Shown: positions 1-64,000 of the stretch, in pieces
How the letters are laid out: every line of letters begins with the position of its first letter
Position numbering within the stretch: position 1 is the stretch's first letter
NCBI RefSeq assembly: GCF_019458025.1
Contig: NZ_JAHZUY010000010.1
Location: 1-64,000, forward strand
Source: Caldovatus aquaticus
Lineage (GTDB): Bacteria; Pseudomonadota; Alphaproteobacteria; Acetobacterales; Acetobacteraceae
DNA length: 64,000 bases
Direction of reading: 5' to 3'
The notes under the pieces: generated by a model
What the model was told of the DNA's origin: nothing
Database searches by the model: none
Seen by the model: the letters and a program-made list of their open reading frames with translations, nothing else
Made by a program: the position numbers and the translations under genes

Positions 1-389
1 CGGGCGCCGTGCCGGTGGTCGCGGCGGGGCGGCTCCTGCACCGGTTCGGCGAGCCGGGCGAGGCCGGACCCCTCCGCGGCCTCACCTTCGCCGCCCGGCC
101 GGGCGCGCGGGTGGTCAGCCCCTGCGCCGGCCGCGTGCTGTTCGGCGGGCCCTTCCGCTCCTACGGGCAGGTGCTGATTGTGCAATGCGGCCGGGGCACC
201 CATCTCGTGCTGGCCGGCCTTGCCCGGCTGGACGTCGAGCCCGGCGCCCGGGTGCTGGCCGGCGAGCCGGTCGGGGTTCTGGGCGGCGGCGGCGTGGACG
301 GCGAGGGCGGCCGCCTCTATCTCGAACTGCGCCGCGACGGGCGGCCGGTGGACCCGCTGCCCTGGCTGGCGGCGGGGGGCGACGGGTGA
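1..389 (+). CDS. EnvC-like murein hydrolase activator / M23 peptidase domain, C-terminal part
   Basis: This is the 3-prime end of a gene entering from the left; about 126 residues are visible. The residues form the beta-barrel core of an M23 (LytM) peptidase domain: a stretch like SPCAGRVLFGGPFRSYGQ, then GTHLVLAGL, and the terminal pattern GGRLYLELRRDGRPVDPLPW, which is typical of EnvC/NlpD-type proteins. EnvC-type proteins act in the periplasm and activate septal amidases; many have lost the zinc ligands. The usual HxxGxxTxYxHL signature appears only as THLVLAGL, so catalysis is doubtful and an activator role is more likely. ctpA follows 180 bp downstream on the same strand, the usual alphaproteobacterial order. 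Family is clear; the exact role is inferred. The true start lies outside the window. Confidence 0.8.
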   Translation, partial: GAVPVVAAGRLLHRFGEPGEAGPLRGLTFAARPGARVVSPCAGRVLFGGPFRSYGQVLIVQCGRGTHLVLAGLARLDVEPGARVLAGEPVGVLGGGGVDGEGGRLYLELRRDGRPVDPLPWLAAGGDG

Positions 390-568
390 CGCCGGGGAGC
401 GGGGGCGGGCGCCAGGGCGCGCTGCGGCCGTTCCGGGCGGGGACCGGGATCCGCCCGGCTGCGTATCACTACTGCGCTGCCGGGCGGAGGTTGTGGCATA
501 GTGCATAATGATGGCGCCGGGCCCGCCGGACCGGGGGGCGGGCCGCGCAGCGAGGAGTGCATGCGCGC

Positions 569-1957
569 ATGAGGAAGGCTCGAGCGGCTGCCGCGGTCAC
601 GGCGGCGTTTGCCGCAGGGGTGGTGGTGGGCCCGCTGGTCGCCGCCTGGGCGCAGGAGCGCAGCGGGCTGAACGAGACCTACAAGCTGCTCGGCCTGTTC
701 GGCGAGGTCTTCGAGCGCGTGCGCGCCGATTACGTCGAGCCGATCAACGACCGCGAGGCGATCGAGAACGCGATCAACGGGATGCTGACCGGGCTCGACC
801 CGCATTCGAGCTACCTGAACGCGCGGACCTACCGCGACATGCAGGTGCAGACGCGCGGCGAGTTCGGCGGCCTCGGCATCGAGGTCACGCAGGAGAACGG
901 CTACATCAAGGTCATCTCGCCGATCGACGACACGCCGGCGGCGCGGGCCGGCATCCGCGCCGGCGACGTCATCACCCACCTCAACGGCACCACCGTGCAG
1001 GGCCTGACCCTGCAGGAGGCGGTCGAGCAGATGCGCGGCGAGCGCGGCACCTCGATCCGCCTCACCATCCGCCGCGAGGGCGCCGAGCGGCCGATCGAGT
1101 TGACCATCGTCCGCGACGTGATCCGCCCGCAGGTGGTGAAGTACCGCTTGGAGGGCAACGACATCGCTTATATCCGCCTCTCCAGCTTCAACGAGCAGAC
1201 CGAGACGCGGCTGCGCGAGGCGATGACGCGGATGCGCCAGCAGGCCGGCGGCAACCTGCGCGGCGTGGTGCTCGACCTGCGCAACAACCCGGGCGGGCTG
1301 CTCGACCAGGCGGTGCAGGTGGCCGACGACTTCCTCGAGCAGGGCGAGATCGTCTCCACCCGCGCCCGGCGCCCGGAGGGCGCGCAGCGCTGGAACGCCA
1401 AGCCCGGCGACATCGCGCAGGGCCTGCCGATGGTGGTGCTGATCAACGCCGGCAGCGCCAGCGCCTCCGAGATCGTCGCCGGAGCGCTGCAGGATCACCG
1501 CCGGGCGATCCTCCTCGGCGTCAAGTCCTTCGGCAAGGGCAGCGTGCAGACGGTGATGCCGCTCCCCGAAAACAACGGCGCCATCCGGCTGACCACGGCG
1601 CGCTACTACACGCCCTCCGGCCGCTCGATCCAGGCCACCGGCATCGAGCCCGACATCGAGGTCCACGCCAACCGGGACCAGGCCGCGGCCGGCATCCCGC
1701 GCGAGCGCGAGGCGGACCTGCGCCGCGCCTTGCGCCGCGAGGGCGCGGTGCAGCAGCCCCAGGCCGCGCCGTCGCTGCCGCCGCTGAACCTGCCGCCCGG
1801 CCTGGTCGAGCGGGTGGCGCGGCTTCCGCCCGAGGGCGCGCCGGCCTTCGACCCGACCAAGCCCGAGACCGACCACCAGCTGCAGCAGGCGCTGCAACTG
1901 CTGCGCGGCCTCGCGGCGGCGCAGCCCCAGTCGGCGCAGCGCCGCGCGGCGCGCTAG
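569..1957 (+). CDS. ctpA: Carboxyl-terminal processing protease (S41 family), CtpA
   Basis: Periplasmic serine protease of the S41 C-terminal processing family, about 462 residues. An N-terminal signal/anchor (about residues 5-30, ending near AWAQ) is followed by the S41 N-terminal helical region, a PDZ domain (about 85-165, with GGLGIEV and the AGIRAGDVI carboxylate-binding turn) and the catalytic core. The nucleophilic Ser lies in NAGSASASEI (about 295-302) and the general-base Lys in KSFGKGSVQT (about 318-327). The ATG at 569 is preferred over the GTG at 557, because GAGGAG (552-557) overlaps the GTG but sits 11 nt before the ATG. The tail after residue 390 is Pro/Gln/Arg rich and variable. 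It sits between envC-like and deacetylase genes, a conserved envelope cluster. The stop TAG is also the left edge of a dispersed repeat. Confidence 0.93.
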   Translation: MRKARAAAAVTAAFAAGVVVGPLVAAWAQERSGLNETYKLLGLFGEVFERVRADYVEPINDREAIENAINGMLTGLDPHSSYLNARTYRDMQVQTRGEFGGLGIEVTQENGYIKVISPIDDTPAARAGIRAGDVITHLNGTTVQGLTLQEAVEQMRGERGTSIRLTIRREGAERPIELTIVRDVIRPQVVKYRLEGNDIAYIRLSSFNEQTETRLREAMTRMRQQAGGNLRGVVLDLRNNPGGLLDQAVQVADDFLEQGEIVSTRARRPEGAQRWNAKPGDIAQGLPMVVLINAGSASASEIVAGALQDHRRAILLGVKSFGKGSVQTVMPLPENNGAIRLTTARYYTPSGRSIQATGIEPDIEVHANRDQAAAGIPREREADLRRALRREGAVQQPQAAPSLPPLNLPPGLVERVARLPPEGAPAFDPTKPETDHQLQQALQLLRGLAAAQPQSAQRRAAR

Positions 1958-2057
1958 AGCCGTTTCCGCTCGGCCGTGCGCGCGGCAACGGCCCCGGCGC
2001 GTTGTCTGCCGGGCGGATGCACGCTCCTGGCGGTTTCCGGCCGTCCGCGATCCGCTC
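1958..2057 (+). repeat. Dispersed structured intergenic repeat, copy R1
   Basis: Full-length copy, orientation taken as forward. It begins right after the ctpA stop (CTAG at 1954-1957) and ends in GATCCGCTC. Three stems can be drawn: GCCGTT 1959-1964 with AACGGC 1987-1992; CCCGGC 1993-1998 with GCCGGG 2008-2013; CGGAT 2014-2018 with ATCCG 2050-2054. R1 and R2 match at most positions. The rest of this 317 bp gap (2058-2274) is GC-rich with no recognisable gene; it holds only the AGGGAGG ribosome site of the next gene. Confidence 0.8.
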
Positions 2058-2274
2058 CGGGGCCGGCCTCGGGCGTCCGGGCGCGCGCCGACGGCGCCGT
2101 CGCGCCGCCCGCCGTGGGCTCCGGTGACGCGCCGCCTGCGGAGCGGCGGGTCCGGTGCGACGGACGGCGCGCTCGCGCCTCCCGCGGGGACCGGCCGGGG
2201 ACGCGAACGGGCGTCCGGAGCGCGAACGCGATGCCATGTGGGAGTTCCGGCTTCCGGCCGAGGGAGGCACGCCG

Positions 2275-3684
2275 ATGATCGCCCCGGCGCCGCGCCGGCG
2301 GGCAGGAGGGTGGCGGGCGCTCGGCTGGTTCTGGGCGATCGTGGCCCTGGCCGTCCTCGGGCTCGTCGGCGGGCTGGCCTGGCTTGGGCCGCCGGCCGGC
2401 GAACCGGCGGTGGCGAGCCGGGGCGCCGCGGGCGGTTCGCCTGCGTTCGCGCCGGCCGGGGAGCGCCACGACAATGGCGCCTCGCCGGCGGGGCGGGCGG
2501 AAACCGGCCCCCGCGCACCGGCGCCGCGCGCGGCGGTTCCGGCTGCGGACCTCGCCGGCGGCGCGGCCCCGGCGGCTGCCGGCCCGGAGGCGGGCTCGCC
2601 GCCGGCACCGGGCCGCGAGAGCCCCGCCGGGGGCGGAGCCGTGGCGGTGCCCGCCGCGGCGACGGCCGGCGCGGCCGCACCGGTTACGGCGCCGCCGGCG
2701 CCGGAGCCTCCGCCGCTCGCCGCCCTCGCGGCTGCCCCCGCGGGAGGGAGGGGGGAACCGCCCCGGGGCCCGATGCTGGCGGGGTCCGGGCCGCGTCCGA
2801 TCCCGCCTCCCGATCCCGCCCTGCTCGAGGAGCGCCCGGGCGGCGTCCGGCTGCCGCGGATCGCGCCGGACGGACGGACCGCGTTCCGCGCCTACGCCCA
2901 GGCCGGCTTCGACCGGGCCGACACCCGCCCGCGCGTGGCCGTCGTGCTGGCCGGCATCGGCCTCTCGGCGAGCGACACGGGGGAGGCGATCCGGCGCCTG
3001 CCCCCGGCCGTCACCCTGGCGCTGAATCCCTATGCGCCGCGGCTCGATCCGGTGGCGGAGCGGGCGCGGGAACGCGGCATGGAGACGCTGGTCGCCGTGC
3101 CGATGGAATCGGCCGGCTATCCCCTGGCCGATCCGGGCGACAAGGCGCTGCTCACCGGCCTCTCCCTCGCCGAGAACCTGAACCGCCTGGACTGGGCGCT
3201 GGCCCGCGCCGCCGGCTATGTCGGGGTGCTGGGCGGGCTCGGCCCGCTGCGCGGCGAGCGCTTCGCCCAGCTCGCCGACCTGCTCGGCCCGGTGCAGGAT
3301 GTGCTGTGCGCGCGCGGGCTGCTCTATGTGGACTCCCGCCCCGGCGCGCCGCACCCGGCGCGCGCCTGGGGCCGCGCCGTGGACGTCGTGCTGGACGAGC
3401 CCGCGACGCGCGGGGAGATCGAGCGCCGCCTCGCCGAGCTCGAGCGCCTGGCGCGCGAGAACGGCAGCGCCCTCGGGCTCGCGGGCGACCCGGCGCCGGT
3501 GGTGGTCGAGCGGCTGGCCGCCTGGGCGGCGGGCCTGGAGGCGCGCGGCCTGGTGCTGGCGCCCCTGACAGCGGTGATCCGCCGCCCCGAGCGCGCCCGC
3601 TGCGCCGGCGGAGGGCCGCCGGTGGCCGCCGGGTTCCCGGTCCCGGCGCCGGCTCCGCCGCCTGCCTCTCCGTCCCCCCGCTGA
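2275..3684 (+). CDS. Divergent polysaccharide deacetylase family protein (YibQ-like)
   Basis: About 469 residues. One N-terminal transmembrane anchor (about residues 14-35, WFWAIVALAVLGLVGG) is followed by a long low-complexity Ala/Pro/Gly linker (about 40-185) and a C-terminal NodB-fold domain of the divergent polysaccharide deacetylase family (about 215-455; motifs VAVVLAGIGLS, VTLALNPYAPRLD, ETLVAVPMESAGYP). In this family the first strand usually carries I-D-D; here it reads AGIGLS, so the usual metal-binding acidic pair is missing and activity is uncertain. The ATG at 2275 is chosen because AGGGAGG lies 7 nt upstream; longer in-frame starts would add a charged leader. It lies between ctpA and rppH, the usual context. 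Probably a membrane-anchored envelope protein. Confidence 0.8.
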   Translation: MIAPAPRRRAGGWRALGWFWAIVALAVLGLVGGLAWLGPPAGEPAVASRGAAGGSPAFAPAGERHDNGASPAGRAETGPRAPAPRAAVPAADLAGGAAPAAAGPEAGSPPAPGRESPAGGGAVAVPAAATAGAAAPVTAPPAPEPPPLAALAAAPAGGRGEPPRGPMLAGSGPRPIPPPDPALLEERPGGVRLPRIAPDGRTAFRAYAQAGFDRADTRPRVAVVLAGIGLSASDTGEAIRRLPPAVTLALNPYAPRLDPVAERARERGMETLVAVPMESAGYPLADPGDKALLTGLSLAENLNRLDWALARAAGYVGVLGGLGPLRGERFAQLADLLGPVQDVLCARGLLYVDSRPGAPHPARAWGRAVDVVLDEPATRGEIERRLAELERLARENGSALGLAGDPAPVVVERLAAWAAGLEARGLVLAPLTAVIRRPERARCAGGGPPVAAGFPVPAPAPPPASPSPR

Positions 3685-3698
3685 GGAGCCGGCCGGCC

Positions 3699-4184
3699 GT
3701 GTCCGATCTGCCCTATCGCGACAATGTCGGCGCGGTGCTGTTCAACCGTGACGGCCTCGTCTTCGTCGCGCGCCGCGCCGACCTGCCGAACGCCGAGGGC
3801 GCCGCCGGCGGCTGGCAACTGCCGCAGGGCGGCATGGACCCCGGCGAGGATCCGCGCGCGGCGGTGCTGCGCGAGCTGGCCGAGGAGATCGGCACCGACA
3901 AGGTGGAGATCCTCGCCGAGCACGACGCCTGGCTGACCTACGACCTGCCGCCGGAGCTGATCGGCAAGGCGCTCGGCGGCCGCTACCGCGGCCAGCGGCA
4001 GCGCTGGTTCGCGCTGCGCTTCCTCGGCGAGGATTCGGACATCCGGCTCGACGCCGATCCGCATCCGGAATTCGACGCCTGGCGCTGGGTGCGGCTCGAG
4101 GAGCTGCCCGCGCTGGCGGTGCCCTTCAAGCGCCCGATCTACGAGGAGCTGGTGCGCGCCTTCGCCTGCTTCGCGGCGCGCTAG
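3699..4184 (+). CDS. rppH: RNA pyrophosphohydrolase (Nudix), RppH
   Basis: Cytoplasmic Nudix hydrolase of 161 residues. In this family it removes pyrophosphate from triphosphorylated RNA 5-prime ends or from diadenosine polyphosphates (IalA-type). The Nudix box is complete at about residues 44-66 (GGMDPGEDPRAAVLRELAEE), with the catalytic REL-EE glutamates present. The N-terminal PYRDNVGAVLFN and the late FDAWRW segment are typical of RppH. The start is GTG at 3699, supported by GAGGAG at 3683-3688, which overlaps the upstream stop. It is the last gene of the envelope cluster. Length matches the family (about 160). Confidence 0.93.
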   Translation: MSDLPYRDNVGAVLFNRDGLVFVARRADLPNAEGAAGGWQLPQGGMDPGEDPRAAVLRELAEEIGTDKVEILAEHDAWLTYDLPPELIGKALGGRYRGQRQRWFALRFLGEDSDIRLDADPHPEFDAWRWVRLEELPALAVPFKRPIYEELVRAFACFAAR

Positions 4185-4222
4185 CGCGGCGCCTGCGGCA
4201 CCGTACGCGGCGGATCGCGACC

Positions 4223-5149
4223 ATGGCCTCGCGGCAGCGGCTCCTCCTCGTCTGCGGCCTCGGCTACGCCGGCATGGCGGTCGCCCGGGAGGCGACGGCG
4301 CGCGGCTGGAGGGTGGCCGGCACCGTGCGCGATCCGCACGCGGCGCGCCGCGGCGCGCCGGAGGGCGTCCGCGTGGTCGCCTTCGGCGCAGCGGCGCCGG
4401 CCTTCGCGGCGGCGACGCATCTCCTGGTGACGGCGCCGCCCGGGGAGGCGGGCGATCCGGTGATCGCGGCGCACCGCGCGGCGATCCTGGCGGCGCCGCG
4501 GCTCCGCTGGATCGGCTATCTCTCCACCACCGGCGTCTATGGCGATCGCGGCGGCGGGGAGGTGGACGAAGCGACGCCGCCCGCGCCGGCGCAGCCGCGC
4601 AGCCGCCGCCGCCTCGCCGCCGAGGAGGCGTGGCGGGCGCTGGCGGCGGAGGCGCCGGGCCGTCCGGCGCTCGACCTGTTCCGCACCGGCGGCATCTACG
4701 GGCCCGGACGCTCCGTCTTCGCGGCGCTGCGCGCCGGCACGGCGCGGCGCATCGTGAAGCCGGGCCATGCCTTCGCCCGCATCCACCGCGACGATCTCGC
4801 GCGGGCGGTGGCGGCGGCGGCCGGGCAGCCGGCGGAGCCCGGGCGCGTGCGCGTGCTCCACCTGGTGGACGACGAGCCGGCGGAGAACGCGGCGGTCGTC
4901 GAGGAGGCGGCGCGGCTGCTCGGCCTGCCGCCGCCCCCCGCGGTGCCCTTTGCCGAGGCCGCGCCCGGCATGTCGCCGGAGGCGTTGAGCTTCTGGGCGG
5001 AGAACCGGCGCGTCGCCAACGCCCGCACCAAGGCGGCGCTCGGCCTCGCCTGGCGGTATCCGGGCTACCGGGAGGGGCTGCGCGCGATCCTCGCCGCGGA
5101 GGCGGTCGCGGACGGCGGAGAACCGGCCGGGCGCGCGGATCGGCCCTAG
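4223..5149 (+). CDS. NAD(P)-dependent epimerase/reductase of the extended SDR type
   Basis: 308 residues with an N-terminal Rossmann fold (LLLVCGLGYAGMAVAREA, about residues 7-24, the GxGxxG dinucleotide site). The region WIGYLSTTGVYGDRGG (about 94-109) contains the Thr and Tyr of an SDR active site. FRTGGIYGPGRS near residue 153 is typical of YeeZ/WcaG-like proteins. The Lys of the classical YxxxK is not obvious (YGDRG), so this is an atypical SDR that may reduce a sugar nucleotide or bind cofactor only. The substrate cannot be told. It stands alone, 38 bp after rppH, and its stop TAG is the left boundary of repeat R2. Confidence 0.72.
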   Translation: MASRQRLLLVCGLGYAGMAVAREATARGWRVAGTVRDPHAARRGAPEGVRVVAFGAAAPAFAAATHLLVTAPPGEAGDPVIAAHRAAILAAPRLRWIGYLSTTGVYGDRGGGEVDEATPPAPAQPRSRRRLAAEEAWRALAAEAPGRPALDLFRTGGIYGPGRSVFAALRAGTARRIVKPGHAFARIHRDDLARAVAAAAGQPAEPGRVRVLHLVDDEPAENAAVVEEAARLLGLPPPPAVPFAEAAPGMSPEALSFWAENRRVANARTKAALGLAWRYPGYREGLRAILAAEAVADGGEPAGRADRP

Positions 5150-5250
5150 CGCCGTTTCCGCCCGACCGTGCGCGCGGCAACGGCTCCGGCGCGGTGTCTG
5201 CCGGGCGGATTCACGCTCCCGGCTGTTCCGGCCGTCCGCGATCCGCTCTA
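5150..5250 (+). repeat. Dispersed structured intergenic repeat, copy R2
   Basis: Best-preserved full copy, flanked on both sides by CTAG (5146-5149 and 5248-5251). It fills the whole space between two convergent genes: the left CTAG holds the stop of the SDR gene and the right one holds, on the other strand, the stop of the hydrolase gene. Stems: GCCGTT 5151-5156 with AACGGC 5179-5184; CCGGC 5186-5190 with GCCGG 5200-5204; GCGGAT 5205-5210 with ATCCGC 5241-5246. Confidence 0.85.
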
Positions 5251-6009
5251 GCCGCCGAGGTCGGCGAGCAGCGCATCCAGGGTGCGGGTCAGCAGCGCGA
5301 GGTCCTGCGGCCGCGACAGGCGGTGATCGCCGTCCTTGACCAGGATGACGTGCACGTCCGGCGACGCGAGCGCCTCCGCCGTGCGCAGCGAGAGGCGCCA
5401 GTCCACGTCCGGGTCCTGCTGCCCGTGCAGCAGCCGCGCCGGACCGGCAAGCGGGATCGGCGCGTTCAGCACCAGGCGGCGGTTGCCGTCCTCGATCAGC
5501 GCGCGGGTGATCGGGGTCGGCTCGCCGTAGGCGCTCGGCAGGCGGACGATGCCGTCGCGCGCGAGTGCCGCCCGCTGCTCCGGCGTCATGCGGCGCTCCG
5601 GCAGCTCGGCGGTGAAGTCGGGCGCGGCGGCGACGCCGACCAGCCCGGCGACGCGCTCCGGCCAGCGGCGCGCGAGCAGCAGCGCGATCCAGCCGCCCAT
5701 CGAGGAGCCGACCAGGACCTGCGGGCCTTCGGTGAGCCGCTCGATCAGAAGCGCGGCGTCGTCGGTCCAGATCCCGACGGTGCCGTCCTCGAACCGCCCC
5801 CCGCTCGCGCCGTGGCCGGAGTAGTCGAGGCGCAGATAGGCCTGGCCGCGCGCGGCGCAGAAGGCGGCCAGCGCCTCCGCCTTCTGCCCGGTCATGTCGG
5901 AGCGGAAGCCGCCGAGGAACACCACGCCGGGGCCGCGTCCCGGCAGGCGCCGCCAGGCGAGGGGCACGCCGTCGGCGCGCGCGAGGGTGCCGCTCTCCTC
6001 GCGCGTCAT
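5248..6009 (-). CDS. Alpha/beta hydrolase (ABHD10/BAAT-like serine hydrolase)
   Basis: 253 residues, cytoplasmic. The nucleophile elbow VGSSMGGW (about residue 102) carries the catalytic Ser. The oxyanion strand is VVFLGGFRSDMTG, a pattern typical of the ABHD10-like group of small thioesterases/esterases. The acid is probably in the QDPDVDW region, and the catalytic His is in DGDHRLSRPQDL near the C-terminus. The ATG overlaps the stop of the upstream FAH-family gene by 4 nt (ATGA, 6006-6009), so the two are translationally coupled and probably act on one substrate, with a C-C hydrolase step next to an ester/thioester step (inference). The stop codon lies on the edge of repeat R2. Confidence 0.8.
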   Translation of the reverse strand: MTREESGTLARADGVPLAWRRLPGRGPGVVFLGGFRSDMTGQKAEALAAFCAARGQAYLRLDYSGHGASGGRFEDGTVGIWTDDAALLIERLTEGPQVLVGSSMGGWIALLLARRWPERVAGLVGVAAAPDFTAELPERRMTPEQRAALARDGIVRLPSAYGEPTPITRALIEDGNRRLVLNAPIPLAGPARLLHGQQDPDVDWRLSLRTAEALASPDVHVILVKDGDHRLSRPQDLALLTRTLDALLADLGG

Positions 6010-7184
6010 CGGTGCACGCTCCGCGGCAGGCCGCGGCGGGCGAGGCTCGCGAACAGCGCGCCGGCGCCGAAGGTCCAGGGCGGGCACTCGTCGGTGCGGT
6101 CCACCTCGTTGACCAGCGCGCCGAGCCTCGGGCTGCGGATGGTGACCACGTCGCCCTCCCTGTGCGTGAAGCCCATGCCCGGCGCGCCGCGGTCCTTCAC
6201 CGGAGAGAAGGGCGTGCCGAGGAAGAGCACCACGCCGTCCGGATACTGGTGGTGCGGGCCGATGAGCTGGGCCACGAGCTCGACGGGATCGCGGCTGATC
6301 GCGCCGACCTCGCCGGTCTCCTCCAGCCGGAAGCCGTCCCGTCCCTCGATGGCGAGGGTGAGGGTGGCGCGGCGCACATCCTCCAGCGTGAAGGACCCGT
6401 CGAACAGGCGGATCATCGGGCCGAGGGCGCAGGAGGCGTTGTTGTCCTTCGCCCGGCCGAGCAGCAGCGCCGAGCGCCCCTCCACGTCGCGCAGGTTCAC
6501 GTCGTTGCCGAGCGTGGCGCCGACGATGCGCCCGCGCGCGTTCACCACCAAGACCGCCTCGGGCTCCGGGTTGTTCCAGGCGCTCATCGGGTGCACGCCG
6601 ACCTTGGCGCCGAGGCCGACCGCGGCCATGGGCGGGCATTTGGTGAAGATCTCGGCATCGGGGCCGATGCCGACCTCGAGGTACTGGCTCCACCAGCCCT
6701 TGGCGACCAGCGCCTCCTTCACCCGCATCGCCTCCGGGCTGCCGGGGCGGAGGCTGGCGAGGTCGTCGCCGATGATGGCCTGCACCTCCGCGCGCACCGC
6801 CGCGGCGCGCGCGGCGTCGCCGCGGCAGCGTTCCTCGATGACGCGCTCCAGCATCGAACGGACGTAGGTGACGCCGGAGGCCTTCACCGCCGCGAGGTCC
6901 ACCGGCGCGAGCAGCCAGGGCGCGCCGGCGCGGCGCGCGTCGTGGGCGGAGTTCGCGATCAGCCCGGCGAGGTCGAGGGCGAGCGGCTCGCCGCGCGCGC
7001 GGATGGCGGCCACGGCGTCCTCCTCCTCCAGCCAGCGGCTGACGGTGCCGAAGGCGGGGGTCAGGTCGAAGGCCTCCCCGCCGGCGAGGCCGAGGACGAC
7101 CGGGCCCGCCTCGGTCATGATGCGCGCGGCGTAGCTGCCCTGCGGCCAGTCCTCCGGCAGGATCGCGGTGGGGTCGAGCCGCAT
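6006..7184 (-). CDS. Fumarylacetoacetate hydrolase (FAH) family protein
   Basis: 392 residues. The FAH superfamily cleaves or hydrates acylpyruvate-type compounds using a divalent metal. Recognisable are ASGVTYVRSMLERV, the conserved core VLVVNARGRIVGATLGNDVNLRDVEGRSA (about residues 215-245; shown here only as a landmark), and the late GVVLFLGTPFSPVKDRGA plus MGFTHREGDVVTI. Metal ligands would be acidic residues in this core. The start ATG at 7184 has AGGAGG 9 nt upstream. It is the first gene of a two-gene unit with the alpha/beta hydrolase. The exact substrate is unknown; a role in catabolism of an aromatic or sugar-acid intermediate is inferred from the family. Confidence 0.82.
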   Translation of the reverse strand: MRLDPTAILPEDWPQGSYAARIMTEAGPVVLGLAGGEAFDLTPAFGTVSRWLEEEDAVAAIRARGEPLALDLAGLIANSAHDARRAGAPWLLAPVDLAAVKASGVTYVRSMLERVIEERCRGDAARAAAVRAEVQAIIGDDLASLRPGSPEAMRVKEALVAKGWWSQYLEVGIGPDAEIFTKCPPMAAVGLGAKVGVHPMSAWNNPEPEAVLVVNARGRIVGATLGNDVNLRDVEGRSALLLGRAKDNNASCALGPMIRLFDGSFTLEDVRRATLTLAIEGRDGFRLEETGEVGAISRDPVELVAQLIGPHHQYPDGVVLFLGTPFSPVKDRGAPGMGFTHREGDVVTIRSPRLGALVNEVDRTDECPPWTFGAGALFASLARRGLPRSVHR

Positions 7185-7303
7185 GCGGCGGATCCTCCTG
7201 CTGCTGGGTCGGTCGGCCCGCAGGCTGCCGGGGCCGCCGCCCGCTGCCAAGGGCCCGCGGCGCCGCTCCGCGCGCGCGGCGCCGCGCGGCGCGGGCGACG
7301 GGT

Positions 7304-9730
7304 TCAGGCGGAGCCCGCGCTCCCTTCGGCCATTGCCGCGCGATCCGGCGGCGCGGTCGGCTGCCGCGCGGCGGGGGGCGGCGGCACCGGCGCGCGGTCC
7401 GGCCCGGGCGCCGCAGGCGCCTGGTCCGGCGTCGCGGCGGCGGCGAGCGGCGCGGTGATGGCGCAGCGCAGCCCCTCGCGCGCGAAGTCGAGGCGCACCG
7501 TGCCGCGCAGCTCCATCGCGAGGCCGCGCTCGAGCAGCCGCGTCCCGAAGCCGCGCCGCGCCGGCGGCCCGGGCAGGGGAGGTCCGCCGCTCTCCTCCCA
7601 GTGCAGCGTCAGGACCGGCGCCTCGCCGCCGCCCTTCCGGCCGGCGCCGGCGCGCGCCGACGCCGGCGGCGCCACGGTCCAGCGCACCGCGACGCGCCCC
7701 TGGGGGACCGAGAGCGCGCCGTGCCGCGCCGCGTTCGTCGCCAGCTCGTGCAGCGCCATCGCGATCGGGATCGCGCTGCGCGGCGAGAGCCGGACCGGCG
7801 GCCCGGCGATCGTCACGCGCGGGTGGTCCGCTCCCCTCGCCTGCGGGCCGCCGGCGTGCGGCGCGAGCGCGCGCGCCGCGAGCTCGGCGAGGTCGGCGCC
7901 CGACCACCCCTCCCGCGTCAGCAGCTCGTGCGAGCGGGCGAGGGCGAGCAGGCGCGCCTCGAAGGCGGCGCGGGCGGTCTCGGCCGCGGGCACCTCGCCG
8001 GGCGGCCAGCGCAGCGTCTGGGCGGCGATGGACTGCACCGCGGCGAGGGTGTTCTTCACCCGGTGGTTCAGCTCGCCCGCGACCAGGCGCAGATGCTCCT
8101 CGGCGCGGCGGCGCTCGGTGATGTCGGCGACGACGCCGAGATACTTCACCCGTCCGTCCGGCCCGCGATGCGGGGCGCCGGTGGCCTCCAGCCAGCGCAC
8201 CTCGCCGTCGCCGGCGCGGCGGATGCGGCATTCGGCGCGGAACGGCGCCGCTTCGGCGAGGGCGCGGCGGAAGGCCGCCTCCACCTTCGCGCGATCCTCC
8301 GGCACCACGTGGCGGAGCAGCCGCCGGTAGCTCCATTCCGCCGGCGGCTGCGCGTAGCCGAACAGCGCGTCGTGCTGCGGCGAGCGTTCCACGGCGCCGC
8401 TGCGCGGGTCCATCTCCCACGCGCCGAGGCCGCCGGCCTCGAGCGCGAGCGAGAGCCGCGCCTCCTTCTCGGCGAGGGCGGCGGCGGCGCGGTCGCGCTG
8501 CTCCGCCGCTTCCGCCACGCGGTCGAGCGCGGCGGCGAGGCGGGCGAACTCCGGCGGCGGCGCGGCCAGCGCCGCCCCGGCGCGCGCGCCGTACTCGCCG
8601 GCGGCCCAGCGCTGCGCCGTCTGCTGCAGCGCCCGCAGCGGGGCGAGCACGAAGCGCTGCGCCCCAAGCCCGGCCGCGGCCAGCGAGGCGGTGAGGCCGA
8701 GCAGGAGCAGCAGCGCCCAGCGCCATCCCACCTCGGCGACGGCGGCGAGGGCGCCGGCGGCGTCGAGCGAGACGGCGAGGTACAGCCGGCCCTGGGCACC
8801 CACCACCTCGGGCGCCAGGGCATGGAGCCGGGGCGTCCCGTCGGGTCCGGGGCCGTCGCGCAGCAGGGCGCGGTGATCGGGGGCGCGCGGGCCGCGCCGG
8901 AAGGCTTCGCCCGGGCCGCCCGCGCCGGCGGCCGCGCCCTGCCCGGCGCCGGCATCGTCGGCCCGCAGCGCCGCCAGCAGGGAGGCCAGCGTCTCGGCGA
9001 CCCTCGTGCCGGCGGGGGGCGGCGCGATGTCGTCGCTCCGGCCCTGGGCGGCGATCAGCCGCAGGACCGGCTGGCCGTCGTGGTCGAGCAGGAAGAGTTC
9101 CGCTCCCGGCGGCAGGCCGATCGGCCGGAGCTGCGTCGCGATCCAGGGCAGCCCGAGGGCCGCGGCGACGACGCCCGCCGGCGGCGCGCCCTCCTCCGCC
9201 GCCCCGCCGACGGGCAGGGCCATGCGCAGCGCGAGGATGCGGGAGGTGTCGCCCGGACCGCGCGCCTCCGGCCCGAAGCCGGCGAGGACGAAGCCGCCCG
9301 CGGCGAGCACGGCGCGCACGTCGAGGTCCATGCCGCCGCCGGGGCGGTCCGCGCCGCGCTCCTCCGGGCCCGCGTCCGTCGTGTCGCACAGCACGCGGCC
9401 GTCGCGGTCCAGGACGGCGAAACGGATCCGCTCGGGCAGGCGCTGGCCCAGGGTGTGCAGCCGCAGGGCGCAGGCGCGGGCGTCGCCGGCGCGGATCGCG
9501 CCCGATTCGGCCAGCATGAGCAGCGTCTGGCGCGTGCCTTCGATGATGCGCTCGAGCCGGGCCGCGCCGTCCTCCGCGATGCGCCGGGCCTGGTCGCGGG
9601 CCGCCTCGGCGTGCTGCGCACGCAGCGCCGCCACCGCGCCGACGAGCAGCAGCACCGCCGGCACCAGGGCGAAGCCGACGAGCAGATACAGGCGCTGGAG
9701 GAGGGTGAGAGAACGGCGCTGGCGCGACAC
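7304..9730 (-). CDS. HWE-family sensor histidine kinase with PAS domain
   Basis: 808 residues, inner membrane. Two transmembrane segments (about 14-37 and 335-358) bracket a large periplasmic sensor region. A HAMP-like linker (about 358-412) and a PAS/PAC module (about 425-545, ending YLGVVADITERRRAEEHL) follow. The HWE/HisKA_2 kinase core has the phospho-acceptor His in LVAGELNHRVKNTLAAVQS (about 550), the N-box HELATNAARHGAL (about 655) and the HWE-type Trp-Glu in TLHWEESGG (about 715). The tail is Ala/Pro rich. The start is GTG. No response regulator is adjacent, so it is an orphan. HWE kinases are common in alphaproteobacteria and often feed general stress or light signalling; the stimulus here is unknown. 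Confidence 0.88.
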   Translation of the reverse strand: MSRQRRSLTLLQRLYLLVGFALVPAVLLLVGAVAALRAQHAEAARDQARRIAEDGAARLERIIEGTRQTLLMLAESGAIRAGDARACALRLHTLGQRLPERIRFAVLDRDGRVLCDTTDAGPEERGADRPGGGMDLDVRAVLAAGGFVLAGFGPEARGPGDTSRILALRMALPVGGAAEEGAPPAGVVAAALGLPWIATQLRPIGLPPGAELFLLDHDGQPVLRLIAAQGRSDDIAPPPAGTRVAETLASLLAALRADDAGAGQGAAAGAGGPGEAFRRGPRAPDHRALLRDGPGPDGTPRLHALAPEVVGAQGRLYLAVSLDAAGALAAVAEVGWRWALLLLLGLTASLAAAGLGAQRFVLAPLRALQQTAQRWAAGEYGARAGAALAAPPPEFARLAAALDRVAEAAEQRDRAAAALAEKEARLSLALEAGGLGAWEMDPRSGAVERSPQHDALFGYAQPPAEWSYRRLLRHVVPEDRAKVEAAFRRALAEAAPFRAECRIRRAGDGEVRWLEATGAPHRGPDGRVKYLGVVADITERRRAEEHLRLVAGELNHRVKNTLAAVQSIAAQTLRWPPGEVPAAETARAAFEARLLALARSHELLTREGWSGADLAELAARALAPHAGGPQARGADHPRVTIAGPPVRLSPRSAIPIAMALHELATNAARHGALSVPQGRVAVRWTVAPPASARAGAGRKGGGEAPVLTLHWEESGGPPLPGPPARRGFGTRLLERGLAMELRGTVRLDFAREGLRCAITAPLAAAATPDQAPAAPGPDRAPVPPPPAARQPTAPPDRAAMAEGSAGSA

Positions 9731-9915
9731 GCGGCGTATCTAGCCGAGCGCACCCGCCCGCCGGCCCTTCCCCGCCGCCGGGCAGTCTCACAATCCGGTG
9801 ATCCGCTCGGCGAGGGGCGGCGCCGCGCCAGGGGAGGGCGACTGTCTAGACCGCCCCGGCCAGGATGATACAAGGCGGCGCGAAGCATCCATACACCCTG
9901 GGCGGAGTATCCTGC

Positions 9916-11424
9916 ATGCCGGAGGCGGCGAATTCGGGCGACAGTTGCGACGTGATCGTCGTGGGGGCGGGCAACGCCGCGCTCTGCGCCGCGCTCTCCG
10001 CGCAGGAGCAGGGGGCGCGCGTGGTCGTGCTGGAGCGCGCGCCGGAGGAGGAATCGGGCGGCAATTCGCGCTTCACCGCCGGGGCGATCCGGGTCGCCTA
10101 CCGCGGCGTGGACGACCTGCGCGAGCTGATGCCCGACCTGACCGAGGCCGAGATCGCGCAGACCGACTTCGGCACCTACACCGAGGACCAGTTCTTCGAC
10201 GACATGTTCCGGGTCACGCGCAACCGCACCGACCCGGTGCTGTGCGAGATCCTGGTGCGGCGCAGCTTCGAGACGCTGAAGTGGCTGCGCGGCAAGGGCG
10301 TGCGCTTCCAGCCGATCTGGGGCCGGCAGGCCTTCAAGGTGGACGGCAAGTTCAAGTTCTGGGGCGGACTGACCGTCGAGGCCTGGGGCGGCGGCCCCGG
10401 GCTGGTCCAGGCCGAGACCGAGGCGTGCCGGAAGCGCGGGGTCGAGATCCGCTACCGCAGCCGGGCGGTGAAGCTGCTGACCGACGGCTTCCGCGTCCAG
10501 GGCGTGCAGGTGCGCACGCCGGGGCGGTTCTACGAGCTGCGGGCGCCGGCGGTGATCCTCGCCTCCGGCGGGTTCCAGGCGGATGCGGAGTGGCGCACCC
10601 GCTATCTCGGGCCGGGCTGGGAGCTCGCCAAGGTGCGCGGCACCCGCTTCAACACCGGCGACGGCATCCGCATGGCGCTCGAGATCGGCGCCTCGCCCTT
10701 CGGCAACTGGTCCGGCTGCCACGCCGTGCAGTGGGACTTCAACGCGCCGGAGTTCGGCGACCTCGCGGTCGGGGATGCGTTCCAGAAGCACTCCTATCCG
10801 TGGGGCGTGCTGATCAACGCCAACGGGCGGCGCTTCCTCGACGAGGGCGCGGACTTCCGCAACTACACCTACGCCAAGTACGGGCGCGTGGTGCTGGAGC
10901 AGCCGGGCAACTTCGCCTGGCAGATCTTCGACAGGAAGGTGCTGCACCTCCTGCGCGACGAGTACCGCATCAAGCAGGTGACCAAGGTGCGCGCCGATAC
11001 GCTCGAGGAACTCGCGCAGAAGCTTGAGGGCGTGGACGCGCAGGCGTTCCTCGAGGAGATCCGCCGCTACAACGCCGCGGTGCGCACCGACATCCCGTTC
11101 AACCCGAACGTCAAGGACGGCCGGCGCACCGAGGGGCTCGAGATCAACAAGTCCAACTGGGCGAACACCATCGACGAGCCGCCCTTCGAGGCCTACCAGG
11201 TCGGCTGCGGCATCACCTTCACCTTCGGCGGGCTGCGCATCGACCCGGAGACGCGCGTGCTGGACCAGGACCAGGAGCCGATCCCCGGCCTCTATGCGTG
11301 CGGCGAGCTGGTCGGCGGCATCTTCTACTTCAACTACCCGGGCGGCTCCGGGCTGATCAACGGCGCGGTGTTCGGCAAGATCGCCGGCGCGACGGCGGTG
11401 GCCGACCTGCGGCGGAACGCGTAG
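9916..11424 (+). CDS. FAD-dependent dehydrogenase of the tricarballylate dehydrogenase (TcuA) / fumarate reductase flavoprotein type
   Basis: 502 residues with one FAD-binding Rossmann motif at the N-terminus (VIVVGAGNAALCAALSA, about 14-30) followed by EESGGNSRFTAGAIRVAY. This is the pattern of the FAD_binding_2 family, which includes TcuA, fumarate reductase flavoproteins and 3-ketosteroid dehydrogenases. The C-terminal GGIFYFNYPGGSGLINGAVFG is the conserved FAD-binding closure. The ATG at 9916 is chosen because GGAG lies 8 nt upstream. The TcuB partner (Fe-S/cytochrome) is not adjacent; instead a thiolase and a DUF35 protein follow. The substrate may therefore be a CoA ester or steroid-like acid rather than tricarballylate. 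Family call is firm; substrate is open. Confidence 0.78.
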   Translation: MPEAANSGDSCDVIVVGAGNAALCAALSAQEQGARVVVLERAPEEESGGNSRFTAGAIRVAYRGVDDLRELMPDLTEAEIAQTDFGTYTEDQFFDDMFRVTRNRTDPVLCEILVRRSFETLKWLRGKGVRFQPIWGRQAFKVDGKFKFWGGLTVEAWGGGPGLVQAETEACRKRGVEIRYRSRAVKLLTDGFRVQGVQVRTPGRFYELRAPAVILASGGFQADAEWRTRYLGPGWELAKVRGTRFNTGDGIRMALEIGASPFGNWSGCHAVQWDFNAPEFGDLAVGDAFQKHSYPWGVLINANGRRFLDEGADFRNYTYAKYGRVVLEQPGNFAWQIFDRKVLHLLRDEYRIKQVTKVRADTLEELAQKLEGVDAQAFLEEIRRYNAAVRTDIPFNPNVKDGRRTEGLEINKSNWANTIDEPPFEAYQVGCGITFTFGGLRIDPETRVLDQDQEPIPGLYACGELVGGIFYFNYPGGSGLINGAVFGKIAGATAVADLRRNA

Positions 11425-11561
11425 CGCGGCCCTGCGGCGGGCGGGCCGGTCGTGCGGCGCGGCGACGGGCGCGCCGCCGCGCCCCGGCTTGCGCCCACCC
11501 CCCGCACCGGTAAGCTGCGCCACCGCAGCGCAGCGCAGCGAGGAGGAGGGGACGCCGGCGC

Positions 11562-12728
11562 ATGAGCATCAAGGGCAAGGCCTACATCATGGGGGCCTAC
11601 GAGCACCCGACGCGGCTGGCGAAGGACAAGTCCGTCGCCCAGCTGCACGCGGAATGCGCGCTCGGCGCGCTCGCCGACGCCGGGCTCAGCAAGGAGGACG
11701 TGGACGGCTACTTCTGCGCCGGCGACGCCCCCGGGCTCGGCCCGCTGGCGATGGCGGACTACATGAACTTGAAGCTCCGCCATCTCGATTCCACCGATCT
11801 CGGCGGCTGCTCCTACATCGCCCATGTCGCGCACGCGGCGCAGGCGATCGCAATGGGCAAGTGCCGGGTGGCGCTGATCACGCTGGCCGGGCGGCCGCGC
11901 AGCGAGGGCCATTCCGGCGCGGTGCCGCGCATGCGCGGCGCCGATGCGCCGGACACGCAGTGGGAGTTCCCGCTCGGCGTCGCCACCATCAACGCCTACG
12001 CCATGTGCGCCGCGCGCCACATGTACCAGTTCGGCACCACGCCGGAGCAGCTCGCCTGGGTGAAGGTCGCGGCCTCGCACCATGCGCAGCACAACCCGCA
12101 CGCCATGCTGCGCGAGGTGGTGACGGTCGAGGACGTGCTGAACTCGCCGGTCATCGCCACGCCGCTGCACCGGCTCGACTGCTGCGTCGTCTCCGACGGC
12201 GGCGGCGCGCTGGTGGTGGTGGCGCCGGAGATCGCGAAGTCCCTCAACCGGCCGCGGGTGAAGGTGATCGGCGCCGGCGAGTCGATGAAGGGCCAGATGG
12301 GCGGCGAGGTGGACCTGACCTACTCCGCCGGCGTGCGCTCCGGCCCCGCGGCCTTCGCCGAGGCGGGGGTGAAGCCCGCCGACATCAAGTACGCCTCGAT
12401 CTACGACAGCTTCACCATCACGGTGGTGATCCAGCTCGAGGACCTCGGCTTCTGCGAGAAGGGCCAGGGCGGCAGGTTCGTCGCCGACGGCAACCTGATC
12501 TCCGGCGTCGGCAGGCTGCCCTTCAACACCGACGGCGGCGGGCTCTGCAACAACCACCCGGCGAACCGCGGCGGCATCACCAAGGTGATCGAGGCCGTCC
12601 GCCAGCTCCGCGGCGAGGCGCATCCCGCGGTGCAGGTGAAGAACTGCGACCTGGCGCTGGCGCACGGCACCGGCGGGCTGCTCGGCAGCCGCCACGGCGC
12701 GGCGACGCTGATCATGGAGCGGGAGTGA
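11562..12728 (+). CDS. Thiolase-family protein (SCP2/acetyl-CoA acetyltransferase-like)
   Basis: 388 residues of the thiolase-like fold, of the group found next to DUF35 partners (SCP-x-like). Features include an AHAAQAIAMGKCRVALI segment and ASIYDSFTITVVIQLEDLGF (about 282-301). The C-terminal half has FNTDGGGLCNNHPANRGG (about 326-343) and LALAHGTGGLLGSRHGAATL, the terminal catalytic-loop region. The usual N-terminal nucleophile Cys (about residue 90) is replaced by a Cys-poor LGGCSYIAHVAHAA stretch, where C85 is the candidate. A run of AGGAGGAGG-like sequence precedes the ATG. It probably forms a heteromeric enzyme with the DUF35 gene 6 bp downstream, cleaving or condensing an acyl-CoA (known for the family; inferred here). 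Confidence 0.82.
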   Translation: MSIKGKAYIMGAYEHPTRLAKDKSVAQLHAECALGALADAGLSKEDVDGYFCAGDAPGLGPLAMADYMNLKLRHLDSTDLGGCSYIAHVAHAAQAIAMGKCRVALITLAGRPRSEGHSGAVPRMRGADAPDTQWEFPLGVATINAYAMCAARHMYQFGTTPEQLAWVKVAASHHAQHNPHAMLREVVTVEDVLNSPVIATPLHRLDCCVVSDGGGALVVVAPEIAKSLNRPRVKVIGAGESMKGQMGGEVDLTYSAGVRSGPAAFAEAGVKPADIKYASIYDSFTITVVIQLEDLGFCEKGQGGRFVADGNLISGVGRLPFNTDGGGLCNNHPANRGGITKVIEAVRQLRGEAHPAVQVKNCDLALAHGTGGLLGSRHGAATLIMERE

Positions 12729-12733
12729 GAGAG

Positions 12734-13123
12734 ATGGCCGAGCGCAAGATTCCCGCCCCGGGGATCAACCCGGAGACCGAGCCCTTCTGGGCCGCGGCGC
12801 GCGAGGGCCGGTTCCTCGTCAAGGGCTGCGCCGCCTGCGGCAAGAACCACTGGTACCCGCGCGCCATCTGCCCGTTCTGCTTCAGCGACCGGACGGAGTG
12901 GCGGCCGGCCTCGGGCCGGGGCGTGATCTACAGCGTGAGCGTGATGAAGCGCGCGCCGGAGCCCTACGCCATCGCCTATGTCACGCTCGAGGAAGGGCCG
13001 ACGATGATGACCAACATCGTCGACTGCGACCTCGACGCGCTGCGGATCGGCCAGCCGGTCAGGCTGGTGTTCAAGCCGACCGAGGGCGGCGGCCCGCCCT
13101 TCCCGATGTTCACCCCGGCCTGA
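12734..13123 (+). CDS. DUF35 OB-fold/zinc-ribbon protein, thiolase partner
   Basis: 129 residues. The N-terminal rubredoxin-like zinc ribbon has two CxxC pairs (CAACGK and CPFC, about residues 32-53). The C-terminal OB-fold acyl-CoA-binding domain begins at GRGVIYSVSVMKRAPEPYA. In archaeal and bacterial thiolase systems DUF35 proteins bind or channel CoA esters for the partner thiolase. It begins 6 bp after the thiolase stop, so they are certainly cotranscribed. It ends at a strong hairpin shared with the convergent helicase gene. Confidence 0.88.
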   Translation: MAERKIPAPGINPETEPFWAAAREGRFLVKGCAACGKNHWYPRAICPFCFSDRTEWRPASGRGVIYSVSVMKRAPEPYAIAYVTLEEGPTMMTNIVDCDLDALRIGQPVRLVFKPTEGGGPPFPMFTPA

Positions 13124-13131
13124 GGGCGCGC

Positions 13132-13149
13132 GCCGGCCTTCAGGCCGGC
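13132..13149. terminator. Candidate bidirectional terminator hairpin between convergent genes
   Basis: A perfect 7 bp stem (GCCGGCC 13132-13138 with GGCCGGC 13143-13149) closes a TTCA loop exactly between the convergent DUF35 and helicase genes. The loop contains the helicase stop codon. There is no T-run, as is usual in GC-rich genomes, so Rho-independent activity is only inferred. Confidence 0.45.
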
Positions 13150-14852
13150 CGGCGCTTGCGCGGCGCGTAGCCGCCGTCGCGGCGCTCGGGCGCGCGCCCG
13201 AAGGGGGGGCGCGCCGGGCCGCGCGGCCTGGGCAGCGGCTCCAGCGGCTCGATGCGGATGCCCTCGTCGTGGCTGTCCGGCCGGCGCAGCGCGGCGGCGA
13301 AGCGGGCCGCGGCGTGCGGGGCGATCTCGAAGCGCGTCTCGCGGTCCATGACGCGGATCGCGCCGACCTCCTGGCGCGTGACGTGGCCGCGGCGGCAGAG
13401 GAAGGGCAGCAGCCAGCGCGGGTCGGCGTTGGCGTTGCGCCCGACGCTCATGCGGAACCACACGCCGCCGCCCTCGCCGCGGCGCGGCGGCGGGCCGGGG
13501 CGGCGCTCCTCCCCCCGCGGCGCCGGCGCGGGAAGCGCCTCCTGCAGCTCCTCCGGCGCCGGCAGGCGCGCGCGGTGCAGCCGGATCAGCGCGGCCGCGA
13601 TCTCCTCCGGGCGGCGCTGGGCGAGCAGGGCGCGCGCCGCCGCCAGGTCCTCCTCGGCGAGCCCGTCCTCCGGCGGCAGCGCCTCCTGCACCAGCCGCTC
13701 CTGGTCGCGGGCGCGGATCGCCTCGGCCGAGGGGGCGCCGGACCAGCTCGCCTCGATGCGCGCCGCGGCGAGGAGGCGTTCCGCCATGCGCCGGCGGTTG
13801 AAGGGCACGACCAGGACGGAGATGCCCTTGCGCCCCGCCCGCCCGGTGCGGCCGCTCCGGTGCAGCAGCGTCTCGCGGTCGCGCGGCAGGTCGGCGTGGA
13901 TGACGAGGCCGAGATCCGGCAGGTCGATCCCGCGCGCCGCCACGTCGGTGGCGACGCACACCCGCGCCCGGCCGTCGCGCAGCGCCTGCAGCGCGCGGTT
14001 GCGCTCGGCCTGGGACAGCTCGCCCGAGAGCGCGACGACGGCGAAGCCGCGCTCCAGCAGGTTGCCGTGCAGCCGCGCCACCGCCTCGCGCGTCTGGCAG
14101 AAGACGAGCGCGCCGCGCGCCTCGTACCAGCGCAGCAGGTTGACCACCGCCTTCTCGGTCTCGTGCGGCGCGCAGAGGACGACGCGGTACTCGATGTCGC
14201 GGTGCGGCTCGCTCTCGGCGCCGACCGCGATGCGCAGCGCGTCGCGCTGGTAGCGGCGCGCGAGCTGCGCGATCTCGCGCGGGATGGTGGCGGAGAACAT
14301 GAGCGTCCGCCGCTCCGCCGGCAGGGCGTCGAGGATCGCCTCCAGCTCCTCGCGGAAGCCGAGGTCGAGCATCTCGTCCGCCTCGTCGAGCACGACCGCG
14401 CGGATGGCGCTCGGGTCGAGGTTCTGGCGGTCGAGGTGGTCGCGCAGCCGCCCCGGCGTGCCGACGACGATGTGCGCGCCGCGCGCCAGCTCGCGCTGCT
14501 CGCGGCGGATGTCCATGCCGCCGACGCAGGAGACCACGCGCGCGCCGGTGCGCGCGTAGAGCCAGGTCAGCTCGCGCTGGACCTGCAGCGCCAGCTCGCG
14601 CGTCGGCGCGATGACGAGCGCGAGCGGCGCGCCCGGCGGGCCGAAGCGCTCCGCGCCACCCGGCAGCAGGGTCGGCGCGAGGGCGAGGCCGAAGGCGACG
14701 GTCTTGCCGGAGCCGGTCTGGGCGGAGACGAGCAGGTCGCGCCCCTCGGCCTCCGGCGCCAGCACGGCGGCCTGCACCGGCGTCGGCTCGGTGTAGCCGC
14801 GCTCGGCGAGGGCGCGGAGGAGCTGGGGATGGGCGTTGTCCGGAAAAGGCAT
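13140..14852 (-). CDS. DEAD-box ATP-dependent RNA helicase with DbpA-type RNA-binding domain
   Basis: 570 residues. All core motifs are visible: Q motif (YTEPTPVQ, about 19), Walker A AQTGSGKT (about 45), VVLDEADEMLDLGF (DEAD, about 155), SAT in MFSATIP, and HRSGRTGRAGRKG (motif VI, about 330). The C-terminus has a DbpA/CsdA-like RNA-recognition domain (about 470-540, FRMSVGRNANADPRWLLPFL) and an Arg-rich tail. Such helicases assist ribosome assembly or RNA turnover in the cytoplasm. The ATG giving MPFPDNAHPQ is preferred; upstream in-frame codons run into low-complexity sequence. It is monocistronic and convergent with the thiolase unit. Confidence 0.92.
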   Translation of the reverse strand: MPFPDNAHPQLLRALAERGYTEPTPVQAAVLAPEAEGRDLLVSAQTGSGKTVAFGLALAPTLLPGGAERFGPPGAPLALVIAPTRELALQVQRELTWLYARTGARVVSCVGGMDIRREQRELARGAHIVVGTPGRLRDHLDRQNLDPSAIRAVVLDEADEMLDLGFREELEAILDALPAERRTLMFSATIPREIAQLARRYQRDALRIAVGAESEPHRDIEYRVVLCAPHETEKAVVNLLRWYEARGALVFCQTREAVARLHGNLLERGFAVVALSGELSQAERNRALQALRDGRARVCVATDVAARGIDLPDLGLVIHADLPRDRETLLHRSGRTGRAGRKGISVLVVPFNRRRMAERLLAAARIEASWSGAPSAEAIRARDQERLVQEALPPEDGLAEEDLAAARALLAQRRPEEIAAALIRLHRARLPAPEELQEALPAPAPRGEERRPGPPPRRGEGGGVWFRMSVGRNANADPRWLLPFLCRRGHVTRQEVGAIRVMDRETRFEIAPHAAARFAAALRRPDSHDEGIRIEPLEPLPRPRGPARPPFGRAPERRDGGYAPRKRRPA

Positions 14853-15337
14853 GGAGCGCGGGACCGGGCCGGGGGAGCCGGGGTGTGCCAAGACGGGAGG
14901 CGCAACGCAACCGCAGTCGCTGCGTCGCAGCCCCGGGCCCGGCGCAGCCCGGCACGCCGCGCACGGGCGGAGCGCCGAGAGCGGCGCGGCGCCGCGTGCG
15001 GCGGGCGGGGCCGCCGGTGCGGCCCGTCGCGCCTTCCGCCGCGGCGGGCCGGCCCCGGCCCGAGGGCGCGCCGCCCGCCCGTCCTCGTCCGTCAGGGCGG
15101 CGTGCCGGACGGGGTGCGCCCGGCGCACCGGCCTCGTGCCGCGGCCGGGCGTCTAGGACATGCCGGTCGGAGCCGGGGCCGCACGGGAGCGGATCCGCGC
15201 GATGCCGCCGGGGGCGCGAGCGCGGCGGGACCGTCCCGGCGGTCCGGCTCGCGGCGCCCGGTCGCCGGGAGGGGCCCGCCGCGCCGGTTTCCCGCTGGCC
15301 TCGCGAGTCGCGGCGGCGTAGCCTCGCCGCACGCGCC
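14853..15337. other. Long GC-rich intergenic stretch without a recognisable gene
   Basis: This is the divergent upstream region of the helicase and molybdopterin oxidoreductase genes. All open frames through it have the Arg/Ala/Gly composition of random GC-rich DNA. I see no tRNA, clear promoter hexamers or structured RNA here, apart from the direct repeat that begins at 15338. Confidence 0.5.
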
Positions 15338-15420
15338 GGGACCGGCCGCGGGCGCGGGGAGGAGGGGCCGCAAAGGCCCGCCGGAACACCAGGACCGAGG
15401 GACCGGCCGCGGGCGCGGGG
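15338..15420 (+). repeat. Direct repeat, two copies of about 22 bp, just upstream of the oxidoreductase start
   Basis: The unit GGGACCGGCCGCGGGCG plus a G-rich end occurs at 15338-15359 and again at 15399-15420, 61 bp apart. Each copy is followed by GAGGGG-type purine-rich sequence, so the repeat carries a ribosome-binding-like tail; only the second copy lies correctly before the ATG at 15433. A small hairpin (GGGCC / GGCCC around GCAAA) sits between them. It could be a tandem duplication of the leader or an operator pair. Confidence 0.6.
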
Positions 15421-15432
15421 GAGGGGCGAGCC

Positions 15433-17433
15433 ATGGGCGAGATCCGCCGCGTCAAGGGCTGCTGTCCGCTCGATTGCCAGGACACCTGCGCCTGGGTGGC
15501 CGAGGTCGAGGACGGCCGGGTCGTCGCGGTGCGGGGCGCCAGGGACCATCCCTTCACCCGCGGCGTGCTCTGCGCCAAGGTCAACGACTACGAGGCGCGC
15601 ACCTACGCGCCCGACCGGCTGCTGCACCCGCTGCGGCGCGCCGGCCCCAAGGGCTCGGGCCGCTTCGAGCGCATCTCCTGGGACGAGGCCGTGGCGACGA
15701 TCGCCGCCCGCTTCGGGGAGATCGCCGCCCGGCACGGTCCCGAGGCGCTGCTGCCGCACCGCTATCTCGGCTCGATGGGCGTCGTGCAGCGGCGCGCCCC
15801 GATGCGCCTGTTCCACGCCCTCGGCGCGAGCCGGCTCGCCGGCGGCATCTGCAGCGTCGCCGCCCAGGCGGTGGCGGGGGAGGGCTTCCCGCTCGGCTTC
15901 GATCCCGAGGACATGGCCGAGAGCCGCCTGGTCCTGCTCTGGGGCCTCAACCTCCTCACCACCTGCCATCACCACTGGCACTTCGTGCAGGAGGCGCGCC
16001 GGCGCCACGGCGCGCGCGTCGTCTGCCTCGATCCGGTCCGCACCCGCACCGCACGCCAGTGCGACGAGCATGTCGCGCTCCGGCCCGGCTCCGACGCGGC
16101 CCTCGCGGCCGGCATGGCGCGGGTCATGCTGGAGGAGGGGCTGGCGGACCTCGACTACGCGCGCGCGGCCTGCGCCGATCTCGACGCCTTCGCCGCGCTG
16201 GTCGCGCCCTGGACGCCGGAACGCACCGCGGAGGCGTGCGGCGTCGCGGCGGAGACCGTGCTGCGCCTCGCGCGCGAATTCGCTGCCGCGCGGCCGGCGG
16301 TGATCCGGGCCGGCGTCGGGCCGCAGCAGAGCGCGCAGGGCGAGGCGGTGGTGCGCCTGTGGCACGCGCTCGCCATCCTGGGCGGCCATTGGCGTCATCG
16401 CGGCGGCGGCGTCCTCGTCATCGCCACGCCGGGCCTCGAGGACATGCGGGCCGACCGCGCCGACCTGATCCCCGCCGGCGCCTCGCCGCGCGCCCTCGAC
16501 ATGGCGCGGCTCGGCGCGATCCTGACCGACCCCGCTCCGGACCCGCCGGTGAAGGGCCTGATGGTGTGGGGCACGAACCCGGCCGTGGTGCAGCCCGATG
16601 CCGGGCGGGTGCGCCGGGGCCTGGCGCGGGAGGACCTGTTCACCGTCGTCCTCGAGCACTTCCTCACCGACACCGCGCGCTACGCCGACATCGTGCTGCC
16701 CTCCACGACGCAGCTCGAGCACTTCGACATCCTCGGCGCCTGGGGGCACCAGTACATCACGGTCAACCTGCCGGCGATCGCGCCGCTCGGCGAGGCGAAG
16801 TCGCATGGCGAGGTGATGCGCCTGCTGGCGCGTCGCATGGGCCTCGGCCATCCGGCCATGCGCGAGAGCGACGAGGAGATCGCCGCCTCGGCGCTGCCGC
16901 CGGGGGTGAGCCTCGAGGCGCTGCGGGAGGCGGGCTGGGTGAAGAGGCACAAGCCGCCGCCGCGCCTGGAGGGCGCGGGGCTGCGGCTCGTGCGGGGCGA
17001 CGCCGTGCCGCTGCCGGCCGCGCCGCCCGCGGCCGGGATGCTGCGGCTGCTGACGCCGAAGGCGCATTTCTTCCTGAACTCGAGCTTCGCCAACCAGCCG
17101 CGCCAGCAGCGGGCGGAGGGCCGTCCGACGCTGCACATGGCGCCCGCCGACGCCGCCGCGCGCGGCCTGGGCGACGGCGAGGCGGTGCGGCTGCGCAACG
17201 CGCAGGGCGCGATCGGGGCGACGTTGCGGGTCAGCGACGCGGTGCCCGCCGGCGTCGTCGTCCTGCCGGGGAAGTGGTGGAGCCCGCCCGAGGAGGAGGG
17301 CGCCGTCGCGAACCTGCTCTGTCCCCCCGCCTGGTCGCCGGGCGGGCAGCCTGCCTACAACGACGTCTTCGTCGAGGTGATCGGCGCCGCCGCCGCACCG
17401 CCGGCCGGCGCGCCGCGCGGAGCGTCGCCCTGA
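15433..17433 (+). CDS. Molybdopterin-dependent oxidoreductase (DMSO reductase superfamily)
   Basis: 666 residues. The N-terminal [4Fe-4S] site is Cys11, Cys15, Cys19 and Cys48 (GCCPLDCQDTCAW then GVLCAK). It is followed by the molybdopterin-binding domains (SRLVLLWGLN, VKGLMVWGTNPAVVQPD, TDTARYADIVLPSTTQLEH) and a C-terminal molydop-binding beta-barrel (about 540-650). There is no Tat-type signal, so the protein is probably cytoplasmic. It belongs to the group of soluble oxidoreductases of unknown substrate related to BisC/thiosulfate reductase-like proteins. No small electron-transfer subunit is adjacent. The start is ATG with a GAGGGG site. The metal ligand and substrate cannot be assigned from the sequence alone. 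Confidence 0.85.
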   Translation: MGEIRRVKGCCPLDCQDTCAWVAEVEDGRVVAVRGARDHPFTRGVLCAKVNDYEARTYAPDRLLHPLRRAGPKGSGRFERISWDEAVATIAARFGEIAARHGPEALLPHRYLGSMGVVQRRAPMRLFHALGASRLAGGICSVAAQAVAGEGFPLGFDPEDMAESRLVLLWGLNLLTTCHHHWHFVQEARRRHGARVVCLDPVRTRTARQCDEHVALRPGSDAALAAGMARVMLEEGLADLDYARAACADLDAFAALVAPWTPERTAEACGVAAETVLRLAREFAAARPAVIRAGVGPQQSAQGEAVVRLWHALAILGGHWRHRGGGVLVIATPGLEDMRADRADLIPAGASPRALDMARLGAILTDPAPDPPVKGLMVWGTNPAVVQPDAGRVRRGLAREDLFTVVLEHFLTDTARYADIVLPSTTQLEHFDILGAWGHQYITVNLPAIAPLGEAKSHGEVMRLLARRMGLGHPAMRESDEEIAASALPPGVSLEALREAGWVKRHKPPPRLEGAGLRLVRGDAVPLPAAPPAAGMLRLLTPKAHFFLNSSFANQPRQQRAEGRPTLHMAPADAAARGLGDGEAVRLRNAQGAIGATLRVSDAVPAGVVVLPGKWWSPPEEEGAVANLLCPPAWSPGGQPAYNDVFVEVIGAAAAPPAGAPRGASP

Positions 17434-17479
17434 CGCGTGTCCGCCTCCCTGGCGGCGGCGCCCTCGCCACGGCGGGGGG

Positions 17480-17732
17480 GCTCGAGGTCCCGCTGGTCGG
17501 CCGCCGGCTCGGGCTGCGCGCGCCGGCGCCGATCGCGGAGCGTCCCCGCCGCATCGGCGCGACGGAGCATCGCATGTCCCTAAGGCAGCACCTGGAGCGG
17601 GGGCGCTGGCATTCGCGGCGCTGGCGGCGAACCTCGCGCAGATGCGGGCGCCGGCCGGCATGCCGACGCCGACGCTCGATGCCGTCCCGGGGCTGATGGC
17701 GCTGCGCGCGGCGGCGCAGGAACGCCGCCCGG
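17480..17732 (+). pseudogene. Decayed C-terminal fragment of a ketopantoate reductase-like (ApbA/PanE) gene
   Basis: Two short frames, read one after the other, rebuild the end of a ketopantoate reductase. The first frame gives LGLRAPAPIAERPRRIG and HRMSLRQHLERGR (about 17506-17609; the family has h-x-SMLQDLExGRp-EID). The second, shifted, frame gives ALAANLAQM and GMPTPTLDAVPGLMALRAA (about 17615-17717; the family has GVPTPxxDALxAL). The shift lies near 17605-17620. No N-terminal Rossmann half is present, so this is a truncated and frameshifted relic filling the gap between the oxidoreductase and the CoA lyase genes. Recognition is from remembered family patterns. Confidence 0.6.
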
Positions 17733-17754
17733 GCGCCGGACGCCGAGGCGACGG

Positions 17755-18660
17755 CTACGCGCCCCGCTCCCGCGCCGCGATCGCGCGGGCGCGGGCGAGC
17801 AGCGCCTCCGCCCGCCGCACGATCGGGATGTCGATCATCCTGCCGTCGAGCTGGAAGGAGCCGCGGCCCTCGGCCGCCGCCGCGCGGTCGGCGGCGACGA
17901 TGCGCTCGGCCTCGGCGATCTCCTCCGGCGTGGGGCTGAAGGCGGCGTTGAGGATCGGCACCTGCGCGGGATGGATGCAGGAGGCGCCGACGAAGCCGAA
18001 ATCGCGCGAGCGGCGCACCATCCGCGCATAGGCCTCGAGGTCGGAGAAGTCGGCGAGGGTGCCGATCGTGCCGAGCGCCATCAGCCCGGCCGCGCAGGCG
18101 GCCTGGACGACGAGCTGCTTCGGCATCAGCAGCACCTCCTCGGTCGGCCTGCCGCCGATCGCGGTCGCGTAGTCCTCGGCGCCGAGCGAGAGCGCGACGA
18201 GGCGCGGCGTGGCGCGCGCGATCTCGTGGGCCCTGGCGACCGCGGCGGGGGTCTCGATCAGGCCGTTGAAGCGGATGCCGCCGACGGGGAGGCCGCGCCG
18301 CTCCTCCAGCCGCGCGACCAGCTCATCGAGCAGGCGGAGGTGGGAGACGCCCTCGACCTTGGTGACGAGGAGGGAGGCGACGCCCGGCAGCACCGCCGCC
18401 TCCAGGTCCCGCACCGCGAGCTCGAGCGGCTGGTTGATGCGCACCAGCACGTCGCTGCGGCCGTTGCGCCGCAGCCGCTCGACGGCCGCGGGCAGCAGCC
18501 TGCGCGCGTTCTCCTTCTCGCCCGGCGCGATGCTGTCCTCGAGGTCGAGGATGATCCCGTCGGCGCCGCGCTCGTGCGCCCTGGCGAGGAACCGCTCCAC
18601 GTTCACCGGCACGAACAGGAGGGAGCGCCAGACCGGCATCTGCTGCGGGGCGGCGCTCAC
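17755..18660 (-). CDS. CoA-ester lyase, HpcH/HpaI aldolase / citrate lyase beta-subunit family
   Basis: 301 residues with a TIM-barrel of the malyl-CoA/citramalyl-CoA/citrate lyase beta group: SLLFVPVNVERFLARA at the N-terminus, GIILDLEDSIAPGEKENAR (about 39-57, with metal- and CoA-contacting acids), LVRINQPLE, and LSLGAEDYATAIGG (about 160-173, with the metal-binding Glu/Asp). Family members cleave beta-hydroxyacyl-CoA into acetyl-CoA and an oxoacid using Mg2+. The start is GTG at 18660, overlapping the CoA-transferase stop (GTGA). It is the last gene of a five-gene operon, so it likely cleaves the CoA ester made by the preceding transferase (inference). Confidence 0.86.
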   Translation of the reverse strand: MSAAPQQMPVWRSLLFVPVNVERFLARAHERGADGIILDLEDSIAPGEKENARRLLPAAVERLRRNGRSDVLVRINQPLELAVRDLEAAVLPGVASLLVTKVEGVSHLRLLDELVARLEERRGLPVGGIRFNGLIETPAAVARAHEIARATPRLVALSLGAEDYATAIGGRPTEEVLLMPKQLVVQAACAAGLMALGTIGTLADFSDLEAYARMVRRSRDFGFVGASCIHPAQVPILNAAFSPTPEEIAEAERIVAADRAAAAEGRGSFQLDGRMIDIPIVRRAEALLARARAIAARERGA

Positions 18661-19898
18661 GGCGTGGCCCTCGCCAGTCCGGAGGCGAGGGCCGCCTCGA
18701 TCTCGGCCTCGCCGAAGCCCGCCTCGCGCAGCACCTCGCGCGTGTGCTGGCCGAGCCTCGGCGCCGGCGCACGGATGGCGCCGGGTGTCGCCGAGAGGCG
18801 GGCGGTGACGGCGTGCTGCGGGAACAGCCCCATCTCCTCGTCCGGATAGTCGGCGAGCAGCGCGCGGGCGCGCACGTGGGGGTCGCGCATGAAGCGCTCG
18901 ATGTCGTAGACCGGACCGATGGTCACCTCGGCCTCCTCGAAGAAGGCGACGTTCTCCTCGAGCGTGCGCTGCGCGACGAACGCGCCGATGAGGCGGTCGA
19001 GCTCCTCGCGGTGGCGCACGCGCGCGGCGTTGGTGGCGAAGCGCGGGTCGTCGCACAGCTCCGGCCGGCCGATCGCGCGCAGCAGGCGCATCGCCATGCC
19101 CTGCGTCGAGGCGGAGAGGCAGACATAGGCGCCGTCGCGCGTGCGATAGACGTTGCGCGGCGCCGTCGTGGAGCTGCCGCTGCCGCTGCGCTGCTTCTTC
19201 GTCCCGGTCAGCCGGAAGTTCGCCGCCGTCGGGCCGAGCGCGTTGAACATCGGATCGAGCAGCGGCATGTCGATCACCTGGCCCCTGCCGCCGTTGACCT
19301 CCACCTCGCGCACCGCGGCGAGGGCGGCAAAGGCGCCGGTGATGCCGGCGATGACGTCGGCGAGCGGCATCGGCGGCAGCACCGGCTCGCGGTCGGGGAA
19401 GCCGTTCATCTCGGCGAAGCCCGAGAAGCCCTCGACCAGCGTGCCGAAGCCCGGGCGCCGCGCGTAGGGGCCGGTCTGCCCCCAGCCGGAGATGCGCACG
19501 ACGACGAGGCGCGGCTCGATGCGCAGCAGCTCCTCCGGCGCGAGGCCCATCTGCTCGAGCGTGCCGGGGCGGAAGCTCTCGACCAGGATGGCGGCGCCGG
19601 GAACCAGGCGGCGGATCAGGGGGATCGCCTCCGGATGCCGGAAGTCCAGGCACAGGCTGCGCTTGCCGCGGCAGTGGACCTTCCAGGCGGTCTCGATGCC
19701 GTTGACCTTCCAGCCGCGCAGCGTGTCGCCCTCGCGCGGCTCGACCTTGATCACGTCGGCGCCGAAATCCACCAGGTGCTGCGTCAGGATGTTGCCCGCG
19801 ACCAGGCGCGAGAGGTCCACGACGCGCAGGCCGGCCAGCGGGCCGCGCGCCCCGGGCTGGTAGTCGGCGCGGGGCAGGTCCTCAGACGAGGCTGACAT
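18657..19898 (-). CDS. CaiB/BaiF family (class III) CoA-transferase
   Basis: 413 residues. Typical class III CoA-transferase features include LAGLRVVDLSRLVAGN (about 20-35), FGADVIKVEPREGDTLRGW, a central GWGQTGPYARRPGFGTLVEG, and GQVIDMPLLDPMFNALG (about 211-227), where the catalytic Asp forms the aspartyl-CoA thioester. The enzyme moves CoA from a donor such as succinyl-CoA to a carboxylate. Its ATG lies inside the end of the ABC ATPase gene (17 bp overlap), so it belongs to the same transcript as the transporter. The pairing with a CoA-ester lyase suggests an activation-then-cleavage pathway for a dicarboxylate or branched hydroxy-acid. Confidence 0.88.
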   Translation of the reverse strand: MSASSEDLPRADYQPGARGPLAGLRVVDLSRLVAGNILTQHLVDFGADVIKVEPREGDTLRGWKVNGIETAWKVHCRGKRSLCLDFRHPEAIPLIRRLVPGAAILVESFRPGTLEQMGLAPEELLRIEPRLVVVRISGWGQTGPYARRPGFGTLVEGFSGFAEMNGFPDREPVLPPMPLADVIAGITGAFAALAAVREVEVNGGRGQVIDMPLLDPMFNALGPTAANFRLTGTKKQRSGSGSSTTAPRNVYRTRDGAYVCLSASTQGMAMRLLRAIGRPELCDDPRFATNAARVRHREELDRLIGAFVAQRTLEENVAFFEEAEVTIGPVYDIERFMRDPHVRARALLADYPDEEMGLFPQHAVTARLSATPGAIRAPAPRLGQHTREVLREAGFGEAEIEAALASGLARATP

Positions 19899-20982
19899 CG
19901 GTGCTCCCCTGGAAAAGGATGGCGCCATCGGCGGGCAGCCACAGCCGCAGCCGATCGCCCGCGGGCGGCGCCGCGGTCTCCAGCCGCAGCGGGCTTCCGC
20001 CGAGATCGAGGCCGAGCTGCCAGCGGCCGCCGACATAGGCGCGGGAGGCCACCCGCGCGGCGACGACCGAGCCGGCGCCGGCGGGCATCTCGCCTGCCTC
20101 GGCGATGCGGATCTGCTCGGGCCGGTAGGCCAGAGTGACGCGCGCGCCAGGCGCGGGCGGCCGGGCGGTCCGGACGGCGACGCGCTGACCGTCGCCGAGC
20201 GCGACCAGCGCGCGTGCATCGGCGGTTTCCACCACGCGGCCGGGCAGGAAATTCGTCGTGCCGATGAAGTCGGCGACGAAGGGGTCCGCCGGGCGCTCGT
20301 AGACCTCCTGCGGCGGGCCGACCTGCGCGACGCGGCCGCGGTTCATCACCACGATGCGGTCGGAGAGCGACAGCGCCTCGATCTGGTCGTGGGTGACGTA
20401 GATCGTCGTCAGGCCGAGGCGGGTGCGCAGCTCGGCGAGCCAGGCGCGCGCGCGGTCGCGCAGCTTCGCGTCGAGGTTGGAGAGCGGCTCGTCGAGCAGC
20501 AGGATCGCCGGCCGGTACACCAGCGTGCGCGCCAGCGCCACCCGCTGCTGCTGGCCGCCGGAGAGCTGGTGCGGATAGCGGTCCGCGTAGGCCTCCATCT
20601 CGACCAGCGCAAGCACCTCCTCGACGCGCCGCCTGCGTTCGGCGGCGGGCACCTTGCGCAGCGTCAGCGGGAAGACGACGTTGTCGAACACCGTCATGTG
20701 CGGCCAGAGCGCGTAGCTCTGGAACACCAGGCCGCAGTTGCGCGCCTCGGGCGGCAGGAAGGTGCCGCTGCGGTCGTCGAAACAGACCGTGCCGCCGATG
20801 CGGATGCGCCCGCCGTCGGGACGGTCCAGCCCCGCGATCGCGGCGAGGGTGGTGGACTTGCCGCACCCGGACGGGCCGAGCAGGGTGACGAACTCGCCCT
20901 CGGCGACGTGGAGCGAGACGGAATCCACGGCGAGGACCTCGCCGAAGCGCTTGGTGAGGTTCTCGATCACCAGCTCAGCCAT
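19882..20982 (-). CDS. ABC transporter ATP-binding protein (Fe3+/spermidine/putrescine type)
   Basis: 366 residues. Walker [10 protein letters not shown] (about 37-45), Q-loop, signature [13 protein letters not shown] (about 136), Walker [13 protein letters not shown] (about 156) and the H-loop THD are intact. The C-terminal third is a TOBE domain (about 280-366), as in PotA/FbpC/AfuC subunits. It energises the fused permease encoded just upstream (8 bp overlap). The downstream overlap with a CoA-transferase gene is unusual for an iron or polyamine system and argues for an organic-acid substrate. Confidence 0.92.
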
Positions 20983-22708
20983 GCAGGCGCACTCCGAAGG
21001 CGGCGCGCGCCGCGGCGACGCAGGCCGCGATGACGCCGACCTGGATCGCGGCCAGCGCCGCCACCAGGCCCGCCTCGCCCTGGATCCAGAGGTGCAGCAG
21101 CGCGGTGCCGATCACCTCGCTGCCGGGGGCGAAGAGGAAGATCGCCGTCGTGTACTCCTTGAAGAAAGAGATGAAGAGGATCGTGTAGCAGGCGAGGAGG
21201 GCGGGGCGCATCAGCGGCAGGACGACGCGCCGGCAGGTGGTCCACCAGTCCGCGCCCTGCACCCGCGCGGCGCGGTCGAGGTCGGGGCTCACCTGCAGCA
21301 GCATCGGGGCGACGGCGCCGAAGCCGGTCGGGATGAAGCGCATGGTGAAGGCGATGACGAGGACCCAGATGGTGTTGCGGATCTCGCCGAGGCCCGGCAT
21401 CAGGGCGATGGCGTAGAAGAAGCCGATGCCGGCCACCACGCCCGGCACGGCGCGCGGGAACAGCGCGGCGTAGTGCAGCGGCTCGCGGAAGCGGAAATCC
21501 GAACGGTGGACGATGACGGCGATCATCGCGATCAGCGCGGTGGCGAGCGCACCGCCCACGGCGCTGACGACGAGGGAGTTCCAGACCGCGCGGCTGTAGA
21601 TGGGCTCCGCGAAGAGCTGGGCGAAGTTGGCGAGCGAAAGCACCTCGGAAAGCGGGACCATGGGCGAGAGGAAGCTCGCGAAGGCGCGCAGGACGAGGAC
21701 GCCGATCGGCGCCACCACCGTGGCGAGGATGTAGAGCGCCGCCAGCGCGAACAGCGGCCAGCGCAGCCGCCCGAGCCGGAACGGCCGCGGCCGCGTCGCC
21801 TTGCCCCCCAGCGTGACGAAGCGCCGCGTGTTGCCGAGCAGCCTTCCCTGCAGCCAGACCAGCAGGCACACCACGGCCAGCATCAGCGCCGCCGCCGTGG
21901 CCGCCAGGCCGTGGTCGGGCCTGATGCCGGCCACGCCCTGGGTGTAGAGGAAGGTGGTCAGCACCGTGATCCCCGCCGGCTCGCCGAAGACCAGCGGAAT
22001 CGCCAGGAGCTCCAGCGCCACGGTGAAATTGAGCACCGCGCTGTAGGCGATCGCCGGCAGCAGCAGCGGCAGCGTGATGCGCGAGAGGGTGCGGAAGGTG
22101 CCGGCGCCGGCGACGCGCGCCGCCTCCTCGAGCGAGGGGTCGGTGATGGTGGCCGAGGACATGCAGTAGATGTACGCCACGGGCGCGAGCGACACGCCGG
22201 CGATCGCCGCCATGCCGGGCAGCGTGTAGAGATCCCAGAACGGCTCCTCGAACACCGCGTTCCACAGCATCGTCAGGTAGCCGGACGGGCCGTAGACCGT
22301 GTACCAGCCGAAGGAAAGCACCAGCGCCGAGAGGTAGATGGGCCACAGGAACAGCTCGCCGAGCAGCCGCGCCGCCGGCAGGTCGGTGCGCCCGAACAGC
22401 ACCGCGGCCAGCGTGCCGAGCACCTGCGCGATCAGCGTCGTCAGCGCCGCGAAGGCGAAGGTGTTCCAGAGAACGAGGCCGAAGCCCTCCGTTCGCGCGA
22501 GGCGGACGAAGTTCCCGAGCGTGAGCTGCCGGCCCGCATCGTAGAGCGGCCGGTCCACCACCGACTGGTAGAGCACCGGCAGCAGCGGCGCCGCGACCAG
22601 CACCAGGGTGAGCAGCGCCGTCGCGTACTGAATCGGCGCCTCGCGCCAGGAATGCGCCGCCGCCCGCGCCCCGGGCGCGCCCGCGGCGGGGAGGGCCGCG
22701 CCGCTCAT
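20975..22708 (-). CDS. ABC transporter permease with two fused membrane domains (FbpB/AfuB type)
   Basis: 577 residues with about 12 predicted transmembrane helices in two homologous halves. Each half has the EAA loop that docks on the ATPase: EEAARVAGAGTFRTLSRITL (about 185-204) in the first half and DRAARVQGADWWTTCRRVVL in the second. This double-domain form is common for FbpB/AfuB-like ferric or thiamine-type systems. The start ATG overlaps the stop of the binding-protein gene (ATGA at 22705-22708). The order is binding protein, permease, ATPase, CoA-transferase, lyase. Confidence 0.92.
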   Translation of the reverse strand: MSGAALPAAGAPGARAAAHSWREAPIQYATALLTLVLVAAPLLPVLYQSVVDRPLYDAGRQLTLGNFVRLARTEGFGLVLWNTFAFAALTTLIAQVLGTLAAVLFGRTDLPAARLLGELFLWPIYLSALVLSFGWYTVYGPSGYLTMLWNAVFEEPFWDLYTLPGMAAIAGVSLAPVAYIYCMSSATITDPSLEEAARVAGAGTFRTLSRITLPLLLPAIAYSAVLNFTVALELLAIPLVFGEPAGITVLTTFLYTQGVAGIRPDHGLAATAAALMLAVVCLLVWLQGRLLGNTRRFVTLGGKATRPRPFRLGRLRWPLFALAALYILATVVAPIGVLVLRAFASFLSPMVPLSEVLSLANFAQLFAEPIYSRAVWNSLVVSAVGGALATALIAMIAVIVHRSDFRFREPLHYAALFPRAVPGVVAGIGFFYAIALMPGLGEIRNTIWVLVIAFTMRFIPTGFGAVAPMLLQVSPDLDRAARVQGADWWTTCRRVVLPLMRPALLACYTILFISFFKEYTTAIFLFAPGSEVIGTALLHLWIQGEAGLVAALAAIQVGVIAACVAAARAAFGVRLHG

Positions 22709-23829
22709 CGCAGGCCGAAGGTCTGCTTCCAGCGCGCCATGAAGGCGTCGTAGTCGCGCGCGAAGGCGTGGTCGTAGTTCACCAGCGAGACGTTCGCATC
22801 GCCGCCGATCGCCTCGACGATCGAGCTGTAGGTGTGGCGGATGCCCTCGCCGGGCTTCACGTCCGGCCGCGCCGGCGTCAGCCCGCCGAGGCCGAAGGCG
22901 CGCTGGCCCTCGGCCGAGACGATGTAGTCGAGCATCAGCTTCGCCGCGTTGACATTGCGCGAGCCCTTCGGGATGCCGATGCCGCGCATCATCATCGGCT
23001 GCGCCTCGGGGATGAAGCTCCAGCCGAGCAGGCGCGCGCGCGCCGGATCGTTGAGCCGCGGCCAGAAGGTGATGGCGGAGACGAACCAGGCCGCGGCGTA
23101 CTCGCCCGAGGTCACCTTCTCCGTCATCGGCCCGCCCGAGCGCTCGAAGCGCGGCTGCAGCCTGGCGAGCTCGGCGAACCACTGCCAGCCCTGCTCGCCG
23201 GTCCGGCGGATGAAGGCGTAGTTGCCGTTGTAGCCGAAGGTCGAGAAGTGCGCGCCGTAGCTGGTGATCTTGTTGCGCCAGGCGCGCTCGTTCGCCTTGG
23301 CGAGCTCGACGAACTGCGCGAAGCCGCGCGGGCGGCGCGCCTCCGGCACCAGGGTGTTGTTCCAGATCAGGATCAGCGGGTCGGCGGAGATGGTGTAGAG
23401 GCCGGGCAGCGGCTTGCCCCAGGCGGGCCAGGCGGCGGCCTCGGGCGAGAGGTAGTCGAGCAGCTCGCCGCGCTCGTGGAAGTCCATCCAGCCGTTCGGG
23501 TCGGCGGTGGCGATCAGGTCGGCGGTGCGGCTGTTGGTCGCGCGCTCGGCGAGGTAGCGCTCGAAGGTGTCGCGCGCGTTCGGCAGATCGAGCGTCTCGA
23601 CGCGGATTCCGGGGTAGCGGGCGTTGAAGCCCTGGATCACCGGGCGCCAGTTCTCGGCCGACATGATCGAGTAGATCAGCAGGCTGCCCTCGCGCTGCGC
23701 GGCCTCGGCCATGGCGCGGTACTCCGCGGGGTAGCCCGGCGGCGGGTTCGGCGCGCCTTGCGCCCGCGTGCCCCGGGCGAGGGCGAGCATCGGCAGGGAG
23801 AGGGCGGAGCGGCGGCTGATCGCGGACAT
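22705..23829 (-). CDS. ABC transporter extracellular substrate-binding protein (FbpA/PotD-like fold)
   Basis: 374 residues. The N-terminal export signal (about 1-26, SRRSALSLPMLALARGTRAQ, a twin-Arg-free Tat/Sec-like leader) is followed by the class II binding-protein fold: GSLLIYSIMSAENWRPVIQ, the RYPGIRVETLDL hinge, and ERYLAERATNSRTADLIATA. The conserved tyrosines that bind Fe3+ in FbpA are not evident in the usual C-terminal YY form, so iron specificity is doubtful. AGAGGAGG lies about 10 nt before the ATG. It is the first gene of the operon; the 144 bp upstream hold the promoter region but no clear hexamers. Confidence 0.86.
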   Translation of the reverse strand: MSAISRRSALSLPMLALARGTRAQGAPNPPPGYPAEYRAMAEAAQREGSLLIYSIMSAENWRPVIQGFNARYPGIRVETLDLPNARDTFERYLAERATNSRTADLIATADPNGWMDFHERGELLDYLSPEAAAWPAWGKPLPGLYTISADPLILIWNNTLVPEARRPRGFAQFVELAKANERAWRNKITSYGAHFSTFGYNGNYAFIRRTGEQGWQWFAELARLQPRFERSGGPMTEKVTSGEYAAAWFVSAITFWPRLNDPARARLLGWSFIPEAQPMMMRGIGIPKGSRNVNAAKLMLDYIVSAEGQRAFGLGGLTPARPDVKPGEGIRHTYSSIVEAIGGDANVSLVNYDHAFARDYDAFMARWKQTFGLR

Positions 23830-23973
23830 GCCTTGCGGTCCTCCTCTGTCGCGGGCGCGCGGGCGCCCGGGCCCCGCCACTTCACCACGGCGGCGGCGGA
23901 TGACCAAGACGGGGGTCGCCACCCTCCCGCTGCCGGGAAAGGGGACGCCGGCAGGCGCCGCCGCAGCGGCGCC

Positions 23974-25383
23974 TCAGCCCGCATGGTCGCGCAGCAGGTC
24001 GCCGATCACCCGCTCGAGCTGGGCGAGCGTCGCGCAGTGCGCGACCAGGCGGCAATGCGGCGCATAGCGCAGCATGTCGGAATCGCCGCTGCCCCAGGAG
24101 GCGGGGTGTTCCGGGTTGAGCCAGATCACCTGCTTCGCGCGGCCCGCCAGGCGCTGGAGGATGTCCACCCGCGGCTCGGTTCGGTTGCCGCGCCCGTCGC
24201 CGAGCACGATCACCGTCGTGCGGCGGTCCACCGCCTGCATCCAGCCCTTCTCGAAATCCTCGAGCGAGGTGCCGTAGTTCGAGGAGCCGAAGCCGATCCG
24301 GCCCATGATCTGCGCGATGGCCTGCTCGATCGGCTCGCGCTCCAGGATCTCGCTCACCTCGATCGTGCCGGAGGTGAAGGCGAAGGCGCGCACCCCGGAG
24401 AGCGCCTCGTGCAGCGAGTAGACGAACAGCAGCAGGAACTCCGCCACGGCGGCGACCGAGCCGCTGACGTCGCACAGCACGAAGAGCCTCGGCTTCTCGA
24501 CCTTGCGCTGCTTCCAGACGGTGCGGAACGGCACGCCGCCCCAGGCCATGTTGCGCCGGAGCGTGCGCCGCGCGTCGAGCTGCCCGCGCCGGTCGCGCCG
24601 CCGGACGCGGGCGTAGCGCGTGGCGAGGCGCCGGGCGATCGCGCGCACCAGCACGCGCATGCGCTCCGCATCGCGCCGGTCGAGGCCCGCGAGGCGCGCC
24701 TGCCGGAGCATCTCCTCCCGCCAGCGCTCGGTCTCGCCGCGGGCGAAGAGCAGCAGGTTCCGCTGCACCAGCTCGCGCACCTCGCCGCGCAGGTAGTCCC
24801 TGGCCAGTTCGAGCCGGGCCGCGCGCTCGGCGCCGGCGGGATCGCGGCGCAGCGCGGCGATCTCGTCCTCCAGCTCCTCGAGGCCCATCCGCTCCATGAT
24901 GCGGCGGGCGTACATGTTGACCTGGGTGAAGACCGATATGTTGGAGAGGCCGATCGCCTCCGCCGCCTGCTCCATCGCCGCGGCGAGGCCGGCGCGGTCG
25001 CCCGCGAGCAGCATGCGGCCGAGCGGGGAGGGGGTGGCCCCGCCGCCCATGTCGCCGCCACCGATCCCGCCGGCGGCCCCGGGACCCTCCGGCGCTGCCG
25101 GCTCCGGGGCGCCCTCCGCGGCCGGCCGCGGCGGCGCCGGCACCTCCCGGAAGCCCTCACGGCCGAAGAAGAGCGCGAAGCACTCCTCGAACCGCCGCTT
25201 CTCCTCCGCCGTCTTGGCGAGCACGAGCGAGAGCGCGTCGCGCAGCGTCGCGCGGTCGGCGAGGCCGACCGCCTCCGCCGCGCGGATCGCGTCCAGCCCC
25301 TCCGCCGTCGAGACGCGCAAGCCCGCGCTGCGCGCCGCGCGCAGGAAGTCGCGCAGCACCGGCGCGGCGAGGGGCGCGGTCAT
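23974..25383 (-). CDS. VWA-domain protein (CoxE-like)
   Basis: 469 residues. An alpha-helical N-terminal part contains a Gly/Pro/Ala linker (about 85-125). The C-terminal von Willebrand A domain has a complete MIDAS start, LFVLCDVSGSVAAV (D-x-S-x-S, about 300), and a later FGSSNYGTSLEDF threonine/serine site. Proteins of this type (CoxE) work with a MoxR/CoxD AAA+ ATPase to insert metals into, or remodel, an enzyme. Here the ATG overlaps the MoxR stop (ATGA). No coxSML or other large-subunit target gene is nearby, so the client is unknown. Confidence 0.86.
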   Translation of the reverse strand: MTAPLAAPVLRDFLRAARSAGLRVSTAEGLDAIRAAEAVGLADRATLRDALSLVLAKTAEEKRRFEECFALFFGREGFREVPAPPRPAAEGAPEPAAPEGPGAAGGIGGGDMGGGATPSPLGRMLLAGDRAGLAAAMEQAAEAIGLSNISVFTQVNMYARRIMERMGLEELEDEIAALRRDPAGAERAARLELARDYLRGEVRELVQRNLLLFARGETERWREEMLRQARLAGLDRRDAERMRVLVRAIARRLATRYARVRRRDRRGQLDARRTLRRNMAWGGVPFRTVWKQRKVEKPRLFVLCDVSGSVAAVAEFLLLFVYSLHEALSGVRAFAFTSGTIEVSEILEREPIEQAIAQIMGRIGFGSSNYGTSLEDFEKGWMQAVDRRTTVIVLGDGRGNRTEPRVDILQRLAGRAKQVIWLNPEHPASWGSGDSDMLRYAPHCRLVAHCATLAQLERVIGDLLRDHAG

Positions 25384-26345
25384 GCCGCCGCCGTGGCCGC
25401 CTCCTCGCGCGCCCGGAACAGCAGCGGCGCGATCTGGCTGTCGGCGGCCCTGATGTCGCTCTCGAACTTGAGCAGCACGTTCAGCGTCTCGCGCACCAGA
25501 TCGGCGCCGAGCTCGCGCGCGTGCAGCAGCACCAGCACCTGCGCCCAGTCTATGGTCTCGCTGACCGAGGGCAGCTTCCTCAGGTCGAGCCGGCGCAGCC
25601 CCTGTACGAAGGCGACGATCTGGCGCCGGAGGCCCGCCGCCGCCTCCGGCACGCGGCTCGCGACGATGCGCGCCTCCAGCTTCGGGTCGGGGAAGCCGAT
25701 GTGCAGGTGCAGGCAGCGGCGCTTCAGCGCGTCGCCCAGGTCGCGCATCGCGTTGGAGGTGAGCAGCACGAGCGGCGGCACCGCGGCGCGCACGGTGCCG
25801 ATCTCCGGGATCGTGACCTGGTAGTCGGAGAGCAGCTCCAGCAGGAACGCCTCGAACTCCTGGTCGGACTTGTCCACCTCGTCGATCAGCAGCACCGCGC
25901 CGGCGGGCGCCTCGAGCGCGCGCAGGAGCGGCCGCGGCTCGAGGAAGTGGCGCGAGAAGAACACGTCGCCGACGCCGTGCAGCCGCTCGATCGCCTGCTC
26001 CAGGCTGGCCGCCTCGCCGAGCACGGGGGCGAGCCTGTCCTTCAGGATCTGGGTGTAGAGGAGCTGCTTTCCGTACTTCCACTCGTACAGCGCCTTCGAC
26101 TCGTCGAGGCCCTCGTAGCACTGCATTCGCACCAGCGGCAGGCCGAGCCAGCGCGCCACCGCCTTGGCGAGCTCCGTCTTGCCGACGCCGGCCGGGCCCT
26201 CCACCAGCACCGGCTTCTCGAGCCGCTGCGCGAGGTAGATCGCGGTCGCGATCGGGCGGCTCGCGATGTAGCCGGCGGCGCCGAGCCCGGCCTCGACCGC
26301 CTCGATCGAGGCCACCCGCCGCTGCAGCATGCCGCCGTCGTTCAT
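25380..26345 (-). CDS. MoxR-family AAA+ ATPase (CoxD-like)
   Basis: 321 residues. Walker A GPAGVGKTELAKAVARWLG (about 54-72), Walker B AVLLIDEVDKSD (about 150), sensor 1 (LLTSNAMRDLGDALKRR, about 188) and the Arg finger region are present. MoxR ATPases act as chaperones for metal-enzyme maturation, together with VWA proteins. It is coupled by a 4 bp overlap to the VWA gene, and its start lies 176 bp from the divergent SDR gene. Function beyond the pair is not shown by the sequence. Confidence 0.88.
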   Translation of the reverse strand: MNDGGMLQRRVASIEAVEAGLGAAGYIASRPIATAIYLAQRLEKPVLVEGPAGVGKTELAKAVARWLGLPLVRMQCYEGLDESKALYEWKYGKQLLYTQILKDRLAPVLGEAASLEQAIERLHGVGDVFFSRHFLEPRPLLRALEAPAGAVLLIDEVDKSDQEFEAFLLELLSDYQVTIPEIGTVRAAVPPLVLLTSNAMRDLGDALKRRCLHLHIGFPDPKLEARIVASRVPEAAAGLRRQIVAFVQGLRRLDLRKLPSVSETIDWAQVLVLLHARELGADLVRETLNVLLKFESDIRAADSQIAPLLFRAREEAATAAA

Positions 26346-26521
26346 CCGTCCCGTCCCGTCCGTGCGCGGCGCCCTCGCCGCCGAGCCGGCGGGCGCCTCA
26401 CCGCCGGTCCTATGGCACGGCCGCGCCCCGTTCCGAAGCCCCCGGGGCGGGGACGGTGCGGATTGAGCCCCGCGCGCCGCCGGCCTAGCCTGCCGTGCCA
26501 GGCACGGAGGGGACGGAGGAC

Positions 26522-27331
26522 ATGCTCAGCCTCAGCGGCAAGGTCGCGATCGTGACGGGCGCCGGCTCGGTCGGTCCCGGCTGGGGAAACGGCAAGGCGA
26601 CCGCGGTGCTGATGGCGCGCCGGGGCGCCTCGGTCCTCGCCCTCGACATCGCCGGGGCGGCGGCGGAGGAGACGCGGCGCATCATCGAGGAGGAGGGCGG
26701 CGTCTGCGCCACGCAGGTCTGCGACATGCTCGACTCGGCGCAGGTGGCGGCCGCGGTCGAGGCCTGCCTGCGGCGCTTCGGACGCATCGACATCCTGGTG
26801 AACAATGTCGGCGGCTCCCACCCGGGCGACCCGGTGAGCATGCCGGAGGAGGTCTGGGACCGGCAGATCGACTTCAACCTCAAGACCGCCTTCCTCGGCT
26901 GCAAGCACGTGCTGCCGGTGATGGAGGCGCAAGGGGCGGGCGCGATCGTCAACATCTCCTCGGTCGCCGGGCTGCGGATGAGCGGCGACCGCACGCATGT
27001 CGGCTACAGCGCCGCGAAGGCCGGGATCCTCGGCTTCACGAAGTCCGTGGCGCTCGCCTACGCGAAGAAGGGCATCCGCTGCAACGCGGTGGTGCCGGGC
27101 CTGATGCACACGCCGCTGGTCGAGCACCGCCTGGTGCGCCAGCTCGGCGCCCGCGACGCCGAGGCGCTGATCGCCGAGCGCCACGCCAAGGTGCCGATGG
27201 GCCACATGGGCACCGGCTGGGACGTGGCGCACGCGGTGCTGTTCCTCGCGAGCGACGAGGCGAAGTACATCACCGCCACCGAGATCGTGGTGGACGGAGG
27301 GCTGACCGCCGCCGCCCCGGGCGGCGTCTGA
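26522..27331 (+). CDS. SDR-family oxidoreductase
   Basis: 269 residues, classical short-chain dehydrogenase. The cofactor loop is VTGAGSVGPGWGNGKATA (about 11-28), a slightly expanded TGxxxGxG with extra GPGW residues. The following segment LALDIAG suggests NAD preference through the Asp. NNVGGSH (NNAG-type), the catalytic Ser in NISSVAG and YSAAKAGILGFTK (Tyr and Lys, about 161-165) are intact. The ATG at 26522 has GGACGGAGG a few nt upstream. It stands alone. The substrate is unknown; cluster members nearby handle CoA esters and acids. Confidence 0.9.
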   Translation: MLSLSGKVAIVTGAGSVGPGWGNGKATAVLMARRGASVLALDIAGAAAEETRRIIEEEGGVCATQVCDMLDSAQVAAAVEACLRRFGRIDILVNNVGGSHPGDPVSMPEEVWDRQIDFNLKTAFLGCKHVLPVMEAQGAGAIVNISSVAGLRMSGDRTHVGYSAAKAGILGFTKSVALAYAKKGIRCNAVVPGLMHTPLVEHRLVRQLGARDAEALIAERHAKVPMGHMGTGWDVAHAVLFLASDEAKYITATEIVVDGGLTAAAPGGV

Positions 27332-27379
27332 GGCGCGCCGCGGCGCGGGACGGCGGCGGGGCGGCGCCTCGCGTCCGCG

Positions 27380-28179
27380 CCGGCGAGCCTGCTCCTCGCC
27401 GCGCTTCTCGCCTACGCGGCTCTGGTCGTGCTGCTGTTCCTCGCGCAGCGCCCGCTCCTGTATCCCGGCGCCTGGCCGGGCGGACCGGACGCCTCGCCCG
27501 GCGATCCGCCGCCCGGCTTCCGGGCGGTCCGCCTCGCCACCGAGGACGGCGAGCGCCTCGCCGCCTGGTGGCGCGCGCCGGCGGCGCCGGGCCGGGCCGT
27601 GCTGCTCTACTCCCCCGGCAATGCGGGCACGCTCGCCCATCGCCGCCACCGGGCCGCGGCGCTCGCCGCGGAGGGGCGCGGCCTGCTGGTCCTCAGCTAC
27701 CGCGGCTACGCCGGCTCCACCGGCCGGCCGAGCGAGGAGGGCCTCGCCCGCGCCGCCCACGCCTTCGTCGCCGAACGCCACCCGGAGGCGCCGCCGGTGC
27801 TGTTCGGCGGGTCGCTCGGCAGCGGCGTCGCGGTGCGGCTCGCGTCCGGGCGGCGCGTCGCCGGTCTCGTGTTCGAGGCGCCCTTCTCCTCCGCCGTAGA
27901 CGTCGCGCGCGCCGCCTTCCGCTTCGTCCCGGTCGGCCTCCCGATGCGCGACCGCTTCGACTCTGCCGCGCGCATCGGCGGGCCGGCGCGCCGGTGCTGA
28001 TCCTGCACGGCGATCGCGACGCGGTGGTGCCGCTCGCCCTCGGCGAGCGCCTGTTCGCCGCCGCGGCCGAGCCGAAGCGGCTCGTGCGGCTGCAGGGCGT
28101 CGGCCGCGCGGAGGCGCCGGAGCGCGGCGGACTCGCGGCGGTGCTCGCCTTCCTCGCCGAGGTCGAGGCGACGCGCTGA
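27380..28179 (+). pseudogene. Frameshifted alpha/beta hydrolase (membrane-anchored, BEM46/YfhR-like)
   Basis: The reading frame begins in an N-terminal membrane segment (SLLLAALLAYAALVVLLFLA) with no ATG or GTG ahead of it. It runs through LLYSPGNAGTLAHR (oxyanion region) and the nucleophile elbow FGGSLGSGVA (about 27808-27837), then ends at a TGA at 27998-28000 shortly after RIGG. The next part continues in the other frame as APVLILHGDRDAVVP (catalytic Asp) to the stop at 28179, so a shift of one base lies near 27975. The catalytic His is also lost: the expected GxGH reads GVGR. Start, frame and His are all damaged, so it is probably a dead gene, although a sequencing error could explain the frameshift alone. 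Confidence 0.75.
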
Positions 28180-28194
28180 TCGCCGCGCCGGCGC

Positions 28195-29208
28195 TCAGTC
28201 GATCCGCGCGCCGGAGACCCGCACCACCTCCGCCCACTTCGTGATCTCGCCGCGGATGAACGCCTCGAAGGCGTCGGGCGTGGTGCCGCCGTCCGGCGTC
28301 AGGTTCGGCGGGTCGGCGCCGAGTTCCGCCAGCTTGGCGCGCACCGCGGGCTCCTTGCTCACCGCGTCCACCGCCGCGCCGAGCTTCGCGACGATCGGAC
28401 GCGGCGTGCGCGCCGGGGCCTGCAGGCCGAACCAGGCGGTCGCCTCGAAGTCCGGCACGCCGGATTCGGCGAGCGTCGGCACCTCCGGCAGCGCCGGGGA
28501 GCGGACGTGGCTGGTGACGGCGAGCGCGCGCAGCCGCCCCTCGCGGATGTGGCCGATGCAGGAGGGCATGTTGTCGCAGCCGACCTCGACCCGGCCGGCG
28601 ACCGCCTCGACCAGCATCGGCCCGGCGCCGCGGAACGGCACGTGGGTGATCTGCACGCCGGTCCGGAGCTTGAAGTACTCCATCGTCATGTGCGGCGAGC
28701 CGCCGCTGCCGGCGCTGCCGTAGTTGAGCTGGCCGGGCCGCGCCTTCGCCAGCGCCACCAGCTCGGCGATGCTGCGCGCGGGGACGGAGGGGTGGACGAA
28801 GACGACGTTGGGGACGCGCAGGAACAGGCCGACCGCGGTGAGATCCTCCGGCCGGTAGGGCATGCGCGGGCCGAACAGCGCGTAGTTGATCGCCGCCGGC
28901 GAGATCGCGTTCACCAGCAGCGTGTAGCCGTCGGGCGCGGCGCGGGCGACCGCCTCGCCGGCGATGTTGCCGGTCGCGCCCGGGCGGTTCTCGACCGGGA
29001 AGGGCTGGCCGAGCCGCGCCGCGAGCCGCTCGGCGTAGATCCGCGCGGCGATGTCGGTGGTGCCGCCGGGCGGGAACCCCACCAGCAGGCGGACCGGGCG
29101 CGACGGGTAGTCGGCGGCGGCGAAGGGCTGCGCGCGGGCGAGGGGAACGCCGGAGCCGGCGGCGAGGGCGAGGCTCCCGAGCAGGATCGCGCGGCGGTCT
29201 GGATGCAT
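28195..29208 (-). CDS. Bug-family tripartite tricarboxylate transporter receptor
   Basis: 337 residues: signal peptide (about 1-27, RRAILLGSLALAAGSG ending ARAQ) and the two-lobed Bug fold. Landmarks are RPVRLLVGFPPGGTTDIAAR (about 36-55), VENRPGATGNIAGEAVA, the ligand-contacting loop NYGSAGSGGSPHMTMEYF, and HVPFRGAGPMLVEAVAGRV. Bug proteins bind carboxylates in the periplasm for TctAB-type transporters or for signalling. No tctA/tctB is adjacent. The neighbouring upstream gene on the same strand is a close paralogue, separated by 103 bp. Confidence 0.92.
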   Translation of the reverse strand: MHPDRRAILLGSLALAAGSGVPLARAQPFAAADYPSRPVRLLVGFPPGGTTDIAARIYAERLAARLGQPFPVENRPGATGNIAGEAVARAAPDGYTLLVNAISPAAINYALFGPRMPYRPEDLTAVGLFLRVPNVVFVHPSVPARSIAELVALAKARPGQLNYGSAGSGGSPHMTMEYFKLRTGVQITHVPFRGAGPMLVEAVAGRVEVGCDNMPSCIGHIREGRLRALAVTSHVRSPALPEVPTLAESGVPDFEATAWFGLQAPARTPRPIVAKLGAAVDAVSKEPAVRAKLAELGADPPNLTPDGGTTPDAFEAFIRGEITKWAEVVRVSGARID

Positions 29209-29311
29209 TCCGGTTTTCCTCCCGGGGCGGCGCGTGGGACGCCCCGGAGAACTCTAGCCGCCGTTCCGCCTCCCCGGCCAGACGCCCCGTGCGCCCGTCC
29301 GCGGCGGGACC

Positions 29312-30313
29312 TCAGTCGATGGTGGCGCCGGAACGCTCCACCACCTGCGCCCACTTCGCGATCTCGTTGCGGATGAACGCCTCGAAGGCCTCCGGCGTGG
29401 TGCCGCCGTCCGGCGTCAGGTTCGGCGGCATGCCGCCGAGATCGGCGAGCTTGGCGCGCGTCTCCGGCTCCTTCACGATGGCGTCCAGCTCCCGGCCGAG
29501 CCGCTCGATGATCGGGCGCGGGGTGCGCGCCGGGGCCTGCACGCCGAACCAGGCGGTCGCCTCGACCCCGGGCAGGCCCTCCTCCGCGGTGGTCGGGCAG
29601 TCGGGCAGCGCCGGCGAGCGCGTCGCCGTGGTGACGGCGAGCGCGCGCAGCCGCCCCTCGCGGATGTGGCCGAGGGCGGAGGGCAGGTTGTCCACCGCCA
29701 CCTGCACGCGGCCCGCGATCACCTCGGTCAGCATCGGCCCGGCGCCGCGGAACGGCACGTGCGTCATGTCGATCCCGGCCTCGAGCTTCAGCAGCTCGCC
29801 GGTCATGTGCAGGCTGGTGCCGCTTCCGGAGCTGCCGATGTTGAGCTGGCCCGGCCTCTGCTTGGCGTAGGCGACGAGCTCGCGCAGCGTGCGCACCGGC
29901 AGCGAGGGGTGCACGAAGATCACGTTCGGCACCCGCACCACCAGCGCGACGGCGGCGAGGTCCTCCGGCCGGTAGGGCATGCGCTGCTTGTAGAGCGCGT
30001 AGTTGATCGCCCCGGAACTGATCGTCTGCATCAGCAGCGTGTAGCCGTCGGGCTCCGCCTTGGCGACGATGTCGGCGCCCAGGTTGCCGCCGGCGCCGGG
30101 GCGGTTCTCGATCACCACCTGCTGGCCGAGCCGCTGGCCGAGCGGCGGGGCGATGATGCGCGCGGCGATGTCGGTGGTGCCGGCGGGCGGGAACCCGACG
30201 ATCAGGCGGATCGGCCGGGCCGGCCAGCCGGCGGGCTGCGCGCCGGCGCGGGCGAGCGGCGCCCAGGCGAAGGCGGCAGCGCCCAGCAGCAGGGTGCGGC
30301 GGTGGTGTGTCAT
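29312..30313 (-). CDS. Bug-family receptor, tandem paralogue
   Basis: 333 residues, same architecture as its neighbour: signal peptide (about 1-26), RPIRLIVGFPPAGTTDIAAR, VIENRPGAGGNLGADIVAK, HVPFRGAGPMLTEVIAGRV. The C-terminal thirds of the two proteins are almost the same (both contain NLTPDGGTTP then AFEAFIR). Several DNA stretches of 30 or more bases are identical or nearly so, for example near 28280-28314 and 29396-29430. GAGGAGG lies about 8 nt before the ATG. It likely arose by tandem duplication. The ligand may differ because the central loops have diverged (GSSGSGTSLHM against GSAGSGGSPHM). Confidence 0.92.
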   Translation of the reverse strand: MTHHRRTLLLGAAAFAWAPLARAGAQPAGWPARPIRLIVGFPPAGTTDIAARIIAPPLGQRLGQQVVIENRPGAGGNLGADIVAKAEPDGYTLLMQTISSGAINYALYKQRMPYRPEDLAAVALVVRVPNVIFVHPSLPVRTLRELVAYAKQRPGQLNIGSSGSGTSLHMTGELLKLEAGIDMTHVPFRGAGPMLTEVIAGRVQVAVDNLPSALGHIREGRLRALAVTTATRSPALPDCPTTAEEGLPGVEATAWFGVQAPARTPRPIIERLGRELDAIVKEPETRAKLADLGGMPPNLTPDGGTTPEAFEAFIRNEIAKWAQVVERSGATID

Positions 30314-30574
30314 GTCGCGGTCCTCCTCGCCTCTCCCACACCTGATTTCGCCGGCGCGGTCAATCGGGGGGCGCCGCCCGCGGCGGGCCATCTTCCGGCC
30401 GGCGGCGCGGGAACCCGGGGCCCGCGCGGCCGACGGTGCGATGGTGCCCGCCCTTCTCCGCGCGCCGGCCCGCTCGGTTGCCAAGGCGCGGGCGGCAGGG
30501 CATGGATTCCGGCGGGCGGCGGGCGCCGCATGGCGGGCGGCGGACTGCGCCGGCGGGGCAGGTGGGGCGGCGGG

Positions 30575-32353
30575 ATGGGCTTCCTCAGGATCTACCGCAG
30601 GGCTCTCGGCCTGCTCGGCCCCGACCGGTGGGTGGCGATCGCGCTCGCTTTCGCCTCGCTGGCGATGGCCGGGCTGCAGTTCCTCGAACCCGTCCTCTTC
30701 GGCCGGGTGGTGGACGTGCTCTCCCGCGCCGACCGGCTCGATCCGGCGCTGGTCTGGGGGGAGTCGCTCCGGCTGCTCGCGCTCTGGAGCGCGGTCGGGC
30801 TGTCGGGGATCGGCGCCAACGTCGCCATCGCCCTGCTCTCGGACCGGATGGCGCACCGCAACCGCCTGGCGGTGATGGCCCGCACCTTCGAGCACGTGCT
30901 CTCCCTGCCGCTTTCCTTCCACGGCCACACCCAGACCGGGCGGCTGATGAAGGTCATGCTGGTCGGGACCGACAACCTGTTCTGGCTGTGGCTGTCGCTG
31001 TTCCGCGACAATCTCAACACGCTGATCGCGATCTTCGTGCTGCTGCCGATGACGCTGGCGCTGAACTGGCGGCTCGGCCTGCTGCTGATCGGCCTGGTGG
31101 TGCTGTTCGGCCTGCTCACCGCCTTCGTCGTCAACCGCACCGAGGCGGCGCAGGGCCGCGTCGAATCGCTGCACTCGCGGCTCGCTGGGAGCGCGCAGGA
31201 CGCGCTCGCCAACGTCGTGGTCGTCCAGTCCTTCAGCCGGCTCGCCGCCGAGGCCCGCCTGTTCGGGGACATCGCCCGCCAGGTGCTGCACCACCAGTAC
31301 CCGGTCCTCACCTGGTGGGCGCTGGTCTCGGTCATGACGCGCGCGGCGAGCACCCTCACCGTGATCGCGATCTTCATCCTCGGCACCCTGCTCCACATGC
31401 GCGGCCTGACGAGCGTGGGCGAGATCGTGAGCTTCATGGGCTTCGCGACGCTGCTGATCGGCAAGCTCGAGGGCGCCGTCAGCTTCGTCTCCCGCCTCGT
31501 GCTGCAGGTCCCCGCGCTGCAGGAGCTGTTCCAGGTGCTCGACACGCGCAGCACCGTCCCCGAGAAGCCGGACGCGATCGACCTGCCGCGGGCCAAGGGG
31601 GCGGTCGCCTTCGAGCACGTGGTGTTCGCCTATCCCGGCGGGCCGCGCATCCTCGACGACGTCTCCTTCGAGGTGCCGCCCGGCCGCACCGTCGCCCTGG
31701 TCGGCCCGACCGGCGCCGGCAAGTCCACGGCGATGGCGCTGCTCCAGCGCATGTGGGATCCGCTCGAGGGGCGGATCACGCTGGATGGCTACGACCTGCG
31801 CGACCTCACCCTGGAATCGCTCCGCCGCAACATCGGCGTGGTGTTCCAGGAGAGCATGCTCTTCAACCGCACGATCCGCGACAACCTCCTCGTCGGCCGA
31901 CCCGACGCCACCCAGGAGGAGATCGAGCGGGCCTGCCGCATGGCGGAGGCGCACGACTTCATCATGCGCCAGCCGCAGGGCTACGACACCGTGATCGGCG
32001 AGCGCGGCGCCTCGCTCTCCGGCGGCCAGCGCCAGCGCCTGGCCATCGCGCGCGCGCTGCTCAAGGATCCGCCGGTGCTGATCCTCGACGAGGCGACGAG
32101 CGCGCTCGACGCGGCGACCGAGGCGCGGGTGCAACGGGCGCTGCGGGCGCTGATGAAGGGGCGCACCACCTTCATCATCGCCCATCGCCTGTCCACCGTG
32201 CGCGAGGCCGACGAGATCCTGGTGTTCGACGGCGGCCGCATCGTCGAGCGCGGAACCTACGCCGAGCTGGTCGCGGCGGGCGGCCGTTTCGCCGAGCTGG
32301 TGCGCACGCAGCTCACCGGCGACGCCGCCCCGGCCCACGCCGCGGCGGACTGA
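30575..32353 (+). CDS. ndvA: ABC exporter ATP-binding/permease, cyclic beta-glucan exporter type (NdvA/ChvA)
   Basis: 592 residues, a full half-transporter with six transmembrane helices (about 15-310) and a C-terminal ATPase. Walker A GPTGAGKST (about 377), signature LSGGQRQRLAIARAL (about 480), Walker B VLILDEATSALD (about 503) and H-loop HRLS are intact. The N-terminal pattern (MGFLRIYRRALGLLGP, with FLEPVLFGRVVDVLSRA) is what I know from NdvA/ChvA proteins that export cyclic beta-1,2-glucan or related glucans. No glucan synthase (NdvB) lies nearby, so the exported glucan is unproven. The start ATG at 30575 has a GGTGGGG-type site. Confidence 0.85.
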   Translation: MGFLRIYRRALGLLGPDRWVAIALAFASLAMAGLQFLEPVLFGRVVDVLSRADRLDPALVWGESLRLLALWSAVGLSGIGANVAIALLSDRMAHRNRLAVMARTFEHVLSLPLSFHGHTQTGRLMKVMLVGTDNLFWLWLSLFRDNLNTLIAIFVLLPMTLALNWRLGLLLIGLVVLFGLLTAFVVNRTEAAQGRVESLHSRLAGSAQDALANVVVVQSFSRLAAEARLFGDIARQVLHHQYPVLTWWALVSVMTRAASTLTVIAIFILGTLLHMRGLTSVGEIVSFMGFATLLIGKLEGAVSFVSRLVLQVPALQELFQVLDTRSTVPEKPDAIDLPRAKGAVAFEHVVFAYPGGPRILDDVSFEVPPGRTVALVGPTGAGKSTAMALLQRMWDPLEGRITLDGYDLRDLTLESLRRNIGVVFQESMLFNRTIRDNLLVGRPDATQEEIERACRMAEAHDFIMRQPQGYDTVIGERGASLSGGQRQRLAIARALLKDPPVLILDEATSALDAATEARVQRALRALMKGRTTFIIAHRLSTVREADEILVFDGGRIVERGTYAELVAAGGRFAELVRTQLTGDAAPAHAAAD

Positions 32354-32517
32354 GCGGCGGCTGCGGGGCGCGCGGCGTCGCGCTTGCGCCACGCCGCGGC
32401 AAGCTGGCATTCTGCCCACCACGCATAGAGGGCCGGCCGACCCGGGATCGCACCCTCCTGCTGCGGCGCGGCGCATCCGGGCCGTCCCGCCCCCTGAGGG
32501 AAGGGGAGTGCGCCGCC

Positions 32518-32958
32518 ATGACCATCGCCGAGATCCTCCGCCGCAAGGGCACCGGGGTCGTCTCGGTCCGGCCGCAGGACGGGGCGGTCGCCGTCGCCCG
32601 CACCCTGGCCGAGCACCGGATCGGCGCGGCGCTGGTCTGCGACGAAACCGGCGCGGTGCTCGGCATCGTCAGCGAGCGCGACATCGTCCGGGCCCTCGCC
32701 GCCGAGGGCGGCGAGGCGCTGCTCGCGATGGACGCGGCGCGGCTGATGACCCGCGTGCTGCACACGGTGACGCCGCGCACCTCGGTGGTCGAGGCCCTGG
32801 GCATGATGACCGACCGCCGCGTGCGCCACCTGCCGGTGCTGGCCGACGACGGCAGCCTCGCCGGGATCGTCTCGATCGGCGATCTGGTGAAGCACCGGAT
32901 CGTCGAGGTCGAGCACGAGGCCGAGGAGCTGCGCAGCTACGTCGCGCAGGCCGGGTGA
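32518..32958 (+). CDS. CBS-domain protein (tandem CBS pair)
   Basis: 146 residues made of two CBS motifs (about 8-65 and 75-135). Typical features are IGAALVCDETGAVLGIVSERDIVRA and RRVRHLPVLADDGSLAGIVSIGD. Tandem CBS (Bateman) modules bind adenine nucleotides and sense energy status. A C-terminal helix (VEVEHEAEELRSYVAQAG) is typical of the free-standing CBS proteins of alphaproteobacteria. It is 164 bp after the exporter gene, so it may be transcribed separately. Target unknown. Confidence 0.92.
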   Translation: MTIAEILRRKGTGVVSVRPQDGAVAVARTLAEHRIGAALVCDETGAVLGIVSERDIVRALAAEGGEALLAMDAARLMTRVLHTVTPRTSVVEALGMMTDRRVRHLPVLADDGSLAGIVSIGDLVKHRIVEVEHEAEELRSYVAQAG

Positions 32959-33100
32959 GGGGCGCCCCGCGGGGCGTTCCTCCCGTGGGGGCGGGGGCGC
33001 GCGGCGCTCCTCCGCCCCGGGCCGGCGGGTGGCGGCTTGCGCTGGGCCGCGCCGCGGGCAATCCTGCGCCGCAACGACAGGCTTTGCCCCGGGGGACGAC

Positions 33101-34096
33101 ATGACGATCCGACGCCGCGAGATCCTCGCGCTGGGCGCTGCCGCGCTGGCCGGCGCCGCATCCTTCCCGGCGCGCCGGGCCGGCGCGCAGACGCGCTGGC
33201 AGATGGCCACCGCCTACCCGGACGGCAATTTCCACACCCGCAACATCCGCGAGTTCGTCGCCGAGATCGAACGCGCCTCCAACGGCCAGCTCGCCATCCA
33301 GGTGCACAGCGGCGCGAGCCTGCTGCGGATGCCGGAGATCAAGCGCGGGGTGCAGACCGGCCAGGTGCAGATGGGCGAGATCCTGCTCACCGCCTACGCC
33401 AACGAGGACCCGTTCTTCGACGCCGACGCGCTGCCCTTCCTGGTGACCAACTACCAGGAGGCGAAGAAGCTCTCCGACCTGCAGAAGCCCTACATCGAGG
33501 CGCGGCTGCAGCGCCAGGGCCTGATGCTGCTCTACATGGTCCCCTGGCCCCCGGCCGGCTTCTACACCAACGAGCCGCTGCGCAGCCTCGAGCAGCTCCG
33601 CGGCACGCGCTTCCGCACCTTCAGCGCGCTCACCAACCGCTTCGCCCAGCTCGTCGGCGCCAGCCCGACCCTGGTGCAGCAGGCGGAGCTCGCGCAGGCC
33701 TTCGCCACCGGCATCGTGCAGGCGATGGTCACCTCGGCGCAGACCGGGGTGGACACCGCCGCCTGGGACTACGTGAAGGTGTTCACCCCGGCCGGCTTCT
33801 CGATGACCAAGAACGCCGTGATCGTCCGCCGCCGCGACTTCGAGGCGCAGCCCGCCGCGCTGCAGCAGGCGATCCGCGACGCGGCGGCGCGGGCCGAGGC
33901 GCGCGGCTACCGCTACTCCGAGGAGGCGACGGAGGCCACGCAGCGGACGCTCGCCGAGCGCGGCATGACGATCGGCACGGTCACGCCGGAGCTGCGCGCG
34001 CAGTTCCAGCAGGTGAGCCGCACCATGGTGGAGGAGTGGATCGCCCGCGCCGGGGAGGACGGGCGGAAGCTGATCGAGGCCTACCGGGCGGCATGA
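33101..34096 (+). CDS. TRAP transporter substrate-binding protein, DctP type
   Basis: 331 residues with an N-terminal signal (about 1-25, a Tat-like RRREILALGAAALAG) and the TRAP binding fold. Landmarks are TAYPDGNFHTRNIREFVAEI and the central helix and hinge LRGTRFRTFSALTNRF, where the family's carboxylate-binding Arg sits (RFRTF, about 166-170). DctP proteins capture carboxylates in the periplasm. The DctQ and DctM genes follow, 105 bp away and in order, completing the system. The ligand is probably an organic acid; its identity is not shown. Confidence 0.9.
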   Translation: MTIRRREILALGAAALAGAASFPARRAGAQTRWQMATAYPDGNFHTRNIREFVAEIERASNGQLAIQVHSGASLLRMPEIKRGVQTGQVQMGEILLTAYANEDPFFDADALPFLVTNYQEAKKLSDLQKPYIEARLQRQGLMLLYMVPWPPAGFYTNEPLRSLEQLRGTRFRTFSALTNRFAQLVGASPTLVQQAELAQAFATGIVQAMVTSAQTGVDTAAWDYVKVFTPAGFSMTKNAVIVRRRDFEAQPAALQQAIRDAAARAEARGYRYSEEATEATQRTLAERGMTIGTVTPELRAQFQQVSRTMVEEWIARAGEDGRKLIEAYRAA

Positions 34097-34200
34097 CCGG
34101 CGCGTGCTGGCGGCGCCGCGCGGGGGCCGGCACCGGCGCGACCGCCGGCGACGGCCGCGCCCGGCGGTCCCGGGACCCTGCTGCGCCCGGCTGACCGCCG

Positions 34201-34740
34201 ATGGCCCTGCTCCGTCGCGCGCTCGACGCGCTCTATCTCCTTGGCGGCGTGCTCGGCGCACTCACCCTCGCCGGGATCGGCGCGATCATCGCCCTCCAGG
34301 TGGGCGGCCGCGTCCTCGGCCGCGTCCTGCTCGGCGCCGACGACCTCACCGCCTATGCCGTCGCCGCCTCGGCCACCCTGCCGCTCGCCTACGCCTTCCG
34401 CCACGGCGCGCACATCCGCGTGGACCTGGTGATCGGCCGGCTCGCCGGGCGCGCGCGCTTCGCGATGGAGGCGCTGGCGCTGCTGCTCGCCGCTGCCGTC
34501 GCGCTCGGCTTCGCCTACGCGATGGCGGACCTCGCCCGCGATTCGCTCGAGTTCGGCGAGGTGGCGCAGGGCAGCGTCGCCTGGCCGCTCTGGGTGCCGC
34601 AGGGGCTCGCGGCGTTCGGGGCCGGGCTGCTCGCCCTCGCTCTGCTCGACGACCTGGCGGTCCATCTCGCCGGCGGCACGCCGAGCTACCGCCGCGCGGC
34701 GGAGGCTTCGGCCCTCGAGCGCGCCGCCGAGGAGGTCTGA
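34201..34740 (+). CDS. TRAP transporter small permease, DctQ type
   Basis: 179 residues with four predicted transmembrane helices (about 17-38, 52-70, 92-113 and 136-158). The ADDLTAYAVAASATLPLAYAF and HGAHIRVDLVI segments are typical of the DctQ family. It forms the small membrane subunit with DctM. The ATG follows a GACCGCCG leader with no strong ribosome site visible. Its stop overlaps the DctM start (TGATG), showing tight coupling. Confidence 0.9.
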   Translation: MALLRRALDALYLLGGVLGALTLAGIGAIIALQVGGRVLGRVLLGADDLTAYAVAASATLPLAYAFRHGAHIRVDLVIGRLAGRARFAMEALALLLAAAVALGFAYAMADLARDSLEFGEVAQGSVAWPLWVPQGLAAFGAGLLALALLDDLAVHLAGGTPSYRRAAEASALERAAEEV

Positions 34741-36071
34741 TGGAGCTCGCCCAGACCGAGGCCGGGCTGCTCCTCCTCGGCTTCCTGTTCCTCGTGCTCG
34801 CGCTCGGCGTCTGGATCGGCCTCGCGCTGATGCTGGTTGCGCTGGCCGGGATCGTCGTGCTGCCGCTCCTGGTCCCGGGGATGCCCGCCTTCCCGGTCGA
34901 GAAGGTGATGGGCACGGCGATCTGGCAGGCCATGGCCTCCTGGACGCTCGCCGCCCTGCCGCTGTTCATCTGGATGGGCGAGATCCTGTTCCGCACGCGC
35001 CTCAGCGAGGACATGTTCCGCGGCCTCGCCCCGTGGGTGCAGCGCCTGCCCGGGCGGCTGATGCATGTCAACGTGATCGGCTGCGGCATCTTCGCCGCCG
35101 TCTCCGGCAGCAGCGCCGCGACCGCGGCGACGATCGGCAAGATGTCGCTGCCGGCGCTGCTTTCGCGCGGCTACCACCCGCCGATGGCGATCGGCAGCCT
35201 CGCCGGCGCGGGCACGCTCGGCCTTTTGATCCCGCCCTCGATCGTGATGATCGTCTATGGCGTGGCGGCCGAGGTCTCGATCGTCAGGCTGTTCATCGCC
35301 GGGGTGATCCCGGGCCTGCTGCTGATGCTGCTGTTCAGCGGCTACATCGCGGTGTGGTCGCTGCTCAACCCCTCGCTCACGCCGCCGCCCGACCCGCCCA
35401 TGCCCTGGCGCCGGCGGCTGCGCGAGAGCGGCCAGCTCATCCCGGTGATGGCGCTGATCGCCTTCGTGATGGGCAGCATCTACTTCGGCTGGGCCACCGC
35501 GACCGAGGCCGCGGTGTTCGGCGTCGTCGGCGCGCTCGCCCTCTCCGCCTGGGGCGGGACGCTGACGCGGGAGAGCTTCGTCGCGAGCCTGATGGGCGCG
35601 ACGCGGCTCTCCTGCATGATCAACCTGATCCTCGCCGGCGCGGCCTTCCTCACCCAGGCGATGGCCTATTCCGGCATCCCCGCGGCGATGGCGCAGTGGG
35701 TGGGGGCGCAGGGGTTCAGCCCCTACGTCATCATCGCTTGCCTGACGGTGATCTACCTCATCCTCGGCTGCTTCATAGACGGCATCAGCATGATCGTGCT
35801 GACCGCCTCGGTGGTGCTCCCGATCGTGCAGAAGACCGGCTTCGACCTGCTCTGGTTCGGCGTGTTCATCGTGCTGGTGGTCGAGATGGCGCAGATCACG
35901 CCGCCCGTCGGCTTCAACCTGTTCGTGCTGCAGGGACTGACGGGGAAGGACATCTTCACCGTCGCGCGCCACACCCTGCCGTTCTTCCTCCTGATGGTCG
36001 CCGCCGTCGCCCTGGTGACGGTCTTTCCCGGCCTCGTGACCTGGCTGCCGGCGACGGCGCTCGCGCGTTGA
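34740..36071 (+). CDS. TRAP transporter large permease, DctM type
   Basis: 443 residues with about 12-13 transmembrane helices and the DctM signatures SGSSAATAATIGKMSLPALL (about 121-140), YHPPMAIGSLAGAGTLGLLIPPS and the late EMAQITPPVGFNLFVLQ. It imports the substrate delivered by DctP using a sodium gradient (family knowledge). The ATG at 34740 shares two bases with the TGA of dctQ. The 3-prime end is convergent with the glycine-rich lipoprotein gene 225 bp away; the intervening sequence holds no recognisable gene. Confidence 0.93.
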   Translation: MELAQTEAGLLLLGFLFLVLALGVWIGLALMLVALAGIVVLPLLVPGMPAFPVEKVMGTAIWQAMASWTLAALPLFIWMGEILFRTRLSEDMFRGLAPWVQRLPGRLMHVNVIGCGIFAAVSGSSAATAATIGKMSLPALLSRGYHPPMAIGSLAGAGTLGLLIPPSIVMIVYGVAAEVSIVRLFIAGVIPGLLLMLLFSGYIAVWSLLNPSLTPPPDPPMPWRRRLRESGQLIPVMALIAFVMGSIYFGWATATEAAVFGVVGALALSAWGGTLTRESFVASLMGATRLSCMINLILAGAAFLTQAMAYSGIPAAMAQWVGAQGFSPYVIIACLTVIYLILGCFIDGISMIVLTASVVLPIVQKTGFDLLWFGVFIVLVVEMAQITPPVGFNLFVLQGLTGKDIFTVARHTLPFFLLMVAAVALVTVFPGLVTWLPATALAR

Positions 36072-36295
36072 CCGCGGCGAGGGGACGGGCGGCGCCGCGC
36101 GGTGAACCACCGGTCGTCGCATCCGCCGGCCCGATCCGCGCCGGGGCATGCGTCTGCGGCGGCGCCGGCTGTGCCTGCACGGCCCGTGGGCCCCGAAGTC
36201 GCCGATCGGCCCGGCGCGTCGCCGGCGACGTCGGGGCTCATCGTCTGCCGAGCCGGTTTGCGCGCGCGGTGGTCGCCGTCCTCCGCAAGCCGCTT

Positions 36296-36610
36296 TTAGC
36301 GGATCGGGGAAGAGCCCGTCGCGGCGGCCCGGGCCCGGCGGCCGAAGGGCAGCACCGTCTCCGGGTTGGTCCAGGGCGGCCGCCCGAGGTTGAGGTCCCG
36401 CGGGCTGGTGGTCGCGCCTGTGACGGCGCCGGCGGCGCCGCCGATGGCGGCACCGACGAGAGCGCCGGCCGGACCGCCGAGCGCCCCGATGCCGGCGCCG
36501 GCCGCGGCCCCCGCCGCCGCCCCGCCGGTCGTGCGCTCCTCCCGCGTGGAGCCGCAGGCGGCGATCAGCAACGTCGCCGCCGCCAGGGCGGCCGCGGCTG
36601 CCCCCCTCAT
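36296..36610 (-). CDS. Small glycine-zipper lipoprotein
   Basis: 104 residues with a lipoprotein signal ending LLIAAC (Cys at about residue 19), so it is probably anchored in the outer or inner membrane by lipidation. Residues 28-66 form a glycine-zipper stretch rich in Gly and Ala (GGAAAGAAAGAGIGALGG and so on) that may insert in a membrane. A short basic tail follows. Similar small proteins are called YMGG-like or glycine-zipper proteins, and their function is unknown. A small CCGCT-TTT-AGCGG hairpin (36290-36302) spans the stop codon and may act as terminator. Confidence 0.6.
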   Translation of the reverse strand: MRGAAAAALAAATLLIAACGSTREERTTGGAAAGAAAGAGIGALGGPAGALVGAAIGGAAGAVTGATTSPRDLNLGRPPWTNPETVLPFGRRARAAATGSSPIR

Positions 36611-36920
36611 GGCGCGGTTCCTCTGCGTGCCGTTCGTGCCGCACGGCCGATCGCCGGCAACGGCAGGGCCTCGTGCCGGGGGGGGACGCAGGCGCTGCCG
36701 CCGCGCGGGAAGGCGACGGGCGGCCTGCGCCCGGAACGCGGCCCTGTCGCGCCGGTTGCGTCGCTCGGCCCTCCGCCCTCGTCGCCGGCGCTCCGATGGT
36801 GCCCGACGCGACCGCCGCGCCCCGGAGCGGGTCCGACGCCTGCCGGTTCGCCGCCCGCGCGCGACGGTCGGCGCGCGGGGCCGCCGCGATCGCCATGCGC
36901 CGCAGCCCGGCCAGCGCGCC
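36611..36920. other. Intergenic stretch without a recognisable gene
   Basis: 310 bp of GC-rich DNA between the stop of the peptide-type receptor gene and the start of the small lipoprotein gene, both on the minus strand. Open frames here have random-like Arg/Ala composition. I see no promoter hexamers, RNA structure or repeat copy. Confidence 0.5.
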
Positions 36921-38624
36921 TTACGGCGCGCCCGCCGTCCTCCACGCCTCGGCCCAGAGCGAGGACGGATTGAGGTGCCCGGTCGGCCGCACGCCCTCGA
37001 GCCAGGGCGGCCAGACATGCGCGTCGGCGCGGAACCAGAGCGGCAGCGCCGGCAGCTCCTCGGCGTAGATCGCCTGCAGCCGGTGCCACAGCGGCCGGCG
37101 CCGCTCCGGGTCCAGCTCCAGCGGGATGGCCTCGATCAGCGCGTCCATCTCGGCGTTGCGGAAGCCGCCGTAGTTCTGGCCGGAGAAGTTCCGTTCCGGG
37201 CGCGGGATCTCGTCCGAATGCAGGGTGGAGCGCGGCACGCTCTCCGGCGCGCTGATCCAGGCGAACAGGGCGAGGCCCTGGAAGCGGCGGCGCGCGAGCG
37301 TCTCGCCGAAGAACACGCGCGGCGGCTCGTTGCGGATGCGCGCCTCGATCCCGGCGGCGCGCCACATGCCCTGCAGCACCTGCTGCACCTGCTCGCGCGA
37401 GCGGTTGCCGGCGGTGGTCATCAGCTCGAGCGCGAGGCGCTCGCCGGCGGCGTTGCGGCGGATGCCGTCGGGGCCGCGCCGCCAGCCCGCCGCATCGAGC
37501 AGCGCCGCGGCGCGGGCCGGATCGAAGGGCCACTGCCGCACCTCCGGGTCGTGCATGGGATCGAGCGGATTGACCGGGGAGTGCGCGACCGGCTGGCGGC
37601 CGTCGAACAGGCGCGCGGCGATCTGCGCGCGGTCCACCGCCATCAGCAGCGCCTGGCGCACGCGCCGGTCGGAGAGGGCGGGGTGGTCGAGCCGCACCTC
37701 GAGGTGCTCGTAGATCAGGCCGGGCCGGTAGGCGAAGCGGAAGCGGCGGCCGGCGCGGCGCTCGAGAGCGATCGCCTGCTCGATCGGCAGGCCGAGCTCG
37801 CCCGCGATCATGTCGAGCTGGCCGGCGAGGAGCTGCGCCTCGAGCGCCGGCGTGTTCTCGACGGCGCGGACGACGATGCGGCGGAACGCCGGGGCGGGAC
37901 CGCGCCAGGCGCCGTTGCGCTCCAGCGTCACCGAGGCGCCGGGCTGGACGGCGGCGATCCGGTAGGGGCCGTTCCACAGGCCGGGATTCGCCGTCTCGGT
38001 GTCGTAGGCCGTGCGGGTGCGGTAGCTGCGCGGGTCGGCCTCCCACCGCGGGCGCTCGATGTGCGCGGGCAGCGGCTGGAAATCGCCGGCGGAGGCATAG
38101 TCGAAGGTCACCTTGTCGAAGCGGAGCGTGACGGTGCGCGCATCCACGACGACCAGCTCGTAGGCGGAGCGGTAGTACTCCGCCGGGCCGAAGCCGGTGG
38201 CGGCCTCGCGCCCCGCCTCCCAGGCGAAGCGCAGGTCCTCGGCGGTGACAGGGGTGCCATCCCCCCAGCGGAGATCGTCGCGCAGCCGGTAGGTGACCCT
38301 GATGCCGGGCTTGCCGTCCGGCGTCGTCTCGCGCGCGGCGAGGCCGTTCTCGAGCGAGGGCAGGGTCTCGCAGGCGAGGCAGACGAGGCGCCAGTCGGGA
38401 TCCCAGGCGGTTAGGGGGCGGCGCGCGAAGCCGAGCACGTAGGACTTCGCGGCCATGGCCTCGATGTTGGGATGGAAGGTGGACGGGAACTGGGCGATGC
38501 CGATGGCGAGGGTGTCGCGCGGTGGCGCCGCGGCGTCCTGCGCCCGGGCGCCGGGCACGACGCCGGCGCCGAGCACGACGCCGGCAGCCAGCGCCGCGGC
38601 GGCCCGCATCGTCGCCCGCCTCAT
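36921..38624 (-). CDS. Peptide/nickel-type ABC transporter substrate-binding protein (SBP family 5)
   Basis: 567 residues with a signal peptide (about 1-28, ending ARAQ) and the large family 5 fold (DppA/OppA/NikA). Landmarks are [20 protein letters not shown], the [24 protein letters not shown] segment at about 105-130 (landmark only), [26 protein letters not shown] and the C-terminal [15 protein letters not shown]. It binds peptides or other solutes in the periplasm. No cognate permease or ATPase is adjacent; its ATG is fused by a 4 bp overlap (ATGA) to the pyrE stop, which is unusual. The stop lies at 36921. Confidence 0.9.
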
Positions 38625-39337
38625 CCCGGCGCCCGGTTCGCCTCCTCGACGCTCCCGACGCCGCCGTGCGCGCGCGACCACTCCACCGGGTTCTCCAGGA
38701 ACTTGCGCACCTCGCGCAGCGCGCGCTCCTCGAAGTAGGGCCGCTCCTTGCACACCTCGAGCACGTCCCACCAGGTGCAGAGGTGGTGCAGCGAGAGGTT
38801 CATGCGCTGGAGCGTCTCGAAGGTGCCGGGGAAGACGCCGTAGAAGAACACGACGAAGGTGTGCTCGCAGACCGCGCCGGCGTCGCGCAGCGCCTGGGCG
38901 AAGCGGATCTTGGAGGCGCCGTCGGTGGTCAGGTCCTCGACCAGCAGCGTGTTCTTGCCCTCCGGCACGTCGCCCTCGATCTGCGCGCCGCGGCCGAAGC
39001 CCTTGGGCTGCTTGCGCACGTAGGCCATCGGCGTGAGCATGCGGTCGGCGATCCAGGCGGCGAAGGGGATGCCCGCCGTCTCGCCGCCCGCCACCACGTC
39101 GATCGTCTCGTAGCCGACGTGGCGGCCGATCTTCTCCACGCCGAGGTCGCAGATGCGGTTGCGGGCGCGGGGGAAGTAGATGATCTTGCGGCAGTCTATG
39201 TAGACGGGGCTCTTCCAGCCGGAGGTGAAGGTGTAGGGCTCCTCCGGGCGGAAATTGACGGCCTTGATCTCGAGCAGGATGCGCGCGGTGGTCAGCGCGG
39301 CGTCGCGGTCCCAGTCGGAGGCATGGTGCGCAGGCAT
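38621..39337 (-). CDS. pyrE: Orotate phosphoribosyltransferase, PyrE
   Basis: 238 residues. It joins orotate to PRPP to make OMP in pyrimidine synthesis. The PRPP-binding motif [13 protein letters not shown] (about 128-140) and the N-terminal [20 protein letters not shown] (about 38-57) are intact. The length fits the longer alphaproteobacterial PyrE form, with about 50 extra C-terminal residues that include [15 protein letters not shown]. Repeat R5 lies only 28 bp before the ATG, so it may fall in the 5-prime leader or promoter. The gene is translationally coupled to a receptor gene downstream. Confidence 0.92.
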
Positions 39338-39364
39338 GGCGGCTCCCTCGGTCTGCCCCGTTCC

Positions 39365-39415
39365 TAGAGCAGATCGCGGACGGCTGGAAACGGCCGGGAG
39401 GGAAACCCGCTCCGG
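39365..39415 (-). repeat. Dispersed structured intergenic repeat, partial copy R5
   Basis: Reverse-orientation copy of the repeat. The first 36 bp (TAGAGCAGATCGCGGACGG and on to GGGAG) match the distal end of R2 closely; the remainder has drifted. It starts at a CTAG (39364-39367) and lies between the divergent pyrE and ELM1-like genes, 27 bp before the pyrE start codon. Confidence 0.7.
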
Positions 39416-39486
39416 CCGGCGCCGGACCAGGGCCGCCGGCGCGCCCGCGGCCGGACGCGCACGGCGCTAGCCGGCAGGCCGGGCCC

Positions 39487-40461
39487 ATGGCGGACGGCAC
39501 AGAGGAAGCGGAAGGCGTGCTCGTGCTCGCCGACCCCCGGGCGGGCACGGCGGCGCAGGCGCTCGGCATCGCCGAGCGGCTCGGCGTACCGTTCCGCACC
39601 GTTCCCCTGGCCTGGTCGCCCCTGGCCGGGCTGCCGCTGCGCTGGCCGACCCTGGCCGGGCTCGCCGCGCCGGTGCGGCAGGCGCTGCGCGCTCTGCCGC
39701 CGGGGCCGCGCCTGGTGCTGTCGGCGGGGCGGCGTTCGGCGCCGGTCGCGCTGTGGCTGCGGCGCCATCGGGGAGTGCGGACCGTGCACTGCATGCGGCC
39801 CGGCTTCGGCGCCGCCCGCTTCGACCTCCTGGTGCTCGGCCGCCATGACGCGCCCTGGGCCGCCCCGAACCTGCTGCCGATCCTCGGCGCCACGCATCGC
39901 GTCAGCGCGGCGCGCCTGGCCGCGGCGCGCGCCGAATGGGCCGGGGCGCTGGCGCCGCTGCCGCGGCCGCGCGTCGCGCTCCTGCTCGGCGGCCCGGCGC
40001 GGGCGGTCGGGCTCGATCCCGCCCCGGCGGCGGCGCTCGGCGCGCGGGTGGCCGGCTTCGCCGGCGCGGTGCTGGCGACCACCAGCCGCCGCACCGGCCG
40101 GGCGGCGACCGAGGCGCTGGCGGCGGCGCTCGCCGGCGTCCCCCACCGCCTGCACCGGTGGGGGGAGGCGGGGCCCAACCCCTATCTCGGCTTCCTCGCC
40201 TGGGCCGACGCGGTGGTGGTGAGCGGCGATTCGGTCTCGATGATCTCCGAGGCCCTGGCCGGCGCCGCCCCGGTCTTCATCGCCGATCTCGGCGCGTCCG
40301 GCGTGCGCCAGCGGCGCCTGCACGAGAGCCTCTACGCCGCCGGCCAGGCGCGGCCCGTCGCGGCCGCGCCCGCCCCCTTCGCGCGCGCGCCGCTCGACGA
40401 GAGCGGCCGGGTCGCGGCGGAGATCCGGGCACGCGGGCTGCTGGTGCGGGCGGAGGGTTGA
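39487..40461 (+). CDS. Mitochondrial fission ELM1-like family protein
   Basis: 324 residues of the bacterial ELM1-like (DUF1022) family, which has a glycosyltransferase-like fold. Features include VLVLADPRAGTAAQALGIAE (about 11-30), VLSAGRRSAPVALWLRRH, GATHRVSAARL and the C-terminal DAVVVSGDSVSMISEALAGA (about 241-260), where S-D-S-S motifs contact a nucleotide-sugar phosphate in related folds. The biochemical role in bacteria is unproven; members often sit near envelope-glycan genes. The nearby genes here do not help. The start is ATG at 39487. Confidence 0.75.
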   Translation: MADGTEEAEGVLVLADPRAGTAAQALGIAERLGVPFRTVPLAWSPLAGLPLRWPTLAGLAAPVRQALRALPPGPRLVLSAGRRSAPVALWLRRHRGVRTVHCMRPGFGAARFDLLVLGRHDAPWAAPNLLPILGATHRVSAARLAAARAEWAGALAPLPRPRVALLLGGPARAVGLDPAPAAALGARVAGFAGAVLATTSRRTGRAATEALAAALAGVPHRLHRWGEAGPNPYLGFLAWADAVVVSGDSVSMISEALAGAAPVFIADLGASGVRQRRLHESLYAAGQARPVAAAPAPFARAPLDESGRVAAEIRARGLLVRAEG

Positions 40462-40537
40462 GCGCCGCGCCGCGGGGCGGCGGCGGCCGGCCGCGACGGT
40501 GGCGCCCCGCGCGCTTCGGTGGCACCCTTTCCGCGCC

Positions 40538-41026
40538 ATGATTCGCCGGCACCCCTCCCGTCGCCTCGTCCCGGCCGCGCCGGCCCTGCTCTGCGCGGCG
40601 CTGGCCGCGGCCCTGCTCGCGCCCGGCCGCGCCGGGGCGCAGACCGAGCCGTTCGGGTGCCCGCGCTACGTGGATGTCGCGCCGATCGCCGACGTGAACG
40701 CGCCCGCGGGCTGGAGCGCGGCGTCGCGCCCCACGCGGCGCTGGCTGCGCGGGGCCGAGATGTTCGAGGGCGATCCCGCGGCCAACCAGCGCATCCAGGG
40801 GCGCCTGGTGGACCAGAGCCGCGGCACCACCGAATGGACGATCCCGCCGGGGTCGCAGGCGCCCACGCTGGTCTGTCTCTATCAGGGGACGGACGTGACC
40901 CTGGCCCGCGTCGTGCCCTACGGCATGCGGCGCTGCGCCACCAGCTTCGCGCGGCCCGATCCGTTCCGCCGCCGGACCGAAGAGGACAATCCGAACGGGC
41001 GGACCCTGCTCGTCCTCTGCTACTGA
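40538..41026 (+). CDS. Secreted hypothetical protein (STY0301-like)
   Basis: 162 residues. A clear Sec signal peptide (about 1-36, LVPAAPALLCAALAAALLAP, cleavage near AGAQ) leads into a mature domain beginning FGCPRYVDVAPIADVNAPAG and containing WTIPPG, LVCLYQGTDVTLARVVPYG and RRCATSF. Three to four Cys residues (CPRY, LVCLY, RRCAT, LVLCY) suggest disulphides in the periplasm. The pattern recalls the STY0301 family of unknown function, but I am not certain. The ATG at 40538 is preferred to upstream in-frame GTG/ATG codons because it starts the signal peptide. Confidence 0.6.
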   Translation: MIRRHPSRRLVPAAPALLCAALAAALLAPGRAGAQTEPFGCPRYVDVAPIADVNAPAGWSAASRPTRRWLRGAEMFEGDPAANQRIQGRLVDQSRGTTEWTIPPGSQAPTLVCLYQGTDVTLARVVPYGMRRCATSFARPDPFRRRTEEDNPNGRTLLVLCY

Positions 41027-41128
41027 GGCGGCGCGGCCGGTGCGGCGGCGGGAGGGCTTGTGCCCGGCGCGCCGGGTCGCCACCCTGCGGCCTCTTCGTC
41101 ACCGGAGGGGGAGCGGCAGGACAGCGCC

Positions 41129-42205
41129 ATGGCGACACGGAAGACCTACCGGATCGCGGTGATCCCGGGCGATGGCATCGGCAAGGAGACGGTGCCGGAG
41201 GGACTGCGCGTGCTCGATGCCGCCGCGCGCCGCTTCGGCTTCGACCTCCAGCTCACCCACTACGACTGGTCGTGCGAGACCTACAAGCGGACCGGGCGGA
41301 TGATGCCGCCCGACGGGCTCGACCGGCTGCGCGAATCCGATTCGATCTTCCTCGGCGCCGTCGGCTGGCCGGACGTGCCCGACCACATCTCGCTCTGGGG
41401 CCTGCTGATCCCGATCCGCCGCGGCTTCGACCAGTACGTCAACCTCCGCCCCTGCCGGCTGCTGCCCGGGGTGCGCACGCCGCTCGCCGACCGCCGGCCG
41501 GAGGACATCGACTTCTACGTGGTGCGCGAGAACACCGAGGGCGAGTACAGCTCGGTCGGCGGGCGCATGTTCGAGGGCACGGAGCGCGAGTTCGTCACCC
41601 AGGAAAGCATCTTCACCCGCCAGGGCGTGGACCGCGTGCTGCGCTACGCCTTCGAACTGGCGATGACGCGGCCGCGCAGGAAGGTGACGAGCGCCACCAA
41701 GTCCAACGGCATCACCCTCACCATGCCCTACTGGGACGAGCGTTTCGCGGCGATGGCGCGGAACTACCCGGAGGTGAGGACCGACCAGTACCACATCGAC
41801 ATCCTCTGCGCCCATTTCGTGCAGCATCCCGACTGGTTCGACGTGGTGGTGGGCTCCAACCTGTTCGGCGACATCCTCTCCGACCTCGGCCCGGCGGTGG
41901 CGGGCTCGATCGGCATCGCCCCCTCCGCCAACATCAACCCGGAGCGGCGTTTCCCCTCGATGTTCGAGCCGGTGCACGGCTCCGCCCCCGACATCGCGGG
42001 CAAGGGGATCTGCAACCCGATCGGCCAGGTCTGGTCGGGGGCGATGATGCTCGAGCACCTCGGCGAGACCGCGGCGGCGCAGGCGATCCTCCGCGCGATC
42101 GAGGCGCTGCTCGCCGAAGGGGGGCCGCGCACGCGCGACATGGGCGGGCAGGCCGGAACGGCGGAGGTGGGCAAGGCGTTGGCGGAGGCGGTGGCGCGCG
42201 CCTGA
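41129..42205 (+). CDS. Tartrate dehydrogenase / isopropylmalate dehydrogenase-type decarboxylating enzyme
   Basis: 358 residues of the isocitrate/isopropylmalate/tartrate dehydrogenase family. The N-terminus IAVIPGDGIGKETVPEGLRV, the substrate loop YVNLRPCRLLPG (Arg residues), ENTEGEYSSVGGR, and the metal-binding GSNLFGDILSDLGPAVAG (about 250-267; Asp ligands) and MFEPVHGSAPDIAGKGICNP are all present. YHIDILCAHFV replaces the D-x-x-x-Q of LeuB and fits the TtuC/tartrate group. It oxidatively decarboxylates (D)-malate, tartrate or similar using NAD+ and Mn2+. The start ATG has GGAGGGGGAGCGG upstream. leuB for leucine synthesis is likely elsewhere. Confidence 0.85.
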   Translation: MATRKTYRIAVIPGDGIGKETVPEGLRVLDAAARRFGFDLQLTHYDWSCETYKRTGRMMPPDGLDRLRESDSIFLGAVGWPDVPDHISLWGLLIPIRRGFDQYVNLRPCRLLPGVRTPLADRRPEDIDFYVVRENTEGEYSSVGGRMFEGTEREFVTQESIFTRQGVDRVLRYAFELAMTRPRRKVTSATKSNGITLTMPYWDERFAAMARNYPEVRTDQYHIDILCAHFVQHPDWFDVVVGSNLFGDILSDLGPAVAGSIGIAPSANINPERRFPSMFEPVHGSAPDIAGKGICNPIGQVWSGAMMLEHLGETAAAQAILRAIEALLAEGGPRTRDMGGQAGTAEVGKALAEAVARA

Positions 42206-42243
42206 GGAGCCGGCGGGGGAGGGCCGCGGCGCCGGCCGGCCTG

Positions 42244-42343
42244 CAGCCGTTCCTGCCCGGCCTGGCGCGCGGCGACGGTGCCGGCTCGTTGTCTGTCGAG
42301 CGGATTCGCACCCCCGGCGGCCGCTTGCCGTCCGCGATCCGCA
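42244..42343 (+). repeat. Dispersed structured intergenic repeat, copy R3
   Basis: Full-length but drifted copy. The right half (GCGGATTC ... CCGTCCGCGATCCGC) is close to R1 and R2. The stem positions are kept with changes: CCGTT 42247-42251 faces GACGG 42274-42278 (one wobble pair), and GCGGAT 42300-42305 faces ATCCGC 42337-42342. It lies between two plus-strand genes, and its right end is 21 bp before the GTG start of the next gene. Confidence 0.75.
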
Positions 42344-42364
42344 GCAGCGGAGGAAAGGCGGACC

Positions 42365-42949
42365 GTGCCGCGTCGCGTCGCGATCATCCAGGGCCATCCC
42401 GATCCCGCGGGCGGGCATTTCGGCCACGCCCTCGCCGACGCCTATGCCGAGGGCGCGCAGGCCGCGGGCCACGCCGTCGAGCGCATCGAGGTCGCGCGCC
42501 TCGACTTCCCGCTGCTGCGGACCCAGGCGGAGTTCGAGGCCGGGGCCCCGCCCGCGGCGATCCGCGCCGCGCAGGAGACGCTGCGGCGCGCCGAGCACTG
42601 GGTGCTGCTCTACCCGCTCTGGCTCGGCGCCATGCCGGCGCTGCTCAAGGGTTTCCTCGAGCAGGTCTGCCGCCCCGGCTTCGCCTTCCGCGACGCCGGG
42701 CACGGCCTGCCGGAGAAGCTGATGAAGGGCCGCTCGGCGCGCATCGTCGTCACCATGGGCATGCCGGCCCTCGCCTACCGCTGGTGGTTCGGCGCGTACT
42801 CGCTGCGCAGCCTGGAGCGCAACATCCTGGGCTTCATCGGCATCCGCCCGATACGCGAGACGCTGATCGGCGGTGTGGGGAGCCTCGGGGCGGCGCGGGC
42901 GGAGGCCTGGCTCGGGCGGCTGCGCGCGCTCGGGCGCAACGCCGCCTGA
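42365..42949 (+). CDS. NAD(P)H-dependent oxidoreductase, flavodoxin-2 fold (NQO1/KefF-like)
   Basis: 194 residues. The flavodoxin-like fold begins AIIQGHPDPAGGHFGHALAD (FMN-phosphate loop, about 6-25) and continues with HWVLLYPLWLGAMPALLKGF (about 79-98), FLEQVCRPGFAF and ARIVVTMGMPALAYRWWFGA. This is the NQO1/KefF/YwrO pattern: an FMN-dependent quinone or electrophile reductase. The start is GTG at 42365 with AGGAAAGG upstream; the ribosome site lies just after repeat R3. Soluble; partner unknown. KefF members regulate glutathione-gated K+ export, but no kefC is here. Confidence 0.85.
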   Translation: MPRRVAIIQGHPDPAGGHFGHALADAYAEGAQAAGHAVERIEVARLDFPLLRTQAEFEAGAPPAAIRAAQETLRRAEHWVLLYPLWLGAMPALLKGFLEQVCRPGFAFRDAGHGLPEKLMKGRSARIVVTMGMPALAYRWWFGAYSLRSLERNILGFIGIRPIRETLIGGVGSLGAARAEAWLGRLRALGRNAA

Positions 42950-43023
42950 TCCCGCGGGCGGGCGGCGTGGTCGCGCGGCGGGATCGCAGCGGCGGTTCCG
43001 GCCCGGCGCTGCCCGCGCCGAGT

Positions 43024-43063
43024 CCCGCTCCCGGCTGTTTTCCGCCGTCCGCGATCCGCTCTA
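43024..43063 (+). repeat. Dispersed structured intergenic repeat, partial copy R4
   Basis: Only the distal 40 bp are clear (CCCGCTCCCGGCTG then GATCCGCTCTA). The preceding 30 bp keep little similarity. The last three bases, CTA, are on the minus strand the TAG stop of the carbamoyltransferase gene, as in R2. The GGC-N8-GCC inner stem is retained. Confidence 0.65.
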
Positions 43064-44779
43064 TGGGCGCGGCGGGCCGTAGATCGCCTGCGTTGTCACC
43101 AGGAAGTCCACCCGGTCCTGCCGCAGCGCCTTCAGCGCCTCCTCCGGGCGGTTGATGATCGGCTCCTCGTGGACGTTGAAGGAGGTGTTGATCAGCACCG
43201 GCAGGCCGGTCGCCCGCTCGTAGGCCTCGAGGATGTCGTAGTAGGTCGGGTTGGCGGCGCGCGCGAGCACCTGCGGGCGCGCCGTGCCGTCCACGTGCAC
43301 CACGGCCGGGATGCGCTCGCGCCACTCCTCCCGCACGTCGCAGGTCACGGTCATGAAGCGCGCCGTGTAGAGCAGGCTGCGGGGCAGGGCGAACACCTCG
43401 GCGCAGCGCTCCTCGCGCACGACCGGGGCGAAGGGCATGAAGTCGGTGCGGTCGAGGCGCCGGTTGAGCTCGTCGTTCACCGTGCGCGAGACCGGCGCGG
43501 CCAGGATGCTGCGCGCGCCGAGCGCGCGCGGCCCGTACTCGCAGCGCCCGATGTAGGTGCCGAGCACCTTGCCTTCGCGCAGCAGCGCCGCCGCCCGCCC
43601 GGGCACGGCCGGCCCTTCCGCCACGACCTCGCATCCCGCCGCCCGGAACGCCGCGTCCACCCCCGCCGCGTAGTCGCGGCCGAGGTAGAGGTCCGCGAAG
43701 CGGCGGCGCCGGCGGAGCCAGGCCGCGAGGCCGTCGCGCTCGAGCAGGTATTGCAGCACGCCGCCCGCTGCCTCGCCCTGGTCGGACATGGCGGGATAGA
43801 CGAAGACCTCCTCGAGGCCGCGGAAACGCTCGGCGATGCGCTGGGTCAGCTTGACGTTGGCGAACACGCCGCCGCTCAGGCCGAGGGCGCGCGCCGGATG
43901 CCGCTCCAGGATCGCCTGCAGCGCCCGCAGCACCAGGGTCTCCAGCGCGCCCTGCACGGAGGCCGCGACGTCCGCCCGCTCCGCGCCGGCGGCGAGCGCG
44001 CTCAGCCGCGCCTGGATCGTCCCGTGGTCCACCCGCGCCTTGATCTGCCCGTCCGGGCGCACCTCGTAGAGCCGGACCAGCTCCTCGGCGAAGCGCGGCT
44101 GCCCGAAGGCGGCGAGGCCGAGCACCTTGCCCTCGTGGCGCAGCGGCACCATCCCGAGTTCGCGCGTGATGCCGGCGTAGAGCAGGCCGAGGCTGTCCGC
44201 GCGCACCTGCGGCCGGCGCAGCGAGAGCGAATCCCGCTCGCCGCCGAAGAGGTCGGTGAGGCACCCGTCCTTCAGCCGCCGCGCGCTGTAGAAGACGCGG
44301 TCGCCGCCGCCGTCGGCGGTGTAGAGCAGCGCGTCGTCCCAGTCGGTGTGGAACAGCGCGCCCAGCGCGTGGGCGAGGTGGTGGTTGTAGAACACGATGC
44401 GGCGGGGCTGCAGGCCGTGTCCGGCCAGCCAGCGGCGCGCGTCCAGCGCCGCCAGCGGATCGCGGATCATGTTGCGCGACATCACCCGCGCGAGGTCGAG
44501 GCGCCCGCGGCTCGCGCGCTGGCGCGCCGGGAAGTGGGCGCGCCAGCGGAAGTACTCCGCCGGATATTCGACCCGCGGCAGCGCCACCACCGCGACGTCG
44601 CGCGCCGTCACCCCCGCGGCGCGCAGGCATTCCTCGACCGCCTCGCCCGGCAGCGCGCCGCCATCGCCCTTGATGCGCGTCACCCGCTCCTGGGCGACGG
44701 CGGCGAGGAGGCGATAGTCGTCGTGCAGCGCCGCATTGGCGTCGTGCGCGGTGTAGAGACCGAGGATCAGCATCGCCAT
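43061..44779 (-). CDS. O-carbamoyltransferase, NodU/CmcH/TobZ family
   Basis: About 572 residues. The N-terminal TsaD/Kae1-like domain carries the metal-binding pattern YNHHLAHALGALFHTD (about 121-136), DGGGDR and LGLSGGVFANVKLTQ. The C-terminal carbamoyl-phosphate domain has GRCEYGPRALGARSILA (about 415-431) and LINTSFNVHEEPIINRPEEAL. The enzyme family transfers a carbamoyl group via carbamoyl-adenylate to sugars, antibiotics or Nod factors. Here no biosynthetic gene is adjacent, so the acceptor is unknown. The ATG at 44779 (MAMLILG) is preferred, but the ATG at 44773 is equally possible. The stop is shared with repeat R4. Confidence 0.88.
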   Translation of the reverse strand: MAMLILGLYTAHDANAALHDDYRLLAAVAQERVTRIKGDGGALPGEAVEECLRAAGVTARDVAVVALPRVEYPAEYFRWRAHFPARQRASRGRLDLARVMSRNMIRDPLAALDARRWLAGHGLQPRRIVFYNHHLAHALGALFHTDWDDALLYTADGGGDRVFYSARRLKDGCLTDLFGGERDSLSLRRPQVRADSLGLLYAGITRELGMVPLRHEGKVLGLAAFGQPRFAEELVRLYEVRPDGQIKARVDHGTIQARLSALAAGAERADVAASVQGALETLVLRALQAILERHPARALGLSGGVFANVKLTQRIAERFRGLEEVFVYPAMSDQGEAAGGVLQYLLERDGLAAWLRRRRRFADLYLGRDYAAGVDAAFRAAGCEVVAEGPAVPGRAAALLREGKVLGTYIGRCEYGPRALGARSILAAPVSRTVNDELNRRLDRTDFMPFAPVVREERCAEVFALPRSLLYTARFMTVTCDVREEWRERIPAVVHVDGTARPQVLARAANPTYYDILEAYERATGLPVLINTSFNVHEEPIINRPEEALKALRQDRVDFLVTTQAIYGPPRP

Positions 44780-44868
44780 TCCCGTGCGGTTCGCGCGCAT
44801 AGGCCCATGCGCCCCGCGTCCGCGCAAGCGGGGCGCCGTCCGGCCCGCGGGCGGGGAGGGGGGCGTGC

Positions 44869-44897
44869 TTGAAGGCCCATCCGGGTGCCGCTACAGT
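44869..44897 (+). promoter_or_regulatory. Candidate sigma-70 promoter for the 79-residue gene
   Basis: TTGAAG at 44869-44874 and TACAGT at 44892-44897 are separated by 17 bp, a fair match to the -35/-10 consensus, in a stretch of lower G+C than its surroundings. It points toward the small gene at 44951 and puts a palindrome at the expected start of transcription. Confidence 0.5.
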
Positions 44898-44906
44898 GCC
44901 GCCAGG

Positions 44907-44927
44907 AATTGCGAACCGCTCGCAATT
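44907..44927 (+). promoter_or_regulatory. Perfect 8 bp inverted repeat, Fur-box-like operator candidate
   Basis: AATTGCGA (44907-44914), spacer ACCGC (44915-44919) and TCGCAATT (44920-44927) form a perfect palindrome, 9 bp past the -10 hexamer and 24 bp before the ATG. The 17 bp core TTGCGAACCGCTCGCAA resembles the alphaproteobacterial Fur-type pattern TTGCGAATGATTCGCAA (13 of 17 positions, pattern quoted from memory). It could instead be an RNA hairpin. Confidence 0.55.
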
Positions 44928-44950
44928 GGGTTGCAGCAAGAGGGTCCCGC

Positions 44951-45190
44951 ATGGGACGCGACGTCAGCCGCATCGCCCGCCGCTGCGAGCGGGCCGTGGT
45001 GAGCGCCTATCGCGAGCTGCGCGAGGTCGGCATTGACGACTTCGCGGCCTTCCAGGCCTGCACCGCCCTCTATCGCATCCACCACCCGGAGGCCTCGGTC
45101 GCCGAGGCGCGCCGCCTGGTCGCGGAGTGGATCGACCATCACGTGATCCGGAGGGCGACGGGACCGACGCAGGGCTGCGGCTGCGCCTGA
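44951..45190 (+). CDS. Small protein of unknown function
   Basis: 79 residues, predicted alpha-helical and soluble, beginning MGRDVSRIARRCERAVVSAY and ending in a Cys-bearing tail (TQGCGCA). I do not recognise the family. The sequence AYRELREVGIDDFAAFQACT followed by ARRLVAEWIDHHV suggests a compact helical bundle with conserved aromatic and acidic residues. A good promoter and a palindrome precede it, which argues that it is a real regulated gene. It is monocistronic and divergent from the carbamoyltransferase gene. Repeat R6 starts 21 bp after its stop. Confidence 0.6.
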   Translation: MGRDVSRIARRCERAVVSAYRELREVGIDDFAAFQACTALYRIHHPEASVAEARRLVAEWIDHHVIRRATGPTQGCGCA

Positions 45191-45211
45191 AGCGGTCCGC
45201 CGCGCCTCCGC

Positions 45212-45315
45212 GAGCGGATCGCGGACGGCGGGAAACAGCCGGGAGCGTGAATCCGCGCGGCGGAGAAGGAGGCAGAGCTCTTGCCGCGCGCGCAGCCGAG
45301 CGGAAAGGGCGCCAG
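45212..45315 (-). repeat. Dispersed structured intergenic repeat, copy R6
   Basis: Full-length reverse-orientation copy. On the plus strand GCGGAT 45214-45219 pairs with ATCCGC 45251-45256. CTCTT 45278-45282 faces AAGGG 45305-45309 in the place where other copies have GCCGTT/AACGGC, so the stem position is kept although the bases changed. The middle stem is degenerate. The following 150 bp up to 45466 show no gene. Confidence 0.75.
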
Positions 45316-45466
45316 CGGCGCCGGCCCGCGACCGGCGCGCCGGCGGGGCGTCGGCCTGCGCGCCGCTTCCGCGTTGCCGGCCGCTCGCGTCCGGCGGCTG
45401 CCCCCGCCGCGGATCGCCGGCGATGACGAAGGCGCCCTGCGCCGCCCCGCTGCCGGCGGTGCGGGG

Positions 45467-46243
45467 TCAGTCGCCGGTCTGCGCCGCCGCGAGGCGCGCC
45501 AGCGCCACCGGCTCGAAGGGCGCCCGCCCCGGCGGCCCCGCGGCGAACAGCCAGTGCGGCGTGCCATCGGCGGCGAGCGCGAGCAGGCTGGAGCAGACCG
45601 TGCCGAAGCCGCCGAGCGGCGGGACGCACAGTGTCTCGGCCACGCCGATCGCGGGGTCGAATGCGTCGTCCGCCAGAAGCGCCGCCCAGCCGCGCCAGCC
45701 TGCGGGGCGGTCGGGCTCGGGCGGCGGCGCCGCCGCGAAGCGTGGCAGGTGGCGGCGGGTGCGCGGATGGGTCAGGTCGTTGGGATCGTGCGAGGTGATC
45801 AGGCTGATGCCGCAGGGCAGGGCCTCCACCTCCGGCCGGCCGTGGCCGAGGCCGCGCAGGAAGAAGGCCTCGCGCGAATCGGCCAGCACCAGGTTGAAGG
45901 GGCGCCAGTCCCCCGCCGGCAGGGTCGCCGCGAGGTGCGCGGCGGCGCGCGCGGCGCTCCGGTGTTCGAGGGCGAGGAGCGGCAGGATGCCGCGCGACCG
46001 CTTGCCGGGTGCCGGACCAAGGCTGCCCGGCCGGTTCAGCACGGCCGCGACCACCCCCGTGCCGGTGTCGAGCGCCATCCATGTGCCGCCCGCGCCGCGG
46101 TCCCTTCCGCCGACGACCTCCGGGCGATCCGGCCAGTGCGGCGCCGGCGGGTCCCAGGCCCGGTCCAGCCGCTCGTCGCGATTGGCGGCCATGAGCAGGG
46201 GCCAGGCGTGGCCGGGGCGGCGCAGCAGGATCACGGTGCACAC
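45467..46243 (-). CDS. NRDE-family protein (TANGO2-like NTN hydrolase fold)
   Basis: 258 residues. The N-terminus CTVILLRRPGHAWPLLMAANRDERL contains the family-naming N-R-D-E (about residues 20-23; landmark only). The start is GTG at 46243, so removal of Met would expose Cys2, the nucleophile position of NTN hydrolases. GGTWMALD, VAAVLNRPGSLG and a C-terminal FGTVCSSLLALAADG complete the TANGO2/NRDE pattern. Bacterial members are implicated in heme or acyl metabolism, but no reaction is settled. It is followed by its own intergenic region and repeat R6. Confidence 0.85.
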   Translation of the reverse strand: MCTVILLRRPGHAWPLLMAANRDERLDRAWDPPAPHWPDRPEVVGGRDRGAGGTWMALDTGTGVVAAVLNRPGSLGPAPGKRSRGILPLLALEHRSAARAAAHLAATLPAGDWRPFNLVLADSREAFFLRGLGHGRPEVEALPCGISLITSHDPNDLTHPRTRRHLPRFAAAPPPEPDRPAGWRGWAALLADDAFDPAIGVAETLCVPPLGGFGTVCSSLLALAADGTPHWLFAAGPPGRAPFEPVALARLAAAQTGD

Positions 46244-46319
46244 GCGGCGAACCTGCGCGAGCGCCGCCGCCGCGGCAAGATGCCGGCTTCGGGGGGCGGC
46301 GACGGGGCTGCGGCGCCCG

Positions 46320-46622
46320 TCAGAAGCGGAAGTAGAAGCCGACGCTGGGCGCCGGGGCGATGACGGCGGGCGGCGCGTAATAGACCGGCGGCGGCGCGTA
46401 ATAGACCGGCGGCGGCGGCGCGTAATAGACGCGCGGCGCCGGACGGTACCAGTACACCGGCGGCGGGGGCGCCACGTAGTGGGGCCGCCCCCAGTACCAG
46501 TGCCCTCGATGCCAGCCGCCCCGGTGCCACCCGTCGCGATCGGCCGCGGCGTCGCCCGGCAGCGCCGTGAGGCCGACCAGCAACGCACCGGCGCCGAGCA
46601 GGGCGAGGCGAAGCAGGCGCAT
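46320..46622 (-). CDS. Small exported Pro/Tyr-rich repeat protein
   Basis: 100 residues: a Sec signal (about 1-26, LLRLALLGAGALLVG, cleavage near DAAA) followed by a His/Trp/Gly-rich section (HRGGWHRGHWYWGRPH) and a Pro/Tyr-rich section with three to four copies of PPPVYYAP-like units, ending VGFYFRF. No catalytic motif. The repeats are visible in the DNA as near-identical 21-30 bp units at about 46378-46430. Likely an envelope or surface protein; function unknown. AGGGAG lies 8 nt before the ATG. Confidence 0.65.
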   Translation of the reverse strand: MRLLRLALLGAGALLVGLTALPGDAAADRDGWHRGGWHRGHWYWGRPHYVAPPPPVYWYRPAPRVYYAPPPPVYYAPPPVYYAPPAVIAPAPSVGFYFRF

Positions 46623-46725
46623 GATCCAGGCTCCCTGAGGACCATCCTTACGCAGGCAAGGAGGATGTATGCGACCCTTGGGGCGAAAACAGGGCAGCCC
46701 GGCGCGGCTGCCCGCCGCGCCGGCC

Positions 46726-47361
46726 TCAGCGGTCCGGCCGCCAGCCGCCGCGATGCCAAGGGGGAGGGCCGCCGCCCGGGCGGGCGGGCGGTCCGGCGCC
46801 CTGCCACGGCCCGCCGCCCCGGCCTGAGCCGGCGAGAGGAGGCGCCCCCGGCGGGCCGCCACCGTGCCAGGGCCGGCCGAATCCTCCCGGCCCGGCGGGC
46901 GGGGCCGGGTCGCGGGGCGCGAGGACGCCCCGCCAGGCCCCGGGTTCCGGCGCCCGCAGCCGCCGGTCGTGCCAGGCGGAAGGGGAGGGGCCCGCCGGCG
47001 GGCCCCAGGCGAAGGGCGATGGCGCCGGGCGGGGCCATCCGCCGCGATGGCCGCCCTGGAAGACGGGCGGCGGCGCGGGCACGCCACGGCCGTCCCAGGC
47101 CGGGTAGCCTCCGCCGGCAGGGTAGCCGCGGCGCCAGCCGCCGGCCGCGGCGAATGGGCCGCCGATCAGCGCGCCGCCATGGCGGGGCGGGCCGTAGCCA
47201 TACGCCGCCGGCCCGTAGGCAGGGACGACCGCCGGGCCGTAGTAGCCGTAGGCGGAGCCGTCCCCGTCATAGGCGCAGCCGCCCAGGCCGAGCAGCGTCA
47301 TGAGGAGGACGGGAAGGGAGCGCGGCCGGTCAGGACGCGCGCCGGGGCGGGGGCTGGGCAT
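46726..47361 (-). CDS. Gly/Pro-rich putative lipoprotein
   Basis: About 211 residues. A basic N-terminus, a hydrophobic stretch and a lipobox-like LLGLGGC (Cys at about residue 29) suggest lipidation. The rest is low-complexity Gly/Pro/Ala/Trp/Arg sequence (GGWRRGYPAGGGYPAW and similar) with several Tyr-Gly repeats. No known domain is seen. It is next to the other exported low-complexity protein on the same strand, and the pair may be envelope-associated. AGGAG lies 8 nt before the chosen ATG at 47361; a shorter start at the later MTLLGLGGC is possible. Confidence 0.5.
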   Translation of the reverse strand: MPSPRPGARPDRPRSLPVLLMTLLGLGGCAYDGDGSAYGYYGPAVVPAYGPAAYGYGPPRHGGALIGGPFAAAGGWRRGYPAGGGYPAWDGRGVPAPPPVFQGGHRGGWPRPAPSPFAWGPPAGPSPSAWHDRRLRAPEPGAWRGVLAPRDPAPPAGPGGFGRPWHGGGPPGAPPLAGSGRGGGPWQGAGPPARPGGGPPPWHRGGWRPDR

Positions 47362-47470
47362 GGGGGGCTCTCCTGCGCCGCGCCGCCAGGCTGCAGCGGC
47401 CATGCGGCCGGAGCAGGGAGGATTTAGGGCGGCGCCGGGGCAGCGCCGACCGCGCCGCGCCCCGGCCGCG

Positions 47471-48811
<1,341 letters not shown>

Positions 48812-48912
48812 GGCGGGAGGCTCCGGAACGACGGAAGGCGGGCGCGGTTTGGCGCGACGCGGGCGGGCTTGGCAAGGGTGGAGGGGCCGGGGCGCCTCGC
48901 CGCCGCGCAAGA

Positions 48913-48940
48913 TTGCAAATAGATTGCTGTAAATTTATAT
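48913..48940 (+). promoter_or_regulatory. Candidate promoter in an AT-rich island before the terC pair
   Basis: TTGCAA (48913-48918) and TTATAT (48935-48940) are 16 bp apart in an unusually AT-rich stretch (about 48911-48940) in an otherwise GC-rich region. It points to the first terC gene. A strong 8 bp hairpin (TCGCCCGC 48977-48984 with GCGGGCGA 48996-49003) then lies in the leader. Confidence 0.5.
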
Positions 48941-49052
48941 GAGCGCGGTTCAGCCGCCCCGCGCGGCCGCCGCCGTTCGCCCGCATCCGCTCCGGGCGGG
49001 CGAGGACGGACGGACGGATCGGCGCAACGCACCATCCCAGGAACACGGTCCC

Positions 49053-49946
49053 ATGCCGGATTGGCTCGTCCCGCTCGCCCAGGTTCTGTTCATCGACATC
49101 GTGCTGGCCGGCGACAACGCCATCGTGGTCGGCATGGCCGCCGCGGGCCTGCCGCCGGCGCAGCGACGCCAAGCGATCGTCTGGGGCATCGCGGCGGCGA
49201 CGCTGATGCGCATCGCCTTCGCCTCGATCACCGTGCAGCTGCTGGCGATCGTCGGCCTCACCCTCGCCGGCGGCGTGCTGCTGCTCTGGGTGTGCTGGAA
49301 GATGTTCCGCGAGCTGCGCGAGCCGCACGGGAAGCCGGGTGATGTCGCCGACGCCGAGCCCGCGCACGCGCCGGAGGAGGGCTTCGCCGCGACGCCGCTG
49401 CCGGCTGCCGTGCCGCGCAAGACGCTGGGTCAGGCGATCACGCAGATCCTGATCGCCGACGTCTCGATGAGCCTCGACAACGTGCTCGCGGTGGCAGGGG
49501 CGGCGAAGCATCACATCTGGGTGCTCGTGGTCGGCCTTGCGATCTCGGTGGTCCTGATGGGCGTGGCCGCGACGCTGATCGCGCGCCTGCTCGAGCGGCA
49601 CCGCTGGATCGCCTGGCTCGGCCTGCTGGTGATCCTCTACGTCGCGCTCGACATGATCTGGCACGGCACGCACGAGGTCGCCGAGAAGGTGCCAGGCGCC
49701 TACGCCTATCTCATGCTCCCGCTCGGCTATCTCGCCCTGCCGGGGGTCTTCCCCCCCTGGCTCTGGGCCATCGCGACGCTCGGCCAGGTCATCGGCTTCA
49801 CCGCCGTCGCCACCCTGGTGGTGGAGGTGCTGCGCAGCCGCCATGCCCGCCTGGCGGCGCGCGAACAGCCGCCCGTCGCCGCCGAGCGGAAATCTGTCGA
49901 AAATATTGCAGAAATGCCATTCAAGCGGACGAAGATCGTAGGGTAG
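49053..49946 (+). CDS. TerC-family integral membrane protein (first copy)
   Basis: 297 residues, about 7-9 transmembrane helices. It carries the two TerC signature blocks with membrane-embedded acidic residues: FIDIVLAGDNAIVVGMAAAG (about 12-31) and IADVSMSLDNVLAVAGAAKH (about 133-152). TerC/Alx-type proteins export Mn2+ or other metals (established for some members). A cytoplasmic linker at about 90-120 (AEPAHAPEEGFAATPL) separates the repeats. The start ATG at 49053 is 110 bp after the promoter-like island. A paralogue follows 123 bp downstream. Confidence 0.88.
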   Translation: MPDWLVPLAQVLFIDIVLAGDNAIVVGMAAAGLPPAQRRQAIVWGIAAATLMRIAFASITVQLLAIVGLTLAGGVLLLWVCWKMFRELREPHGKPGDVADAEPAHAPEEGFAATPLPAAVPRKTLGQAITQILIADVSMSLDNVLAVAGAAKHHIWVLVVGLAISVVLMGVAATLIARLLERHRWIAWLGLLVILYVALDMIWHGTHEVAEKVPGAYAYLMLPLGYLALPGVFPPWLWAIATLGQVIGFTAVATLVVEVLRSRHARLAAREQPPVAAERKSVENIAEMPFKRTKIVG

Positions 49947-50067
49947 CGGCTTTTCGTCCAGCGTCGGCTCGACTAGCGTCCCGCCTCCGTTCACGGAGCC
50001 GGGATCGCGCCGTCCAGGTGGCGTCCGGGCTCCTGCCAAGCCTTCGGGCGCCACCGGAGACCGCTGC
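49943..50067 (+). ncRNA. Predicted structured leader of the second terC gene (riboswitch-like, unproven)
   Basis: Between the two terC genes the RNA could form a closed three-way junction: stem P1, GTAGCGG 49943-49949 with CCGCTGC 50061-50067; hairpin 1, CCCG-CTCCG-TTCA-CGGAG-CGGG (49980-50003, one mismatch); hairpin 2, GGTGGCG 50017-50023 with CGCCACC 50049-50055 and inner CCG/CGG and GGCT/AGCC pairs. The GGAG ribosome site (50056-50059) sits in the joining strand between hairpin 2 and P1. This looks like a switchable leader, but I do not see the conserved GGGGAGUAGC of the yybP-ykoY manganese class, so the assignment is open. Confidence 0.45.
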
Positions 50068-50069
50068 GC

Positions 50070-50786
50070 ATGGACTGGCTGACCGCACTCTCGACCAGCT
50101 TCGACTTGGTCGTTCTGGGCAAGATCCTCGGCGTCAACATCGTCCTCTCGGGCGACAACGCGGTGCTGATCGCGCTCGCCGCCGCGGGCCTGCCCGCGGC
50201 GAAGCGCGGCCAGGCGATCCTGTTCGGCATGATCCTCGCCGTGGTGCTGCGCGTCCTGCTCAGCCTCGCGGCGGTCTATCTGCTGGAGATCCCGGGCCTG
50301 CTGCTGCTGGGCGGCGCCATCCTGCTGTGGATCGCCTGGACCTTCTACAACGAGCTGCGCGAGGAGGACAAAGCCGAGGAGGCCGCGCTCGCCGGCGCGC
50401 GCGAGGCGCCGCACAAGACCATGGCGACCGCGCTGCAGCAGATCGTCATCGCCGACGTCTCGATGAGCCTCGATAACGTGCTCGCGGTGGCGGGGGCGGC
50501 GGTGGGCAACATCCCGATGCTGGTCCTCGGCCTGACCATCTCCATCCTCATGATGGGTGCCGCGGCCACGGTGATCTCCCGGCTTATGGAACGCTACCGC
50601 TGGATCGCCTATGTCGGCGTCGCGCTCATCGTCTGGATCGGGGTGGAGATGATCTGGCACGACGCCGAACGGCTCTGGGGCATGTGGCAGGGCGAGGCTG
50701 CCGGGCACGCGGGCCTCCTGCTGCCCGGTGCGGCGCCGCCGCCTGCCGGGCACGGCGCGGATCCGGCCTGGCCGCTGCGCGGATGA
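50070..50786 (+). CDS. TerC-family integral membrane protein (second copy)
   Basis: 238 residues, with the same two signature blocks as the first copy (VNIVLSGDNAVLIALAAAG, about 24-42, and IADVSMSLDNVLAVAGAAVG, about 128-147) and about seven transmembrane helices. It lacks the longer C-terminal extension of the first copy. Likely a metal exporter of the same type; the ions are not shown by the sequence. The start ATG is 10 nt after GGAG and directly after the P1 stem of the predicted leader. The downstream lipoprotein overlaps its stop (ATGA). Confidence 0.88.
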   Translation: MDWLTALSTSFDLVVLGKILGVNIVLSGDNAVLIALAAAGLPAAKRGQAILFGMILAVVLRVLLSLAAVYLLEIPGLLLLGGAILLWIAWTFYNELREEDKAEEAALAGAREAPHKTMATALQQIVIADVSMSLDNVLAVAGAAVGNIPMLVLGLTISILMMGAAATVISRLMERYRWIAYVGVALIVWIGVEMIWHDAERLWGMWQGEAAGHAGLLLPGAAPPPAGHGADPAWPLRG

Positions 50787-51406
50787 GGCAGCGGGTCCGG
50801 TCGCCGCGGCGCGCGCTGCCGCTGCTGGTCGCGCTGCCGCTCGCCGCGGGCTGCGCCGAACTCGCCGTCGAGGCGCCGCAGCCCGCGCCGTCGTCGGCCG
50901 AGATCGCCCGCCGCCTGCCGGCCTCGGCCGGGGAATTCCAGCGCGGCGCCACTGTCGAGCACGAGGCGGAGCGGCCGGGATTCGGCACCGACGTGGACTA
51001 CGCGACCCGCAGCCGGACGGCGGTTGCGAGCGTGCAGATCTACGACCGGGGCAGCCAGGTGCGCATTCCCGACGATCCGGCCGCGCCGGAGATCGAGGCG
51101 GAGCTCGACCGCTCCGTGGCCGAGACGCTGGAGGCGGTGGGCCGCCGTCCGGGCCGGCGTCTCGCCGAGCGGGAGCGCGCGACCGAGGCGCTGCCGGAGG
51201 ACGCCGGGCCGGGGCTGCGCTGCGCGGTCCTGCGCGGCAGCTACGGACGCATGCCGGTGACGCAGAAGATCTGCGTCGGCGGGGCGGCGGGGAAGTTCCT
51301 CAAGGTGCAGATGACGACCGTGGACCGCACCGCGCCGGCGGTGGACACCGGCTCCTTCCTCGCCGCGGTCGTGCGCGCCGCGCGCGGGCGGCCCCGCGCG
51401 CCTTGA
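50783..51406 (+). CDS. Putative lipoprotein of unknown function
   Basis: 207 residues with a lipoprotein signal ending LPLAAGC (Cys at about 23). The mature part has VEHEAERPGFGTDVDYATRS, VQIYDRGSQVRIPDDP and a C-terminal RCAVLRGSYGRMPVTQKICV. I do not recognise a family. The ATG overlaps the stop of the second terC gene by 4 nt, so the two are coupled and the lipoprotein may serve the transporter or the envelope. Two Cys residues in the mature part (GLRCAV and KICV) could be bridged. Confidence 0.6.
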   Translation: MRQRVRSPRRALPLLVALPLAAGCAELAVEAPQPAPSSAEIARRLPASAGEFQRGATVEHEAERPGFGTDVDYATRSRTAVASVQIYDRGSQVRIPDDPAAPEIEAELDRSVAETLEAVGRRPGRRLAERERATEALPEDAGPGLRCAVLRGSYGRMPVTQKICVGGAAGKFLKVQMTTVDRTAPAVDTGSFLAAVVRAARGRPRAP

Positions 51407-51523
51407 CGCCGACCGCTCCCGGCCGCGGGCGGGAACGGCCCCGCGCGGCCGCGTGAGGCGCGAACGCCGCCCGGTCCCGCGCGTTGGCGTGGCGATCCGG
51501 CACACCGCGGGAGGAGACGGTCC

Positions 51524-51961
51524 ATGGCCGCCACGATCCATCGCACCGCTTCGGCTGCCTGGCGGGGCGGCGGCAAGGAGGGGCGGGGCAGCCTGACGAC
51601 GCCCAGCGGGGCGCTGCGCGACACCCCCTACTCCTTCGCCACCCGCTTCGGCGAGGACCGCGGCACCAACCCCGAGGAACTGATCGCGGCCGCCCACGCC
51701 GGCTGCTTCACCATGGCGCTCGCCTTCCGCCTGTCCGGCGCAGGGCACGCGCCGGAGAGCCTCCGCACCGAGGCGCGCGTCACCATGGAGCAGGAGGCGG
51801 CGGGCGGCTGGCGCATCGCCGCCGTGGCGCTGCGCCTGTGCGCGCGGGTGCCCGGCATCGCCGAGCCCGAGTTCCGCCGCCTGGCCGAGGAGGCGAAGGC
51901 CAACTGTCCGGTCTCGCGCGTCCTGAACGCGGAGATCGGCCTGGAGGCGACGCTCGAATAG
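51524..51961 (+). CDS. OsmC-family peroxiredoxin
   Basis: 145 residues. The two redox Cys positions are kept: AHAGCFTMAL (about 64-73) and ANCPVSRVL (about 126-134). TNPEELIAAAHAGCFTM is the family core. OsmC/Ohr-like proteins reduce organic hydroperoxides in the cytoplasm as dimers. The protein is complete and of normal length. It is monocistronic. The ATG at 51524 has GGAGGAG just upstream. Confidence 0.92.
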   Translation: MAATIHRTASAAWRGGGKEGRGSLTTPSGALRDTPYSFATRFGEDRGTNPEELIAAAHAGCFTMALAFRLSGAGHAPESLRTEARVTMEQEAAGGWRIAAVALRLCARVPGIAEPEFRRLAEEAKANCPVSRVLNAEIGLEATLE

Positions 51962-52057
51962 GCGTCCGCCGGCCGCACGGGTCGCGCAGGAACGCCTTGC
52001 GCCCCCCGCCCGGCGCGGCGCAGGCTGCGGCAGGGCGCGCAGGCCGGGGAGGGCGCG

Positions 52058-53509
52058 ATGACGACGGACTCCACCCTGATCCGCAACGCCGCGTGGGCCG
52101 TGGTCTGGGACGCCGCCGCCGGGCGCCACGCCTACGCGCGCGGCGTGGACATCGCCCTGGCGGGCGGACGGATCGCGGCGATCGCGCCGCACGACCCGGC
52201 GGCGCCGCCGCCTGCCGGCGCGGCGGTGGTGGACGGGCGCGACACCCTCGTCCTGCCGGGCCTCGTCAACGTCCACACCCACCCGACCACCGAGCCCGCC
52301 TATCGCGGCGTGCGCGAGGACCACGGCGTGCCGGAGCAGGCGATGACCGGCCTGTTCGAGCGCATGCAGGCCTTCCGCCTCGACCCCGAGGGCCAGCGCG
52401 CCGCGATGCGCCTCGCCTATGCCGAGCTGATGGCCGCCGGCGTGACCAGCGTCGTGGACCTCACCAGCCCGTTCGAGGGCTGGCTCGACGTGATGCGCGA
52501 GAGCGGCCTGCGGGTCTGGGTCGGGCCCGGCTACGCCAGCGCGCGCTGGGGCATGAGCGCGCCGCAGACCGTCACCTGGATCTGGGACGAGGCCGCGGGG
52601 CGCCGCGCCTTCCAGCGCGCCCAGGCGATCATGGACGAGGCGGAGCGCGATCCCTCCGGCCGCCTCTCGGGCATCGTCTTCCCGGCGCAGATCGACACCG
52701 TGGAGGAGGGGCTGCTGCGCGACTCCCTCGCGCTCGCGGAGGCCACCGGCCGCCCCTTCACCACCCACATCGCCCAGGCGGTGGTGGAGGTGCGCGAGAT
52801 CCTCCGCCGCCACGGCGTCACCCCGATCCAGTACGCGGCGCGGCTCGGCCTGCTGACGCCGCGCACCATCCTCGGGCATGCGATCTTCGTGGACGAGCAT
52901 CCCTCGGTCGGCTGGCACACGCGGCGCGACCTCGCGCTGATGGCCGGGCACGGCGTCGCCGTCGCCCATTGCCCGAGCCCCTTCGCGCGCTACGGCGAGC
53001 ACCTGCGGCATTTCGGCCGCTACGCCGCCCGCGGCGTGCGCATGGCGATGGGCACCGACTGCGCGCCGCACAACCTGATCGAGGAGATGCGCCTCGCCCT
53101 GCTGCTCGCGCGCAACGCGGCGCGCGACCTCGCCGCTGCCGACACCGCGGCGGTGTTCCACGCGGCGACGGTCGGGGGCGCGGATGCGCTCGGCCGGCCC
53201 GACCTCGGGCGGCTCGCGGTCGGCGCGCGGGCGGACGTGGTGCTGGTGGACCTCCGCCATCCGCTGATGACGCCGCCGCGCGATCCACTGCGCGCCCTGG
53301 TGTTCCACGCCGCCGACCGGGCGGTGCGGCGGGTCTATGTGGACGGCCGCCTCGTCCATGCGGACGGCCGGCCGGTCCGTCTCGACCTGCGGGAGGCGGC
53401 CGGGACCCTGGCCGAGGCCCAGGCGCGCATGCTGCGCGACGCGGCGCGGCGCGACTACCGCGGCCGCGACGGCGACGCGATCGCCCCGCTCGCCCTGCCC
53501 TTCGCCTGA
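52058..53509 (+). CDS. Amidohydrolase (metal-dependent deaminase/hydrolase, chlorohydrolase-like)
   Basis: 483 residues of the amidohydrolase superfamily, TRZ/ATZ/guanine deaminase-like group. Metal ligands are visible as VNVHTHPT (HxH, about 69-76), TTHIAQ (about 237), ILGHAIFVDE (about 272) and the catalytic acid MGTDCAPHN (about 330-338). The N-terminal small beta-domain and the C-terminal LAVGARADVVLVDL (about 386-399) are typical. Substrates in this group are heterocyclic amines or ureas; none can be chosen here. Stand-alone gene, convergent with the SucC-like gene (14 bp away). Confidence 0.88.
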   Translation: MTTDSTLIRNAAWAVVWDAAAGRHAYARGVDIALAGGRIAAIAPHDPAAPPPAGAAVVDGRDTLVLPGLVNVHTHPTTEPAYRGVREDHGVPEQAMTGLFERMQAFRLDPEGQRAAMRLAYAELMAAGVTSVVDLTSPFEGWLDVMRESGLRVWVGPGYASARWGMSAPQTVTWIWDEAAGRRAFQRAQAIMDEAERDPSGRLSGIVFPAQIDTVEEGLLRDSLALAEATGRPFTTHIAQAVVEVREILRRHGVTPIQYAARLGLLTPRTILGHAIFVDEHPSVGWHTRRDLALMAGHGVAVAHCPSPFARYGEHLRHFGRYAARGVRMAMGTDCAPHNLIEEMRLALLLARNAARDLAAADTAAVFHAATVGGADALGRPDLGRLAVGARADVVLVDLRHPLMTPPRDPLRALVFHAADRAVRRVYVDGRLVHADGRPVRLDLREAAGTLAEAQARMLRDAARRDYRGRDGDAIAPLALPFA

Positions 53510-53523
53510 GCGGCGGCGCGGGG

Positions 53524-54672
53524 TTACCCCACCGCCGCCTTCAGCGCCCGCACCAGCTCCAGCGGGTCGTCGTGCAGCGCGGCGACCCCGGCCGCGCGCA
53601 GCGCGGCGCGCGCCTCCTCCAGCGAATAGCCGGCGAGCGAGGCGTGGGCGGCGGCGAAGCCGACGAACAGCGGCTTCGGCGGCGGGCTCTCGCGCAGCGC
53701 CTTCGCCAGCGCCTCGACCCGGCCCTTGAGCGGCCGCGAGGCGATGGTGGTGTAGAACAGCGTCGCCTTCACCTCCGGCCGCCGCGCGATCTCGAAGGCG
53801 AGGGCGAGGCGCTCCGGCATGGTCTCGTCCGGCCCGCCCTGCGCGTTGTCCATGAAGCAGGCCGCCGGCAGGCCGGCATCGCCGAGCAGGTCGAGCATCA
53901 GCATCCCGAGCCCCGCCCCGGCGGTCACCATCGCCACCGTCCCTCCCGGCAGCTCGACCAGGTGGAAGCCGCGCTCGCGCGCGCGGCGCTCGAGCGGCGT
54001 CAGCGCGGCGGCGGCGAGCGCGGCGGAGAGCGGCGTCTCCTCCGCCGCCGGCGCGTGGCGGAACGCCGCCGCGTCGTCGCGCACCAGCTTGGCGTCGCAG
54101 GCGACCAGCCGCCCGTCGGCGAGCTGCGCGAGCGGGTTGATCTCCAGGAGCTCGAGATCCTCCGCCGCCAGCACGCGCGCGAGCCGCACCGCAAGGCGCG
54201 CGAGGCGCGCGGCGAGGTCGGGGGGGAAGGCGTCGCCCTTGCGCAGCGCTGCGAACACGCCCGCCGCGGCGCCCGGCGCCTCGGGGTCGAGGTGGTGGCG
54301 GAGCGGCGGCGCGCCCGCCTCGACCTCCACCCCGCCCTCGGCCGAGACCAGGAGCTCGATCGCCTGGGCGGTGCCGTCCACGCGCAGCGCGAGGTAGAGC
54401 TCCCGCGCGATCGGCATCGCCTCCTCGAGCAGCAGCGGCGCGGCGGGATCGCCCAGCGCGGCGCGGATCGCCTCGGCCGCGCCCGGCTCCTCCGCCCGGC
54501 GCACCAGGCCGCGCTTGCCGCGCCCGCCCTCCGGCACCTGCGCCTTGAGGAAGGCGCCGGCGCGCGGGAAACCGGCGGGCGGCGATTCGCCCGGGCGCAG
54601 CAGCACGCCGCGCGGGACCGCGATGCCGTGGCGGCGCAGCAGCGCCTTGCCCTCCTGCTCGATCAGCCGCAC
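53524..54672 (-). CDS. Succinyl-CoA synthetase beta-subunit-like ATP-grasp protein (SucC-like)
   Basis: 382 residues. The N-terminus LIEQEGKALLRRHGIAVPRG follows the SucC pattern, FLKAQVPEGGRGKRGLVRRA is the ATP-grasp glycine-rich loop (about 48-67) and LELLEINPLAQLADGRLVAC (about 173-192) carries the Mg-ATP ligands. The C-terminal flavodoxin-like domain (ACFMDNAQGG, FYTTIASRPLKG) is the CoA-ligase half. Normal SucC has about 390 residues, so the length is right. GTG at 54672 with GGAGG 5 nt upstream is preferred. It is paired with a divergent SucD-like gene. The acid used could be malate, succinate or another carboxylate; sequence does not say. Confidence 0.82.
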   Translation of the reverse strand: MRLIEQEGKALLRRHGIAVPRGVLLRPGESPPAGFPRAGAFLKAQVPEGGRGKRGLVRRAEEPGAAEAIRAALGDPAAPLLLEEAMPIARELYLALRVDGTAQAIELLVSAEGGVEVEAGAPPLRHHLDPEAPGAAAGVFAALRKGDAFPPDLAARLARLAVRLARVLAAEDLELLEINPLAQLADGRLVACDAKLVRDDAAAFRHAPAAEETPLSAALAAAALTPLERRARERGFHLVELPGGTVAMVTAGAGLGMLMLDLLGDAGLPAACFMDNAQGGPDETMPERLALAFEIARRPEVKATLFYTTIASRPLKGRVEALAKALRESPPPKPLFVGFAAAHASLAGYSLEEARAALRAAGVAALHDDPLELVRALKAAVG

Positions 54673-54685
54673 CTTGCCCTCCGTG

Positions 54686-55552
54686 ATGATGGCCCCGTTC
54701 CTCGAAAGCTTCCCTCGCCGCGTCGTGGTGTTCAACCCGGCCGGACGCTACGCCGCCGCCCAAGTCGCCGCGATGCGCGCGGCGGGGACGAACCTCGTCG
54801 CCGGCATCCAGCTCGGCCGCGGCGGCGGCGACGCCTCCGGCCTGCCGCTCTACGACGACCTCCTCTCCCTGCCCGAGCCCGCGGATGCCGCCGTGCTCTA
54901 CACTCCGCCCGAGGGGCTGCTCGATGCGGTGCGCGAATGCGCTGCGGCCGAGATCCCGACCATCGTCGCCGCGGCCGAATACACGCCGCTGCACGACGGG
55001 CTGCGCGCCGCGCAGGCGGCGCGCGCCGCCGGGTGCTGGCTGGTCGGGCCCAACACGCTCGGCCTCTGCGTGCCGGGCGAGGGGGTGCTCGGCTCGATCG
55101 CGCCGAGCTTCTGCGCCCCCGGGCGGGTCGCGCTGGTCTGCCGCAGCGGCACGCTGACGCTGACCCTGGCGCGGCTGCTGACGCGCGCCGGGATCGGCCA
55201 GCGCATCGCGATCAACATCGGCGGCGATGCGGTCATCGGGCGCAACCCGCACGAATACCTCGCCGCGCTGGCCGCGGACGAGCGCACCGCGGCGATCCTC
55301 TATGTCGGCGAGCTCGGCGGCGACAAGGAATACGCGCTGGCGGAGGCGATTCCCGAATGCGGCAAGCCGGTGGTCGCCCTGATCGTCGGCCGCCACGCCC
55401 CGCCGGAGCGGCGCATGGGCCATGCCGGGGCGCTGGCGGGGGCGGCGCGCGAGACGGCGGAGGCGAAGCTCGCCGCGCTCGCCGCCGCCGGCGCGCATGT
55501 CGCGCGCGATCCGGAACAGGTGGTGGCGCGGCTGCGCGCGCTCGGCCTGTAG
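54686..55552 (+). CDS. Succinyl-CoA synthetase alpha-subunit-like CoA-binding protein (SucD-like)
   Basis: 288 residues, alpha subunit of the acyl-CoA synthetase superfamily. The CoA-binding Rossmann part has VVVFNPAGRYAAAQVAAM and GTNLVAGIQLGRGGGDASG (about 36-54). The phosphohistidine loop RRMGHAGALAGAAR (about 240-253, GHAGA) is intact, as is GCWLVGPNTLGLCVPGE. The protein probably works with the divergent beta-type gene as an ADP-forming acyl-CoA synthetase. The first ATG at 54686 has no clear ribosome site, so it may be leaderless; only 13 bp lie between the two start codons. Substrate unknown. Confidence 0.82.
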   Translation: MMAPFLESFPRRVVVFNPAGRYAAAQVAAMRAAGTNLVAGIQLGRGGGDASGLPLYDDLLSLPEPADAAVLYTPPEGLLDAVRECAAAEIPTIVAAAEYTPLHDGLRAAQAARAAGCWLVGPNTLGLCVPGEGVLGSIAPSFCAPGRVALVCRSGTLTLTLARLLTRAGIGQRIAINIGGDAVIGRNPHEYLAALAADERTAAILYVGELGGDKEYALAEAIPECGKPVVALIVGRHAPPERRMGHAGALAGAARETAEAKLAALAAAGAHVARDPEQVVARLRALGL

Positions 55553-55673
55553 GGCGGGCGCGGCGGGCGCGGCGACGGCGGGGAAGGGGGCGGTCTGGCC
55601 CTGGCGTGCGCGGGCGCCGGCGCGTGGGCGCCTGCGGCGGGAACGGGGCGCGCCGTGGCGCCCGGCGAGGCGG

Positions 55674-56123
55674 TCAGAAGGTGGTGGTCTGGGAGTCGCT
55701 GATCACCTGGTTCTGGTTCCAGAAATTGGCGACCGCCGGGATCACGAAGCTGAAGGCGTAGGAGACGTTCACCGTGACGACCCGCTGCTGCCCCTGCCGG
55801 GTGCAGGTGGCCTGTGTCTTCAGGGACGCCGGATCGAGGCCGGGGGGCGGCGTGGCGCTGACGGTGATGGAGCCGTTCGGGCAGGTGTTGACGGCGGGCG
55901 GGTTGTCGGCGCCGGCGACGACGATCGCCGCGCGCAGCACCTCCGCGGTGTGGGTGCGGACCGCCTCGGCGACGTACCAGTAGCGGGCGAGGTCCATCGC
56001 GAACAGGACCAGGATCAGGAAGATCGGACCGATGATGGCGAATTCCAGCGCCGTCACGCCCTTGCGGCAGCGCAGGGCGCGGCCGGCCCGGCCGCCGCGG
56101 TCACATGAGGCGGACTTCGACAT
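55674..56123 (-). CDS. TadE-like minor pilin
   Basis: 149 residues of the TadE/TadF type: a prepilin-like N-terminus (RKGVTALEFAIIGPIFLILV, about 20-39), where cleavage would follow the Gly and leave the +5 Glu of TALEF, then a hydrophobic helix, and a small periplasmic domain with two Cys (NTCPN and QATCTRQ). TadE proteins are pseudopilins required for Flp pilus assembly. The gene overlaps the second TadE by 23 bp. It ends the minus-strand pilus group. Confidence 0.85.
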   Translation of the reverse strand: MSKSASCDRGGRAGRALRCRKGVTALEFAIIGPIFLILVLFAMDLARYWYVAEAVRTHTAEVLRAAIVVAGADNPPAVNTCPNGSITVSATPPPGLDPASLKTQATCTRQGQQRVVTVNVSYAFSFVIPAVANFWNQNQVISDSQTTTF

Positions 56124-56595
56124 TGCCCCGCACCGGTGACAGGAATGGCAGCATGTACTGGGTGAGCGGCCCGACGAAGGTGAAGGGCCGGCTGACGTCG
56201 ATCTGCACCACCTTCGGCGTGCTGCAGCTGGAGGAATAGGTGGTGGAGTCGGTGCCGTTGTCGCAGCGATAGAGGGTGACCCGCGCGGTGACCGTCAGGT
56301 CCTTCCACTCCGCGGGCAGGTTGTTCTTCACCAGGGTCTCGACGGTCGGGATGCGGCCGTTGCTGTCCGCGGCGGGGCTGTAGAACGCCGCCTGGGCGCC
56401 GGCGCGCGCCGCGGCCTCCAGCCGGATGGACTGCTGGAAGGCATTGCCGAGGTCGAAGGCGCCCATAAGCACGGTGATGAGCACCGGGAGGAGGAGGGCG
56501 AACTCGAGGGCGGAGACGCCGCGGCGGTCGCGCAGGCGGCGGACCAGGCGAGCCCCGGTGCGCCGGACGCGGGCGCGGCGGATGGCGGCTGCCAT
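56101..56595 (-). CDS. TadE-like pseudopilin
   Basis: 164 residues, same architecture as its neighbour: an Arg-rich leader and a prepilin-type site RRGVSALEFALLLPVLIT (about 24-41; G then +5 Glu), followed by a transmembrane helix and a periplasmic domain with a Cys pair (YRCDNGT, SSSCST). The overlap with the next gene suggests coupled translation. Order within the minus-strand operon: TadG-like, TadE, TadE. Confidence 0.85.
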   Translation of the reverse strand: MAAAIRRARVRRTGARLVRRLRDRRGVSALEFALLLPVLITVLMGAFDLGNAFQQSIRLEAAARAGAQAAFYSPAADSNGRIPTVETLVKNNLPAEWKDLTVTARVTLYRCDNGTDSTTYSSSCSTPKVVQIDVSRPFTFVGPLTQYMLPFLSPVRGNVEVRLM

Positions 56596-56602
56596 GGCGT
56601 CT

Positions 56603-58189
56603 TCACTCCACCAGGCGGACGACCCGGATGAGCGGTGTGCGCACGCCGGCCGCCTTGCAGCCGGAGGTGTTCAGCCGGGCGGTGCCGGAGAACTCGATCG
56701 TCTTGCCGATCACGACCACGCAGGCCGGCCCGGTGCTGCCGGCGCCGGTGTAGTTGCCGTTGTAGCGGATCTCGCTGTTCGCGAAGACCAGCGCCCCGTT
56801 GATGTAGCTTTGGGACGAGCCGTTGATCTGCACCGGGGCCCCGCCGCCGGGGAGGTTGTTGGACGACCGTTCGTCGCGAAACATGCTCACCCCGACGATG
56901 GGCTCGGGGCTGATCGCGATCGGCAGCGGCGGATTGGGGGTGCCGCTGGTGTAGGTGTCCATGCGGATCGTCGCGCCGCCGTTGATCCGCACCGCCCCCC
57001 CCTGCCCATTGGCGCCGGTGAAGATGAACGTGCATCCGCTGCAGTTCAGGGTGCCGTTCGCGAGATCAAGCCCGGCGTTCCAGAAGACATAGGTGCGGTT
57101 CGGCGGCAGCGTCAATGTCACATTATTGCGAAGGCTGAGATTGCGGTTGTTGTTGGCCGCGCACAGAACGCCGCCTTTGGCGACGATGCTTCCGGCGAGG
57201 GCAGTCGCTTCCGTCTGACGAAGCGCCTGGTTCGGGACCTGGTAGCAGCCGGCGGGCCCGTTTGTCGGCTTCCCGTTGGTGTAGCTTTCCACGACATCCT
57301 GCAGGGCGTCGTACGGGTTCTCGACCGGCCAGGCATTCGTCTGCACCTGGTGACCCGGCACGTTTGGCAGGCTGTTGCAGGAATTGCCAAAGCAACCGCC
57401 GACCGCGGAAACCCCCAGCGCCTCCAGCGCACTGGCGAAACCGCTCTGGATCCGGACGCTGCTCGAGCCGCGGGAGTTCGAATGCAATACGCAATTCGAC
57501 GCCTTCACGTCCGCCGTCCCGATCATGTCCAGGCCGATGCCGGAGACGGCGGTCGCGAGGATGCAGGCCTCGCCGCCATTGTCCAACACGGCCGCGGTGG
57601 CCCGGACGCGGATCGTCACCGCGTCGCTGCCCAGGAAGAGGCCGGCGAGGAAGGTCGGCACCTGCCGCTCGATGGTCACCCTGACGGAACCGGGCACTGC
57701 TGACGATCCGGCCGGGTAGGGCGGTGACGGCGGCGTCCAGACCCCGACATCCACGGTGACTTTCGTCGTCGCGTTCGTGCCGGAATCGGTGCCGGAGACG
57801 AAGCCGTTGTTCTGTGCGGTCAGCTTCGCGACCGCCTCGGCGGCGGATTTGTTGTCCGTGCTCGCCCGGGCGTAGGCCGAGGCGCCGGCGAGGGCCGCCA
57901 TGTCGGCGGCGCTGCGGGCGTTGCGGTGGTTGAAGTACCAGTTGCCCCCCTCGGTCGCGAGGGCGGCGAAGCCGAACAGCGCGACCGCGGAAGCGGCGAA
58001 GACCAGGGCGGTGGCACCGCGCCGGTCGCGCAGCACCGCGCGCAGCGGGCGCCGCCGCGCCGCGGCCGCGCCGCCGGGGCGGGCCGGTGCGGCGCCGGTC
58101 CGGCCGGAGACGGGCCGCGGGGCGGCAAGGGCCGCGCCGTCCACCGGGCCGGCGGGGAGCTGTTCCGAGGGCACGCGCGCCGCAGTCAT
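56603..58189 (-). CDS. TadG-family pilus assembly protein
   Basis: About 528 residues. After an Ala/Pro-rich leader, the prepilin-like DRRGATALVFAASAVALFGF (about 56-75) and the ARSAADMAALAGASAY segment (about 89-104) are the TadG/VWA-domain start; the +5 acidic residue is replaced by Val (TALVF). The large periplasmic part is beta-rich, with a Cys-bearing GGCFGNSCNSLPN (about 251-263) and NCSGCTF (about 364). TadG members are pilus-associated but their function is not resolved. AGGAGG lies about 10 nt before the ATG at 58189. It is divergent from the flp gene. Confidence 0.78.
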   Translation of the reverse strand: MTAARVPSEQLPAGPVDGAALAAPRPVSGRTGAAPARPGGAAAARRRPLRAVLRDRRGATALVFAASAVALFGFAALATEGGNWYFNHRNARSAADMAALAGASAYARASTDNKSAAEAVAKLTAQNNGFVSGTDSGTNATTKVTVDVGVWTPPSPPYPAGSSAVPGSVRVTIERQVPTFLAGLFLGSDAVTIRVRATAAVLDNGGEACILATAVSGIGLDMIGTADVKASNCVLHSNSRGSSSVRIQSGFASALEALGVSAVGGCFGNSCNSLPNVPGHQVQTNAWPVENPYDALQDVVESYTNGKPTNGPAGCYQVPNQALRQTEATALAGSIVAKGGVLCAANNNRNLSLRNNVTLTLPPNRTYVFWNAGLDLANGTLNCSGCTFIFTGANGQGGAVRINGGATIRMDTYTSGTPNPPLPIAISPEPIVGVSMFRDERSSNNLPGGGAPVQINGSSQSYINGALVFANSEIRYNGNYTGAGSTGPACVVVIGKTIEFSGTARLNTSGCKAAGVRTPLIRVVRLVE

Positions 58190-58491
58190 GGATGCACTGC
58201 CTCCTGCCCTGCAACCGCAAGGCGGCCCTTCGCCGCGCCAAGGGGAGGCCGGCACAGCCGAAGGTTGCCGCAAGCGTCCGGGCGAGCCGTTCCGGTTTAA
58301 CCTTACAAAAAGTTAATATAGACTACTACCGCAACATGATACAGAACGTTTCGCCATGGGGAAACGGCAAACGGCCCGGCCCTCATCACCGGACGTTGAG
58401 CATGCCCCCCGGCTTCCGCCGCGCAAGCGAGCCGCGCGCCGGAAGCGACCCAACCGCGCTCGCGAACACCACCCAAAACGGGACGGGGCTC
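58190..58491. promoter_or_regulatory. Divergent regulatory region between tadG and flp
   Basis: 302 bp without a gene. An AT-rich island (about 58296-58320) contains TAATAT at 58314-58319, a possible -10 for the flp transcript, but no clear -35 at 17 bp. A 6 bp hairpin (CGTTTC 58347-58352, loop GCCATGGG, GAAACG 58361-58366) lies in the presumed leader. The last 100 bp before flp have no strong ribosome site except a weak GGACGGGG. Confidence 0.45.
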
Positions 58492-58677
58492 ATGATCGAA
58501 CTGATCCGTATCGCTCTCAAGGACCGCAAGGGCGTCACCGCCATGGAGTATGCCGTGATCGCCGCCGGTCTCGTCGTTGTTGTCGCATTCGCTGCGGACT
58601 ATCTTGGTCAGGGCATCGGCAATATCTTCAATCAGTTCTCCGATTGGTTCCGCGCCAAGCCGGGCACCCTGCCCTAA
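58492..58677 (+). CDS. Flp-type pilin
   Basis: 61 residues. The Flp/Tad pilin signature KDRKG-VTAMEYAVIAAG has cleavage expected after Gly14, leaving a mature pilin with the conserved +5 Glu and +6 Tyr (EY). The following hydrophobic run LVVVVAFAADYL forms the packing helix. The short C-terminus FNQFSDWFRAKPGTLP is probably the exposed part. The third-position G+C is lower than in neighbours, as in many strongly expressed small genes. It is the first gene of the plus-strand pilus group. It is followed by a strong hairpin, which may let pilin be made in excess. Confidence 0.9.
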   Translation: MIELIRIALKDRKGVTAMEYAVIAAGLVVVVAFAADYLGQGIGNIFNQFSDWFRAKPGTLP

Positions 58678-58689
58678 TCCGGCGCGCGT

Positions 58690-58724
58690 CACGCGGGGGT
58701 GGGCGGCGCGCCGATCCCCGCGTG
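58690..58724 (+). terminator. Strong hairpin after flp
   Basis: A perfect 9 bp stem (CACGCGGGG 58690-58698 with CCCCGCGTG 58716-58724) encloses a 17 nt loop, 12 bp after the flp stop. It could be an attenuating terminator or an mRNA-stability element separating flp from cpaA. No T-run follows it. Confidence 0.45.
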
Positions 58725-58792
58725 GCCGCTCGCTGCGATTTCGTAATTTCGTTACTTACCCGGTTCATTCGGATGTTCGAGCCATCGCGGAC

Positions 58793-59317
58793 ATGCTTAC
58801 CCTCGCGGCGTTAGCGACCGCGCTGCTGCTCGCCGTCGCCGCCTGGCGCGACGTCGCGACGCGGCTCATCCCGGACGGGATCTGCGCCGCGATCGCCGTG
58901 CTCGGCCTCGCCCAGCGCCTGGCCGAGGGGATGCCCGCCCTGCTTGCCACCCTCGCCGCCGCGCTGGCGCTGTTCCTGTTCCTGCTTCTCCTGGCGATGG
59001 CCGGCGCGATGGGCGGCGGCGACCTTAAGCTCGCGACCGCCACCGCCCTTGCCCTGCCGCCGATCGGCATTTATCACCTGATCGTCACGACCGCCCTGGC
59101 CGGCGGCGTGCTGGCGCTGATCTACCTGGCGCTGGCCCGGATGCTGCGCGCGCCGGCGGCCGGTGGTGTCGCTTCGCCCGCGCGGCGCGGCACGCCGCTG
59201 CTGCGCCGCGTCCTCATCGCCGAGACCCGGCGGCTGCGCCGCCGCGGCCCCTTGCCCTACGGCGTGGCGATCGCCGCCGGCGGCATGCTTGTCCTGTTTC
59301 GCTCGGTCGGGACCTGA
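58793..59317 (+). CDS. cpaA: Prepilin peptidase, CpaA/TadV type
   Basis: 174 residues, integral membrane aspartyl protease (A24 family). The catalytic Asp residues are seen in AWRDVATRLIPD (about 17-28) and in MGGGDLKLATATAL (GxGD motif, about 70-83). It cleaves the Flp pilin leader. About five to six transmembrane segments are predicted. A C-terminal basic extension (RRVLIAETRRLRRRG) is unusual but common in cpaA of this order. The ATG at 58793 is preferred. Confidence 0.88.
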   Translation: MLTLAALATALLLAVAAWRDVATRLIPDGICAAIAVLGLAQRLAEGMPALLATLAAALALFLFLLLLAMAGAMGGGDLKLATATALALPPIGIYHLIVTTALAGGVLALIYLALARMLRAPAAGGVASPARRGTPLLRRVLIAETRRLRRRGPLPYGVAIAAGGMLVLFRSVGT

Positions 59318-59320
59318 CGG

Positions 59321-60172
59321 ATGACGCTGCGGACCCTCGCCATCGCCTGTCTGCTGATCGCCGCGACGGCGCTCGGCTACGTCGCGCTGCAACTGGTGCG
59401 CCCGCCGCCGCCGCCGGTCGTGGCGGAGGCGGCGCTGCCGCCGCCCCCGCCGCCCGTGGAGAAGGTCCGGCTGCTGGTCGCCGCGCGCGCGCTGCCGGCG
59501 GGCACCCTGCTCAAGGACGAGGACTTCGCGATCCGCGAGGTGCTCCCCGAGGACGCGCCGGAAGGCGCCCTGACCGGCACCAACGAGGCGCGCGCCGAGA
59601 TCCGCGGCGCGCTGCTGCGCCGCTTCCTCGATCCCGGCGCGACCATCGCACGGGGCGACTTCCTGCGCCCGCGCGACCGCGGCTTCCTCGCCGCCGTGCT
59701 GAAGCCCGGGATGCGCGCCATCTCGATCGGGGTGGACGCGACCACCGGCGCGGCCGGGCTGGTCTGGCCCGGCGACCAGGTGGACGTGATCCTGACCCAG
59801 GAGCTGGGCGAGGCCCAGATCCACCGCCGCGTCGTCAGCGAGACGATCCTGTCCAACGTGCGGGTGATCGCGGTGGACCAGCAGATCACGCAGGGGCCCG
59901 CCGACGGCGCGGCGGTCGGGCGGGTCGCCCGCACCGTCTCGCTCGAAGTCACGCCGGAGCAGGCCGAGAAGCTCGCCGTCGCGCGCTCGCTCGGCCGGCT
60001 CGACATCGCCGTCCGCGCCGTGGACGAGGCGCCCGAGGACGCGCTCGCCCGCGCCGCCACCTCGGTCTTCAGCGCGGACGTCTCCCCGGCCCTGGCGCGC
60101 TCGAGCACGGCCCCCGGTTCTCGCATGCGTCTGATCCAGGGCACCGAAAGACAGGAGCTGAATTTCCGATGA
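59321..60172 (+). CDS. cpaB: Flp pilus assembly protein CpaB/RcpC
   Basis: 283 residues. One N-terminal transmembrane helix (about 5-25) leads to a Pro-rich linker, a SAF-like domain (LLVAARALPAGTLLKDEDFA, about 51-70) and the RcpC/CpaB domain (VLKPGMRAISIGVDATTGAAG, about 126-146; DQVDVILTQ). It is a periplasmic component that helps stabilise the secretin. The gene sits 3 bp after cpaA and its last 4 bp overlap cpaC. Confidence 0.9.
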   Translation: MTLRTLAIACLLIAATALGYVALQLVRPPPPPVVAEAALPPPPPPVEKVRLLVAARALPAGTLLKDEDFAIREVLPEDAPEGALTGTNEARAEIRGALLRRFLDPGATIARGDFLRPRDRGFLAAVLKPGMRAISIGVDATTGAAGLVWPGDQVDVILTQELGEAQIHRRVVSETILSNVRVIAVDQQITQGPADGAAVGRVARTVSLEVTPEQAEKLAVARSLGRLDIAVRAVDEAPEDALARAATSVFSADVSPALARSSTAPGSRMRLIQGTERQELNFR

Positions 60173-61773
60173 AGTGCCTCGCCGCGTCGCATCGCGCGGC
60201 CATCCTGCTCGTTGGGGGGGGCGTCCTCGCCATGTCCGGGTCGGTGGCCGCCCAGGCTCCGGCCGCGCCACAGCCGGTCGCGCCGCAGGTGGTGCCGACC
60301 ACGCCCGCGCCGACGGTGGGCACCATGCCGTCGGCGCCGCAGCTCCGGCCGGCGCCGGTGCCGCTGCCGATCGTGGTGGAGGCCGGCTCGGGCCGGCTGG
60401 TCCAGCTGCCGGCGCCGGCGGCCTCGGTGATGGCGGCCGATCCGCGCATCGCGCGGGTGCAGCCTGCCTCGCCGACCTCGCTCTTCGTCATGGCGGTCGC
60501 CCCCGGGCGCACGACCATCATCGCCACCTCGGAGGACGGCAGCCCGGTCGCCGAATACGACGTGACGGTGCGGCCGGGGCGCGGCGTGCTCGCCCCGCAG
60601 CCGCCGCAGCCCGGCCCGCTCGAGCAGATCTTCGGCCGCGACCGGCGTGACGCGGCGCCGCTGAACCCGGCGGCGGTCGAGAGCGCGATCCGGCGCTCCC
60701 TGCGCGGCATGAGCGGCGTGCGGGTCCGCGCCGCCGGGCCGAACACGCTCGTGCTGAACGGGACGGTCGCGAACGCGGCGGACTCGCAGCGCGCCGAGGC
60801 CATCGCCCGCTCCTTCGCCGGCGACGACCGCGAGGTGATCAACAACCTCGAGCTGCTGTCCTCGATCCAGGTGAACGTGCGGGTGCGCGTGGCCGAGATC
60901 TCGCGCGACATCACCCGTGGCCTCGGCTTCAACTGGCAGGCCTTCGGGCAGATCGGGGAGTTCGCCATCGGCCTGCGCACGGGCCAGAGCGCGGGGCGGG
61001 CGCTCGACGCGATCCTGCGGCCCGGGGTGGACCCGTCCCTGACCACCGCGCCGAGCGTCATCGGCCTCGGCGCCACGGGCAACCGGTACGACATCAACGC
61101 CATCATCGACGCGCTGGCGCAGGACCGCCTGCTCACCATCCTCGCCGAGCCCAACCTGACCGCGCAGTCGGGCGAGACGGCGAGCTTCCTCGCCGGCGGC
61201 GAGTTCCCGGTGCCGGTCTCCGGCTCCACCGGTACGGGCGCCGTGAGCATCAGCATCGAGTTCAAGACCTTCGGCGTCAGCCTCGCCTTCGTGCCGACGG
61301 TGCTCGGACCGGACCGCCTCAACCTGCGCATCCGGCCGGAGGTGAGCGAGCTGTCCGAGACCGGGGCGGTGAACCTGCCGCTCGCGGGCGGCGTCGTCCG
61401 CATCCCGGGTCTCACGGTCCGCCGCGCGGAAACCACGGTGGAGCTCGGCAGCGGCCAGAGCTTCGCGATCGCGGGGCTGCTCACCCGCCGCACCAGCCAG
61501 TCCGATCACGGCGTCATCGGGCTGGCGGAGATTCCGGTGCTCGGGGCGCTGTTCCGCTCCGACCGCTTCCTGCGCGGCGAGACGGAGCTGGTGATCATCG
61601 TCACGCCCTATCTCGTCCGCCCGGTTTCCGATCCGCGCCAGCTCGCCCTGCCGACCGACGGCTTCCGGGCCGCGGTGGACCTCGACCGGGTGCTGTTCCA
61701 GCGCCAGATCGCGCGCGGGGCCGTGATGCCGCCCTTGCGGGGCCGGCCCGATGCCGGCTTCATCCTGGAGTGA
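60169..61773 (+). CDS. cpaC: Pilus secretin, CpaC/RcpA
   Basis: 534 residues. Signal peptide (about 1-27, ending VAAQ), a Pro-rich stretch (about 28-60), a pilus-formation N-terminal domain (about 65-140; AASVMAADPRIARVQPASPT), a BON-like region (VRAAGPNTLVLNGTVANAAD), and the secretin domain from about 225 to 485, with LLTILAEPNLTAQSGETASF and the late LVIIVTPYLVRPV. It forms the outer-membrane channel for Flp pili. ATGA overlap with cpaB shows coupling. Confidence 0.93.
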   Translation: MKCLAASHRAAILLVGGGVLAMSGSVAAQAPAAPQPVAPQVVPTTPAPTVGTMPSAPQLRPAPVPLPIVVEAGSGRLVQLPAPAASVMAADPRIARVQPASPTSLFVMAVAPGRTTIIATSEDGSPVAEYDVTVRPGRGVLAPQPPQPGPLEQIFGRDRRDAAPLNPAAVESAIRRSLRGMSGVRVRAAGPNTLVLNGTVANAADSQRAEAIARSFAGDDREVINNLELLSSIQVNVRVRVAEISRDITRGLGFNWQAFGQIGEFAIGLRTGQSAGRALDAILRPGVDPSLTTAPSVIGLGATGNRYDINAIIDALAQDRLLTILAEPNLTAQSGETASFLAGGEFPVPVSGSTGTGAVSISIEFKTFGVSLAFVPTVLGPDRLNLRIRPEVSELSETGAVNLPLAGGVVRIPGLTVRRAETTVELGSGQSFAIAGLLTRRTSQSDHGVIGLAEIPVLGALFRSDRFLRGETELVIIVTPYLVRPVSDPRQLALPTDGFRAAVDLDRVLFQRQIARGAVMPPLRGRPDAGFILE

Positions 61774-61781
61774 CCGCCGCC

Positions 61782-62126
61782 ATGAGCCGAGTCTTCGACC
61801 GTCCCAGGCTGGTGCTGGCGGCGCTGCTTGTCCTTGGCGGCTGCTCGCTGAACCGCGATCCGTTCGACGCGCCGGGCACCTGGCGGCCCGCCGGGGCGAA
61901 CGACCAGAACCTGCGCGCCATGGTGGCGACGCCGAGCGACCTCGAGCGCGGCGTCGGGGCGGCCACCGAGCGGGGGCAGGCGGGCGCCTACGCCGCAACC
62001 CGGCTCTTTGTTGACCGCCGCCGCCGCCTGCCGCCGCTCTCGACCCTGAGCACGGCGGCCACCGCGCCCACGGGCGGCGACGCGCCGGTCGCCGGCCCCG
62101 GCGGAGGCAGTGGTGCCGGTCGCTGA
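61782..62126 (+). CDS. Small CpaD-like pilus lipoprotein
   Basis: 114 residues with a lipobox (LLVLGGC, Cys at about 21) and a region beginning NRDPFDAPGTWRPAGANDQN (about 23-42), LRAMVATPSDLERGVG. Normal CpaD is about 200-230 residues; this one keeps only the beginning, including the D-P-F/G-T-W-R-P pattern and the LRAMVA-P-DL motif. It is probably a short lineage variant of CpaD. The ATG at 61782 is preferred to the GTG at 61770, because GGAG lies 11 nt before it. A low-complexity Ala/Gly/Pro tail follows. Confidence 0.6.
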   Translation: MSRVFDRPRLVLAALLVLGGCSLNRDPFDAPGTWRPAGANDQNLRAMVATPSDLERGVGAATERGQAGAYAATRLFVDRRRRLPPLSTLSTAATAPTGGDAPVAGPGGGSGAGR

Positions 62127-63348
62127 CGCCATGTCGGCACGGGAGGCCGGGCCCCGGGGCGGCGCCGCCGCCGCCCCTGGTGGAGGGCGCCCGAACTTCA
62201 TCGCCTTCGTCGCGGACGAGACGACCGAGACGGCGGTCCGCGCCGCCCTCGGCCAGACCATCGAGGGCCTGCAGATCCGCCGCGGCAACATCCGGACCGC
62301 GACCAAGGCTCTCGAGCGCGAGGCGACGCCGCGGGTCCTGCTGGTGGACATCGCGGGCATCGAGAACCCGATCGAGGCGCTCGACGAACTGGCCACGGTC
62401 TGCACCCCGGACGTGCGGGTGCTGGTGGTGGGCGACCGCGAGGACTATGCCTTCTACCGGCAGCTCACCCGCGACCTCGGGGTGACGGAATACGCCTGCA
62501 AGCCGATCACCCGCGACACGGTCACGAGCCTCTTCGTGCCGCACCTCGTCGGGGAGGACACGGAAGGCGCGGACCATCGCGGCGGGCGCGTCGTCGCGGT
62601 GTGCGGCGTGCGCGGCGGGGCGGGGGCGACGACCATCGCCGTGAACCTCGCCCTGCACCTGGCGCAGACCACCCGCGGGCACGTGGCGCTGCTCGACCTG
62701 CACCTGCGCGGCGGCGCCACGGCGATGATGCTCGGCGCCCGGCCCTCGGCCGGCCTCAAGCTCGCGCTCGAGGAGCCGGACCGGGTGGACACCCTGCTCC
62801 TCGACCGCATCGCCACGCCCGTGGACGACCGGGTGCGGCTGTTCGCGGCGGAAGAACCGCTCGAGGCGGAGGTGAAGGTCACCGCGGAGGGGGCGAAGCG
62901 GGTCCTGGACCTGCTGCGCCAGCGCTTCAATTATATCGTGGTGGACACGCCGATTCCGCCGGGGGCTGCGGAGCGGGTGGTGCTGGCGATGGCGCGCCAG
63001 CATGTCCTGGTCTTCGGTCCGGATGTCGCGGGCATCCGCGACGTGGTCGCGGCGCGCAAGCTCGGCGGCGGCGTCGCCGGGCGGACGCTGACGGTGCTGA
63101 ACCGCGCCGGCGTGCCGGGCGGCCTCAAGCTCAAGATGGTGAGCGAGGGGCTCGGCCAGCCGCCGGACTTCATCATCCCGGACCTGCCGCGCCACCTGCC
63201 GCGCGCGGCCCATCTCGGCCGGCCGGCGCTGCACGAGAGCGCCGCCTTCCGCCGCGCCCTGGCGCCGCTGACGCAGGAGATCTCCGGCGTGTCGGCCGAG
63301 AAGTCGGGTTCGCTGCTCTCCCGCCTGTTCGGAGGAAGGAAGCGCTGA
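62113..63348 (+). CDS. cpaE: Pilus assembly ATPase CpaE/TadZ
   Basis: 411 residues. An N-terminal receiver-like domain (about 20-145; TPRVLLVDIAGIENPIEALD) without a clear phospho-acceptor is followed by a MinD/ParA-like ATPase (about 155-370) with a deviant Walker A GVRGGAGATTIAVNLALHLA (about 163-182). It localises the Tad machine at the cell pole in related species. The GTG start at 62113 has GGAGG 5 nt upstream; the end of the previous gene overlaps by 14 bp. An ATG at 62131 is a less likely start. Confidence 0.88.
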   Translation: MPVADAMSAREAGPRGGAAAAPGGGRPNFIAFVADETTETAVRAALGQTIEGLQIRRGNIRTATKALEREATPRVLLVDIAGIENPIEALDELATVCTPDVRVLVVGDREDYAFYRQLTRDLGVTEYACKPITRDTVTSLFVPHLVGEDTEGADHRGGRVVAVCGVRGGAGATTIAVNLALHLAQTTRGHVALLDLHLRGGATAMMLGARPSAGLKLALEEPDRVDTLLLDRIATPVDDRVRLFAAEEPLEAEVKVTAEGAKRVLDLLRQRFNYIVVDTPIPPGAAERVVLAMARQHVLVFGPDVAGIRDVVAARKLGGGVAGRTLTVLNRAGVPGGLKLKMVSEGLGQPPDFIIPDLPRHLPRAAHLGRPALHESAAFRRALAPLTQEISGVSAEKSGSLLSRLFGGRKR

Positions 63349-64000
63349 TGCGTGTCTTCGGTCGCCGTGCCGAGGGCAACGGCGCCGCTCCGCCGGTGCC
63401 GGCGCGGTTCGAGGATGTCGCGCATTCCGGCCCGCCGCCCGGCGCAGAGACCGGGATGCCCGGGGTGCCGACGATCCCGCTGCCGCCGCTGCCGGACGAG
63501 CCGGCCGGCCCGGCGGCGCTGCGCCCGAACTTCGATCCGCTCATGGAAGGGCCGGTGGCACGGATCCGCGCCCAGGTGCTCGAGCGGGTGGATCCGGTCG
63601 TCGCCGCCGAGCTCCCGCCCGCGCAGTTGCGCGAGCAGCTCGAGGCGCTGATCCACGAGCTTGCCGACCGCGAGCGGATCGAGATCTCCGCGCGCGAGCA
63701 GGCGCGCATCGCCGAGGAGCTGGCCCACGACATGGTGGGCTACGGGCCGCTCGAGCCCCTGCTCCAGGACGAGAGCATCAGCGACATCATGGTGAACGGC
63801 CCGGACAACGTCTATGTCGAGCGCGCGGGCCGGCTGCAGCGGGTGAACGTGCGGTTCCGCAACGCCGCGCAGGTCGCCGCGATCGCGCAGAAGATGGCGG
63901 CGACCGTCGGGCGCCGCGTGGACGAGTCGAGCCCGCTGGTGGACTGCCGCCTGCTCGACGGCAGCCGCGTCAACGTCGTCTTCCCGCCGCTCGCGCTCGA
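63348..64000 (+). CDS. cpaF: Pilus assembly ATPase CpaF/TadA (5-prime part)
   Basis: The beginning of the type II/IV secretion-family ATPase; 217 codons are visible and the gene runs off the window. After a Pro-rich N-terminal region (about 1-60), the conserved N-terminal domain is clear: ELAHDMVGYGPLEPLLQDES and ISDIMVNGPDNVYVERAGRL (about 125-165), then KMAATVGRRVDESSPLVDCR and LLDGSRVNVVFPPLA. The ATG at 63348 overlaps the cpaE stop (TGATG) and has GGAGGAAGG upstream. The Walker motifs lie beyond the window edge. Confidence 0.92.
   Translation, partial: MRVFGRRAEGNGAAPPVPARFEDVAHSGPPPGAETGMPGVPTIPLPPLPDEPAGPAALRPNFDPLMEGPVARIRAQVLERVDPVVAAELPPAQLREQLEALIHELADRERIEISAREQARIAEELAHDMVGYGPLEPLLQDESISDIMVNGPDNVYVERAGRLQRVNVRFRNAAQVAAIAQKMAATVGRRVDESSPLVDCRLLDGSRVNVVFPPLAL

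Follow-up and report, generated by a model that had tools for sequence, protein, structure and literature searches.

A stop-codon-associated, CTAG-flanked repeat in Caldovatus aquaticus, probably a miniature transposable element of IS630/Tc1-mariner type

Copies of the repeat in the window and in related genomes

Caldovatus aquaticus is a hot-spring bacterium. The window analysed here, a stretch of 64,000 nucleotides of its genome, contains a repeat, R2, between a gene with a weak Epimerase match and a Hydrolase_4 gene on the opposite strand (Table 1). The preliminary description had placed CTAG on both sides of R2 (5146-5149 and 5248-5251), to the left of R1 (1954-1957) and at one end of R5 (39364-39367). 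All of these are present, although R5 has a second CTAG at 39467-39470 rather than just the one. We likewise confirmed that TAG is the stop of the neighbouring gene at R1 (ORF 557-1957(+)) and R2 (ORF 4223-5149(+)), that CTA is an opposite-strand stop at 5248-5250 (ORF 5248-6693(-)) and 43061-43063 (ORF 43061-44827(-)), and that the two ends are alike at about seven of 12 positions, as seen in the consensus. The interpretation given with these observations is partly supported, as described below.

Six copies in the window scored above 30 bits with nhmmer (at 1954, 5146, 39364, 42244, 42971 and 45212), three of which (42244, 45212 and 42971, the last keeping CTAT) have a full CTAG at neither end. 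CTAG occurs 12 times in the window, compared to 62 (sd 7) expected from shuffles, and five of the 12 are the ends of three repeat copies. An Rfam scan of the window (4227 families) gave no match at gathering scores.

Table 1. Features of the window associated with the repeat.
Feature	Position	Strand	Remarks
R2, mobile repeat proper	5149..5248	+	100 bp, starts with G and finishes with C; delimited by inner-base conservation and outermost stem pairs
Left TA of R2	5147..5148		target duplication, within CTAG 5146-5149
Right TA of R2	5249..5250		target duplication, within CTAG 5248-5251
R2 arm 1 hairpin	5149..5186	+	alignment columns 4-41
R2 arm 2 hairpin	5203..5248	+	alignment columns 58-104
GATTC in R2 arm 2	5208..5212	+	GANTC, CcrM-type site
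R1 copy	1957..2057	+	TA 1955-1956 intact, serves as stop; right flank CCGG
R5 copy	39367..39467	-	flanks CTAG 39364-39367 and CTAG 39467-39470
Further copy	42241..42347	+	decayed at both ends (CTGC/GCAG)
Further diverged copy	42959..43064	+	right end CTAT; CTA is stop of ORF 43061-44827(-)
Further copy	45209..45315	-	ends CTGG/CGCG
Gene upstream of R2	4223..5149	+	weak Epimerase match; TAG stop 5147-5149 is TA plus first base of R2
Gene beyond R2	5248..6693	-	Hydrolase_4; TAG stop (CTA 5248-5250) is TA plus last base of R2
S41 peptidase gene	557..1957	+	Peptidase_S41, PDZ; TAG stop 1955-1957 on R1 boundary
Carbamoyltransferase gene	43061..44827	-	stop is CTA at 43061-43063

The repeat is about 100 bp long, non-coding and present in many copies, without a transposase gene of its own. 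Its abundance is far beyond chance: R2 had at least 48 BLAST matches in its own genome (G000), itself included (40 of 303 first-look candidates scored), the best of the others with an E value of 1e-38. A model of the repeat matched 43 of 150 Acetobacteraceae genomes, and a class-wide search with strict filters and 13 candidates scored per genome matched two of 289, own genome included in both cases. Most of the counts below refer to 110 copies from three genomes that scored above 45 bits at near full length, after copies at stretch ends were dropped; those from G000 were the best BLAST matches to R2 and are hence biased towards well-kept copies. Genome G080 yielded 20 near-identical copies (20 fetched of 26 scored), which start with CTAG in all 20 cases and end with CTAG in 19 and CTAA in one, and represent a young burst. 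G002, which belongs to the same genus as the window, has few repeats.

Empty sites and the association with stop codons

Relatives carry empty sites, and the repeat is therefore mobile. The cleanest case is R5, which is located between divergent genes: at the site corresponding to 39364-39470 (plus strand), a single tetranucleotide stands in each relative, CTAG in G002, CTAA in G001 and GTAG in G023. This is the outcome that had been predicted for a non-autonomous mobile element targeting CTAG, and that part of the preliminary description is borne out. The empty L026 site reads CTAT in both G001 and G002, and at other loci the relative's gene stops at the same codon with no repeat adjoining, a stop being called empty when no repeat lay within 40 bases of it. 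In the gene pairs L015/L059 and L036/L062, the other species has the repeat at the other gene's stop, while the L012 site in G001 (L126) holds an apparent partial repeat. The search with virtual empty sites covered 26 of the 39 copies, the final one in each set only in part.

The 110 copies are faced by 118 gene 3' ends versus seven 5' ends, and at 77 of the 118 the stop codon falls exactly on the repeat boundary (76 TAG and one TAA). Away from repeats, the stops are TGA (242), TAG (50) and TAA (6). C precedes TAG at 61 of the 77 boundary stops, compared to ten of the 50 other TAG stops. Since the element ends in a terminal G, TA becomes TAG on either side. This stop-codon niche is striking, and insertion with preservation of the stop, as first suggested, is more general than the preliminary description could show.

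Where relatives have no repeat at the stop in question, TA is part of the orthologous stop at 14 of the 21 loci counted by hand, compared to 56 of 298 background stops, a background that reflects overall stop usage rather than retention at ordinary TAG stops. At the other seven loci the relatives' stop is TGA, which counts against the explanation that we prefer. The count covers congeneric relatives (G000, G001 and G002) with the stop at most one codon from the aligned place; left out were the left side of R2 (extensions of +2 and +6), L014 (+5), L019 (+3), the right side of L023 (+6), L034 (G023 only), as well as hits with roughly 50% identity.

Element boundary and candidate transposase

At the 143 ends that do not serve as stops, the inner base of CTAG is kept in 131 cases, the outer base in 113 and the TA in 54. 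At the ends with an intact TA, the outer base fits CTAG in 104 of 131 cases and deviates 27 times, while the inner base deviates only four times. The element itself therefore runs from G to C, and the inner G and C also form its outermost stem pairs. The possibility that the right CTAG is part of the element, suggested by L016, was dropped after this tally. End variants do exist (CTGG, CCGG, CCAG and others), which the preliminary description had named as evidence against its proposal, but they are found mainly at non-stop ends, as decay predicts.

CTAG is the usual target. Its inner G and C behave as part of the element, however, and a duplication of TA alone is the most likely reading. CTAG is found on both sides in 26 of the 110 copies. 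Both ends retain TA in 36 copies; ten of these are informative in being other than CTAG/CTAG, and only one of the ten has equal tetranucleotides, which speaks against the 4-bp CTAG duplication originally proposed. Two decayed copies with equal non-TA flanks (CGAG/CGAG and CCGG/CCGG) count against the TA reading, and the G080 burst fits both equally. Because CTAG is palindromic, a 4-bp duplication keeps some room. The copies at L016 and L044 agree with the relatives' tetranucleotide on one flank and differ from it on the other; a pure TA history accounts for these loci, and for those with TGA, only with later mutations.

Judged by its ends, the repeat probably has a partner transposase of IS630 type rather than IS5 type. 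Two CTAG-flanked, IS630-type DDE_3 elements of the family, L258 in G154 (the genus of G080; end GAGCGGTTTCC) and L191 in G002 (end GAGCGGTTTTTGA), end in CTAG-GAGCGGTTT, resembling the 5' end of the repeat. The 5' end of the G080 repeat matches L258 at 10/10 positions and L191 at 9/10, and that of the window's own repeat at 9/10 and 8/10, respectively; the chance of a random end reaching at least 9/10 is 3e-5 per end. The 3' end of the repeat, GAGCGGATCGCGG, matches IS630 ends at only 7/10 (own) and 6/10 (G080) positions, and the terminal repeats are weak for this reason. Seven of the nine IS630-type elements compared have other ends, and of five more outside that comparison (L256, L257, L265, L273 and L275), none starts with GAGC by eye. 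G154 contains L258 as well as matches to the repeat model. The sole DDE_3 match in G000 is fragmentary and lies at the end of a contig, and there is no match in G001, so that the repeat-rich Caldovatus genomes yielded no resident autonomous partner with such ends.

The preliminary description had favoured a miniature inverted-repeat transposable element (MITE) of IS5 type with a 4-bp CTAG (YTAR) target duplication. The double CTAG flanks, including those of 19 of the 20 young G080 copies, agree with this, as do IS-like sequences found inside the repeat's CTAG at three copies (L012, L027 and L035), one of which matches DDE_Tnp_1_2 weakly, with an E value of 0.037 that misses the cut-off. IS711 is of IS5 type. 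It uses YTAR targets and is described as duplicating TA alone (PMC2266754, PMC3163539), so that an IS711-like element with a TA duplication is opposed by the ends rather than by the boundary data. The ends of the IS-like sequences, GTCCTGGACTC and GTCCTGAACCC, are unrelated to those of the repeat, in contrast to the 5' end shared with two IS630-type elements. Furthermore, no convincing ends were seen at the 12 loci examined of 29 matches to PF01609 (one of them, L188, holds a repeat copy), and the inner bases act as element and the outer ones as target. We therefore consider an IS5-type origin unlikely.

Hairpin arms, mechanism and related repeats

The unit consists of two hairpin arms and a linker, a structure that was derived from consensus folding, on which it leans, and afterwards checked by pair counts: 87.5% of the arm cells are paired over the 110 copies, compared to 32-47% when slid. 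The arm pair 62:100 differs between genomes, from G-C to C-G to A-T. RNAalifold found almost no structure in the 110 copies, and R2 and R1 folded singly on both strands showed no clear gain in stability over shuffles (z -0.6 to -1.5). GANTC is common but not invariant (79 of 110 copies; 32/43, 29/44 and 18/23 by genome), and GATTC is also present in the 20 G080 copies and at loci in G105 and G199. Of the five bases of GATTC, the second T is kept least often in G000 (36/43) and G001 (31/44). A Caulobacter-type regulatory reading via GANTC was considered and set aside in this light.

Such conservation could reflect an element that spread by transposition originally but is now selected at gene 3' ends for its use to the host, as a terminator, a stabiliser of mRNA 3' ends or a GANTC methylation site. 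The excess of 3' ends, the conserved and covarying arms and the frequency of GANTC are consistent with this, and the compensatory changes that maintain the arms are not needed by a plain MITE and count against our own explanation. However, most of the orthologous stops examined in relatives lack the repeat while keeping the same end codon, the second T of GATTC is kept less well than the other four bases in G000 and G001, the two copies folded alone gain little over their shuffles, and targeting of CTAG/TAG combined with selection against promoter damage predicts the same 3'-end bias. Selection for a host function is thus an improbable account of the repeat. A REP/REPIN-like or IS200/IS605-derived element, which a Y1 (HUH) transposase would move in single-stranded form, might show two terminal hairpins adjoining CTAG, and the same double-CTAG appearance if one CTAG were its own, but is highly improbable: one of its sides should have a fixed four-base end, whereas the outer base varies at both ends and the inner does not, and Y1_Tnp (PF01797), matched in six of 40 genomes and five of 14 control genomes, had no matches in G000, G001, G023 or G002 (78% complete).

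The repeat is, in our view, probably a miniature non-autonomous transposable element of IS630/Tc1-mariner type. An IS630-type transposase acting in trans would cut at the GAGC... ends and insert the repeat at the TA of CTAG, which would leave the TA duplicated. CTAG appears to be under-represented in these genomes and almost missing from genes, which would make TAG stops some of the few tolerated targets. Insertion would split TA|G, and the terminal G of the element would rebuild TAG whatever the strand or orientation; with the stop rebuilt, the insertion would be nearly neutral and retained. At non-stop ends the TA would decay, while selection would preserve it at stops.

Among known systems, the nearest are the CIR and Bru-RS repeats, together with MITEs linked to IS630, for example RUP. 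The CcrM-associated intergenic repeats (CIR; Chen and Shapiro 2003, as reviewed by Delihas) of Caulobacter and Brucella are described as alphaproteobacterial intergenic repeats of about 110 bp, with a linker between two hairpin arms, one of which bears GANTC, with TA termini and with no clear terminal inverted repeat, all as seen here; the 2007 review lists their target duplication as "?" and leaves the mechanism of mobility open (PMC2229807). The present repeat, by contrast, shows empty sites in relatives, a target of TA/CTAG and a match to IS630 ends. Bru-RS1 and Bru-RS2 of Brucella (103 and 106 bp) are similar in size, palindromic and intergenic, and are a hot spot for the YTAR-targeting IS711, much as IS-like ends occupy the CTAG of the present repeat; mobility of their own is not part of the descriptions in these sources (PMC10800456, PMC2266754, PMC3163539). 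Both are likened to the repeat by description, and with only two of 289 genomes matched class-wide, a relation in sequence was not supported by the model search. RUP, a 107-bp non-autonomous repeat of Streptococcus pneumoniae with IS630-Spn1 as its partner, shares the TA target and ends resembling an IS630-family element, in that case the host's own; it differs in phylum and sequence, and the review text on it mentions no stop-codon association (PMC2229807). IS630, which is autonomous with a transposase that the present repeat lacks, prefers TA within 5'-CTAG-3' and duplicates the TA (Tenzen and Ohtsubo 1991, as cited in PMC2170065; PMC2170065). A literature search returned no publication joining RIME, CIR or Bru-RS1 with IS630, nor, going by the listed entries, one on a MITE linking stop codons, CTAG and IS630 in this way.

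We tentatively propose, as a possibility about as open to doubt as to belief, that this is a transposable element adapted to stop codons: a CTAG target almost missing from genes and a terminal G/C that rebuilds TAG (from TAG or TAA) for either strand and orientation would let it spread to the 3' ends of genes with hardly any cost, and IS630-driven movement of this kind would also account for the mobility of the alphaproteobacterial two-arm GANTC repeats more widely (CIR and Bru-RS). Because copies define gene ends, the repeat matters for annotation. For one two-arm, GANTC-bearing repeat there is now evidence for mobility, target and likely transposase class, and with it a testable rule: a bacterial MITE may multiply harmlessly by combining a palindromic target that is rare and tolerated chiefly at stop codons or in intergenic DNA with a base that rebuilds the stop.

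Stop codons at the repeat boundary

The flanks of 110 copies of the repeat, called by a simple codon-usage score, comprised 118 gene 3' ends, 7 gene 5' ends and 87 non-coding stretches, with 8 too short to call. At 77 of the 118 facing 3' ends, the stop codon consisted exactly of TA plus the terminal base of the element (76 TAG, 1 TAA), upholding the proposal in the preliminary description that the repeat inserts at a stop codon that is preserved. The remaining 41 facing stops were TGA (31) or TAG (10). Stops distant from repeats were TGA, TAG and TAA in 145, 33 and 5 cases in stretches of the window's own genome (G000) and in 97, 17 and 1 cases in the congeneric G001. In this sample, which leans towards well-kept copies and comes mostly from draft genome records, at least one boundary stop was found in 71 of the 110 copies and two in 6, including R2. 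The first base of the element is G whichever strand is read; insertion into the TA of a TAG or TAA stop would therefore leave a TAG stop in place, an outcome that follows directly from the sequence.

The tetranucleotide CTAG is depleted about five-fold in the window (12 occurrences vs 62 expected). Outside the repeats, it was found within called genes, at stops and elsewhere 2, 6 and 25 times in G000 stretches, and 5, 3 and 25 times in G001 stretches. C preceded TAG in 61 of 77 cases at the boundary; of 50 TAG stops elsewhere, 10 had this C (p = 4e-11). Decayed repeat ends often read CTGG or CCAG, a pattern that very-short-patch repair might give.

Target duplication and candidate transposase

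A 4-bp duplication predicts equal flanking tetranucleotides. TA was present at both ends of 36 copies, 26 of them flanked by CTAG on both sides; the tetranucleotides were equal in only 1 of the other 10, which speaks against the 4-bp CTAG duplication originally proposed. Equal flanks without TA occurred in two decayed copies (CGAG/CGAG and CCGG/CCGG). At ends with intact TA, the outer base deviated 27 times and the inner base 4 times, while at the 143 non-stop ends the inner base was kept in 131, the outer base in 113 and TA in 54. Since the inner bases are kept and the TA is mostly lost, the inner G and C behave as element and the TA as a decaying duplication. The structure would thus be C^TA^[G...C]^TA^G, the length of the duplication being judged on the minority of non-CTAG targets, since CTAG is palindromic.

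DDE_3 (IS630-type) gave matches in the congeneric G002 and a further genome, G023, a single fragment at the end of a contig in G000, and none in G001; matches were also present in five of six repeat-bearing relatives searched. Y1_Tnp had no match in any of these four genomes. TA-flanked inverted ends were sought in 39 fetched loci of the 50 DDE_3 matches, and GAGC ends were found in two elements, L191 and L258. The end of L258 agrees with the 5' end of the repeat at 10 of 10 bases for the G080 repeat and at 10 of 11 for the G000 repeat, while the ends of seven other IS630-type elements compared do not match. An IS630-type element is the likely partner of the repeat, judging from these ends. 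IS630 prefers TA within CTAG (Tenzen and Ohtsubo 1991, cited in PMC2170065), and insertions of the IS630-family ISY100 have duplicated TA on their flanks (PMC2170065).

Three copies have an IS-like sequence starting at their right CTAG, the same one in L012 and L035, and a 40-aa piece from L012 matched DDE_Tnp_1_2 weakly (E 0.037, below the cut-off). Their position parallels that of IS711 in Bru-RS1. Bru-RS1 and Bru-RS2 (103 and 106 bp) are described as attracting IS711, an element with YTAR as its target and a TA duplication (PMC2266754, PMC3163539, PMC10800456).

Coordinates and flanks of sites, elements and associated repeats
Feature	Location	Sequence or flanks	Remarks
R5 site	window 39364-39470	CTAG-element-CTAG	+ strand: single CTAG in G002, CTAA in G001, GTAG in G023
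Filled site L026	L026	CTAA-element-CTAA	single CTAT in G001 and G002
IS630-type element L191	G002, 1390-2486	GAGCGGTTTTTGA; CTAG both sides	transposase ORF 330 aa, DDE_3 E 7e-28
IS630-type element L258	G154, 977-2018	GAGCGGTTTCC; CTAG both sides	DDE_3 E 8.5e-30
Same stop, opposite orientation	window 1954-2060; L073; L074; L046; L114
Second G080 repeat, left of first	L225, L232, L233, L238, L239		L234, L242 in opposite orientation
IS-like sequences	L012:1-124; L027:1-124; L035:3142-3264		reach contig ends
Direct repeats	window 28187-29928; 49074-50661

Empty sites and insertion history

The repeat is mobile. Empty sites in relatives, by which the preliminary description proposed to judge insertion, were found at the R5 site, where the sequence aligned on both sides, at L026 and for further copies, absent in relatives whose genes stop at the same codon. 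In genome G080, 20 near-identical copies (of 26 scored) lie in differing surroundings; all 20 start at CTAG, and 19 end at CTAG and one at CTAA. Seven of these copies sit on the end of another, unrelated repeat about 115 bp long; by eye, this second repeat has ends like GTGTCC...GGACAC at CTAG or CTGG and two palindromic parts. Paired copies, whether head-to-head, tail-to-tail or tandem, have a single tetranucleotide in common (L026, L041, L084, L168, L025, L030), as expected from insertion into each other's CTAG.

Where congeneric relatives lack the repeat at a given stop, their orthologous stop contained TA at 14 of 21 loci by hand count (10 for copies in G000 and 4 for copies in G001); in the background set, TA was present in 56 of the 298 stops (p = 2e-6). 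At the other seven (R2 right, L016, L018, L026b, L037, L045, L046), the relatives' genes ended in TGA, either at that very codon or one codon away. Stop-codon turnover can explain these; alternatively, insertion may have taken place at other dinucleotides, with later repair. The base preceding TAG was usually not C in relatives and usually C in filled copies, as a CTAG preference combined with wobble turnover would give.

In G001 and G023 the repeat at the R1 stop has the opposite orientation, as does the one in G001 at the L046 stop (L114); either a single hot spot received independent insertions or the repeat was inverted in place. Within the same convergent gene pair, the repeat was also seen at one gene's stop in G000 and at the other's in G001 (L015/L059; L036/L062), through either separate insertions or a changed flank.

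Distribution, architecture and classification

In the G000 assembly (3.99 Mb, 142 contigs), R2 (5146-5251) had at least 48 BLAST matches, itself included, a lower bound counted from the best 40 of 303 candidates. A profile search found six copies above 30 bits across the 64-kb window; scaled up in proportion, this would put the genome total at a few hundred. By BLAST, the repeat was abundant in G001 and G023, had few, weak copies in G002, and was not found in the other 36 relatives among the best 22 or fewer candidates per genome. A covariance model built from 48 copies matched 43 of 150 Acetobacteraceae genomes at E ≤0.001, including G000 to G002 and G023, and the matches listed span the whole model. 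In a class-wide sample it matched 2 of 289 genomes, one being G000 itself. Outside Acetobacteraceae, two-arm repeats with GATTC and one end at CTAG were also observed in G199, from another family of the class (L243, L244; one such is GAGCGGATTCACGC...GCGATCCGCTCTAG), which hints at a wider repeat class. Direct repeats also lie within the window; they measure 116-300 bp, are 72-79% identical and spaced ≈1.0-1.1 kb apart, and probably represent genes duplicated in tandem.

The consensus, CTAGAGCCGTTTCCGC...GCGATCCGCTCTAG, folds into arm 1 (columns 4-41) and arm 2 (columns 58-104), separated by a linker. Paired cells made up 87.5%, compared to 32-47% with the partners slid, and none of 500 shuffles, which ignore relatedness, reached the observed covariation or pairing. 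Pair 62:100 is G-C in 39 G000 copies, C-G in 19 G001 copies and A-T in 10 G023 copies. The inner stems are less certain, since some of their pairs fail to form in one or two of the genomes (e.g., 14:31, 15:30, 18:27, 43:57 and 65:97). Each arm opens with GAG(C) and closes with (G)CTC, the outermost stem pairs adjoin the left and right TA, and GANTC lies within arm 2 in 79 of 110 copies. In G080 copies such as L223, each single arm is bounded by CTAG or GTAG, and the element therefore resembles two adjacent IS630-like mini-palindromes.

Searches of the literature, mainly at listing level, returned no description of a stop-codon niche for such a repeat. By description, the repeat comes closest to the CIR class known from Caulobacter and Brucella, whose members are ≈110 bp long with two arms and a linker, GANTC and TA termini, and for which PMC2229807 gives the duplication as unknown and leaves mobility open. 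The repeat also appears to work like RUP, an IS630-linked repeat (PMC2229807). We classify the repeat as a new IS630-type MITE family, CIR-like in architecture and set beside CIR by description.
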